The position numbers and the translations under genes are program-made. A DNA stretch of 38,288 nt from Actinomycetes bacterium (GTDB lineage Bacteria; Actinomycetota; Acidimicrobiia; Acidimicrobiales; SZUA-35): the NCBI GenBank assembly GCA_024280015.1, contig JAJRQY010000116.1, positions 1 through 38,288 of the forward strand. The letters are read 5' to 3'. The notes under the pieces are model-generated. The model did no database searches and was not told the DNA's origin. It saw nothing but the letters and a program-made list of their open reading frames with translations. Below are positions 1-38,288 of the stretch, piece by piece. How positions within the stretch are numbered: position 1 is the stretch's first letter; each line of letters begins with the position of its first letter.

Positions 1-304
1 CGACATAGAGACGGGCCCGAGCCATCCAAAAGGCCAGCGCGACCAGGACCACAATCGCGCCGAGGAGCCCATCGGCCTGGGGATGAGCCCGTTGGGCCGC
101 CAACAGGAGGCCGAGGCCAGCAACCATGACATCCAATGTCACCTGGAACGCCTTGGTTCGATAGAGCTGAAGCCCTTGTTTGGCGGCGGAAACATGTTCC
201 AATCCCGCGTTACCTTGATCCACAACAACCACAGCGTCGCCTACCTCCTCTGGTTGGATACGTCGAACGCTCACAACGTACATCGGTAAACCAGAGTCAG
301 ACAT
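1..304 (-). CDS. Hypothetical membrane protein, partial (runs off left edge)
   Basis: An open frame on the minus strand begins at ATG 304 and stays open to the first base of the window, giving about 101 residues. The first ~55 residues look soluble (start MSDSGLPMYVVSVRRIQ). They are followed by two hydrophobic segments at about residues 58-70 and 80-95, the second ending in a basic ARAR, as expected for membrane helices. The gene lies downstream of pepA on the same strand with a 129-bp gap. No good ribosome binding site precedes ATG 304; instead a small GGCC-loop-GGCC inverted repeat sits just upstream. An internal ATG at 283 is an alternative start. I do not recognise the family. The coding call rests on the open frame and the helix pattern. 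Confidence 0.55.
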   Translation of the reverse strand, partial: MSDSGLPMYVVSVRRIQPEEVGDAVVVVDQGNAGLEHVSAAKQGLQLYRTKAFQVTLDVMVAGLGLLLAAQRAHPQADGLLGAIVVLVALAFWMARARLYV

Positions 305-433
305 GAGGCCGCTGGCCTAGAGATCAGAGGATTTGAAGGGGTGTCCTACCCGACATTCTGCCGCCGGGTTGTTGCCTCCTGTTTCAGCAGCTACGCCCGA
401 TCGCCAACGACACTTGATGGCTGGGAAAGACGG

Positions 434-1864
434 CTACCAGCTACGGAGCGTCTCGGCCAGGAGCCGGACACCAACCGCGGTGCCGCCCTTCACAATGACG
501 CCGTCGTCGGAGTCGGCCTCAGCGGAAAGACCAAGGTCGATATGAGCCCACGGAACGTCTGCGGTGAATTCCTTGAGGAACAGGCCCGCTACCAAGGCTC
601 CACCGTAGGGGCCCGCACCAATATTCTTGAGATCAGCAATATTGGAATCCAGCTGCTTGCGATATTCCTGGGGAAGGGGCAGCTCCCAAACCTTCTCGCC
701 CGTTACCTTGGCTGCCACTTCCAAGCGAGCGAGCACCTCATCACCGGTTCCCATAATTCCGGCAATCTTGGGACCAAGGGCGGCCGATACCGAACCAGTC
801 AGGGTGGCGATATCAATGATGGCATCGGGCTTCTTCTCCGATGCCAAGGAAAGGGCATCGGCCAAGACCAGTCGCCCCTCAGCATCAGTATTGAGCACCT
901 CGACGGTCTTGCCGTTGCGAGCGGTGAACACATCACCGGGTCGGAAGGCGTCACCATTGATCATGTTGTCGGTTAGCGGGATATACGCGGTGACCGCAAC
1001 CTTCACCTTTAGCGCCTTGAGCGTGCTCATGGTGGCAAGCACCACCGCTCCCCCGGTCATGTCCACCTTCATGGTCATCATGCCGACGGACGTCTTGATT
1101 GATAGTCCGCCCGAGTCAAAGGTGATGCCCTTCCCGACCAGGGCCACCTTGCCGGTTGCCCGGCCTGACGGCACATAGTCGATCTTGAGGAAACGAGCTG
1201 GATGAGTCGATCCCTGGTTGACGGCAAGAACTCCGCCCAGTTTCTCACGAACAATGCGCTTTTGGTCCCAAACCTGGATCTTCAGACCCGTTGACTTGGC
1301 TACCGCTTTTGCCCGATCAGCAAAAGCTACGGGGGTCAGCGAACCTCCTGGCTCATTCACCATGTCCCGGGCCAACATGACGGCGCCGACGACAGCCTGA
1401 GCCTGGCCGAACGCAGCCTTGACTCCGGCACCGCCAGCAATGACGGCCACCTTGCGCAGGGTTGGCCCCTTGTCGGTCTTCAATGCTCGGTAGGTGTAGC
1501 TGGCTAACCCAAGCCCCTCAACAACAGCCCCGATGGCCTCGACCGAGCTCATTCCTGATGGTGCCTCAGCCAGCGTGCATGCCGCGGCCTTGTGGTGCGA
1601 AACGGAGCGAACATAGGCCGCGGCTGCGGTACGAAGCTTGTCGGCCGAGAGCTCAGCCTTTGGCCCAATACCAACAAGAACCCGAATCGCTTCATCGGCT
1701 GGACCATTGATGACCAAGGTCTGCCCCGGCTTACCAGCAAAGCCGTTCAGTTCAGCCGCTCGCTTCAGCTCGGGAGCGAGCGAATCAAGCTCGTCACTGG
1801 CGACAGCAACGTCATATGCAGTCGCGCTCTTCGGAAGTCGGGTGGAGAGAGAAATCAAAGCCAT
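434..1864 (-). CDS. pepA: Leucyl aminopeptidase (M17 family)
   Basis: A 476-residue cytosolic leucyl aminopeptidase of the M17 family, a di-metal exopeptidase that removes N-terminal residues, preferably leucine, from peptides. All key residues fall at the spacing known from E. coli PepA. Metal ligands are K245 and D250 (VGKGITFDSGG), D268 (MKVDMTGG), and D327 and E329 (NTDAEGR). The catalytic lysine and arginine correspond to K257 and R331. The length is normal for actinobacterial members, with a variable N-terminal domain up to about residue 165. The ATG at 1864 follows a TATGCT hexamer five bases upstream rather than a Shine-Dalgarno sequence, so the transcript may be leaderless. The NHEJ polymerase gene upstream ends 128 bp away, so it is probably transcribed separately. 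Confidence 0.95.
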   Translation of the reverse strand: MALISLSTRLPKSATAYDVAVASDELDSLAPELKRAAELNGFAGKPGQTLVINGPADEAIRVLVGIGPKAELSADKLRTAAAAYVRSVSHHKAAACTLAEAPSGMSSVEAIGAVVEGLGLASYTYRALKTDKGPTLRKVAVIAGGAGVKAAFGQAQAVVGAVMLARDMVNEPGGSLTPVAFADRAKAVAKSTGLKIQVWDQKRIVREKLGGVLAVNQGSTHPARFLKIDYVPSGRATGKVALVGKGITFDSGGLSIKTSVGMMTMKVDMTGGAVVLATMSTLKALKVKVAVTAYIPLTDNMINGDAFRPGDVFTARNGKTVEVLNTDAEGRLVLADALSLASEKKPDAIIDIATLTGSVSAALGPKIAGIMGTGDEVLARLEVAAKVTGEKVWELPLPQEYRKQLDSNIADLKNIGAGPYGGALVAGLFLKEFTADVPWAHIDLGLSAEADSDDGVIVKGGTAVGVRLLAETLRSW

Positions 1865-1992
1865 GCCAAAGCATAGGATGCTCAGGCTCGTCCCGGGGTG
1901 TATACCGGTGGCAGCGCCGCAAGCCGGGGGCGCCGACTCACGACAGATCTGGCTACAGATTCACCCGACAACAGAGCTACCCAGCAACCTTC

Positions 1993-2943
1993 CTAGCTGT
2001 CGCTGTCTTGTCCAGACACCGGCAAGTCCTGTCGAAGGGTCAGGGTCTTGGCAAAAAGGTCACCCATCTGATCGACCCGGTCCAGAACCTCGTCGGTCAC
2101 GAACGAGAGCACAAAGCCTTCTGCTCCTTTTGCCACCTCATCCCAAGTAACTGGAGTCGACACCGTTGGTGTCTGCTTGGCCCGCAAGCTGTACACGGCC
2201 GCCGTTGTCTTGTGACGAGAGTTCTGCGACCAGTCGACAAACACCTTCCCCGTTCGATCGGCCTTGGCCATGGAGACAAGCACTTGAGTCGGGTGCTGCT
2301 TGGTGAGGAGCTGACCACAAGCGAGGGCAAAGCTTGAGGCATGAGCATGGCTGTGCTGCCCGTTGAGGGGAACATAGACCTGCAAGCCCTTGGACCCCGA
2401 TGTCTTGGCGAACCCAACCAGCTTCACCGAGTCCAATACTTCTCGCAGGTAGAGAGCAACCTGGCAGCATTCAATGATGGTTGCTGGCTCGCCCGGGTCA
2501 AGATCGAATACCAGCATGGATGGATTCTCCAGGTCATCAGCCTTGGCCATCGGCGCATGAAGCTCAAGGGCCGCCAGGTTGGCCAACCAGACCAGGGTCG
2601 CTGCCTCATCAATTCGACAGAAGTCGATTTCTTTGTCGCCGGGGCCTCGGGCTGTTGCCACCCAATCAGGTCGATAGTCGGGACAGCGCTTGGAGTAGAA
2701 GGCATCGCCATCTACCCCATCAGGAAACCTACGGACAGTCATACAGCGATTTGCTACATGAGGCACCAGCACCGGGGCGATCCTGGCGTAGTAGTCAATG
2801 ACTTGAGACTTGGTGAACCCGGCCGCAGGAAAGAGCACCTTGTCCAGGTTGCTGAGCTGCAGGGTGCGCCCCTCAACATCGACCGAAACGTGTCCGTTCG
2901 GATCTGGCTTGTCAGGGTCAGGCTTGTTGAGGGACGGAGCCAC
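1993..2943 (-). CDS. LigD-type NHEJ polymerase domain protein (stand-alone PolDom)
   Basis: A 316-residue protein of the archaeo-eukaryotic primase superfamily, equivalent to the polymerase domain of bacterial LigD, which fills and edits DNA ends during non-homologous end joining. Visible motifs are the catalytic DxD (VFDLDPGEP), the nucleotide-binding TSGSKGLQVYVPL (usually followed by His; here Gln) and the third acidic motif with downstream KTT (VFVDWSQNSRHKTT). No ATP-dependent ligase or 3'-phosphoesterase domain is attached, so this is a split arrangement. The start is GTG at 2943, 17 bp after the ku stop on the same strand, indicating an operon. The first ~20 residues are Pro/Asp-rich and probably disordered. 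Mycobacterial stand-alone PolDom proteins are the closest known parallel. Confidence 0.9.
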   Translation of the reverse strand: MAPSLNKPDPDKPDPNGHVSVDVEGRTLQLSNLDKVLFPAAGFTKSQVIDYYARIAPVLVPHVANRCMTVRRFPDGVDGDAFYSKRCPDYRPDWVATARGPGDKEIDFCRIDEAATLVWLANLAALELHAPMAKADDLENPSMLVFDLDPGEPATIIECCQVALYLREVLDSVKLVGFAKTSGSKGLQVYVPLNGQHSHAHASSFALACGQLLTKQHPTQVLVSMAKADRTGKVFVDWSQNSRHKTTAAVYSLRAKQTPTVSTPVTWDEVAKGAEGFVLSFVTDEVLDRVDQMGDLFAKTLTLRQDLPVSGQDSDS

Positions 2944-2960
2944 AAGGATCGCCGCTTGGC

Positions 2961-3854
2961 CTAGGCCGACTTCTTGTCCGCTATATCGGTGACTGGAGCG
3001 AGGACCCCATCATCGGCTTCGGTGACGTTGCTGTCAACGGGGTCGGACCCGGTGGGATGACGCGAACGCGCCTTCTTTGCTGCACTCACGCTTGCCTCCA
3101 GTGCAGCCAAGAGATCAACGACCCCCTCGCTCTCCTCAGTGGCCGCAGCTTCGATTGTCGTCAATTCTCCGGCCGACTTGCGCTCGATCAGAGCAAGTAG
3201 CTCAACCCGATAGGTGTCAACATAGTTTGTGGCGACAAAATCGCTGGTGAGGGACTCGATGAGCTGATTGGCCATGGCTCGTTCGGCATCGGTGACCTCG
3301 ATCCCCTCCAGCTCTTCCAAACCAGGGACATCGGCAACAGCAATCGCCTCATCGTGATAAATCATGGTCGACAACATCAAGTGACCGTCGACGGGACGGA
3401 TGGCAGCGAGATGCTGCTTGGTACGCATGACAAGGTTGGCCATCGCCACCTTGCCTGACTCTTCCAATGCCTCAGCCAGCAATGCGTATGATTTGCGGGC
3501 CAACTCATCCGGAACCAGGAAGTAGGCCGACTCATAGAACACCGGATCGATGTCTTCTTGAAGGACAAAGTCGGTGATGTCAATCATGCGACTGGACTTC
3601 GGGCTCAGCGAGGCCAAGTCCTCATCGGTGATGACCACATACTGGTCCTTCATCACCTCATAGCCCTTGACGATTTCGTCATATGGCACCTCTTCGCCGT
3701 CAACAGCCGAGACTCGCTTCTGTTTCACTCGGGAATTGGTGCGCCCATCAAGTTGCTTAAACCGGACCGACTTGTGACTCACGGCCGGGTACAGCTTGAC
3801 GGGGATCGAGACAAGCCCAAAGCTGATCGCCCCACTCCATATTGCGCGTGCCAT
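2961..3854 (-). CDS. ku: Ku DNA end-binding protein
   Basis: Bacterial Ku, 297 residues, a homodimer that encircles double-strand DNA ends and recruits the NHEJ polymerase and ligase. The N-terminus (MARAIWSGAISFGLVSIPVKLYP) and the core segments DEDLASLSP and FYESAYFLVPDE are typical of the family. The Ku core ends near residue 225. A tail follows with an acidic patch (TEESEGVVDLLAALEASV) and a short basic KKARSRH stretch, where other bacterial Ku proteins have their LigD-interacting minimal C-terminus and basic extension. ATG 3854 has a good purine-rich ribosome site (AAGGAAGG, about 8 nt upstream). The NHEJ polymerase gene follows 17 bp downstream. No ligase gene is present in the window. 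Confidence 0.95.
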   Translation of the reverse strand: MARAIWSGAISFGLVSIPVKLYPAVSHKSVRFKQLDGRTNSRVKQKRVSAVDGEEVPYDEIVKGYEVMKDQYVVITDEDLASLSPKSSRMIDITDFVLQEDIDPVFYESAYFLVPDELARKSYALLAEALEESGKVAMANLVMRTKQHLAAIRPVDGHLMLSTMIYHDEAIAVADVPGLEELEGIEVTDAERAMANQLIESLTSDFVATNYVDTYRVELLALIERKSAGELTTIEAAATEESEGVVDLLAALEASVSAAKKARSRHPTGSDPVDSNVTEADDGVLAPVTDIADKKSA

Positions 3855-3889
3855 AGATGAGACCTTCCTTCGACCACAACCGAGAACAC

Positions 3890-3919
3890 ACTGTAGGCAG
3901 ACTCACCGATCCATGACCA
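3890..3919 (-). promoter_or_regulatory. Possible ku promoter
   Basis: On the minus strand TGGTCA (3914-3919) and TACAGT (3890-3895) are separated by 18 bp, four matches each to the -35 and -10 consensus. They would start transcription near 3883, leaving a ~29-nt leader that holds the strong ribosome site of ku. This is a pattern match only. Confidence 0.3.
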
Positions 3920-3949
3920 GGGCTATCCCGCCCTACACAGAAGCTACCG

Positions 3950-4012
3950 CCCTCAACTACCCGAGCCCTGCCCTCAACTACCCGAGCCCTGCCCTCAACT
4001 ACCCGAGCCCTG
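3950..4012. repeat. Three perfect 21-bp tandem copies
   Basis: Units at 3950-3970, 3971-3991 and 3992-4012 are identical. The unit overlaps the 3' end of the minus-strand membrane-protein gene: the third unit holds its last codons and TAG stop (3999-4001). Because 21 is a multiple of three, the other two copies repeat the same in-frame TAG after the stop. Confidence 0.9.
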
Positions 4013-4865
4013 CTCCGTGCAACGCAGCCCTCGCCACCAGGTCAACACCAAACGCCGTAAGGATGGCCAGGTACAGCAAACCAGTGGCAGCCATGACTGC
4101 GGAATACTGACGTTCTTTCAGAGCGGCGACCGTCACGCCGACCAACCCAATCGTTGTGACAACACAAGCAACCCAGAACCAGCCGAGCATGCCGTTGTAA
4201 CCATCGGGAATCGTGCCATCAAGCACCGAAAGCATGCCCGTTGGAATCAGGAGCAAGACCACTTCGGGCAACCAGGTGATCCCGGTCCATTTCACCAACT
4301 CGTTCAACGGCGCTCGTCTCAAACCAGGCTGAACCAGGTACCAATGACCAAGCAGCATGGCATCACTCACGGCCCCCAGGAAGAGAGCACCCATCAAGAT
4401 TCGAGCCGTCTGCAACCAGATCGGGTCACCTGCAGCGAACCCGGCACCAACCAGGCCAATGAATCCAAACACCGGGGCAATCAGGTCCAGCCGAGGGTCG
4501 AATTCTGGTCCATCGGCCGACTTCGCCCGCTCCTCGATGTCTATGCCCGTCATTGCCGCAACCCGGTCCGAGCGTTGCTCAGACAATTGACGCTGGCCAG
4601 ATACGCCTTGGTCTTTGCGCATCATTGATTGACCTTGCGCAATCATCACGCCAACAAGCAGCCCAGCAGACCCGAGCTCTCGCACGGGTCGAATCCCATA
4701 GCGTAAGCCCAGATAAAGGGCCAAGGCGGCCATGAGCCCATAGGTCAATCGCATCGTCCAGCCATAGCCGAGACCGACTTCTCGCCTTCGGGTGGTCACC
4801 CACAGAAAGAGCAAGCCGCCACTAGCCCATTGCAACATGACGGTCGAGCCATGGAGATCAAGCAT
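3999..4865 (-). CDS. Multi-pass membrane protein of unknown function
   Basis: A 288-residue protein that I do not recognise. About seven or eight hydrophobic stretches are visible (roughly residues 12-23, 38-55, 63-78, 126-145, 153-173, 190-210, 225-246 and 257-275). A polar segment at about residues 80-125, rich in Arg/Gln/Glu (QSMMRKDQG, EQRSDRVAA), interrupts the hydrophobic part. No catalytic or transporter signature stands out. The start at ATG 4865 is chosen because it is the longest frame. The gene is 47 bp downstream of the M24 peptidase on the same strand and may be cotranscribed with it. The 3' end lies inside a 21-bp tandem repeat. Confidence 0.75.
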   Translation of the reverse strand: MLDLHGSTVMLQWASGGLLFLWVTTRRREVGLGYGWTMRLTYGLMAALALYLGLRYGIRPVRELGSAGLLVGVMIAQGQSMMRKDQGVSGQRQLSEQRSDRVAAMTGIDIEERAKSADGPEFDPRLDLIAPVFGFIGLVGAGFAAGDPIWLQTARILMGALFLGAVSDAMLLGHWYLVQPGLRRAPLNELVKWTGITWLPEVVLLLIPTGMLSVLDGTIPDGYNGMLGWFWVACVVTTIGLVGVTVAALKERQYSAVMAATGLLYLAILTAFGVDLVARAALHGAGLG

Positions 4866-4912
4866 GTCGGGACCAACTATTCCTCGGATAGTTCGATGCT
4901 CTACTCAACGAA

Positions 4913-6043
4913 TCAAGCTTCAACAACAGCAAGATCTCGACTGGCCTTGTTCAACGACACTGGGCCAGCGTCAGTAGCGACCACAATGTCCTCCAAACGA
5001 GCACCCCACTTGTCAGCAATATAGAAGCCCGGTTCGATGGAGAATACGTGTCCGGCTTCCAACAGGTCGGTGTTACCTTCCACCAGGTACGGGTCTTCAT
5101 GCGCTTCGACTCCTATGCCGTGTCCAAGGCGATGGAGGAACCACTGGTCCAGATCGCCTTCAGCCAAGCCCGACCGGGCAACCCGATCGATGTCCTGCAA
5201 TACCGTGCCAACAGTTGCCGCCGCGGTTGCCGCCGCTTGTGATCGCTGTAGCACCGCATAGGCCTCGGCGAACTCGGTCGGAGGCTCGCCGGTATACACA
5301 CAACGGGTGATGTCGCTGCAATAGCCGGGCTCGCCATGAGGTTCAGCCGTCGTGCCCCCAAAGTCACAGAGCACAACCTCATTTGCTTGGATTACTCGAT
5401 CACCGGCATGGTGATGGGGACTGGAGGCATTCTCGCCTGAGGCCACAATGGCGAAGTTGACCTTGGCGTGACCTTCTTCCAGGATTCGAGCGCCCAACTC
5501 GGCCGACACGTCCGCTTCGGTTCGACCAATGAGTCGAATCTGACCAGATTGCAATTCGGCGGCGATGCGGTCGACTCCTTCAGCGGCCCGTCGCAGGGCG
5601 GCGATCTCCGCCTCATCCTTGTTTGCTCGAAGAGGACCAACAACTTGGCCACTTGCCTTCCAGGTTCGTCCGGGCATGGCGTCCTGCAAGGCAACCGTGA
5701 AGCGGCTCCATGTGTGATCACCAATGGCAAGTGTTCCTGCTGCCCCCACCTTGTCAACCACACGGGCAATCGGGTCATCGGTCTCGCCCCAGCCTTGAAT
5801 GTCGAACACGTCCGGGTGTTCCACCACTCGCGGAACCTCAAAAGCGGGTATCACCAAGCAAGCAACGTCATCTTGGGGAACCACCAGCATCGTCAGCCGC
5901 TCAAGGGGCATGGCCTCATAGCCCATAAGCCACGGGAGATCAGGGCCAACCGACAAGAGGAGCATGTCGACCTCGGCCGCTTTCATTGCAGCTTGAACCC
6001 TGGCAAGGCGTGTTGCGAACATGATCGGCAGGCTATCGCTCAC
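4913..6043 (-). CDS. M24 family metallopeptidase (Xaa-Pro peptidase type)
   Basis: A 376-residue pita-bread-fold peptidase of the Xaa-Pro aminopeptidase/dipeptidase group (PepP/PepQ-like), which cleaves Xaa-Pro bonds using two metal ions. The N-terminal creatinase-like domain spans about 1-140 and the catalytic domain 145-376. All five metal ligands are visible: D227 (CDFGG), D244 (CSDITR), H308 (LGHGIGVEAHE), E337 (SIEPGFY) and E351 (GARLEDIV). The HHH at 210-212 is the usual substrate-side His region. The protein has no signal peptide, so it is probably cytosolic. Sequence alone does not separate aminopeptidase from dipeptidase activity. It is divergent from the unknown gene at 6249. Confidence 0.9.
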   Translation of the reverse strand: MSDSLPIMFATRLARVQAAMKAAEVDMLLLSVGPDLPWLMGYEAMPLERLTMLVVPQDDVACLVIPAFEVPRVVEHPDVFDIQGWGETDDPIARVVDKVGAAGTLAIGDHTWSRFTVALQDAMPGRTWKASGQVVGPLRANKDEAEIAALRRAAEGVDRIAAELQSGQIRLIGRTEADVSAELGARILEEGHAKVNFAIVASGENASSPHHHAGDRVIQANEVVLCDFGGTTAEPHGEPGYCSDITRCVYTGEPPTEFAEAYAVLQRSQAAATAAATVGTVLQDIDRVARSGLAEGDLDQWFLHRLGHGIGVEAHEDPYLVEGNTDLLEAGHVFSIEPGFYIADKWGARLEDIVVATDAGPVSLNKASRDLAVVEA

Positions 6044-6248
6044 GACACGGCGCGGTCCATGCGGTGCTGTCCATACGATTTGGTCTGTCCTAGCAAACTC
6101 AGAACACTGCTCAACGGAAGCGGCAAGGGATCAAAGCCGCTGGCTACACAGGCCAGAGGCCCCAGTCAACACGGGTCGGATGGCCCTTAAACATCGCCCG
6201 CCCGATCCGATGGTTAGGTTGTCAGAGCCTAAGCACAGCGGAGCACAC

Positions 6249-6974
6249 GTGAGTACTGACCACTATCTGAGCATCGTCGAAGACGATCGATACCGACAAG
6301 CCGAGCTCTTGCTCGACCGTCGCGTCTCGACCAGTGTTGAGCGTCTCGATGCCCAGTTGGAGCACATTCGTCAGCATCACGATCTCACTTGGGAGCAGTT
6401 GTTGACTTCTCATCGTGAGATCAAGCAGATGCTCCGCCAGCAAGACAATCAGCCTTCAATCTGGTTGTACTGGGAGGAAGTTGCCCATCCCCGATCGATA
6501 CCTCTATTCGACGCCGGAATAGCTGTCATTGATCAGGAGTTGATCCAGCTCCGCGACGCTATCTCGCGTTTCCGGACCACAACCAGCCGGATGGACACGG
6601 TCGACTCAGCCGTCATTACTGGCTCGGTTCGACGCGTCCTTGACCTCGCTGGGCAGGCATCAATCGGTGAGGGCGAGTTGCACGCCATTGGAGGTCGCTG
6701 GCAAAAGCGTCTCCGTCGGGCAGCCCTTCGCCAGGTTGCTATGCGGGTCGTGACCAGTGATACCAATCATGCTGAATCCATTGTTGACCAGATGGAGCTT
6801 GAACTATTGAATTCGGCTCCTTGGGCTCACATGGACCGCCTCTTGATGGCCTTTGAGTTGACCCACGCCGACATTCGGAGGCATTTGCGAGATGGATTAG
6901 CTTCTCTTGCCATCATCGAAACACCCCTGATTCCTCAGCTGGTGAGCCTTCCCGAGCCGAGTATCCAGCTATAG
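6249..6974 (+). CDS. Hypothetical helical protein
   Basis: A 241-residue protein that I do not recognise. I chose GTG 6249 because GGAG lies about 8 nt upstream and because the open frame further upstream overlaps the divergent peptidase gene and looks non-coding. The sequence is Leu/Arg/Gln/Glu-rich with heptad-like stretches at about residues 15-65 (QAELLLDRRVSTSVERLDAQ), suggesting a mostly helical, possibly coiled-coil, cytosolic protein. There is no Cys, no signal peptide and no membrane segment. The 205-bp gap to the divergent M24 gene should hold promoters for both, but I see no convincing -35/-10 pair there. Confidence 0.7.
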   Translation: MSTDHYLSIVEDDRYRQAELLLDRRVSTSVERLDAQLEHIRQHHDLTWEQLLTSHREIKQMLRQQDNQPSIWLYWEEVAHPRSIPLFDAGIAVIDQELIQLRDAISRFRTTTSRMDTVDSAVITGSVRRVLDLAGQASIGEGELHAIGGRWQKRLRRAALRQVAMRVVTSDTNHAESIVDQMELELLNSAPWAHMDRLLMAFELTHADIRRHLRDGLASLAIIETPLIPQLVSLPEPSIQL

Positions 6975-7059
6975 GAACCCAAGCATCTAGCTCTAGGGGC
7001 CCGGACATCCAGCGACAACGCCGCGCGGCAACGACAAGCGTTCTTGGCATGCTTGATCG

Positions 7060-7299
7060 GTGAATCCGGTCACGACCATGTTCTTCCTGCTCGGTTACGG
7101 GCTGGCCCTACCTATCGGGGCAAAATTTGCCTCCATCAAGGCCACCCAGAACCGGATCGCTATGATTGGTCACCAGGTTGGAGTCTTTCTGGCCGCAGTC
7201 GGGTGGGGAGCCCGAGGTTCGATTGCCATGGTGGCCATCCACATGCTCTGGATCGTTGTCGCCAGAATCTGGTTCGGGATGGGTTCTGCCCAGGACTGA
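7060..7299 (+). CDS. Small membrane protein, hypothetical
   Basis: A 79-residue plus-strand frame, starting GTG 7060 or more likely ATG 7078 (73 residues, MFFLLGYGLALPIGAKF). It has three hydrophobic stretches: residues ~6-22, 38-50 and 55-70. No strong ribosome site is visible. It lies between an unknown gene on the same strand and the convergent LipB-LipA fusion. The regular hydrophobic pattern favours a real small integral membrane protein. I cannot assign a family. Confidence 0.5.
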   Translation: MNPVTTMFFLLGYGLALPIGAKFASIKATQNRIAMIGHQVGVFLAAVGWGARGSIAMVAIHMLWIVVARIWFGMGSAQD

Positions 7300-7356
7300 C
7301 AAGCAGCCTCACCAAACTGACCAGTTACCTCAGCAACCACGACGAACCGAATGGCC

Positions 7357-9165
7357 TTATTCTGACCTAACCGCGGCCGCTGCTTGCCCGGCATGGTGGC
7401 TGGATCTGGTCAGTGGGCTCGATTCGACATGACCAAGGCCAAGTTCGCCTTCGCCGATCTGTTTCAGCTCAGCGAACTCCTCCGGAGTCCACCAGCGAGC
7501 GACCGGCAGATGATGGGTGGTTGGCCGCAGATATTGCCCAATGGTGACAATGTCAACGCCGATAGCGGCGAGGTCAGTCATGGTGGCGACCACCTCATCA
7601 AATCTTTCACCCATGCCGACAATGAGCCCAGACTTGGTTGTCATTCCCGCCTGCTTGGATCGAGACAGAACGGTAAGGCTACGGGCATAGCTGGCAGAGG
7701 GGCGAACGGCTCGCTGAAGGCGGGGCACAGTCTCGGTGTTGTGATTAAGCACATCGGGCTTGGCTTCAAGTACGACCCGAAGACTGTCTGTATTTCCCCG
7801 CAGATCGGAAATGAGTACTTCAATACCGGAATCAGGACTGGAGTCGCGAATGGCGGCAATCGTGTCGGCCACAATTTGCGCTCCCCCGTCGTCCAGATCA
7901 TCACGAGCCACCATGGTGAGAACAACGAAGTCGAGACCAAGTTCGAGAACCGCATCGGCGATCCGTTGGGGCTCTTCAAGGTCAACCGCTCCCGGCTTGT
8001 TGGTGTCAACCAGGCAGAACCCACAAGCACGAGTACAACGCTCACCTAACAACATGAAGGTCGCCGTTCCTTCATTCCAGCATTCGAAGATGTTCGGGCA
8101 TCCGGCTTCTTCGCACACCGTGGTCAGGTTGAGTTCGCGGGAGGTTTTCTGCAACCGTCGATACGAAGCATCGGTCTTGAGCTTGACTCGCATCCACTCA
8201 GGTTTGCGACTGCTGAGGTCAAGCCCACCGGAAACGCCAGCGTCAGCCAGGCGGCCGCGAAGCCGAACGGGAACACCGGCCGCCGGGTCTTGCTTGGCCA
8301 TCTGATCCTTGCCAGTTGTTGGGTCCTGCGCAGCTACTGAGCCACTCGCAGCTGGAGACAATGACCGTTCAGGTTTGATTGCTTCGCCTGGTCCCTCGCC
8401 ACGGGAGAACGCAGACAGGTCCAAAGAAGAGTGCCGCCAGGCAACATCTTGACGATCGATGCTTCCGTCCCGACTCAACAGATCCGCCGCATGCTTGACT
8501 ACCAGGTCCGCTACTTCTTCCATGGAGGCATCGATGCCTTCTTGTTGAAGCGACGTGACCCCCTTGTCGGTGATTCCACACGGGACCATGTGCTTGAACC
8601 AGTCCATGTCGACGTTCACATTGAGCGCAAAACCGTGCATGGACCGGCCCCTGGAGAGGCGGACTCCGATAGCGGCGATCTTTCTTGGATTGTCTGCGTC
8701 GGCATCAAGCCAAACGCCGGGCTCCTTGTGGAGCCGGGTTGCCTCCAGGCCAAGGTCGGCCAAAGTATTGATCACAACTTGTTCGACCGAGGTGACATAG
8801 GAAACCGTGTCGGCCATTCCGCCGCCGCGTCGGCCCGGGACGTTCATGATGGGATAGCCCACCAGCTGACCGGGACCATGGAAGGTAACGTCGCCGCCTC
8901 GGTTGGCCTGATGAAGCTCGGCTCCGATGTCCGTCGGGTCAATGAGCAGATGCTGAGCCTTGGCTCGAACTCCCATGGTGTAGACCGGTGGATGTTCTAA
9001 CAGAAGCAAGTGATCATCTGTCCCAGCAAACAGTTGTTGCTGGAGGTCCAATGCCTCGGCGTAGGGCACGCGACCAAGCCAGCGGGCCCGCAAGGGTGTG
9101 CCCGGCAATGGCCCGCGGTGGCGGTTGGTCGCTAAGGGCCGACTTGTCGTTTCAGCCAGAGTCAC
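7357..9165 (-). CDS. LipB-LipA fusion: octanoyltransferase plus lipoyl synthase
   Basis: One uninterrupted 602-residue frame with two complete lipoate-assembly enzymes. Residues 1-~255 are LipB, which moves octanoate from acyl carrier protein to the lipoyl-domain lysine. They carry RGGDVTFHGPGQ (89-100), the catalytic lysine K162 (RKIAAIG) and the catalytic cysteine C196 (VPCGITDKG). Residues ~320-602 are radical-SAM LipA, which inserts two sulfurs. They carry the auxiliary-cluster cysteines C351, C356 and C362, the radical-SAM motif C377xxxC381xxC384 and the C-terminal RSSHHA serine-ligand motif (587-592). A ~65-residue Ala/Pro/Gly-rich linker joins them. The two enzymes are usually separate genes. 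GTG 9165 lies 11 bp after the E2 stop, so the fusion is likely translated with its own substrate protein. An internal ATG at 8301 could also yield LipA alone. Confidence 0.95.
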   Translation of the reverse strand: MTLAETTSRPLATNRHRGPLPGTPLRARWLGRVPYAEALDLQQQLFAGTDDHLLLLEHPPVYTMGVRAKAQHLLIDPTDIGAELHQANRGGDVTFHGPGQLVGYPIMNVPGRRGGGMADTVSYVTSVEQVVINTLADLGLEATRLHKEPGVWLDADADNPRKIAAIGVRLSRGRSMHGFALNVNVDMDWFKHMVPCGITDKGVTSLQQEGIDASMEEVADLVVKHAADLLSRDGSIDRQDVAWRHSSLDLSAFSRGEGPGEAIKPERSLSPAASGSVAAQDPTTGKDQMAKQDPAAGVPVRLRGRLADAGVSGGLDLSSRKPEWMRVKLKTDASYRRLQKTSRELNLTTVCEEAGCPNIFECWNEGTATFMLLGERCTRACGFCLVDTNKPGAVDLEEPQRIADAVLELGLDFVVLTMVARDDLDDGGAQIVADTIAAIRDSSPDSGIEVLISDLRGNTDSLRVVLEAKPDVLNHNTETVPRLQRAVRPSASYARSLTVLSRSKQAGMTTKSGLIVGMGERFDEVVATMTDLAAIGVDIVTIGQYLRPTTHHLPVARWWTPEEFAELKQIGEGELGLGHVESSPLTRSSHHAGQAAAAVRSE

Positions 9166-9176
9166 GGCTTACCTAT

Positions 9177-10655
9177 CTAGATGAGTTCGGAAGTCCAGTC
9201 CCGAGTCTCGATGATTTCACGGACCCGGGCCAGGAATGCGGCAGCGTATGCACCATCGATTGCTCGATGGTCCCAAGCCATGGCCAGGACACCGACGGAG
9301 TGGATTCCAATGCTCTCATTGCCGAAGGAGTCCTCGATGACCACCGGCTTGCGTTTCACTGCATCGGTGGACAAGATGGCAACCTGCGGCTGATTGATGA
9401 TCGGGAACTGCATCATCGTTCCGTAGCTACCGGCGTTGGTCAACGTGAATGTCCCACCGCTCAGCTCATCAGGCGACAGCTGCTTGGACCGAGCCCGGCG
9501 GGCGACATCAGAAATCTCTCGGGCAATCATCCGCATACGCTTGCCATCAATATCTTTGACCACGGGAGCCAGGAGACCCTGGAAGTCAAGATCAACGGCA
9601 ACAGCCATATTCACATAGTTGTGAACAATCAGCTCACCGTCTCCAATGGAGGCATTGAGGTGCGGGTATTCGCGCAGCGCATCGACCACGGCCCGGGTGA
9701 TGAACGGAAGATACGTGAGGCTGAAGCCTTCTTGTTCCTTGAACGATGCTCCGTTAGCCTTTCGGACCTGTTCAACGCCTTCGTAGTCGATCTCAATTGC
9801 AGTCAGGGTGTGAGGTGCCACCGACTTGGACATGACCATGTGCTCGCCGGTACGCAGTCGGATGTTGGAGAGCGGTACAACGGTGTCTCGGGTGCCGACC
9901 GGCACAGCGGGTGCCGCCGGAGGTGCCGCAATAGGCGCAGCGACCGGAGGAGTCGGTGGCGCTGGAGCAGGCGCAGGTGCAGGTGCTGGAGCAGGTGCAG
10001 GTGCTGGAGCAGCTGAGGCAGGGGTCTCCGCGGCAGCCGATGGTGCCAGCTGATTCGATTCGATATAGCGCTGAACATCATCCCGGCTGACCCGACCGCC
10101 AAGTCCTGTTCCCTGGATCTGATCGACATCAATCGAGTACTCATTCACCAGACGCCGCACGACAGGAGAGAGCACCTTGCTGGCGGTCGATGATGCTGGC
10201 CCAGCGCTTGCCGAAGCCGGAGGAGCAGGAACCTCGGCCGCGACCGGAGCAGGTGCTGGCGGTGGTGGCGCAGCAGGGGCAGGTGCAGGCGCAGGAGCTG
10301 GTGGCGCAGCAGGGGCAGGTGCAGGCGCAGGAGCTGGTGGCGCAGCAGGAGCCTCCACTACTGGTGTGGGCTCGGGAGCAGGGACCTCAGCAGGGGCCGG
10401 AGCTTCTGGAGCGGCACCAGCACCATCGCCGACCCGGGCCAAGACTGTTCCGACATCGACGGTTTCGCCTTCAGGCACCAGGATCTCGCTGATGGTCCCG
10501 GCCACCGGAGAAGGAACCTCGGTATCGACCTTGTCGGTTGAGACCTCGAAGAGAACCTCATCAACAGCGATCGACTCGCCGACTTCCTTAAACCAGCGGG
10601 TAATTGTTCCCTCGGTTACGGTCTCGCCCAGCTGGGGCATTTCAATCTCGGCCAC
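9177..10655 (-). CDS. Dihydrolipoamide acyltransferase (E2), DlaT/SucB type
   Basis: A 492-residue E2 core of a 2-oxo acid dehydrogenase complex. It carries the acyl group from E1 on its lipoyl arm and passes it to CoA. A single lipoyl domain (1-78) has lipoyl-lysine K42 in STDKVDTE. Two long Ala/Pro linkers flank the peripheral subunit-binding domain (about 165-205, VVRRLVNEYSIDV...GRVSRDDVQ). The catalytic domain ends in DHRAIDG with catalytic H463 and D467. In Actinobacteria this protein is annotated SucB but serves pyruvate dehydrogenase with AceE and Lpd; with aceE nearby that is my reading, though a 2-oxoglutarate role cannot be excluded. It starts at GTG 10655 with AGGAG 11 nt upstream. 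It lies between lpd and the LipB-LipA fusion on the same strand. Confidence 0.93.
   Translation of the reverse strand: MAEIEMPQLGETVTEGTITRWFKEVGESIAVDEVLFEVSTDKVDTEVPSPVAGTISEILVPEGETVDVGTVLARVGDGAGAAPEAPAPAEVPAPEPTPVVEAPAAPPAPAPAPAPAAPPAPAPAPAPAAPPPPAPAPVAAEVPAPPASASAGPASSTASKVLSPVVRRLVNEYSIDVDQIQGTGLGGRVSRDDVQRYIESNQLAPSAAAETPASAAPAPAPAPAPAPAPAPAPPTPPVAAPIAAPPAAPAVPVGTRDTVVPLSNIRLRTGEHMVMSKSVAPHTLTAIEIDYEGVEQVRKANGASFKEQEGFSLTYLPFITRAVVDALREYPHLNASIGDGELIVHNYVNMAVAVDLDFQGLLAPVVKDIDGKRMRMIAREISDVARRARSKQLSPDELSGGTFTLTNAGSYGTMMQFPIINQPQVAILSTDAVKRKPVVIEDSFGNESIGIHSVGVLAMAWDHRAIDGAYAAAFLARVREIIETRDWTSELI
10264..10349. repeat. 36-bp tandem repeat in E2 linker
   Basis: Two identical 36-bp units (10264-10299 and 10300-10335) and a partial third encode an Ala/Pro-rich segment of 12 residues each in the first interdomain linker of E2. 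A second low-complexity Ala/Pro stretch lies at about 9959-10020 in the linker after the subunit-binding domain. Confidence 0.85.
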
Positions 10656-10764
10656 GTTGAGGTGTGCTCCTGATGTGTGTGTGCGGGTCTGAACTTGCTG
10701 TAGATGTTTCGGACATTTCTGGTTGAAAGCGGTGGTCCTGAACGGCTACGCCGCAGGAAGACAA

Positions 10765-12171
10765 CTATCCATGGAGAGATCGCCCGGTTAGGGCCATGAC
10801 ACTCTCGCCAAAGAGCTCACTAATTGTCGGGTGCGGCTGAATGAACTGGGCTACTTCGGAGGCAGTGGCCTCCCAGTTGACGGCCAGATATCCCTGGCCG
10901 AGCTGCTCGGTGACCCATGGGCCAACAAGATGAACACCGAGAATGACACCGCCAGTTCCATCGGCTTGCTTCTCGGCAACAATCTTGACCAGGCCATCAG
11001 TTTCACCAACAATCATGGCTCTGGAGTTTCCGGAATAGCGGTGTTTGGACACAATGACGTCATAACCGGCGTCCTTGGCTTCTTGTTCCGTCAGCCCAGC
11101 GAAGGCGACCTCGGGCTGACAGTAGATACACCATGGCAGCTTGTCGTATGCGATTGGAACCGGGTCCTCACCAAGAATATCGGTGATCGCGACAATGGCT
11201 TCCATGAAACCGGCGTGAGCCAGCTGCGCCGTGTCGATGACGTCGCCAATCGCCCAGACTCCCGCAACATTGGTTCGACAGTTCTGGTCTGCACCGATGA
11301 AGCCACGCTCATCAACCGCCACCTGAGTGTTGGCCAAGCCAAGAGTCTCAGAGAAGGGCCGGCGACCGATGGAAACCACCACGGTGTCCGCAGTAACTTG
11401 CTCGTCCTCACCAAAGGACACGGTGACACCGTCAGGACCGGTGGTCTGGCCACTGACCATAACTCCGTCACGAATCTTGATTCCACGTTTCTTGAAATTA
11501 CGTTCGACAACCTTGATCAGATCTCGATCACAGTTGATGAGGATGCTTGGCGCAGCTTCCAAGATGGTCACGTCGGTGCCAAGGTCGGCCATCATTGACG
11601 CGAACTCAACCCCAATTGCGCCGCCACCGATGACGATTGCCGATTTCGGCAACTCGGGGATGGAGAGCATTTCGTCTGAGGTCACAATTTGCTGGGAATC
11701 GATAGGGAAGCCAGGAATGGTACGTGGAACAGACCCGGCAGCCAGGATGATTGAGTCTCCGGTGATTGTCTGCTCACCCGATGAGCCTCCAGCCACGATG
11801 ACGGACCGGTGGTCTGGGCTCAGGGTGCCGGTGCCATCAACAATGGTCACCTTGCGATTTTTCAGAAGCCCGGTGACACCACCAACGAGCTTGTCAATGA
11901 TTCCTTGCTTGCGATCCATGGTGACGGACCAATCAATGCCTTGCGCCTCGGCCAGGACACCAAACTCTCCGGCATGGTTGATGACCCGTTGAATTGCCGC
12001 TGTCTCCAGAAGCTCTTTAGCCGGGATACATCCGACATTGAGGCACGTTCCGCCCAGCTTGTGTCGTTCCACTAGCGCAATATTGAGACCGGCAGATGCG
12101 CCATAGAGTGCGGCGCCATAGCCAGCCGGCCCGCCACCAATAATGACCACATCGAAATGCTGGTTGGTCAA
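10765..12171 (-). CDS. lpdA: Dihydrolipoyl dehydrogenase (E3)
   Basis: A flavoprotein disulfide reductase that reoxidises dihydrolipoyl-E2 using FAD and NAD+. The FAD-binding motif is VVIIGGGPAGYGAALYGA. The redox disulfide is GGTCLNVGCIPAKE (CxxxxC, with Ala where Ser is usual). The NAD-binding motif is AIVIGGGAIGVEFASMMADLG and the C-terminal catalytic motif is HPTISE. The frame extends to GTG 12180, but a GGAGG directly abuts that GTG and sits an ideal 8 nt before TTG 12171, so I choose TTG (468 residues, start MTNQHFDVVIIGG). Downstream on the same strand are E2 (109 bp gap) and LipB-LipA. Confidence 0.93.
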   Translation of the reverse strand: MTNQHFDVVIIGGGPAGYGAALYGASAGLNIALVERHKLGGTCLNVGCIPAKELLETAAIQRVINHAGEFGVLAEAQGIDWSVTMDRKQGIIDKLVGGVTGLLKNRKVTIVDGTGTLSPDHRSVIVAGGSSGEQTITGDSIILAAGSVPRTIPGFPIDSQQIVTSDEMLSIPELPKSAIVIGGGAIGVEFASMMADLGTDVTILEAAPSILINCDRDLIKVVERNFKKRGIKIRDGVMVSGQTTGPDGVTVSFGEDEQVTADTVVVSIGRRPFSETLGLANTQVAVDERGFIGADQNCRTNVAGVWAIGDVIDTAQLAHAGFMEAIVAITDILGEDPVPIAYDKLPWCIYCQPEVAFAGLTEQEAKDAGYDVIVSKHRYSGNSRAMIVGETDGLVKIVAEKQADGTGGVILGVHLVGPWVTEQLGQGYLAVNWEATASEVAQFIQPHPTISELFGESVMALTGRSLHG

Positions 12172-12180
12172 AAGAACCAC

Positions 12181-12539
12181 CTCCGAGAACGGTTTGCGTC
12201 GGGCGATCCTACCGCGGCCAGGCGACTCCTTCGGGTGATCTCAACTTCTTTCGCTCAAGCATCGTTGCCAACGGCGGGCTTGCGCTCCGTACGACTACCA
12301 AGGGTGACGACATACCATCGTGAGTGGTGGGTCTGGCACGCCTTTCGGGAAAACGATCTAGAAAAAGAACGTGACCTGGATGGCGAAGGCCCCCAGGATT
12401 GCGACTCCGCAAATCAGCGACAACATCATCAACATCCGGGTACTCACCCCTCGAATGCTATCTCGTTGAAGGAGCGCAACTGAAGCCTGATCAAAAACAT
12501 AGAACTACATTTCTGCCAGTCGGGGCCGATAGTAACGCC
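12181..12539. other. Intergenic stretch between lpdA and the J-like gene
   Basis: About 360 bp between the divergent lpdA (minus) and the repeat-containing gene (plus). Apart from the 29-residue membrane frame at 12358-12447 and the GGAGG ribosome site of lpdA at its left end, I see no RNA gene, convincing promoter hexamers or large inverted repeat. Confidence 0.5.
12358..12447 (-). CDS. Possible 29-residue membrane peptide
   Basis: A short minus-strand frame from GTG 12447 (or ATG 12435) to TAG 12358 encodes 29 residues that are almost entirely a single hydrophobic helix (LSLICGVAILGAFAIQV) ending FFF. A GAGGGG stretch lies 11 nt before the ATG and abuts the GTG. It lies about 180 bp upstream of lpdA on the same strand. 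Single-helix peptides of this kind exist in bacteria, but so short a frame could be chance. Confidence 0.35.
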   Translation of the reverse strand: MSTRMLMMLSLICGVAILGAFAIQVTFFF

Positions 12540-13559
12540 ATGGGTCTGTTCAAGCTCAAAAAAGGTAGTCAAGGCAGCTCGGCCGAAAGCGGAAACGTTG
12601 ACGACTGGCTAAGGACGATCGATGAGGACGCGGAGAACGCTGCCATGTCGACGAAAGAAGCGTCGGGTCTCGCTCCGATCGCTGGGGTCGACACCCAAGT
12701 CGGGACCGAGCCGATGCCGCCGGCCCCAACTTCTACACCAACGTCTACCTCACCTCTTGACCCGACCGCGTCTGACCAGCAACCGAATTCTCCCGTCGCC
12801 GAGGTGGTCACCCCACCCGAGGATGATGGGAGCGGATGGCACCTTCCAAACGTCGGAGCTGACTCCGAGGAACCCGCAGACACTCTTGACTCTGCGACCT
12901 TGCCCGACCTTGGCTTCGCCAAGCAGCCACCGGCGGTTTCTCCCCAAGAACAGCTTCCTCCAGCCTGGGCAGCGGCACCAGCACCATCCTTCGAGGCTGA
13001 CGCTGCCAACTCAACACCGTTCGAGGCTGACGCTACCCACTCAACACCGTTCGAGGCTGACACTACCCACTCAACACCGTTCGAGGCTGTGCGTCCGATC
13101 GCTGCCCCGCCCTTGGAAACTGCTCCACCGCTTGAGCCTGGGCCGGAAATCGAATCAATTAGCGATGGCATCATCCCCCGCAGCATCGATCTTGACCTCG
13201 AAAGTGACCTCGCTATTGACTACGGGCTTGACGACCTCGGTGTCGTGCTGGACGCTCCTGAGCAGGGCCAGGCGCATCCCTTTGAGCCAACAGGGCTTGC
13301 CGGTCGCTCGCGCGGGCGAATCACCGAATCGACCGGAACAATCCGGGTTCCTGAGGGCGACAGTGTTGCTACCTTGCTTGCCATCCTTGGACTTGACCGG
13401 GACGTGAGCTGGGATGAGGTCAAGCAATCACACAGCGCCCTCATCGCTGATCATCTGGCTGCTGGTGAGTCCGATCCTGAACGAGCCGAACTAGCCCGGT
13501 CCATCCGTCGAGAGATCAACTCGGCCTACATCGCGCTGCGTCTCCTCCAGGTCCCCTAG
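12540..13559 (+). CDS. Repeat protein with C-terminal J-domain-like segment
   Basis: A 339-residue acidic, Pro/Thr/Ser-rich protein of unknown function. Residues 1-~265 look disordered and hold three in-frame 10-residue repeats of the type STPFEADATH (positions ~151-183). The last ~65 residues resemble a J-domain: LLAILGLDRDVSWDEVKQ, a middle helix ending ALIADHLAAGESDPER, then EINSAYIALRLLQ. That is the order of helices I-III of DnaJ proteins with the usual 'INxAYxxL' ending, but the HPD tripeptide needed to stimulate Hsp70 ATPase is absent (ADHLAAG instead). ATG 12540 is chosen because the sequence upstream is unlike the protein; the ribosome site is weak. There is no signal peptide or membrane helix. 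Confidence 0.7.
   Translation: MGLFKLKKGSQGSSAESGNVDDWLRTIDEDAENAAMSTKEASGLAPIAGVDTQVGTEPMPPAPTSTPTSTSPLDPTASDQQPNSPVAEVVTPPEDDGSGWHLPNVGADSEEPADTLDSATLPDLGFAKQPPAVSPQEQLPPAWAAAPAPSFEADAANSTPFEADATHSTPFEADTTHSTPFEAVRPIAAPPLETAPPLEPGPEIESISDGIIPRSIDLDLESDLAIDYGLDDLGVVLDAPEQGQAHPFEPTGLAGRSRGRITESTGTIRVPEGDSVATLLAILGLDRDVSWDEVKQSHSALIADHLAAGESDPERAELARSIRREINSAYIALRLLQVP
12990..13089. repeat. 30-bp coding tandem repeat
   Basis: Units at 12990-13019, 13020-13049 and 13050-13079 plus a 10-bp partial (13080-13089) differ at only a few positions. Each encodes one 10-residue FEAD..HSTP unit in the disordered part of the J-like protein. Confidence 0.9.
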
Positions 13560-13686
13560 GCGGATCTGTCGAAGACTCACGGCGCCACTGCTGGCAATCT
13601 CGATACACACAGGCCAAGTAGCGCTAGCCCATGTACTGCGAGTCCCGATACTGCCGATCCGAGCCAGAATCAATCTTTGATCAGGC

Positions 13687-14592
13687 TCAACTATCTATCT
13701 GCACAACCGAGAGCCCTGCCTCTTCCAACAGTGCTGCGGATGGTTGATCGCCGATAACGATTGCCCCGATGCATGCCGCCTGGAGCCAGAGATTTCTGGC
13801 TTCAACCGCTTGTCCAGGACTGGCGACATCACCATCCAAGGTCACCAACCACGTCGCTTGCCCACAAGCGGTATCAAACCGGGATCGGTCATCGACTGGC
13901 CAGCCGGCGGCAGGATCAGCAAAGGGCAGAACAACACCAAGCCGCTGACCAGACTTGAGCGCCAACTCAGCAGCCTCCAACTCAACCCCTCGACGCAAGC
14001 CAGAGATCACGATGTCTTCTGACCCCAAGCGAGCAATGGCATCGACCAGACCTTCCCGATGGCCACGCCCGAGATTGTTCGGTCCAATGACCCAGATGGC
14101 GTTCCCGATAGGCCAAGGAACCGCAACCTGCTCAATGGTGGCAGTCACATGGTTCCCGGCCAGGATTTCTGACTGCGCGTCACGGGCCTCCACCGCCAGC
14201 TGATCAGCAATCTCGTTGAACTTGTTTCCAGAGTGACCCTTCACCCAGGTGAAGCTCAGCTCGTGCTCTCGCTCCAGGTAGAGCTGGATGAGAGGCTCCC
14301 ACAAGTCTCGATTGGCAACCGGCTTTTTCTGCGAATTCTTCCAACCGCGTTTCTTCCATCCCTCAAACCAGCGATCGTTGAAACACTTGACCACATAGGT
14401 CGAGTCCGAAACAACGTTCACCGCTCCTGACACCTCGTTCAGGCCTTCAAGAACAGCCTGCACTTCCATCCGCTGATTGGTGGTGTGTTCGGCGCCACCC
14501 TTGCCGCTACGACCATCGTCGGTCACCCACCCCCAGCCGCCCGGGCCAGGGTTGCCCGAACATGCGCCATCGGTATAGAGATCAACAACCAT
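13687..14592 (-). CDS. RNase HI fused to a SLOG/Rossmann-like domain
   Basis: A 301-residue two-domain protein. Residues 1-~145 are ribonuclease HI, which cuts the RNA strand of RNA/DNA hybrids. The catalytic acids D8 (YTDGACSGNPGPGG), E43 (RMEVQAVLEG), D63 (VVSDSTYV) and D130, and the flexible-loop H120 (VKGHSGN), are all present. Residues ~160-301 resemble the SLOG/DprA-YpsA superfamily Rossmann fold: a beta strand and Gly-rich turn (AIWVIGPNNLGRGHREG), then DIVISGLRRGVELEAAELAL and GQRLGVVLPFAD. SLOG proteins bind nucleotides or nucleic acids. The domain assignment is by motif shape only. The start ATG 14592 has AAGGA six nt upstream. Divergent from aceE with a 116-bp gap. Confidence 0.85.
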   Translation of the reverse strand: MVVDLYTDGACSGNPGPGGWGWVTDDGRSGKGGAEHTTNQRMEVQAVLEGLNEVSGAVNVVSDSTYVVKCFNDRWFEGWKKRGWKNSQKKPVANRDLWEPLIQLYLEREHELSFTWVKGHSGNKFNEIADQLAVEARDAQSEILAGNHVTATIEQVAVPWPIGNAIWVIGPNNLGRGHREGLVDAIARLGSEDIVISGLRRGVELEAAELALKSGQRLGVVLPFADPAAGWPVDDRSRFDTACGQATWLVTLDGDVASPGQAVEARNLWLQAACIGAIVIGDQPSAALLEEAGLSVVQIDS

Positions 14593-14655
14593 GGATCTTC
14601 CTTGCCTTCCGATGTCGATTCGTCAGCCTAGGGCTACCTCTCGGCGAGTAACCCG

Positions 14656-14702
14656 TTGACACCTGAATCATCGTCAGATCTGACATCCACTTAGGGCACA
14701 CT
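14656..14702 (+). promoter_or_regulatory. Possible aceE promoter
   Basis: A perfect TTGACA lies at 14656-14661 in the aceE/rnhA divergent gap. The best -10 partner is unclear. A weak TCTGAC at 14679-14684 has a 17-bp spacer. Alternatively CACACT at 14697-14702 sits exactly six bases before the aceE ATG and would give a leaderless mRNA. Confidence 0.3.
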
Positions 14703-14708
14703 AGCGAC

Positions 14709-17402
14709 ATGACATTTGATGGTTTCTTGAGCCAACTCCCCGATATCGATCCGGAAGAAACAACCGAATGGTTGGAATCCTTAGAAGCTGTCACCGAAAG
14801 CACCGGGAAGACCCGCGCCCGATACTTGTTGGGCCGGCTCAACGAACGAGCTCGTGAGCTTCACCTTGGCAACCCCAAGACCATCACGTCAGACTATGTC
14901 AACACCATCCCGACTGAGCAGCAGCCGTTCTTCCCCGGAGATGAGTTTCTCGAGCGGCGCATCCGCTCATTCATCCGTTGGAACGCGGCGGCCATGGTGG
15001 TCCGAGCCAACAAGAAGGCCGACGGAATCGGTGGCCACCTCTCTTCCTTTGCCTCCTCCGCCTCGCTCTATGAGGTGGGCTTCAACCATTTCTTCCGAGG
15101 TAAGGAAAACGGAACACCGGGCGACGCTGTCTACTTCCAAGGACATGCCGCTCCCGGCATCTACGCCCGCGCATTCATGGAGGGTCGGCGTAGTGAAGAC
15201 ACGCTGGACAACTTCCGCATGGAGGTCGGCGGCGGAGGCCTGTCCAGTTACCCCCACCCCCGACTCATGCCCGACTTCTGGGAATACCCAACCGTCTCCA
15301 TGGGGCTCGGGCCCATCAACTCGCTCTATCACGCCCGCTTCCTGAAGTACCTGCAGAATCGCCACATTGAAGACACCGAGCAATCACGAGTCTGGGCCTT
15401 CCTCGGCGACGGCGAGTGTGATGAGCCAGAAACCCTTGGCTCAATCTCCTTGGCCGGGCGTCACGGTCTGGACAATCTCACCTGGGTAGTGAACTGCAAT
15501 CTGCAGCGGCTGGATGGGCCAGTCCGCGGCAACGAAAAGGTTATTCAAGAACTAGAAGGAGTCTTTCGCGGGGCAGGCTGGAATGTCATCAAGGTGGTTT
15601 GGGGCGGACGCTGGGACGAGCTCCTACAACGCGACATCGATGGGGTCTTGCTCAACAAGATGAACTCCACTGTCGACGGCGAGTTTCAGCGATACGCAGT
15701 CGAGACTGGTGCCTACATTCGTGAGAACTTCTTCGGCCCGGACCCTCGGCTCCGCAAGCTAGTCGAGCACCTGTCTGACGACGAGCTGCGAGGCCTCCCC
15801 CGCGGTGGACACGACTACAAGAAGGTCTACGCCGCATACAAGGCCGCGGTAGAACACGTCGGACAACCAACGGTCATCCTGGCCAAGACAGTCAAGGGCT
15901 GGACCCTTGGCCAAGGATTTGAGGGGCGAAACGCAACCCACTCCATCAAGAAAATGAGCAAGAAGCAGATCCTGGAACTTCGTGACCGGCTTCAACTCCA
16001 GAACGACATCTCCGAGGAGATGTTGGAAGATGGGTTGCCTCCGTATCTGCAACCAGCTCCGGACTCTCCCGAGCATCAATACATGGTTGGACGTCGCAAG
16101 GCCCTTGACGGTGCCCTTCCTCATCGGCAGGGATCTGCCATACGGCGACCACTGCAAATGCCAACGGACAAGCCCTTCGCTACCTTCATTGAAGGCTCCG
16201 GTGGGCGAGCAGTCAGTACAACCATGGCTTTCACCTCAATGCTTCGTGAGATGATGCGAGAAGACGAGTTCGGTCCACGAGTGGTGCCAATCGTGCCCGA
16301 TGAGGCCCGAACCTTCGGCATGGACTCGATGTTTCGCGAGTTCGAAATCTATGCGCCCTTTGGCCAGAAGTATGAACCCGTCGACCATGAGCTTCTGCTT
16401 TCCTACAGCGAAAGCAGCACCGGCCAATTCCTGGAAGAAGGCATTACCGAGGCTGGATCCATGGCCAGCTGGATTGCCGCTGCTACCAGCTACGCCCATC
16501 AGGGCGTACCCATGGTCCCGTTCTTCACCTTTTACTCAATGTTTGGGTTCCAACGGGTTGGCGACCTCATCTGGTCGGCTGCTGACTCACGAGCCCGCGG
16601 TTTCCTGATGGGAGCAACTGCTGGCCGAACAACTCTGATGGGCGAAGGCCTCCAACATCAAGATGGCCACAGCTTGCTCTTGGCTTCGACCGTTCCTGCT
16701 TGCCAGACTTATGACCCTGCCTTCGCCTATGAGCTCTCGGTCATCATCCAGGATGGCATCAAGCGGATGTATGAAGACAACGAGGACATCTTCTACTACA
16801 TCACCATTTACAACGAGAACTATGAACAACCGGCTATGCCAGATGGTTCGACTGAGGGAATCCTTCGCGGCCTCTACCGTTGGGCTGACAGCCCGGATGG
16901 CTTTGACACTCGTGCATCCATCGTGTTCTCCGGAACCTCCCAAGGGCCAGCCCGAGAAGCTCAGACTGAACTAGCCGAACGATGGGGAGTCGGCGTCGAT
17001 TTGTGGAGTGCTACGAACTACAAGCGATTGAGAGAGGACGCGTTGGAGGTGGAACGCTGGAACCGACTCCATCCAGCCGAGCATCCGCGTACCGCATATA
17101 TCACTGACCAGGTCTCAGCTAAGGCTGGTCCGGTGGTAGCGGTCAGTGACTTTGTGCGTTCGGTGCCTGAGCAAATCGCTCGGTTCATTCCCAATCGGTT
17201 CGCCGTTCTTGGCACCGACGGTATGGGTTTGAGCGACACCCGCGAGGCCCTGCGAACCCACTTCGAGACCAATATGGCCAATATTGTTGTCACCGTGTTG
17301 GAACAGCTGGTGGCCGAAAGCGTGCTGGATCGACAAGCCATCATCGACGCAATTTCCCACTATGAGTTGGACGTCGACGGCCCCGTCCCCTGGGCTAACT
17401 AG
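14709..17402 (+). CDS. aceE: Pyruvate dehydrogenase E1, homodimeric type
   Basis: An 897-residue thiamine-diphosphate enzyme that decarboxylates pyruvate and acylates the E2 lipoyl arm. The length and the start (DPEETTEWLESLEAV) are typical of homodimeric AceE rather than the alpha2beta2 type. The ThDP/Mg motif is LGDGECDEPE (about residue 231 on), closing with NCNLQRLDGPVRGN about 30 residues later. Other recognisable segments are the middle KTVKGWTLGQGFEGRNATHS, the pyrimidine-domain region GEGLQHQDGHS and the C-terminal FVRSVPEQIARFIPNRF. It is expected to be cytosolic, working with the E2 at 9177-10655 and the E3 at 10765-12171. Transcription is divergent from the RNase HI fusion gene. 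Confidence 0.96.
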   Translation: MTFDGFLSQLPDIDPEETTEWLESLEAVTESTGKTRARYLLGRLNERARELHLGNPKTITSDYVNTIPTEQQPFFPGDEFLERRIRSFIRWNAAAMVVRANKKADGIGGHLSSFASSASLYEVGFNHFFRGKENGTPGDAVYFQGHAAPGIYARAFMEGRRSEDTLDNFRMEVGGGGLSSYPHPRLMPDFWEYPTVSMGLGPINSLYHARFLKYLQNRHIEDTEQSRVWAFLGDGECDEPETLGSISLAGRHGLDNLTWVVNCNLQRLDGPVRGNEKVIQELEGVFRGAGWNVIKVVWGGRWDELLQRDIDGVLLNKMNSTVDGEFQRYAVETGAYIRENFFGPDPRLRKLVEHLSDDELRGLPRGGHDYKKVYAAYKAAVEHVGQPTVILAKTVKGWTLGQGFEGRNATHSIKKMSKKQILELRDRLQLQNDISEEMLEDGLPPYLQPAPDSPEHQYMVGRRKALDGALPHRQGSAIRRPLQMPTDKPFATFIEGSGGRAVSTTMAFTSMLREMMREDEFGPRVVPIVPDEARTFGMDSMFREFEIYAPFGQKYEPVDHELLLSYSESSTGQFLEEGITEAGSMASWIAAATSYAHQGVPMVPFFTFYSMFGFQRVGDLIWSAADSRARGFLMGATAGRTTLMGEGLQHQDGHSLLLASTVPACQTYDPAFAYELSVIIQDGIKRMYEDNEDIFYYITIYNENYEQPAMPDGSTEGILRGLYRWADSPDGFDTRASIVFSGTSQGPAREAQTELAERWGVGVDLWSATNYKRLREDALEVERWNRLHPAEHPRTAYITDQVSAKAGPVVAVSDFVRSVPEQIARFIPNRFAVLGTDGMGLSDTREALRTHFETNMANIVVTVLEQLVAESVLDRQAIIDAISHYELDVDGPVPWAN

Positions 17403-17421
17403 AGATTGTCTCGCTGCGTTT

Positions 17422-17431
17422 CTAACGTTAG
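17422..17431. repeat. 10-bp palindrome after aceE
   Basis: CTAACGTTAG is a perfect palindrome 20 bp after the aceE stop. It has no loop or T-run for an intrinsic terminator, so it may be a protein-binding half-site or chance. Confidence 0.3.
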
Positions 17432-17444
17432 CACTGAAGGGGTC

Positions 17445-17474
17445 TCGACAAACTTGCCCTCCCTGTCGTAGTAT
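17445..17474 (+). promoter_or_regulatory. Possible promoter of the ferritin-like gene
   Basis: TCGACA (17445-17450) and TAGTAT (17469-17474) are 18 bp apart, with five and four matches to the -35 and -10 consensus. The predicted leader would be about 110 nt up to ATG 17594. Pattern match only. Confidence 0.35.
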
Positions 17475-17593
17475 CTCACCTTACGGTGTCAGTCAGCCGA
17501 GAATGGACTCGCTTGACCCATCGTCTCTTCACTCGATCCAATTCCGCGCTCTCACCGGCGCCACAACAGTTCCACCACCTGAGAGGGCAACCA

Positions 17594-18733
17594 ATGACGG
17601 CTACTGACTACGAGATGCTCGGTCGAAACGACGCCAACGACATCGCCCAGATCCTGATGCTGACCAATACCGAGAAGGAAGCATCCATCTCCATCGTCAA
17701 AAACGAAGCCGACTCGATCTTTACGTGGGACTACGAAAAGGGTGCTCGCCCTCGCCTGAACAAGCTGTACGAGAAATCCAAGCACTCCATGTGGGACGGC
17801 GAGAAGGATCTGGACTGGTCCATTGACGTTGACCAGGACAAGGTCGTTGCCGACATTGCCATGGTAAGCGAGGTTCAGAATGGGCCAATTACCCGCCTGG
17901 CAGAGTCAGCCGACAGCCCGTTCAAGAATTGGGGCGACAAGGAGTGGGCTCAACTGGACAAGGAGTCGTTGAATTGGCAACTCAGCCAGTTCATGCACGG
18001 TGAACAGGGTGCCCTCATCGCTACCGCCAAGATTGTGGAGACCGTCCCTTGGATTGATGCGAAGTATTACGCCTCGACCCAGGTCATGGATGAAGCCCGC
18101 CACGTCGAGGTGTTCGCCAAATATCTGGACACCAAGCTTGAAGGCAACTATCCAGTCAATGTCCACCTCAAGCATCTGCTTGATGACATCATCAACCATA
18201 GTGAATGGGACATGACCTATTTGGGCATGCAGATCATGGTTGAGGGATTGGCTCTTGCCGCCTTTGGCTACCTCCACATGATGACGTCGGAGCCACTTCT
18301 GAAGCAGCTGTTGCGCTATGTCATGAGTGACGAAGCCCGCCACGTTGCCTTCGGCGTCTTGACCTTGGAAGAGTATTACCAGCATCTCACCCTGGCCGAG
18401 ATCCAGGAGCGCCAAGAGTTTGCCTTCGAGGCTGCAGTTCGCATGCGCGACCGTTTCCTCCAGCAGGAGGTATGGGACCGGATGGGGATCACGAACATTC
18501 GTCCCATCATCGACGCCCAGCTCAATGCGGCACCGGAAGAGAAGGAATTCCAACGACTCCTCTTCTCCAAGATCGTGCCTAACTGTCGCAAGCTAGGCCT
18601 GCTGGATGCTGGCGAAGGCTGGCTGCGAACCAAGTTCGAAGAGATCAATGTGATCGAGTTCGAGCACCTGGAATCAACTGACACCGAGTTTGACGACTTT
18701 GCCCTCGGCAGCGACGACGTCACCTCTGTTTAG
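17594..18733 (+). CDS. Ferritin-like diiron protein (oxygenase/oxidase-like)
   Basis: A 379-residue protein with two matching iron-site motifs: E137 followed 30 residues later by E167-A-R-H170, and E217 followed by E247-A-R-H250 (both within DEARH). This E...ExxH twice pattern is that of the ferritin-like diiron superfamily shared by ribonucleotide reductase R2, acyl-ACP desaturase and AurF-type N-oxygenases. Equal spacing in both halves supports a four-helix-bundle duplication. The substrate is unknown. The C-terminus is acidic. ATG 17594 has GAGAGG eight nt upstream; the longer frame from 17486 has no comparable site. The TAG stop overlaps by four bases with the stop of the convergent lipoprotein gene. 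Confidence 0.85.
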   Translation: MTATDYEMLGRNDANDIAQILMLTNTEKEASISIVKNEADSIFTWDYEKGARPRLNKLYEKSKHSMWDGEKDLDWSIDVDQDKVVADIAMVSEVQNGPITRLAESADSPFKNWGDKEWAQLDKESLNWQLSQFMHGEQGALIATAKIVETVPWIDAKYYASTQVMDEARHVEVFAKYLDTKLEGNYPVNVHLKHLLDDIINHSEWDMTYLGMQIMVEGLALAAFGYLHMMTSEPLLKQLLRYVMSDEARHVAFGVLTLEEYYQHLTLAEIQERQEFAFEAAVRMRDRFLQQEVWDRMGITNIRPIIDAQLNAAPEEKEFQRLLFSKIVPNCRKLGLLDAGEGWLRTKFEEINVIEFEHLESTDTEFDDFALGSDDVTSV

Positions 18734-20037
18734 GAATCCGATTCAGGTTCAACTTGGGCGTAAACATGGATGACACCGGAGTAGGCCGACACCCACACTT
18801 CTCGCGACTGGGGATCGAAGGTGATCCCAATTGGATGGTGGGCCGTCTTGAACGTTTGCAGTATTTCGAAGTCTGAGGTGCGAACCTGGCTCATGGTGTC
18901 CGATTCATAGTTGACGACATAGATGGTGTGCCCGTCATCAGCGACAGCCATACTTCGTGGCGCAGTACCAGTCCGCACCCGATCAACAACCTCGCCGGTT
19001 GCCAGATCAATCTTGATCACCGTGCCCTCGCCATTGAGGGTCACATTCAGGATTTGGTTGTCTGGGCTGATAACAACATGCCTCGGATTGCTGCCAACTC
19101 CTTTCAGCCAACCAAGCTCAAGCTCGTCACTGTCATTCTCAGTATCGCCAACACGCTCAAGGTCAATGATCGCGATATCGGACCCGCCCATGACTGTGGC
19201 GTAGGCCGTCTTCGAGTCCGACGAAACAGCGATGCCCCGAGGATGACGCCCAAGCGGGATCGAACGAATCAAGTCGCCGGATGCAAGGTCAATCACCGAC
19301 AAGTCAAAGGAGCACCAGTTCGTGACCAGCAGATACCGATTGTCCGGCGTGACCTGTAGGTACTTGGGAACCGACCCAACCTCATACACCGCATCAATGG
19401 GTGAACCAGAACCACCGAGAAGCTCGGTGTCAACCCGGTAGACATAGCTGTTCTGACCCTCACCGCGGTTGCAATTGTCACCAGCGCCTCCACCAAATCC
19501 GGGGCCATACATCTGGTAGTTGGACACATAGCCATAGCGACCATCCGGACTGAATGCGGCCTCAACCGGGGCCCCTTGATAGCTACCAGATGGAATGTCA
19601 ATTCCGAAGGCAGCCAGATCGACGGTGACAGGGATCGTCGCCACCAGCTGCTCCTCAGAACCAAAGACCGTGATGGTGTGTCGGTACATCATGTTCTGAG
19701 CAAAGAAGTAGCCGGTACCCGAAGCAACAACTGACTTGGAAGCGAGGTCTGCGGTCAAGCGGTCGATCTGCTCGAGTGCAAGCTCATCGGACCTTGGCGG
19801 TGGAGGCGGTTGGGTCGTTGGCGCAACCGTCGTTGTCGGATCATTCGTCGTTGGTATCGGGACGGTCGTTGTCGAAGGAGGGATAGGCGGGACGCTGGCC
19901 ACAAGTAAGACCGTTGTGACCGGCAAGGTCGTTCCCAGCGCGACCTCGTTTGCACCGCCAGCGCAACCGCCAACAAGGGACATGGCTGCGGCACCGAACA
20001 TCCAACGCCTCAGCCTTCCCGCCGCGTGAGTAGCCAC
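18730..20037 (-). CDS. Lipoprotein with YVTN-type beta-propeller
   Basis: A 435-residue predicted surface lipoprotein. A basic N-terminus (RLRRW) and hydrophobic MFGAAAMSLVGG precede the lipobox cysteine. A Thr/Pro-rich, presumably extended linker follows (about residues 33-85). The rest repeats blade motifs of the YVTN/lactonase-like propeller family, such as VAVSSDSKTAYAT-like, GSNPRHVVISPDNQ, GTAPRSMAVADDGHTIYVVN and HHPIGITFDPQSREVWVS, about seven blades. Such proteins often bind ligands or surfaces, and no enzymatic residues are evident. GTG 20037 is preferred because GGGGAGGG lies about seven nt upstream; ATG 20043 is too close to it. Its stop overlaps that of the ferritin-like gene. 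Confidence 0.85.
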   Translation of the reverse strand: MATHAAGRLRRWMFGAAAMSLVGGCAGGANEVALGTTLPVTTVLLVASVPPIPPSTTTVPIPTTNDPTTTVAPTTQPPPPPRSDELALEQIDRLTADLASKSVVASGTGYFFAQNMMYRHTITVFGSEEQLVATIPVTVDLAAFGIDIPSGSYQGAPVEAAFSPDGRYGYVSNYQMYGPGFGGGAGDNCNRGEGQNSYVYRVDTELLGGSGSPIDAVYEVGSVPKYLQVTPDNRYLLVTNWCSFDLSVIDLASGDLIRSIPLGRHPRGIAVSSDSKTAYATVMGGSDIAIIDLERVGDTENDSDELELGWLKGVGSNPRHVVISPDNQILNVTLNGEGTVIKIDLATGEVVDRVRTGTAPRSMAVADDGHTIYVVNYESDTMSQVRTSDFEILQTFKTAHHPIGITFDPQSREVWVSAYSGVIHVYAQVEPESDS

Positions 20038-20069
20038 GATCATCCCTCCCCTACTTCGAGCCCACTATC

Positions 20070-20825
20070 TCATGATCGCCGGCGACGTTCCAACCAACCA
20101 AGAAGTACCGCCATCGCCCGTGGGTCATGCCTCAGCTGATGGCTGGCTCCCTCAATCAGACGCAGATCAGCTTCGCTATGAGCATCGGCAATGGCTCGAG
20201 CATCAAATTGCGGCACTACTTCGTCGGCAACACCGTGCATTACCAGGAGAGGCCGCGGAAAGAGGGCTTCTGCTGCTGAGGTCGGTCGGGCCGCCTTGAG
20301 TTCGGCCTTCCAGGCATCGGTGTCCTCGGGGAACTCAGGCGTCTTGATAGCGCCGACGTCTCGGGCATGGCGAAGTAACCGATCCGGCTGGGTAGCCCAA
20401 TCGTTGAAGTCCGCAGGTGATGCCAACATGGCAACACCGGCAACGTCGGGTTCGGTTACCGAGGCAATGGCGCCCACTGCTCCACCGGTGCCGGTCCCAC
20501 AAACCCAGATCCGGGCCGATCGGCCGACTGCGCGTAGGTAGGTGATACTGGCCTGAGCATCCTCTACCCAACCATTCAGACTGAAGTCGCCACCCGATGA
20601 TCCGCAGCCACGGAACCGGATAGCAAGTGCGATCCAGCCCATCTCCAGTGAGATTCGGTCGGCGAGCTCGGCCATGTCCAGACCAATGTGTTCGGCATTG
20701 ATTGCTCCGGACGGAAAGCCGTGCAGCAACAACACTCCGGGGGCCTTCTGTTTCCCAACGGGTTGTGCCAGATGGGCTTCCAGCGTGATCCCATCGGTGG
20801 ATGGGATGCGAACGAGCTCAGACAG
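20070..20825 (-). CDS. Alpha/beta-hydrolase-fold protein lacking nucleophile Ser and a standard start
   Basis: The first standard start in this frame is GTG 20735 (221 residues), yet convincing hydrolase sequence continues 30 codons upstream (SELVRIPSTDGITLEAHLA, then VLLLHGFPSG). No ATG, GTG or TTG lies between the upstream in-frame stop and 20735; CTG 20825 is the best candidate. The fold is clear: the oxyanion-hole HGFPSG, an acid in HGVADEVVP and a histidine in EGASHQL. At the nucleophile elbow, where GxSxGG is expected, the sequence reads CGTGTGGA with Gly in place of Ser, so ordinary serine-hydrolase chemistry is unlikely. The gene follows the small 67-residue gene (stop 20818), overlapping it by a few bases, and precedes the lipoprotein gene. 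Confidence 0.75.
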   Translation of the reverse strand: MSELVRIPSTDGITLEAHLAQPVGKQKAPGVLLLHGFPSGAINAEHIGLDMAELADRISLEMGWIALAIRFRGCGSSGGDFSLNGWVEDAQASITYLRAVGRSARIWVCGTGTGGAVGAIASVTEPDVAGVAMLASPADFNDWATQPDRLLRHARDVGAIKTPEFPEDTDAWKAELKAARPTSAAEALFPRPLLVMHGVADEVVPQFDARAIADAHSEADLRLIEGASHQLRHDPRAMAVLLGWLERRRRS

Positions 20826-21021
20826 AGCCCGGCCCGTCGTAAAGCCGGTAGCCGCGATTGCGGGCTTCAGTGGCGGTATCGGGACCGAAACAGAGATAGG
20901 TCCCTGCTTCCATCAGTTCATTGATGATGGATTCGTCGGTCATGGCGTCGACGTCATAGGCCGTCAGGTTTCGCTTGTCGCCAACAAACTGGAAATGCTC
21001 GAACTTGATTGGTCGCTTCAT
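20818..21021 (-). CDS. Small conserved-looking protein, 67 residues
   Basis: A 67-residue polar protein (start MKRPIKFEHFQFVGDKR, end GYRLYDGPGSV). The compact charged sequence with several aromatic residues reads like a genuine folded small protein, with motif-like segments YDVDAMTDES and CFGPDTATEARNRGYR. I cannot name a family. ATG 21021 lacks a clear ribosome site; a TAGGAT hexamer nine bases upstream suggests a very short leader. The TGA stop at 20818 falls inside the start region of the downstream hydrolase-fold gene, in the -1 frame relative to it, so the two are probably translationally coupled. Confidence 0.65.
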   Translation of the reverse strand: MKRPIKFEHFQFVGDKRNLTAYDVDAMTDESIINELMEAGTYLCFGPDTATEARNRGYRLYDGPGSV

Positions 21022-21098
21022 GAGGGTTTGATCCTAACTCATTCGACGCTGGGCACGGGAATTCCCTCGTCCTGGTTCGTTGTCACAAAAACGAGTAT

Positions 21099-21123
21099 CG
21101 GGGGCAGCCGATGGCTACCCCCG
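21099..21123 (-). terminator. Stem-loop, terminator- or attenuator-like
   Basis: A CGGGGG/CCCCCG stem continues, after one mismatch, into AGCC/GGCT with a 3-nt loop. Read on the minus strand it is followed about seven bases later by a TTTTT run, which would suit an intrinsic terminator or attenuator upstream of the 67-residue gene (start 21021). Confidence 0.45.
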
Positions 21124-21243
21124 AGGGACTCGCTGCAAACCACTCGGCTCGCAAACTACTTGTGGAACCCCGAAGGGTTTTCCATCTGCGTTCTCCGAAT
21201 GTGACAGTCTTGGCAAAGACGGTCTCACTCAGGGAGTTAGCGG

Positions 21244-21351
21244 ATGGCCACCTCCGAGATTCCAAAGTCAGAATTCTTCAACTTGGATCACCTCCTTCCT
21301 CTGATTGGAAGTCAGTCTGACACACCGTGGCACCCTCCGTCATCTGAATAA
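21244..21351 (+). CDS. Possible 35-residue protein
   Basis: ATG 21244 is preceded at seven nt by AGGGAG, a good ribosome site, and opens a 35-codon frame (start MATSEIPKSEFFNLDHLL) ending TAA 21349-21351. It is the only well-initiated plus-strand frame in this gap. No family is recognised, and the size allows chance. Confidence 0.35.
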   Translation: MATSEIPKSEFFNLDHLLPLIGSQSDTPWHPPSSE

Positions 21352-21471
21352 GCGCTAACCCTTCCCACCAACTGGCACCGGCAGCGATCCATATACGACA
21401 CCTGACCGGTGCCAGATCGGAAATCTCGCTGCATCCCCGGGTCATCACCAACTAGCCAGGGTCATCACCAA

Positions 21472-22035
21472 TCAGTTAGAGGCTGCGTCGCCGGGACCAA
21501 TCTCGGGTGGCTCATAGGGCGAGTCCAGCAATGGCAGCTCGGCCAGGTCGGCCTCGACGTTTACGGGGTCATCCAGGTGTATGGCACCCATGAATTGCAG
21601 GTAGGACGAGTGTGCCTCCACCACCGCAGCCGCGTGTTCTCGCTTCACGTCCAGACCGACGATGTCGGCTCGTTCCATCACATAGTCAAGGGGGTCAAAC
21701 TCTTCGAAGACCACTGGCCCATCGCTATCGTTCTCCGGCGCCCAATGGTAGGCCTGAACCCATTCCATGTGCAGACGAATCAGCCGTCGAACATCGTCAT
21801 AACTCAGTACCGAGGAAACCTCAATGGGGATGGCATCTCCGACAAAGTCAATGGCCTCATGGGTGTCGACGACGATCTGGGCCGGCATCTTTGATGTCTT
21901 GTCAACGGCTGATCCGACAAAGACCAGGCCAATCATCACCACCGCGGCAGCCGTGGCCAACAAGATAAGGACGGGAATCACGAGCCCAACCGTAGGCCCA
22001 CCCCACCCCGATTCAGCACCACTCACCAAAACCAA
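21472..22035 (-). CDS. Single-pass membrane protein, hypothetical
   Basis: A 187-residue frame starting at TTG 22035, with GTG 22026 as an equally possible start. One strong membrane helix lies at about residues 16-42 (VGLVIPVLILLATAAAVVMIG). It is followed by an acidic soluble domain containing VVDTHEAIDFVGDA, LSYDDVRRLIRLHMEWVQ and EEFDPLDYVMERADIVGLD, and a Pro/Asp-rich tail. The soluble part is probably extracytoplasmic, though topology is not certain. I do not recognise the family. It lies immediately downstream of a 34-bp palindrome that separates it from the acyl-CoA dehydrogenase gene on the same strand. Confidence 0.7.
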   Translation of the reverse strand: MVLVSGAESGWGGPTVGLVIPVLILLATAAAVVMIGLVFVGSAVDKTSKMPAQIVVDTHEAIDFVGDAIPIEVSSVLSYDDVRRLIRLHMEWVQAYHWAPENDSDGPVVFEEFDPLDYVMERADIVGLDVKREHAAAVVEAHSSYLQFMGAIHLDDPVNVEADLAELPLLDSPYEPPEIGPGDAASN

Positions 22036-22036
22036 G

Positions 22037-22070
22037 CTGGTGCCGGTAGAGCATGCTCTACCGGCACCAG
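22037..22070 (-). terminator. Perfect 34-bp palindrome, probable terminator
   Basis: Every base from 22037 to 22070 pairs with its mirror position. As RNA it forms a 14-bp GC-rich stem (CTGGTGCCGGTAGA with its complement) closed by a GCATGC loop. On the minus strand it begins 22 bp after the acyl-CoA dehydrogenase stop and is followed by a T-rich CTTGGTTTTGG, fitting an intrinsic terminator for that gene. A protein-binding operator is the alternative. Confidence 0.7.
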
Positions 22071-22092
22071 AATTACTAAAGGACTCTTCCGC

Positions 22093-23196
22093 CTAGAGGC
22101 CGATGCGCTGGGCGAGGAGTTCGCGATGGTATGCGGGATCGCCGAACATCAGCTCAGAGCTCTTGGCTCGCTTGAAGTAGAGGTGAGCTGGATGCTCCCA
22201 AGTGAAGCCAATGCCGCCATGAATCTGGATGTTCTCGGCGGTGGTATGGAAGTACGCCTCGGAGCAGTAGGCCTTGGCCAGACTGGCCACCGATGGAAGC
22301 TCATCATTCAACTCTGCGGCGCACCACAGGCCGTAGTAAGCGGCCGACTTGGCTGACTCGACCTCGAGCAGCATGTCGGCACACTTGTGCTTGATGGCTT
22401 GAAAGGAGCCGATTGGGCGTCCGAACTGGACCCGATCCTTGGCGTATTGGACGGCCATTTCCAGAACGAACTGGGCTCCACCAACCTGCTCGGCGGCAAG
22501 GGCGACAGCAGCAAGATCCAACACCGTGCTGAGGGTGTCCCAGCCTGCTCCGTCGGTTCCAATCAGGGTTCCCTGAGCACCAGAAAACTCGATCTTGGAT
22601 TGTTTGCGTGTCTGGTCCATGGTGGCCAGGGCAGTTGCCGTGACACCCTCGCTACCAGCGTCAACGGCATACAAACTCACGCCGGCATCGGTGCGGGCGG
22701 CCACGATGAGAAGGCTGGCGATACTGCCGTCGATGACAAAGCTCTTGGTCCCGGTGATCTTGCCATCGGCATCGGCAGTGGCTTCAATTCCGGCTTCGTC
22801 CCAACGACCGTTCTCTTCAGTGAAGGCGAGGGTGGCAATGGTTTCGCCCGAGGCAATTCCTGGAAGGTGAGCTTTCTTGGCTTCGTCGTCTCCGGAGTGA
22901 AGGACGGCTAGGGAAGCAAGTAGTCCAGACAGGAATGGGGCACAGAGAAGGCGGCGGCCCATCTCTTCCAACACAACGCCAAGTTCGACGAAGGTGAAAC
23001 CTTGGCCGCCGTATTCCTCAGGAATGACCAGGCTTTGCAGACCCATCTGCTCAGCCATCTGGGACCACACTGCGGTGTCATAGCCAGCGTCGGTTTCCAT
23101 CAGCTCACGTACTGAGGCTTCGGAGGATTTGTCGTCCATGAAGGAGCGGACGAATTCGCGGAGTTGTTCTTGTTCTTCGGTGAAAGCAAAGTTCAT
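22093..23196 (-). CDS. Acyl-CoA dehydrogenase (FadE-like)
   Basis: A 367-residue flavoprotein of the acyl-CoA dehydrogenase family, which introduces an alpha-beta double bond into acyl-CoA thioesters in beta-oxidation or related catabolism. The N-terminal helical domain starts FAFTEEQEQLREFVRSF and the middle beta domain contains TLAFTEENGRW. The C-terminal domain has RVQFGRPIGSFQAIKHK and IQIHGGIGFTWEHPAHLY, both family hallmarks. I place the start at ATG 23196 (ATG 23208 adds four residues); the frame upstream runs antisense through the antitoxin repeats and is not coding. No clear ribosome site is visible. It is divergent from a toxin-antitoxin module across an operator-like palindrome. 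Substrate not assignable. Confidence 0.9.
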   Translation of the reverse strand: MNFAFTEEQEQLREFVRSFMDDKSSEASVRELMETDAGYDTAVWSQMAEQMGLQSLVIPEEYGGQGFTFVELGVVLEEMGRRLLCAPFLSGLLASLAVLHSGDDEAKKAHLPGIASGETIATLAFTEENGRWDEAGIEATADADGKITGTKSFVIDGSIASLLIVAARTDAGVSLYAVDAGSEGVTATALATMDQTRKQSKIEFSGAQGTLIGTDGAGWDTLSTVLDLAAVALAAEQVGGAQFVLEMAVQYAKDRVQFGRPIGSFQAIKHKCADMLLEVESAKSAAYYGLWCAAELNDELPSVASLAKAYCSEAYFHTTAENIQIHGGIGFTWEHPAHLYFKRAKSSELMFGDPAYHRELLAQRIGL

Positions 23197-23238
23197 GGTG
23201 TGGAACATAGGGCGTATCTCATCGCCAACCAAATCAGA

Positions 23239-23260
23239 ATGTGTACACCGGTGGACACAT
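23239..23260. promoter_or_regulatory. 22-bp operator-like palindrome
   Basis: ATGTGTACACCGGTGGACAC plus AT is symmetrical about 23249/23250 with ten of eleven base pairs matching. It lies between the divergent acyl-CoA dehydrogenase and antitoxin genes and overlaps the putative -35 (TGGACA, 23252-23257) of the antitoxin. The form suits a TetR-type or antitoxin autoregulatory operator. Confidence 0.6.
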
Positions 23261-23280
23261 ATTGAACTCTGCTCTAGCAT
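23252..23280 (+). promoter_or_regulatory. Predicted leaderless promoter of antitoxin 1
   Basis: TGGACA (23252-23257), a 17-bp spacer and TAGCAT (23275-23280) are followed by exactly six bases and then ATG 23287, so transcription would begin at or next to the start codon. Confidence 0.5.
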
Positions 23281-23286
23281 CCAGGA

Positions 23287-23694
23287 ATGACTTTCACCGA
23301 CAACCAAGCTCAAAGCCCCCAGGAAAAGTTGCCGAGCGCTGGCGTCATCGGTGAGCCGGTTGAAACAAGTGAGCCGGTTGAAACAAGTGAGCCGGTTGAA
23401 ACAAGTGAGCCGGTTGAAACAATCGGTGTCCGGGAGCTGCGCAATACCGTGGCTGCCAGTCTTCGTCGAGCCAAGGCCGGTGAGCGAATCATCGTCACTG
23501 CCGACGGGCAGCCAGTCGCCCAGCTCGGGCCGCTTAGTCCAGATACCGCGGGTGTGACTCTGTGGGATTTGGCCGGGGCTGGCCTGATCGAACCACCTCG
23601 GCGACACGACCAACCGTCAGCTCCTCCCCCCTTACCTGTCCCGGCCGATGTACGAGCCGACCGCTTGCTCGACTCGGTTCGGGGCCGTCGATGA
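23287..23694 (+). CDS. Phd/YefM-type antitoxin with hexapeptide repeats
   Basis: A 135-residue antitoxin. Residues ~48-85 match the Phd/YefM DNA-binding fold (IGVRELRNTVAASLRRAKAGERIIV, then GQPVAQLGPL). The C-terminal part (~90-135, WDLAGAGLIEPP and Pro-rich) would bind and block the PIN toxin. Unusually, the domain is preceded by ~45 residues containing EPVETS three times plus a partial copy, encoded by an 18-bp tandem repeat. ATG 23287 lacks a ribosome site but fits a leaderless start; TTG 23329, with AGGA upstream, is an alternative that keeps the repeats. The TGA stop overlaps the toxin start as ATGA, so the pair is coupled. Confidence 0.85.
   Translation: MTFTDNQAQSPQEKLPSAGVIGEPVETSEPVETSEPVETSEPVETIGVRELRNTVAASLRRAKAGERIIVTADGQPVAQLGPLSPDTAGVTLWDLAGAGLIEPPRRHDQPSAPPPLPVPADVRADRLLDSVRGRR
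23353..23422. repeat. 18-bp tandem repeat, 3.9 copies
   Basis: The unit GAGCCGGTTGAAACAAGT is repeated at 23353, 23371 and 23389, with a 16-bp fourth copy at 23407. The copies are identical and encode EPVETS in the antitoxin. Identity of the copies suggests recent slippage expansion. Confidence 0.95.
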
Positions 23695-24140
23695 ACGTCG
23701 GACCAATGACCGCTAGGCCGAGCATCACAACAGCCTTTCTTGACACCTCGGCCCTGATGCGCCGCTACCTGGCCGATCGTGACCGAATCCTGGTGATTGA
23801 GGCCATGAACCAGGCCGACTCCTGGGTTGCGAGCGCAATGGCCAAGACCGAATTGCAGCTGGCCCTATTCCAAGCGACGCCAACTCCAACCGCCCAACGA
23901 GAATTGTGGGCAGGAGTACGGAACGAATGGGAGGCATTCTGGGAGGTGCCCGTTGACCAGCGATGTCTAACCAGGGCAGCAGAGATTGGTGCCCGCTATG
24001 GCCTGGCCACCGTTGATGCTATCCACCTGGCAGCTGCTGACCGGCTTCCCCGCCCAGTTCACTTCGTCACCTTTGACCGTCAACAGATTCCTGCCGCCGC
24101 CGATCTTGGGCTCCACATCGTGAGTCCCTTCGAGGGTTAG
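23691..24140 (+). CDS. PIN-domain toxin (VapC-type)
   Basis: A 149-residue PIN-domain ribonuclease, the toxin of the module. The four acidic active-site residues are present: D18 (FLDTSALMRRY), E54 (KTELQLA), D109 (TVDAIHLAAA) and D129 (FVTFDRQQ). ATG 23691 overlaps the antitoxin stop by ATGA. Such toxins cut tRNA, rRNA or mRNA; the target cannot be told from sequence. The gene ends at 24140, 45 bp before the next module. Confidence 0.9.
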   Translation: MNVGPMTARPSITTAFLDTSALMRRYLADRDRILVIEAMNQADSWVASAMAKTELQLALFQATPTPTAQRELWAGVRNEWEAFWEVPVDQRCLTRAAEIGARYGLATVDAIHLAAADRLPRPVHFVTFDRQQIPAAADLGLHIVSPFEG

Positions 24141-24150
24141 GAGCAGATCC

Positions 24151-24179
24151 TTGCCCGCGCATCACGATCGTGCTACACT
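24151..24179 (+). promoter_or_regulatory. Predicted leaderless promoter and operator of module 2
   Basis: TTGCCC (24151-24156), a 17-bp spacer and an extended -10 TGC-TACACT (24171-24179) are followed by six bases and ATG 24186, predicting a leaderless transcript. The 10-bp palindrome CACGATCGTG (24163-24172) lies between the hexamers, where a ribbon-helix-helix antitoxin could autoregulate. Confidence 0.6.
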
Positions 24180-24185
24180 CCCAGT

Positions 24186-24413
24186 ATGCACACGACGACC
24201 GTACGTCTCAATGCCGATGATGAAGAGACTCTGGACAAGCTTGCCCCAGAATTTGGTGGGCGGTCGGGCACCATTCGTCACGCCATCCGGCTCCTTGCCG
24301 CCGACATCGAACGGCGCGACGCCCTCGCGAACTTCCTTGACGATTGGGACGAGGAAGCCGGACCTATTGACGAGGATGCCGTCAAAGCGATGGCAACCCG
24401 ATACGGACTGTGA
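24186..24413 (+). CDS. Ribbon-helix-helix antitoxin
   Basis: A 75-residue protein with an N-terminal ribbon-helix-helix DNA-binding domain: beta strand TTTVRLNADDEETL, then helices LDKLAPEFG and RSGTIRHAIRLLAADI. An acidic tail (DDWDEEAGPIDEDA) is suited to shielding a toxin. It starts at ATG 24186, apparently leaderless. Its TGA overlaps the toxin's GTG start (GTGA). Confidence 0.85.
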   Translation: MHTTTVRLNADDEETLDKLAPEFGGRSGTIRHAIRLLAADIERRDALANFLDDWDEEAGPIDEDAVKAMATRYGL

Positions 24414-24784
24414 TACTCGATGCTGGGTTTCTAATCTCCGTTGATCGCGATGAGAATATCGCCCGCGTATTTCTACATACAGCGAACACCTCGGGAATTC
24501 CGCTTCACACCACCCATCCGGTTGTTTCTCAGGTATGGCGGAACGGGTCGAAGCAGGCCCGGCTGGCATCATTCCTGAAGATCATCACGATCCACCCTTT
24601 CATGGATGGCAAGTCAGTTGGGCGGCTACTTGGACAAGCCGACAGCTCCGACCCGGTGGACGCTCACCTTGTCGCTCTTGCCATGCGCCTCAACGATGAC
24701 ATCCTCACCGGTGATCCGGATGACCTCGGCCAGCTGGCAGCAACGTTGGGCCAACATGGGCCCACAATTCATTCCTGGCCATAG
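24410..24784 (+). CDS. PIN-domain toxin, variant active site
   Basis: A 124-residue PIN-like protein: D4 (ILDAGFLIS), D84 (DPVDAHLVALA) and D102 (ILTGDPDDL) match the catalytic acids. The second acid, normally Glu, is Gln41 in HPVVSQVWRNGSKQARLASFL. I believe a subgroup of actinobacterial PIN proteins shares a similar 'V.QVWR' segment, so this may be a stable variant rather than an inactive copy. GTG 24410 overlaps the antitoxin stop, showing translational coupling. Confidence 0.8.
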   Translation: MILDAGFLISVDRDENIARVFLHTANTSGIPLHTTHPVVSQVWRNGSKQARLASFLKIITIHPFMDGKSVGRLLGQADSSDPVDAHLVALAMRLNDDILTGDPDDLGQLAATLGQHGPTIHSWP

Positions 24785-24803
24785 CCACCGTCTGCGGCCA
24801 AAT

Positions 24804-24818
24804 CCCGTCCAAGACGGG
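24804..24818 (+). terminator. Hairpin after module 2
   Basis: CCCGTC-CAA-GACGGG forms a 6-bp stem 19 bp after the toxin stop. Only TT follows, so termination strength is doubtful. It also lies about 80 bp upstream of the sulfhydrylase start. Confidence 0.4.
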
Positions 24819-24898
24819 TTGCTCATCTCCCAACCGATACGCCACACTGAACCAGTCGTCACACCAACAGATTGCACCGACAGACCGAAGGGCAGAAC

Positions 24899-26209
24899 AT
24901 GACAGACCGCGAGTGGGGTTTCCGTACCCGAGCATTGCACGCCGGAGGCCGACCCGACTCGGCCACCGGAGCCCGGGCCGTGCCAATCTACCAATCCACC
25001 AGCTTTGTCTTTGAAGACACCGCCGACGCTGCTGATCTGTTCTCACTCCAAAAATACGGCACCATCTACAGCCGGATCTCCAACCCAACGTGTGCGGCCT
25101 TTGAGGAACGCATCGCCAGCCTCGAAGGTGCCATTGGATCGGTGTCAGCTGCCAGTGGCCAAGCAGCGGAGTTTCTCACCCTGACCACCCTGGCCGGAGC
25201 AGGTGACCACCTAGTTTCCGCCGCCAGCATCTATGGCGGAAGCTATGCCTTGATGTCTATCACACTGGCCCGTCTTGGCATCGAAACAACCTTTGTTGAC
25301 AATGCCTCTCCCGAAGCGTTTTCTGCTGCCGTTCGGCCAAACACCAAGGCCATCTACACCGAGATCATTGGCAACCCATCCGGAGCCGTCGCCGACATCG
25401 AAGCCTTGGCCGAGGTCGCCCACAGCCACAACCTGCCCCTGGTCATCGACGCAACCTTCGCTACCCCCTACCTGTGCCGGCCAATGGAGTGGGGAGCCGA
25501 CATCGTGCTGCACTCCGCCACTAAGTTCATCGGTGGTCACGGCACCACCATTGCCGGGGTCATTTCCGAATCCGGCAAGTTCGATTGGGCTTCTGGCCGC
25601 TTCCCTCGTATGACCGAGCCCATCCCGGCCTACAACGGGCTGCAATGGGTTGGCAACTTTGGACAGTACGCCTTCTGCACCGCCCTACGTTCCGAACAGC
25701 TGCGAGACATCGGAGCATCGCTCTCGCCTCACAGCGCCTTCCTCATCCTGCAAGGCATCGAAACCCTCCCGTTCCGCATGGACGCTCATGTCGCCAACGC
25801 CGTTGCGGTGGCCAAATGGTTAGAAGAAGACGACCGGGTCTCGTGGGTGGCCTATGCCGGGCTGGAGTCCTCACCTTCGCATGATCTGGCAATGAAGTAC
25901 CTTCCCAAGGGGGCGGGTGCCATCTTCACCTTCGGAGTCAAGGGCGGTCGCTCGGCCGGACAAGCCTTCATCGAAAATCTGCAGATGGTCAGCCACCTGG
26001 CCAATGTTGGCGATGCCAGAACCCTGGTCATCCACCCAGCATCGACGACCCATCAACAGATGAGTGATGAGCAACTGGAAGAGGCGGGGGTCGGGGCAGA
26101 CACTATCCGGTTGTCGGTTGGCTTGGAGGACTTGGATGACATCTTGTGGGATCTGGACCGAGCCCTAGCCGCATCCCAGCAAATCAACACCGGAGACGCC
26201 AAATCATGA
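24899..26209 (+). CDS. O-acetylhomoserine sulfhydrylase-type PLP enzyme
   Basis: A 436-residue member of the Cys/Met-metabolism PLP family, most like O-acetylhomoserine sulfhydrylase (MetY), which makes homocysteine from O-acetylhomoserine and sulfide. Family hallmarks are RALHAGGRPD, the VPIYQSTSFVF segment, YSRISNPT and SGQAAEF, and the PLP lysine in LHSATKFIGGHGTTI (about residue 210). The GHGTT after the lysine is typical of MetY-like rather than cystathionine synthase-type members. The C-terminus has the substrate-carboxylate motif IRLSVGLED. ATG 24899 is preceded by AAGGG seven nt upstream. Its stop overlaps the CoA-binding gene by ATGA. No SAM riboswitch is recognisable in the 114-bp leader region. 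Confidence 0.92.
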   Translation: MTDREWGFRTRALHAGGRPDSATGARAVPIYQSTSFVFEDTADAADLFSLQKYGTIYSRISNPTCAAFEERIASLEGAIGSVSAASGQAAEFLTLTTLAGAGDHLVSAASIYGGSYALMSITLARLGIETTFVDNASPEAFSAAVRPNTKAIYTEIIGNPSGAVADIEALAEVAHSHNLPLVIDATFATPYLCRPMEWGADIVLHSATKFIGGHGTTIAGVISESGKFDWASGRFPRMTEPIPAYNGLQWVGNFGQYAFCTALRSEQLRDIGASLSPHSAFLILQGIETLPFRMDAHVANAVAVAKWLEEDDRVSWVAYAGLESSPSHDLAMKYLPKGAGAIFTFGVKGGRSAGQAFIENLQMVSHLANVGDARTLVIHPASTTHQQMSDEQLEEAGVGADTIRLSVGLEDLDDILWDLDRALAASQQINTGDAKS

Positions 26210-26724
26210 GCAACGACAGCATGAGCAACGACAATCAGCAAACAGCTTCGTCTTGGACCGCACCATCCGCCGTTGACCGGGGACGCCTCTTGGACCGGAC
26301 CAAGTCCATCGCCATCGTCGGGGCATCATCCAAGGCTTCTCGCGCTTCCAGCTTTGTGCTGACCTACTTGCGTTCCTCGCTGTGCCACTTCACTGTCTAT
26401 CCGGTGAATCCACGCGAGACCGAAATCCAGGGATTGACCTGCTACCCCAGCCTGGATGCCCTTCCGGAAGTACCCGACATGGTTGACGTTTTTCGTCGGT
26501 CCAGCGATTGCCCCGACGTCGCCAATGAGGCTGTTGCCATCGGGGCCAAGTCACTCTGGTTGCAGCTGGGTGTTTGGAGCGATGAGGCAGCGGAGATCGC
26601 CCACTCCGCCGGTCTGGATGTTGTTATGGACCGGTGCACCAAGATCGAGCACGCCCGCTTTGCCGGTGGCCTCCACCTAGCCGGATTCAACACCGGAGTC
26701 ATCGACAGCTCTCGATCGCGCTAG
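26206..26724 (+). CDS. CoA-binding domain protein (YccU-like)
   Basis: A 172-residue protein with a Rossmann-type CoA-binding domain. The first strand and Gly-rich loop are SIAIVGASSKASRASSFV. Then come YPVNPRETEIQGLTCYPSLDALPEV, DMVDVFRRSSDCPDVANEA, SLWLQLGVWSDEA and the closing MDRCTKIEHAR, all in family order. The N-terminus contains a 15-bp direct duplication giving MSNDS-MSNDN, so either ATG 26206 or ATG 26221 could start it. The overlap with the sulfhydrylase stop implies coupled expression. I recall such CoA-binding genes next to sulfhydrylases in other genomes, but the role is unknown. Confidence 0.88.
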   Translation: MSNDSMSNDNQQTASSWTAPSAVDRGRLLDRTKSIAIVGASSKASRASSFVLTYLRSSLCHFTVYPVNPRETEIQGLTCYPSLDALPEVPDMVDVFRRSSDCPDVANEAVAIGAKSLWLQLGVWSDEAAEIAHSAGLDVVMDRCTKIEHARFAGGLHLAGFNTGVIDSSRSR

Positions 26725-26746
26725 ACGAAGCCAGGCTGTTTCTCGA

Positions 26747-26760
26747 GGCGACATCTCGCC
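26747..26760. terminator. Short hairpin between convergent genes
   Basis: GGCGA-CATC-TCGCC lies between the convergent CoA-binding and VOC gene stops. The stem is only five pairs and no T-run follows, so a terminator role is possible but weak. Confidence 0.3.
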
Positions 26761-26763
26761 ACG

Positions 26764-27165
26764 TCAGACTTCGGCGTAGATCTCGATGACATTGTTCTCC
26801 GGGTCGGCGAAGAAAAAGGCTCGATGACCAAAGAACTCAAAATCGGTGACTGGCTCAAGCAGTTGCACACCCAGATCCGCTAGCTGAGTAACCGCGCGTT
26901 GAAGCTCACCCGGGGGCACTCGAAAAGCGAGCTGGACTGACGCTGCGTCGGGCACAGGAGCTGGGCCGTCATAGGGGCGACTGCGCAAACGCAACGCCAG
27001 CCGGTGTGATCCGACTCGGAACTCAACCCACTTGCCCGGGACCTCACTGCCAATCTCGAAGCCCATCACCTCGACATAGAAACCACGCATCGAGGTGATG
27101 TCTTGGCAAAGCAAGACGGTGTAGTCAATACCTCCGATAGCTCCAAGGCCAGCTATGTCTCTCAT
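26764..27165 (-). CDS. VOC/glyoxalase-fold protein
   Basis: A 133-residue vicinal-oxygen-chelate fold protein of the glyoxalase/bleomycin-resistance/dioxygenase superfamily. The two beta-alpha-beta modules are visible: DYTVLLCQDITSMRGFYVEVMGFE, and VQLAFRVPPGELQRAV ending in the classic FADPENNVIEIYAEV. The final Glu (E-I-Y) is a usual metal ligand. The family cannot predict substrate. ATG 27165 or TTG 27168 is the start, with GGAAGGAG 10-13 nt upstream. It is divergent from the MerR-type regulator (104-bp gap), so it could be that regulator's target. Confidence 0.85.
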   Translation of the reverse strand: MRDIAGLGAIGGIDYTVLLCQDITSMRGFYVEVMGFEIGSEVPGKWVEFRVGSHRLALRLRSRPYDGPAPVPDAASVQLAFRVPPGELQRAVTQLADLGVQLLEPVTDFEFFGHRAFFFADPENNVIEIYAEV

Positions 27166-27232
27166 CAAGCCATTCTTGCTCCTTCCGATCAGCCAACCAC
27201 ACCTGACTCGAAAACAATTCTTTGCCTACCTC

Positions 27233-27263
27233 TTGACTCTCCCCCGGCCGGAGACCCCATGAT
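27233..27263 (+). promoter_or_regulatory. MerR-type promoter with 19-bp spacer
   Basis: TTGACT (27233-27238) and CATGAT (27258-27263) are 19 bp apart, the over-long spacing typical of MerR-regulated promoters. An imperfect inverted repeat TCTCC...GGAGA (27238-27254) sits between them. Six bases separate the -10 from ATG 27270, predicting a leaderless transcript of the regulator. Confidence 0.5.
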
Positions 27264-27269
27264 GTTTGT

Positions 27270-28190
27270 ATGGCTCAAGAGGGAACACCCGGAGGAAACG
27301 GCAATCGAATTGGTGTCGACAGCGACCAGTCGCTCATGCCCATTGGCATGTTCTCCCGAGCCGCACTGTTGTCGGTGAAGGCGCTGCGGGCCTATCACCA
27401 GCAAGGAATCTTGATTCCAGATTCAGTTGATGAGGAAACCGGCTACCGCTCCTATCACCCTGGCCAGCTCGCCGATGCCGCCATCTTGAGCCGCCTACGC
27501 GGACTTGAGTTGCCGCTAGCCCAGGTCAAGGAAATCCTCGTCGCCAGCGACCCGGAAATTACCAGGAAGATTCTCTCCCAACACCAGATCCTGATGAGCG
27601 AACGGCTAACCCAAACCGAACGCATTGTCGATGAACTGCAACGGGCCATCGTTCTGCCGAACGAGCAAACACCAGTTCATGTCCGAACCCTAGAACATGA
27701 GTTCGCCCTGGCGGTTTCCGGAGTGATGACCAGCGAAGAATTCTCTGGCTTCCTCGGTGAGGCCTTCGGATTGTTGTACGAAGCAGCCAACACTCTCGGC
27801 TTCATCACGAGCGGACCTGGGGCCGCCCTCTATGAACCCGTGATCTATGACCACGATGCCGAACGGGTCATTGCCTACATTCCCGTGATGCAGCCAGCCC
27901 CGATTCCCGAACCGAACCGGGGCCTTTCGGTCATCGAGCTGCCCCGTCATCAAGCCGCCGTCATCGTGCACCAGGGATCCCATGAGACCATCGGGCAGAC
28001 CTATGCCGCTCTCGGATCCTGGGTGGCACGGAACAGTCCAGCGGCCAAAGGCGAACTCATTCCCGGCCAGACCGCGACCGATGAAGAACCCTCCGGACCT
28101 GAGTTGATGATCCGCGAGATCTACACCGTCAGTCTCCCCGACTCCGATGATCCCGAAGCCTACCGCACCGAGATCTGCTGGCCGATCTAG
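27270..28190 (+). CDS. MerR-family regulator with GyrI-like effector domain
   Basis: A 306-residue regulator. After ~22 extra N-terminal residues comes the MerR winged helix-turn-helix (about 25-95: IGMFSRAALLSVKALRAYHQ, then DEETGYRSYHPGQLADA). A dimerisation helix follows (about 100-130), then a GyrI/Rob-like ligand-binding domain (about 140-306: GLSVIELPRHQAAVIVHQGSHETIGQ and REIYTVSLPDSDDPEAYRTEICWPI). This is the BmrR/TipA-type layout that senses small hydrophobic molecules. ATG 27270 suits a leaderless start; an internal ATG at 27336 just before the HTH is an alternative. It is followed on the same strand by a VOC gene after a 78-bp gap, with another VOC gene divergent. Confidence 0.88.
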   Translation: MAQEGTPGGNGNRIGVDSDQSLMPIGMFSRAALLSVKALRAYHQQGILIPDSVDEETGYRSYHPGQLADAAILSRLRGLELPLAQVKEILVASDPEITRKILSQHQILMSERLTQTERIVDELQRAIVLPNEQTPVHVRTLEHEFALAVSGVMTSEEFSGFLGEAFGLLYEAANTLGFITSGPGAALYEPVIYDHDAERVIAYIPVMQPAPIPEPNRGLSVIELPRHQAAVIVHQGSHETIGQTYAALGSWVARNSPAAKGELIPGQTATDEEPSGPELMIREIYTVSLPDSDDPEAYRTEICWPI

Positions 28191-28268
28191 TCACATCCTT
28201 CCCCACCGCCATCCGATTCTGATTTACCCCGACTCGATCCAACTCGACCACTACGAAAGAAGCCATCC

Positions 28269-28631
28269 ATGTCCATGACCATTGCCAATCTCACCCTTGA
28301 TTGCCAAGACCCCCAACTGGTGGCCAAGTTCTGGTCCGAAGCCATGGGACTACCAATTGATGAGGGTGCTAGCGAATTCTTTATCTCCATTGGACGCACC
28401 GATGAAGACATCTCACCCAACTGGTTTTTCATGAAGGTTCCCGAGGGCAAGACGGTCAAAAACCGATTCCACCTCGATCTGGAATCCAACGACGAATCGA
28501 GTGACGGCGAACGTCTTGTTTCGCTGGGGGCCACCGAGGTGGCCAAGAAGGAAGAGTGGGGCCATCGTTGGACCATCTACAACGATCCTGAGGGGAACGA
28601 GTTCTGTATGTCTGGGCCACACACCCCCTAG
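28269..28631 (+). CDS. VOC-fold protein (glyoxalase-like)
   Basis: A 120-residue glyoxalase-like domain protein: TIANLTLDCQDPQLVAKFWSEAMG, NRFHLDLESND and the closing YNDPEGNEFCM follow the VOC pattern. It is unlike the neighbouring VOC protein at 26764-27165. Either ATG 28269 or ATG 28275 may be the start. It lies 78 bp after the MerR-type gene and convergent with the SDR gene. Substrate unknown. Confidence 0.85.
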   Translation: MSMTIANLTLDCQDPQLVAKFWSEAMGLPIDEGASEFFISIGRTDEDISPNWFFMKVPEGKTVKNRFHLDLESNDESSDGERLVSLGATEVAKKEEWGHRWTIYNDPEGNEFCMSGPHTP

Positions 28632-28652
28632 TCCGCAGGCTCTCCGGTGTCA

Positions 28653-28672
28653 CCGGGTCGTCTTGGACCCGG
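28653..28672. terminator. Hairpin between convergent VOC and SDR genes
   Basis: CCGGGT-N8-ACCCGG fills most of the 44-bp gap between the convergent stops, suiting a bidirectional terminator. A second, mutually exclusive palindrome CCGGTGTCACCGG (28644-28656) overlaps its left arm. Confidence 0.5.
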
Positions 28673-28675
28673 CGC

Positions 28676-29509
28676 CTAATCCAGGCTGGCGATGGCGTCA
28701 CCGGGCATCGGGCCGTCGCCGATCATGGCTTCTTGGAAGCGACGCATGCCACCAAGCCAACGGTCGACATCGGTGGCTTTTCGCTCGACATAGGTGGCAA
28801 CTTCGGGATGGGGAAGGATGTGGAATCGTTCTTCGGCCAGGGCTTCCAAGCAGATGCGGGCAACGTCGTCAGCCTCCAACACCCCATCACCGCCGGCAAC
28901 GCCGAGATCGATATCTTCATCGGTCCCCAGCGAGTCCGGACTGTTGGCAATGATGGCGGTCCGCACCGCCTGCGGACACAACACCGAAACTCTAATGCCC
29001 TGGTGATGGTGGGTGATGGACAACCACTCAGCCAGAGACACTGCCGCCGATTTCGTGACTGAATAGCTCATGGATCCGATCTGGCTGAGTAGTCCCGCGG
29101 CCGACGCCGTGTTCAGCAAATATCCCCCTCCGTTGGCGATCATCGACGGGAGAACAGCTCGGGCGGCATAGATGTGAGACATGACGTGTACCTCCCACAT
29201 GTTCTGGATGCGCTCATTGGAGTCCTCCAATCCGGCGGTGGTGACAAAGCCTGCATTGGACACGAACAACCCGATTGGCCCGTGGGCTTGCAGGGTTGCC
29301 TCGACCATGGCCTTGATGGCATCTTCGTCACGAACGTCGATGGTGACCGCGGTCCCACCAATTTCGGCCGCCACCCGTTCGGCTCCTTCACCATCGAGGT
29401 CAGCAACCACAACGTGGCGGGCTCCGGCGGCGACGGAAGCCTTGGCCAGTGCTTCTCCGATGCCTGATCCGCCGCCGGTAACAACAACAACCTTGTCCTG
29501 AAGATCCAT
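28676..29509 (-). CDS. Short-chain dehydrogenase/reductase
   Basis: A 277-residue classical SDR, an NAD(P)-dependent oxidoreductase. The cofactor motif is VVVVTGGGSGIGEAL, with an acidic residue at the end of strand two (VVADLDGEG) suggesting NAD(H) preference. NAG is present (FVSNAGFVTT), as are the catalytic Ser in NTASAAGLL and the YxxxK motif in SYSVTKSA. ATG 29509 is chosen because the upstream frame is antisense to nothing recognisable and the enzyme begins MDLQDKVVVV. No clear ribosome site. Substrate not predictable. Confidence 0.92.
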   Translation of the reverse strand: MDLQDKVVVVTGGGSGIGEALAKASVAAGARHVVVADLDGEGAERVAAEIGGTAVTIDVRDEDAIKAMVEATLQAHGPIGLFVSNAGFVTTAGLEDSNERIQNMWEVHVMSHIYAARAVLPSMIANGGGYLLNTASAAGLLSQIGSMSYSVTKSAAVSLAEWLSITHHHQGIRVSVLCPQAVRTAIIANSPDSLGTDEDIDLGVAGGDGVLEADDVARICLEALAEERFHILPHPEVATYVERKATDVDRWLGGMRRFQEAMIGDGPMPGDAIASLD

Positions 29510-29528
29510 GGTTGCAGACCCTAGAGCC

Positions 29529-29921
29529 TCACTCCCCAATGGGCCAATGCTCAACCACGAGTTGGTCCATGGGGAAGTCCGACCGATTCGCTGTGGCCAA
29601 ACTGGCACCGATACCGAGCGCTGCGGCCGCGATCAAGCAATCTGCCTGGTGCAAGGTTGTCCCCTTGGACGCAAACTGCCGCCGCCATTGACCAGCCAAG
29701 ATGCCCTCTTTGACACCAAGAGGAGCCAGTCGTAGTCCGCGGAAAAGGCGGCGAACCTGTGGCTCTTCCTCTGGCCGCAATCCTCGCCAGATCTCCTCAA
29801 CCGAAACTACACACACCCAGGGTTCCGTTCCGACTCGTCGAAGTGCAGCAACTCGACCCGCTGCGGGACGACCCCGAAGGGCATCAATCAGAACAGTGGA
29901 ATCCAATACGAGGCGGGCCAC
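29529..29921 (-). CDS. PIN-domain toxin (VapC-type), third module
   Basis: A 130-residue PIN ribonuclease: D7 (LVLDSTVLIDAL), E43 (VSVEEIWRGL), D94 (HQADCLIAAAA) and N112 (LATANRSDF) are the expected active-site positions. It starts at GTG 29921, two bases after the antitoxin's TAG stop, so translation is probably coupled. It ends 20 bp upstream of the SDR start on the same strand. Confidence 0.88.
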   Translation of the reverse strand: MARLVLDSTVLIDALRGRPAAGRVAALRRVGTEPWVCVVSVEEIWRGLRPEEEPQVRRLFRGLRLAPLGVKEGILAGQWRRQFASKGTTLHQADCLIAAAALGIGASLATANRSDFPMDQLVVEHWPIGE

Positions 29922-29923
29922 TA

Positions 29924-30163
29924 CTAACCACTTCGACGAGTGTCGAGCTGGCGCTGAGAGCGGACCCACTGGGCCGGATCATCGTCCCATTCATGACCCC
30001 CATAAGGGATTGATGCCAGTGCACTCTCGATGTCCTCCCAGCGCTGCTCATCTTGAAGCCCTCGCCTGATTAGCTCAGAAATGAACGCACTCCTCTGACG
30101 CTTGCCCGCCCGCCGATCGAGCTCTTCTACCAGATCGTCATCGAGGGCAATGTGCAGACGCAT
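29924..30163 (-). CDS. Ribbon-helix-helix antitoxin, third module
   Basis: A 79-residue antitoxin with an N-terminal ribbon-helix-helix: MRLHIALDDDLVEELDRRAG, then RQRSAFISELIRRGLQ. The acidic/aromatic C-terminus (EWDDDPAQWVRSQR) would wrap the toxin. It starts at ATG 30163, six bases after TAAGTT, so it appears leaderless like the other two modules. Confidence 0.88.
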   Translation of the reverse strand: MRLHIALDDDLVEELDRRAGKRQRSAFISELIRRGLQDEQRWEDIESALASIPYGGHEWDDDPAQWVRSQRQLDTRRSG

Positions 30164-30164
30164 G

Positions 30165-30178
30165 TGCCTAACTTAGCA
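30165..30178 (-). promoter_or_regulatory. Predicted leaderless -10 and operator of module 3
   Basis: Minus-strand TGC-TAAGTT (30170-30178) lies six bases before ATG 30163. The odd palindrome CTAACTTAG (30168-30176) overlaps it and would suit autoregulation. No good -35 is seen. Confidence 0.4.
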
Positions 30179-30206
30179 CACGACAGGTTGAAGGGAAAGC
30201 AACCGC

Positions 30207-30380
30207 TCAGGCATCGCTGATTCCGGCACGTACCGCTTCAACGACCTCTGGACTGAGATCAGACATTCCATGGGCCTCAGCTGCATGAGCCGCTGCTAGG
30301 CCAAGAACCTCCTCCTCGGTCTCACCCCTCACCACTCCGGGACATCCGTCGACCACTGTTGCGCAAGCAAACTGTTTCAT
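30207..30380 (-). CDS. Small DUF1059 protein
   Basis: A 57-residue protein, MKQFACATVVDGCPGVV..., with the DUF1059 plan: an MKxFAC start, a second Cys after seven residues, ETEEEVLGLAAAHAAEAHGM and a C-terminal DLSPEVVEAVRAGI helix. The two Cys and two His (AAHAAEAHG) could form a small metal site; that is inference. GAGGAG lies seven nt before ATG 30380. Function unknown. It lies downstream of a second DUF1059-like gene on the same strand. Confidence 0.8.
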   Translation of the reverse strand: MKQFACATVVDGCPGVVRGETEEEVLGLAAAHAAEAHGMSDLSPEVVEAVRAGISDA

Positions 30381-30432
30381 TTTGTGCTCCTCATTTTGTG
30401 TTCTTCACTTGGGCGCTCGTCACCCATGTCGA

Positions 30433-30446
30433 CCGTCCGAAGACGG
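30433..30446 (-). terminator. UUCG-tetraloop hairpin
   Basis: On the minus strand CCGTC-TTCG-GACGG forms a very stable hairpin 6 bp after the stop of the 69-residue DUF1059-like gene. No T-run follows on that strand, so it may be a weak terminator or an RNA-protecting element between the two DUF1059 genes. Confidence 0.4.
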
Positions 30447-30452
30447 GGTCTT

Positions 30453-30662
30453 TTAGCTGGGCCGAGCCATTGATTCGGCCTGTTCTGACGAGAGATTCAT
30501 GTCGTGAACAGCCTTGGCGTGGCTCTGGGCCACAGCAACAACGCGGTCAAGACTCTCGCCCCGGAGGACGGTGCCACACGGGCACTCGATCAACTGGCCA
30601 GCCTCATCATGGGGCCGCCGCCGTCCTTGACCGGATCGACTTCCTGACTGTTCATTCGACAT
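30453..30662 (-). CDS. DUF1059-like small protein
   Basis: A 69-residue protein. After a ~22-residue Gly/Arg/Ser-rich lead comes a DUF1059-like core: LIECPCGTVLRGESLDRVVAV, QSHAKAVHDMNLS and a final SSEQAESMARP helix. It shares with its neighbour (30207-30380) a paired-Cys start, a middle acidic loop and an HxxxxH helix, so the two look like paralogues. ATG 30662 precedes it with a GGGAGGGAGATGC region upstream. Role unknown. Confidence 0.72.
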   Translation of the reverse strand: MSNEQSGSRSGQGRRRPHDEAGQLIECPCGTVLRGESLDRVVAVAQSHAKAVHDMNLSSEQAESMARPS

Positions 30663-30722
30663 GCATCTCCCTCCTCTGGAAAGCTAGGACACGAGGTTTG
30701 GCAAAAGCTTGGAGCAATACGG

Positions 30723-31493
30723 GTGGCAGGACAACAGACTGGCACGACAAACCCGATCCGTGTTCATGTACTAGGACGACTCACCTTCAGCAGTCCCGGG
30801 TCATCCTTCGATGAGCGAAACCTACCGGGGGTGCAAGGGACGATATTGCTGGCCTTCTTGATCATGGAAAGGAATCAGACATCGCGCCAGGCCCTCGCCG
30901 ACATGTTGTGGGTTGGACGACCACCACAAGAATGGAACACCGCTCTCAGCTCACTAACCAGCAAGATCCGAAGCCTCCTGGATCAGGTTGACATCGGCCG
31001 CCGCGCCCTCATTGCCTCCGCTGGAACTCTCGAATTGGTTCTTCCCGCCGACACCTGGGTTGACTATGAGGCGGCAACCACCCACCTGGATCGGGCTCGG
31101 CGTCAGCAAGGTGCTGACGACGATTCCTTGGCTAGCGCGACCACCGCTTGGGCAATTCTCAAACGCCCGTTTCTGGCTGGAGTCGATAGCCAGTGGGCTG
31201 ACACCGTCCGGCGTGATCTCGATCGTCGGCGCTACGAAGCCTGCGAAATACTATCTCGCCAGTGGCGTCTTGCCGGAGATCCAACCCTGGCTTTCTCGAT
31301 GGCCGAATCAGCGATCAACCTCGATCCACTACGCGAGAGCGGATACCGACTGGCCATCGAGGCCAGCCTGACCTCAGGTGATCGAGCTCTTGCCGCACAG
31401 GTCATGGCCCAATGCCAGCACATCCTCCGGGAAGAACTCGGCGTTGATCCATCACCAGAGACGCTGAATCTTCTAGGCCCAGGGCACGCCTGA
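30723..31493 (+). CDS. BTAD-domain (SARP-like) transcriptional regulator
   Basis: A 256-residue protein with the SARP/AfsR N-terminal layout. A winged-helix DNA-binding domain spans ~12-100 (IRVHVLGRLTFSSPG, RQALADMLWVGRPPQEWNTALSSLTSKIRSLL). The bacterial transcriptional activator domain spans ~110-256, ending in the family signature NLDPLRESGYRLAIEASLTSGDRA and REELGVDPSPET. It lacks the large C-terminal ATPase and TPR regions of AfsR-type proteins. GTG 30723 has GGAG about nine nt upstream. The downstream monooxygenase-amidohydrolase pair is a plausible target because it starts 124 bp away on the same strand. Confidence 0.88.
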   Translation: MAGQQTGTTNPIRVHVLGRLTFSSPGSSFDERNLPGVQGTILLAFLIMERNQTSRQALADMLWVGRPPQEWNTALSSLTSKIRSLLDQVDIGRRALIASAGTLELVLPADTWVDYEAATTHLDRARRQQGADDDSLASATTAWAILKRPFLAGVDSQWADTVRRDLDRRRYEACEILSRQWRLAGDPTLAFSMAESAINLDPLRESGYRLAIEASLTSGDRALAAQVMAQCQHILREELGVDPSPETLNLLGPGHA

Positions 31494-31617
31494 TCGTTGC
31501 GGCTCAACTCAGACTGAGGAACAAGGTCAGAGAAGCCATCTGCAGGCTCGTTTGGCGCGCGGCCGCCTGATCGTGCGAGATTATTGCCACCACAGGCCCG
31601 GGACAGGTAGCGCACAG

Positions 31618-33123
31618 ATGACAACAATTTCAACCGATGAGCAGAAAGCACAAGGAGCAACGGCCAGACACGTGGATGTGTTGATTGTTGGGGCCGGGAT
31701 ATCCGGCATTGCTGGCGGCTATCACCTGCAAGATCAGTGCCCGGACAAGAGCTTCGCCATCCTCGAATCCAAGTCGACGTATGGCGGCACCTGGACCACC
31801 CATACCTACCCCGGTATCCGCTCCGATAGTGACCTGTTCACTTTCGGCTACCGGTTCAAACCTTGGATGGGTAAGCCGATCGCCACCGCACAAGAAATCC
31901 TGGACTACATGGGTGAGGTCATCGAGGAAAACAACCTCGACCAACACATCAACTACGACCACCAGATCGACAGCGCCACCTGGTCAAGCGAACACAAGAT
32001 CTGGACCCTCGCCGGAACCCAAACCGACACTGGCCAACCCTTCAAGTTCACCTCCAACTTCTTGTGGATGTGCCAGGGCTACTACCGACATCCCGAGGGA
32101 TACACCCCCGAATGGCCAGGCATGGACCGCTTCGAAGGCTCGATTGTGCATCCACAAACCTGGCCCGAGGACCTCGACTATTCCGACAAGAAGGTCCTGG
32201 TGATCGGCTCGGGAGCGACGGCGGCAACCATCATTCCCGCCATGGCCCCCAAAGCCGAACACGTGACCATGCTACAACGCTCCCCAACCTTCTTCATCAC
32301 TGGACGCAACTCCAATGAGTTGGCCGACACCCTTCGAGAGCTCGAAATCGACGACGACTGGATCCATGAGATTGTTCGTCGCAAGGTGCTCTTTGACCAG
32401 GCCGCCTTCGCCGAGATGTGTTTCGCCTATCCCGATGAGGTTCGCAAGGAGCTGTTGGCCCCAATTCAGGAGATTCTCGGTGAGGACTACCCAGTCTCAA
32501 CCCACTTCAACCCGGCCTATGACCCTTGGCGCCAACGAGTCGCCTTTGTGCCCGATGCTGATCTGTTCGAAGGAATCAAAAGCGGCAAGGCATCGGTGGT
32601 GACTGACGAAATCGAGACCTTCACCGAGGGCGGAATCTTGCTGAAGTCAGGTGACACGATCGAGGCCGACATCATCGTGACCGCCACCGGTTTCAACCTC
32701 AATGTGCTCGGCGATATCGCCTTCACCATCGACGACAAGCCCCTGGACTTCCACGACACCGTCACCTACCGCGGAGCGATGTTCACCGGCATTCCCAACA
32801 TGGCTTGGGTGTTCGGTTACTTCCGAGCCAGCTGGACCTTGCGGGCCGACATCCTTGGCGACTTTGTCTGCCGCCTCCTCCAGCACATGGACGCCACGGG
32901 CACTCAGGTCGTCACCCCCCGGCTCCGTCCAGACGAGCAGGACATGACCATGAACCCCTGGGTCGACCCGGAGGATTTCAACCCCGGCTATCTGCAACGA
33001 GGCATGCATCTGATGCCCAAGCAGGGTGATCACGAACCTTGGATGCACACCCAAGACTACAAAACCGAAGTCCAGGTCTTGCCCAAGGCCGACCTCGATG
33101 ACGACTCACTAGTATTCGAATAG
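31618..33123 (+). CDS. Flavin monooxygenase, Baeyer-Villiger type
   Basis: A 501-residue FAD/NADPH monooxygenase. The FAD-binding motif is VLIVGAGISGIAGGYHLQ, the NADP-binding motif is VLVIGSGATAATI, and between them lies the Baeyer-Villiger fingerprint FxGxxxHxxxWP at F172-P183 (FEGSIVHPQTWP). The substrate-channel segment STYGGTWTTHTYPGIRSDSD matches EthA-like enzymes, which insert oxygen next to a ketone. The C-terminal ~30 residues are acidic. ATG 31618 is the start; upstream sequence in frame looks non-coding. The amidohydrolase gene follows after 11 bp, a likely two-gene operon. Substrate unknown. Confidence 0.9.
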   Translation: MTTISTDEQKAQGATARHVDVLIVGAGISGIAGGYHLQDQCPDKSFAILESKSTYGGTWTTHTYPGIRSDSDLFTFGYRFKPWMGKPIATAQEILDYMGEVIEENNLDQHINYDHQIDSATWSSEHKIWTLAGTQTDTGQPFKFTSNFLWMCQGYYRHPEGYTPEWPGMDRFEGSIVHPQTWPEDLDYSDKKVLVIGSGATAATIIPAMAPKAEHVTMLQRSPTFFITGRNSNELADTLRELEIDDDWIHEIVRRKVLFDQAAFAEMCFAYPDEVRKELLAPIQEILGEDYPVSTHFNPAYDPWRQRVAFVPDADLFEGIKSGKASVVTDEIETFTEGGILLKSGDTIEADIIVTATGFNLNVLGDIAFTIDDKPLDFHDTVTYRGAMFTGIPNMAWVFGYFRASWTLRADILGDFVCRLLQHMDATGTQVVTPRLRPDEQDMTMNPWVDPEDFNPGYLQRGMHLMPKQGDHEPWMHTQDYKTEVQVLPKADLDDDSLVFE

Positions 33124-33134
33124 AAGGACCAGCC

Positions 33135-34901
33135 ATGGAAAACGACGCGACCACCGACAGCACCGAACGGCCCGACTTCGACCTGATCATTCGGGGTGGG
33201 ACCCTGGTTGACGGCTCGGGCCAACCGGCCCGATCAGCCGACATTGCCATCAACGGCGAGACGATTGTCGAGGTTGGAGAGATCGCCGGGACCGGCCGCC
33301 ATGAGTTGGATGCCAGCGGGCTGCTTGTCACCCCCGGCTGGGTTGACATTCACACCCACTACGACGCCCAGGTCACCTGGGACCCCGAGCTAACACCTTC
33401 GGGTTGGCACGGGGTCACCACCATTGTCATGGGCAACTGTGGAGTGGGCTTTGCCCCCGTCAATCCTGATCAACAGGACTTTCTCGTTGAGGTCATGGAA
33501 GGGGTTGAAGATATTCCCGGTGCCGCTCTCACTGAAGGCATCCAATGGGACTGGGAGACCTTCCCCCAATACCTGGACTCATTGGACAAGCGGAACTGGG
33601 TTTGTGATGTTGGCACCCAGGTTCCCCATGTTGCGGTTCGCACCTACGTGATGGGCGAACGAGGTTCGCTTGACGATGCGGCATCGCCGAACGAACGCGA
33701 ACAGATGGCGTCCATCACCCAAGAAGCACTGGAAGCTGGAGCCCTCGGTTTCAGCACCAGCCGAACACCACTGCATCAGACCATCCACGGGGAACTGGTT
33801 CCTGGCACCCACGCCGAAGAAGACGAACTGCTCAGTATCGCTGGCGGTGTACGAGATGCCGGCCACGGTGTCTTTCAGGGAGCCCTGCACCATCCAGAGA
33901 TTCCGGGCTCGTTCAGCTGGCTTCGTCAGATCGCCGAGATCACTGGCGGCAATGTCACATTCAATCTCAACCAGATCGACTCCGACCCCGATGTCTGGAA
34001 GGAAGTGCTGCCACTATTGGAACAGGCTCATGCTGATGGTCTATTGGTCAACGCACAGGTGGCCGGCCGAGCAATTGGCATCTTGATGAGCTGGGAGGGA
34101 ACCGTGCATCCCTTCATTGGTCACCCCACGTGGAAACAGATTGCCGGGTTGTCTTCCTCGGAACGTCTGGCCAAGCTGCGAGATCCTCAGATCCGCGCCG
34201 CGATGCTGAGCGAATCGCCGGAAGGGCTCACCAGTTTCAGCCGCTTCCTGGTGTCGAGCTTCCACAAGATGTTCCCCTTTACCGGGGAGACCGACTATGA
34301 GCCGAAGCCAGAACAAAGCCTGGCCTCTCGGGCTGAATCCGCCAACACCAACACCGGCCAGCACTCAGCCGCTGAGCTGGCCTATGACTTGTTGCTCGAA
34401 GCAGACGGGCGTGGCCTGTTGTACTTCCCTCTCATGAACTACACGTCCGGCAACCTCAATTTGACCCATGAGCTTCAACAGCATCCCAATACCATCATGG
34501 GGTTGTCCGATGGAGGTGCGCATTGTGGGGCGATCTGTGATGGCGGCATGCCGACCTTCATGCTGACGCATTGGACCCGCGATCGTGACGGTGACAAGTT
34601 TGATCTGGAGTGGATGGTGCATCGCCAGACTCGTCAGACCGCCGAGCACTACGGCCTTTTGGATCGAGGCCTTGTTCAGCCTGGCTATCGGGCTGACGTG
34701 AACATCATCGACTATGACAACCTCGACGTTGAGCCAGCCAAGATTGCCTACGATCTACCAACCGGAGCACGCCGCTATGTGCAGCAAGCCGTTGGCTACC
34801 GGGCAACCATCTGCGCCGGCCAGGTAGTGGCCGAAGACGGGGTCTTCACCGGTGCTCACCCCGGCAAGCTCATTCGTGGTCCTCAAAGCAACCCCAGCTG
34901 A
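33135..34901 (+). CDS. Amidohydrolase, N-acyl-D-amino-acid deacylase-like
   Basis: A 588-residue metal-dependent hydrolase of the amidohydrolase-3 group, closest in style to D-aminoacylase. The N-terminal beta sandwich starts LIIRGGTLVDGSGQPARSAD. The metal motif is H73-T-H75-YDAQ (VDIHTHYDAQ). Then come MGNCGVGFAPV and GFSTSRTPLHQ. The C-terminal segment LSDGGAHC carries the conserved Asp, and RADVNIIDYDNL closes the sandwich. Such enzymes remove acyl groups from D-amino acids or hydrolyse cyclic amides. Cotranscribed with the upstream monooxygenase, so it may act on that enzyme's product; this is inference. Confidence 0.88.
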   Translation: MENDATTDSTERPDFDLIIRGGTLVDGSGQPARSADIAINGETIVEVGEIAGTGRHELDASGLLVTPGWVDIHTHYDAQVTWDPELTPSGWHGVTTIVMGNCGVGFAPVNPDQQDFLVEVMEGVEDIPGAALTEGIQWDWETFPQYLDSLDKRNWVCDVGTQVPHVAVRTYVMGERGSLDDAASPNEREQMASITQEALEAGALGFSTSRTPLHQTIHGELVPGTHAEEDELLSIAGGVRDAGHGVFQGALHHPEIPGSFSWLRQIAEITGGNVTFNLNQIDSDPDVWKEVLPLLEQAHADGLLVNAQVAGRAIGILMSWEGTVHPFIGHPTWKQIAGLSSSERLAKLRDPQIRAAMLSESPEGLTSFSRFLVSSFHKMFPFTGETDYEPKPEQSLASRAESANTNTGQHSAAELAYDLLLEADGRGLLYFPLMNYTSGNLNLTHELQQHPNTIMGLSDGGAHCGAICDGGMPTFMLTHWTRDRDGDKFDLEWMVHRQTRQTAEHYGLLDRGLVQPGYRADVNIIDYDNLDVEPAKIAYDLPTGARRYVQQAVGYRATICAGQVVAEDGVFTGAHPGKLIRGPQSNPS

Positions 34902-34944
34902 TGGGACTCCCGCTCCCTGTCGCTGGACGTCAGTGGTCATCCGG

Positions 34945-34950
34945 TAGCGT
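34945..34950 (+). promoter_or_regulatory. Predicted leaderless -10 of the nucleotidyltransferase module
   Basis: TAGCGT lies exactly six bases before GTG 34957 and no ribosome site is present, the same geometry as at the three PIN modules. No clear -35 is seen. Confidence 0.35.
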
Positions 34951-34956
34951 GAACGT

Positions 34957-35202
34957 GTGAGCCAATCATTTGCCCCATCAATGGACACGAGTCCCGAGGT
35001 CCAGTCGTGGTTTGACGCGAGATGGCAATCGATGGCGCCGGCCGACAAGGCCCAGTTGGTCAACCAGCTCACGAGAGATTGCACGACGCTCACGCTGGCA
35101 GGCATAGCTGTCCGCCAGCCAGATGCCTTGCCGGCAGAAATCCGATACGAACTCGCGGTTCGCCGCTACGGGAAAGCACTCGCAACCGAAGTCTACGGAT
35201 AG
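34957..35202 (+). CDS. Small helical partner protein of nucleotidyltransferase module
   Basis: An 81-residue protein (start MSQSFAPSMDTSPEVQSWFD) with two predicted helices. The pattern 'W..M...DK..LV..L...C..L.LAGI..R.PDALPAEIRYELAVRRYG' looks familiar from small proteins next to nucleotidyltransferase-fold genes, which suggests an antitoxin-like or adaptor role. The GTG 34957 start has no ribosome site and fits a leaderless start. Its stop is nine bp before the nucleotidyltransferase start. Confidence 0.7.
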   Translation: MSQSFAPSMDTSPEVQSWFDARWQSMAPADKAQLVNQLTRDCTTLTLAGIAVRQPDALPAEIRYELAVRRYGKALATEVYG

Positions 35203-35211
35203 TACTGGACC

Positions 35212-35802
35212 ATGGGCCCTGGACCGATCGAGCTCGCCTTGTCAATGGCCGAGATTTTCGACCAGCTGGAGATTCCGTACGCCCTCGGAGGATCACTGGC
35301 CAGCTCGATCGTCGGAGAACCCCGAAGCACCGTCGATATTGATATCGCGATCCTGCTAGGTGATGGTGACATCGAACGGCTCTTGACCGAGGTGTCATCA
35401 ACGTTCTACGTCCCCCATCAGGCCGCCAAACGAGCAGCCGAGGAGCACCAGTCCTTCAACATCATCCACGAAGCGGCCTCTTTCAAGGTCGACCTCTTCG
35501 TCCTGGGAACTGGGCGGCTAGACACTGCTCAGATCGACCGCCGAGTCCGTTTCGAGCTTCAAACCGACCCGCCAGCCTCCCTATGGGTGACCTCACCGGA
35601 GGACCAGGTTCTTCGCAAACTCGAATGGTTTCGCCACGGTGGTGGCGTCTCGGACAAACAATGGCGAGATGTGGTGGCCATCCTCCGCGCTAACGAAGGT
35701 CGCCTCGATCTTGTCTATCTTCAGGGCCAGGCCAATGCCCTTGACCTCAATGACCTTCTGGACCAAGCAGCGATCGACTCAAGATCAGCCTCGGGCAACT
35801 AG
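35212..35802 (+). CDS. Nucleotidyltransferase-fold protein (AbiEii/MNT-like)
   Basis: A 196-residue protein with a nucleotidyltransferase core: GGSLASSIVG (26-35, the GS motif), then D42 and D44 in TVDIDIAIL, and a third acid D94 in FKVDLFVLG. This Asp triad and order match polymerase-beta-like nucleotidyltransferases such as AbiEii-type toxins and minimal nucleotidyltransferases. The C-terminal ~70 residues are helical (PEDQVLRKLEWFRHGGGVSDKQW), again as in AbiEii-like proteins. It is paired with the 81-residue gene nine bp upstream. The stop codon overlaps the stop of the convergent metallopeptidase-like gene by four bases (CTAG). Confidence 0.82.
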   Translation: MGPGPIELALSMAEIFDQLEIPYALGGSLASSIVGEPRSTVDIDIAILLGDGDIERLLTEVSSTFYVPHQAAKRAAEEHQSFNIIHEAASFKVDLFVLGTGRLDTAQIDRRVRFELQTDPPASLWVTSPEDQVLRKLEWFRHGGGVSDKQWRDVVAILRANEGRLDLVYLQGQANALDLNDLLDQAAIDSRSASGN

Positions 35803-36836
35803 CCGCATTGGCCAAGGGTGTTGGGTAAGCCAGTCTGCCCGGCTGCGATTGCCCGATCTCGATAGGCCACCAGTTCCGGGTAGGCCTCAAAGAACTGCAA
35901 TCGTGGTTCTGCCTCATCGGGAACCTCGAGGCCATAAACAAAAGCGGAGAACGCCTCGGCAAAATCTTCCTCCGGGTGGCTGGCCGCATAGCTGCCGAGG
36001 AAGGCTCGATCCAGCGTGCAGCGGTCCTCGCCGCCCTCCTCATCTATCGAACCAGACTTCGGCAGATCATCCAACATCTCCTGGGTCCAGAATGCGTCGA
36101 CCCAAGCCGCAATGTAGGAGTCGGGCAAGAAACAGACATAGCCGTTGTAGTAGGCATCGCAGCTACTTCGCCGCAGGGTCTCATCGAATTGCTCGGGTTC
36201 TTGAGTGAAGACGTGACTCAGCTCATGCGCCATCGTCAGCCGCAGTTCTTGCAGGTCATCGGCGGAGAAGACGTCAACGGCAATGATGAATTCGTCATAG
36301 GTGTCAACCGATGCTGGCCCGGCGAAGGCGAAGACGGTGTTGGACTCGATTCCGGCGAAGAGTTTGATTGGCAACAACTGCTCAGGGTCCGTGAATTCAT
36401 CCAACAGGTCCCAGCTTTGGAGAACCTCGTCGCTGGCCTCACCAAAACACAGGTCGCCGAGCATCCCGTCCTCGACCTCATAGATTGCGACTACCGGGCC
36501 ATCTTCTTCGCCAATGGTGTCCGGCTCGCAGGCAACGGCTGCAGTCTCGTCTTGACGTTCTCGATTGGTGCCAGAGGATCCGTTGTCTCCAGATGAGTCA
36601 TCGTCACTCCGACTCATCTCCGACGCAGTTGACTCTTCATCCCCGCTTGTGGATTGCCTTGTTGCACCCTCGTCCAACGACTTGGAATCACTGCCTGACG
36701 AGCCCGTGACCGACTCAAAAATGTCGGTCCGCGTGCCCAGCACAACCACAGTCCCTGCACCAAGAGCGAACAGTCCCAAGAATCCAAACAACCCGATCAG
36801 CAAGAGGGTTCGGGTAGATCGGGACATTTGCGGCAC
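35799..36836 (-). CDS. Membrane-anchored HEXXH metallopeptidase-like protein
   Basis: A 345-residue protein. A signal-anchor helix lies at ~11-34 and a Ser/Asp/Glu-rich linker at ~42-100. An extracytoplasmic domain follows with the zinc-binding HEXXH motif at H204-H208 (MAHELSHVF) and, about 80 residues later, HPEEDFAEAFSAFV, whose Glu residues (E289, E290 or E294) could supply the third ligand. Six Cys in the extracytoplasmic part may form disulfides. This is the layout of gluzincin-type peptidases, but I cannot name the family. No convincing ribosome site precedes ATG 36836, but ATG 36827 keeps the same anchor. Confidence 0.78.
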   Translation of the reverse strand: MPQMSRSTRTLLLIGLFGFLGLFALGAGTVVVLGTRTDIFESVTGSSGSDSKSLDEGATRQSTSGDEESTASEMSRSDDDSSGDNGSSGTNRERQDETAAVACEPDTIGEEDGPVVAIYEVEDGMLGDLCFGEASDEVLQSWDLLDEFTDPEQLLPIKLFAGIESNTVFAFAGPASVDTYDEFIIAVDVFSADDLQELRLTMAHELSHVFTQEPEQFDETLRRSSCDAYYNGYVCFLPDSYIAAWVDAFWTQEMLDDLPKSGSIDEEGGEDRCTLDRAFLGSYAASHPEEDFAEAFSAFVYGLEVPDEAEPRLQFFEAYPELVAYRDRAIAAGQTGLPNTLGQCG

Positions 36837-36888
36837 GATAGCAATGATCGGTTACAAGTGGGGTCCTCTGAAGCGCTAGCTTCGTGCC

Positions 36889-38019
36889 ATGAGGTCACGA
36901 ATCGGAATCATTGGCGGCGGTATTGCCGGAATGAGTGCAGCCCACTTCTTAGCCGAACGAATCGGCGGCGAGAACATTGTCCTGGTCGAGGCCGAAGAAC
37001 AGCTCACACACCACACCACTGGCCGTTCCGCCGCCATCCTCATCGAGAACTATGGGGCACTCCCCGTTCGGGGCCTGACCCGAGCAGGCCTCTCGTTCTT
37101 ACGGAACCCCCCACCTGATCTGGTTGATGCCCCAATCACAACACCACGCGGAAGCTTATTCGTGGCCACCCCTGGTGAGGATGAAGAGATCGAACGGATC
37201 ATCGCTGAGGCGGCCGAGAACGGTGTCGAACAACACGAACTCACTCCCGATGAAGCCCTCAAATTGTGCCCCATGCTGCGGCCCGACGTCCACTCCCGGG
37301 CCCTCTATGAACCTGCGGCTTCAGACATTGACGTTGCCGGTCTCCACCAGGCCTACCTACGCGGATTCCGCCGAGCAGGGGGGACGATCGTGACCTCAAA
37401 CCGAATTGAGGACATCACCAGAACCGGTCAGGGCTGGGAACTGGGCTCGACTTCTGAAACTATTGTCGTCGATACGGTGATCAATGCCGCTGGAGCTTGG
37501 GGCGATGTGGTGGCGCAACGGGCTGGGATTGCTCCTATTGGTCTCACCCCCATGCGACGGACCGCCTTCATGGTCAATAGTCCCTTCCAAGACTCTGCTG
37601 ACTGGCCCATTGTCTCCAATGCCGAGCACACCTGGTACGCCAAGCCCGATGGGCCCCAATTCCTGTGTTCGCCTGCAGATGAGACACCAAGCGAGCCATG
37701 TGATGCCAAGCCAGAAGAGCTGGACGTCGCTATCGCCATCGACCGGATCAATGAAGCGACAACCCTTGGCATCCGAAGCGTTTCTTCGCAGTGGGCAGGG
37801 CTTCGGTCCTTCGCCCCCGATCGTGCCCTGGTGATCGGACACGATCCATCCAACGAGAAGTTCTTCTGGTTGGTTGGCCAGGGAGGCATCGGGATTCAAA
37901 CCTCTCCGGGCGCTGGCAAACTGGTCGCTGGGCTGGTTGCTGACGGAGAGCCCGGCGCGGCCTTTGATGGCCTCGATTTGGACCTTGCGGGCCTGCTTCC
38001 GGACCGCCTCCGCTCCTAA
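36889..38019 (+). CDS. DAO-family FAD-dependent oxidoreductase
   Basis: A 376-residue flavoprotein of the D-amino-acid/glycine oxidase family. The FAD motif is RIGIIGGGIAGMSAAHFLAE, with Glu at the end of strand two (VLVEAE). THHTTGRSAA is the family's substrate/FAD loop, and VINAAGAWGD and SSQWAGLRSFAPDRALVIG with a closing VGQGGIGIQTSPGAGKLVA complete the fold. Such enzymes oxidise amino or imino acids; whether it is an oxidase or a dehydrogenase is not clear. It is divergent from the metallopeptidase-like gene with a 52-bp gap. No terminator of note follows; a weak GAGCT-N6-AGCTC stem lies at 38054-38069. Confidence 0.9.
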   Translation: MRSRIGIIGGGIAGMSAAHFLAERIGGENIVLVEAEEQLTHHTTGRSAAILIENYGALPVRGLTRAGLSFLRNPPPDLVDAPITTPRGSLFVATPGEDEEIERIIAEAAENGVEQHELTPDEALKLCPMLRPDVHSRALYEPAASDIDVAGLHQAYLRGFRRAGGTIVTSNRIEDITRTGQGWELGSTSETIVVDTVINAAGAWGDVVAQRAGIAPIGLTPMRRTAFMVNSPFQDSADWPIVSNAEHTWYAKPDGPQFLCSPADETPSEPCDAKPEELDVAIAIDRINEATTLGIRSVSSQWAGLRSFAPDRALVIGHDPSNEKFFWLVGQGGIGIQTSPGAGKLVAGLVADGEPGAAFDGLDLDLAGLLPDRLRS

Positions 38020-38082
38020 GCTCTGCGAATCAAACCCATGGCCAACCCAGAATGAGCTGAGTCCAGCTCTCACCAGTCTTTC

Positions 38083-38288
38083 TCAGGCCACATCACCTAG
38101 GATCTCAGCTTTGCTGGCATCCCAGACCCGATCCGGGTCGAGGGTTAGAGTTCCCTCGTGGAGCGGAGTGGCTTTTATCGTCGCGGCCGTCGGCCAGCAC
38201 AAGCTGGTCACCGATCGTCGACCAGATTCAGACACCGGGGCTACCTTTTCGCGACCAGTATCATGCTTGGCACCATTCTCGGGTTGCC
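38083..38288 (-). CDS. C-terminal part of an unknown protein (runs in from right edge)
   Basis: A minus-strand frame is open from the last bases of the window to TGA 38083-38085, about 67 residues (end ...DPDRVWDASKAEILGDVA). It contains TSLCWPTAATIKATPLHEG and a terminal short helix. Its convergent placement with the DAO gene and the absence of stops fit the end of a real gene, but there is too little sequence to name a family. Confidence 0.45.
   Translation of the reverse strand, partial: QPENGAKHDTGREKVAPVSESGRRSVTSLCWPTAATIKATPLHEGTLTLDPDRVWDASKAEILGDVA

Follow-up and report, generated by a model that had tools for sequence, protein, structure and literature searches.

LipB and LipA act in turn on the same protein-bound lysine. 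In lipB-lipA operons, such as lipBA of Shewanella in the available text of PMC4398509, the same two genes are found in the same order, but as separate genes. The function of the Cys/Lys dyad of LipB has been described (PMC9307952, in the part accessible), as has the C-terminal RSSY motif of LipA, whose Ser is a ligand of the auxiliary cluster (PMC12246082, in the part accessible). A 2023 survey of lipoate assembly (PMC10332631) reports fusions among lipoate ligases, and its available text does not mention LipB fused to LipA. No description of a natural LipB-LipA fusion was found in the accessible portions of the open-access literature, including PMC10332631, PMC3904984, PMC3917532 and PMC12246082, and likewise PMC6067878, PMC4398509, PMC9307952 and PMC12405494. 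Whether LipB and LipA meet is not stated in the portions of the literature examined.

The stretch of DNA analysed here (the window, 38,288 nucleotides) carries both enzymes in one gene, with the following parts:

7357-9165, minus strand: fused LipB-LipA gene, a single open frame of 602 codons (602 aa), identified with Pfam and NCBIfam
8440-9096, minus strand: LipB (octanoyl-ACP:protein octanoyltransferase) half, residues ~24-242, with K162 and C196, aligned to M. tuberculosis LipB 1w66
8212-8439, minus strand: linker, residues ~243-318, differing in length among relatives, with partly conserved ends (DLxxFSRG, PVRLxGRL)
7360-8211, minus strand: LipA (radical-SAM lipoyl synthase) half, residues 319-602, with CX4CX5C, CX3CX2C and RSSH, aligned to M. 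tuberculosis LipA 5exi

The initial annotation had placed LipB and LipA in one open reading frame at 7357-9165. Both domains were borne out by Pfam and NCBIfam matches above the cut-offs and the coordinates were right, while the strand, absent from that annotation, is the minus strand. The gene begins with a GTG (9165-9163), with AGGT lying 5' of it, and its stop codon is at 7359-7357. Three Pfam matches were obtained in the protein, all above cut-off: LplA-B_cat (34-225), LIAS_N (319-356) and Radical_SAM (373-531). The NCBIfam model TIGR00214 (lipB) scored 169.5 bits against a cut-off of 83.55, PRK14345 scored 190.1 against 155, and in the same protein TIGR00510 (lipA) scored 340.1 bits against 310.25.

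The distribution of the fusion was followed by profile searches on stop-to-stop frames of fetched loci, so that the frame check covers the fetched loci; the class label Acidimicrobiia for the sampled genomes rests on named relatives. Within the window's order and closer groups, 58 of 61 genomes, its own among them, gave a match, as did 141 of the 148 genomes in the class sample. Three of the seven class genomes that lacked any match are at least 95% complete. Among the first 168 loci, 121 held both domains in one frame, 23 had them in separate frames, 23 had LipA only and one had neither; some genomes were entered twice, and the 121 fused loci correspond to 109 distinct sequences, the window's own included. 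Twenty further regions were added afterwards, mostly from families not sampled before. Of the 52 class families for which a locus was fetched, 51 have the fusion; the locus of the remaining one (f51) begins at the first base of its contig. Families f11 and f55 gave no match, and for f15, which is outside these 52 families, both halves were reported in one open frame of 944 aa. Among the fused members are Desertimonas flava, a cultured isolate (L063), one Candidatus Microthrix and numerous assemblies named Acidimicrobiales or Acidimicrobiia. No split version of the fusion was seen among the class loci checked.

In the other classes of the phylum, none of 20 genomes (12 families checked) was fused. 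Thirteen of these 20 regions had been picked for long LipA frames, as the likeliest sites of a missed fusion, and the remaining ones for whole-length matches with internal stops or for good scores. The long LipA frames in other Actinomycetota, which run up to 853 aa without a stop, were considered as further fusions, and none was fused. In 15 of the 20 regions a LipB match was found in a separate open frame, and in five no LipB match was present in the fetched stretch. A cross-phylum look with six peptides of the window protein covered 80 of 403 relatives and gave 54 fused loci, eight with separate genes and 18 with LipA alone, one of which (L089) is cut at a contig end; this look could miss a distant independent fusion. 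Three records whose titles name other groups have the fusion at 56-57% identity: L061 and L076, titled Bifidobacterium breve, and L059, titled Acidobacteria. All three are probably mislabelled bins; in the trees described below L059 falls among class members, while L061 and L076 are outside the rows of these trees.

The window belongs to a genome of 175 contigs, and breaks are present in three other loci (L081, L082, L087), within the LipA half, which might suggest that the fusion arose from a stop codon or frameshift missed in the metagenome assembly. Against this, the same fusion occurs in 121 of 168 loci, an isolate genome and single-contig genomes among them. Because the fusion is conserved across the class, an artefact is refuted, and we give it practically no chance. 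The initial annotation had named two observations that would speak against a fusion, a frameshift or stop in the linker and close relatives with two separate genes. The frame proved to be open at the same place in independent assemblies, among them the isolate D. flava and the single-contig genomes G042 (L147) and G062 (L120), and two separate genes were seen, in the loci checked, only outside the class.

Trees of each half were built with 43 chosen fusions, omitting L086 and unfused LipB matches below 180 bits. On the 89-row LipA tree, three changes of the label "fused" are required as first labelled, and one when no label is given to L087, which has a frameshift inside LipA, and to L089, which lies at a contig edge; the branch uniting all fusions has an SH-aLRT value of 76. 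The LipB tree (63 rows) needs one change, with a branch support of only 65. The simplest reading of these sequence trees would be a single origin of the fusion, although the branch that decides this is weakly supported. As to its spread, a question that the initial annotation had left open, the fusion is class-wide in the families sampled, with one apparent origin. Across a class of soil and water bacteria, the two enzymes that build lipoic acid on its carrier protein seem to be produced as a single double enzyme.

In non-fused Actinomycetota lipB and lipA are often found side by side (e.g. L149, L151, L152, L157, L163), and because separate genes so often adjoin there, loss of the stop codon between neighbours would suffice to make the fusion. 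This is also the ground for a more modest account, in which a single merger joined neighbouring lipB and lipA and the halves act as independent enzymes linked by a floppy tether, with equal amounts of both, or nothing at all, as the benefit. It departs from the explanation as a bifunctional enzyme only by denying docking and hand-off. We regard such mere co-expression as quite possible, if not favoured; the linker and the models discussed below bear on it, and the lack of a split version among the class loci checked speaks against it.

The catalytic residues were examined in an alignment of 89 fusions, made up of the window and 88 of 100 candidate rows, 12 having been dropped to shorten it. 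Before alignment, L001 and L003 were set aside as being the window itself, and L033, L037 and L042 as duplicating genes of other loci. Repeats were removed as well, along with L017, which is cut, the broken or cut loci L081, L082, L084 and L087, and L143, whose LipB is split. The residue numbers given earlier for K162, C196, C351/C356/C362, C377/C381/C384 and RSS (587-589) hold. K162 and C196 lie within the RKIAAIGV and VPCGI blocks aligned to LipB 1w66. The catalytic Lys and Cys, the six Fe-S cysteines and R-S-S are invariant in 89/89 aligned fusions, and the CX4CX5C and CX3CX2C cluster motifs are kept in all of them.

The position that follows R-S-S in the LipA half is variable, with H in 30 of the aligned fusions (window included), Y in 58 and F in one (L148). 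In the window, residue 590 (7396-7398, minus strand) is H, and the RSSY of LipA reads RSSH; this residue stands directly after the RSS that contains the auxiliary-cluster Ser. Of the other 29 RSSH rows, 23 are coded to the family of the window, five are named records and one is the Candidatus Microthrix (L070). All 49 LipA frames that do not also include LipB read RSSY, four of them being cut or frameshifted class members.

The linker could also be the source of a second product, since the window contains a putative start within it:

8299-8301, minus strand: ATG codon in frame at linker residue 289, preceded by AAGGA; in this genome a candidate internal start, which relatives do not conserve

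Starting there (8301-8299, with AAGGA just upstream), or by cleavage, free LipA might be made beside the full-length fusion, and some ATG, GTG or TTG with an SD-like stretch is present in the linker of 31 of 108 distinct fusions. However, such sites are not commoner in linkers, where the frequency of start plus SD per codon is 0.0049, than in the LipB (0.0056) or LipA (0.0056) domains, and an ATG with SD occurs in the linker of only 3/108 distinct fusions. Two products are improbable on these figures. A conserved internal start was also considered and rejected, as start-plus-SD sites show no enrichment in linkers.

A single bifunctional polypeptide would carry out the whole synthesis of the lipoyl cofactor on its protein. 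In the first step, the LipB half would move the octanoyl group from octanoyl-ACP onto C196, with K162 as dyad partner, and then to the lipoyl lysine of E2 or GcvH. In the second, the LipA half would insert two sulfurs at C6 and C8 by radical SAM chemistry, at the expense of its auxiliary [4Fe-4S] cluster. Both chemical steps are those we infer from knowledge of the families. That both activities reside in one polypeptide is held to be very likely, and that it is a bifunctional enzyme with some physical coupling, hand-off left aside, is considered likely.

AlphaFold2 predictions were obtained for two distant fusions. The window protein, with the 89 fusions as alignment, gave a mean pLDDT of 90.8 and a pTM of 0.91; L131, a fusion 44% identical to the window with a different linker, gave 91.9 and 0.91. 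The halves of the model match solved structures (LipA Z 41.8, LipB Z 30.2). A pTM of 0.91 fits docked halves; it is no proof of docking by itself. For domains of ~220 and ~285 residues, such a value would in our judgement be hard to reach without a confident relative placement, and it lies above what we expect of floppy domains, which argues against the account by co-expression. From the models, the LipB and LipA halves may dock in a fixed orientation, and we hold a stable docking to be somewhat more likely than not.

The match to M. tuberculosis LipA (5exk_E, residues 5-305) begins at model residue 246, so part of the "linker" may be the N-terminal extension of LipA. In the 89 aligned fusions the ends of the linker are partly conserved and its middle is not. 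The gap between the two profile matches ranges from 30 to 109 aa, with one outlier of 285 that has a split LipB match. In this outlier, L143 (G178:C138), a low-complexity Gly/Ala/Pro insertion in the LipB half is followed by a long repetitive linker. A gap that varies so widely does not argue for a precise tether. Co-variation between the halves was looked for by APC-corrected mutual information in the 89 sequences, a number that leaves the analysis underpowered: pairs between the halves made up 12 of the top 50, 31 of the top 100 and 97 of the top 300, with 45% expected, that is, no enrichment and fewer than expectation. Both the varying linker and the lack of detected co-variation would suit halves that are only co-expressed; at a depth of 89 sequences, the mutual information neither supports nor refutes an interface.

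As to hand-off, a kinetically useful transfer between the halves is possible, although we are inclined to doubt it, and it is speculative that the octanoylated domain reaches the second site without leaving. The evidence that bears on the direct hand-off of octanoylated E2 suggested in the initial annotation is indirect, namely the confident models and the neighbouring E2 gene, and the co-variation analysis lent it no support. A two-site machine, with LipB and LipA face to face and the octanoylated lipoyl domain swinging unreleased to the radical-SAM site, is rather unlikely. If true, such a machine would be a fixture of an entire bacterial class and would hold in place a meeting of LipB and LipA that is only passing in other organisms.

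The genes upstream of the fusion offer a candidate substrate for the bifunctional enzyme:

9177-10655, minus strand: E2 acyltransferase of a 2-oxoacid dehydrogenase, whose single lipoyl domain has the motif STDKVD; best NCBIfam match TIGR02927 SucB_Actino, 398.9 bits, below the cut-off of 423.45
10765-12180, minus strand: dihydrolipoyl dehydrogenase (E3), upstream of E2; TIGR01350, 478.6 bits against a cut-off of 408.8

The stop codon of E2 lies 11 bases before the start of the fusion, and the adjacent E2 is a likely substrate. Long Pro/Ala repeats lie between the domains of this E2 (9177-10655), where open frames on the opposite strand are probably not genes. An E2 match that ends within ~300 bases of the fusion was found in 42 of 56 loci and an E3 match in 41 of 56. 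The 14 loci without an E2 match comprise five cut upstream by a contig end, two that are not Acidimicrobiia and seven without E2 in the stretch (L052-L055, L073, L075, L087). In L052, L053, L054, L073, L075 and L087 the match immediately before the fusion is to E3, and there is none to E2. The E2 match is merely 29-34% identical in L078, L080, L083 and L088.

The own genome (96.6% complete) contains one LipA match. The LipB/LplA catalytic family is matched twice, by the fusion and by a 258-aa LplA-like frame; neither a second LipA nor a second full LipB was found in the genome, although at this completeness a second copy may have escaped. Because the genome holds one LipA and one full LipB match, the fusion is probably its only de novo route of lipoylation, as judged from gene content. 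The 258-aa frame (L002, 1333-2106) reached only 19.4 bits to its one NCBIfam match and is possibly a salvage ligase or an unrelated acyltransferase; a frame near it is one that we take to be MraZ-like. The genome encodes at least three probable lipoyl proteins: the E2 of the window, GcvH, and a protein whose 464-aa open frame includes an ESDK motif. The remaining five Biotin_lipoyl matches carry an AMKM motif, which is presumably that of biotin.

Such a natural fusion, spread over a class, provides LipB and LipA in one construct for measuring the hand-off from the first to the second, and is a candidate for solving both enzymes structurally together with their carrier. It is also a possible marker gene for Acidimicrobiia. 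Automatic rules of UniProt can label such proteins as multifunctional fusions, and automatic pipelines may name them after one half only. All of 60 fusions match the NCBIfam LipB and LipA models, and in the one member for which positions were obtained each model covers one half; a model of the LipB-LipA fusion was not among the NCBIfam matches of the window or of the 60 fusions.

Both enzymes and the order of their action are textbook knowledge; the chemistry is the expected one, and it is the fusion itself for which an earlier description was not found in the accessible literature. Compared with stand-alone LipB (TIGR00214; M. tuberculosis 1w66, E. coli LipB), the window's LipB shares the fold, the Cys/Lys dyad, the RGG loop and the expected octanoyl transfer, but forms the N-terminal half of a larger protein. 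With stand-alone LipA (TIGR00510; M. tuberculosis 5exi, human LIAS), the window's LipA has in common the CX4CX5C auxiliary and CX3CX2C radical-SAM cluster motifs and the C-terminal RSS, while it forms the C-terminal half of a fusion and has H as the fourth residue of RSSY. Another fused arrangement is NF053790, LplA_LipA_fuse (bifunctional lipoate--protein ligase/lipoyl synthase). Membership of the window protein in this family was rejected, with 341.3 bits against a cut-off of 800 and a best stretch (318-594) in the LipA half only. In NF053790, by name and description, an attachment enzyme likewise stands ahead of LipA, and the LipA half aligns; the difference, going by the name, lies in the N-terminal half, which is an LplA ligase there and LipB in the window.
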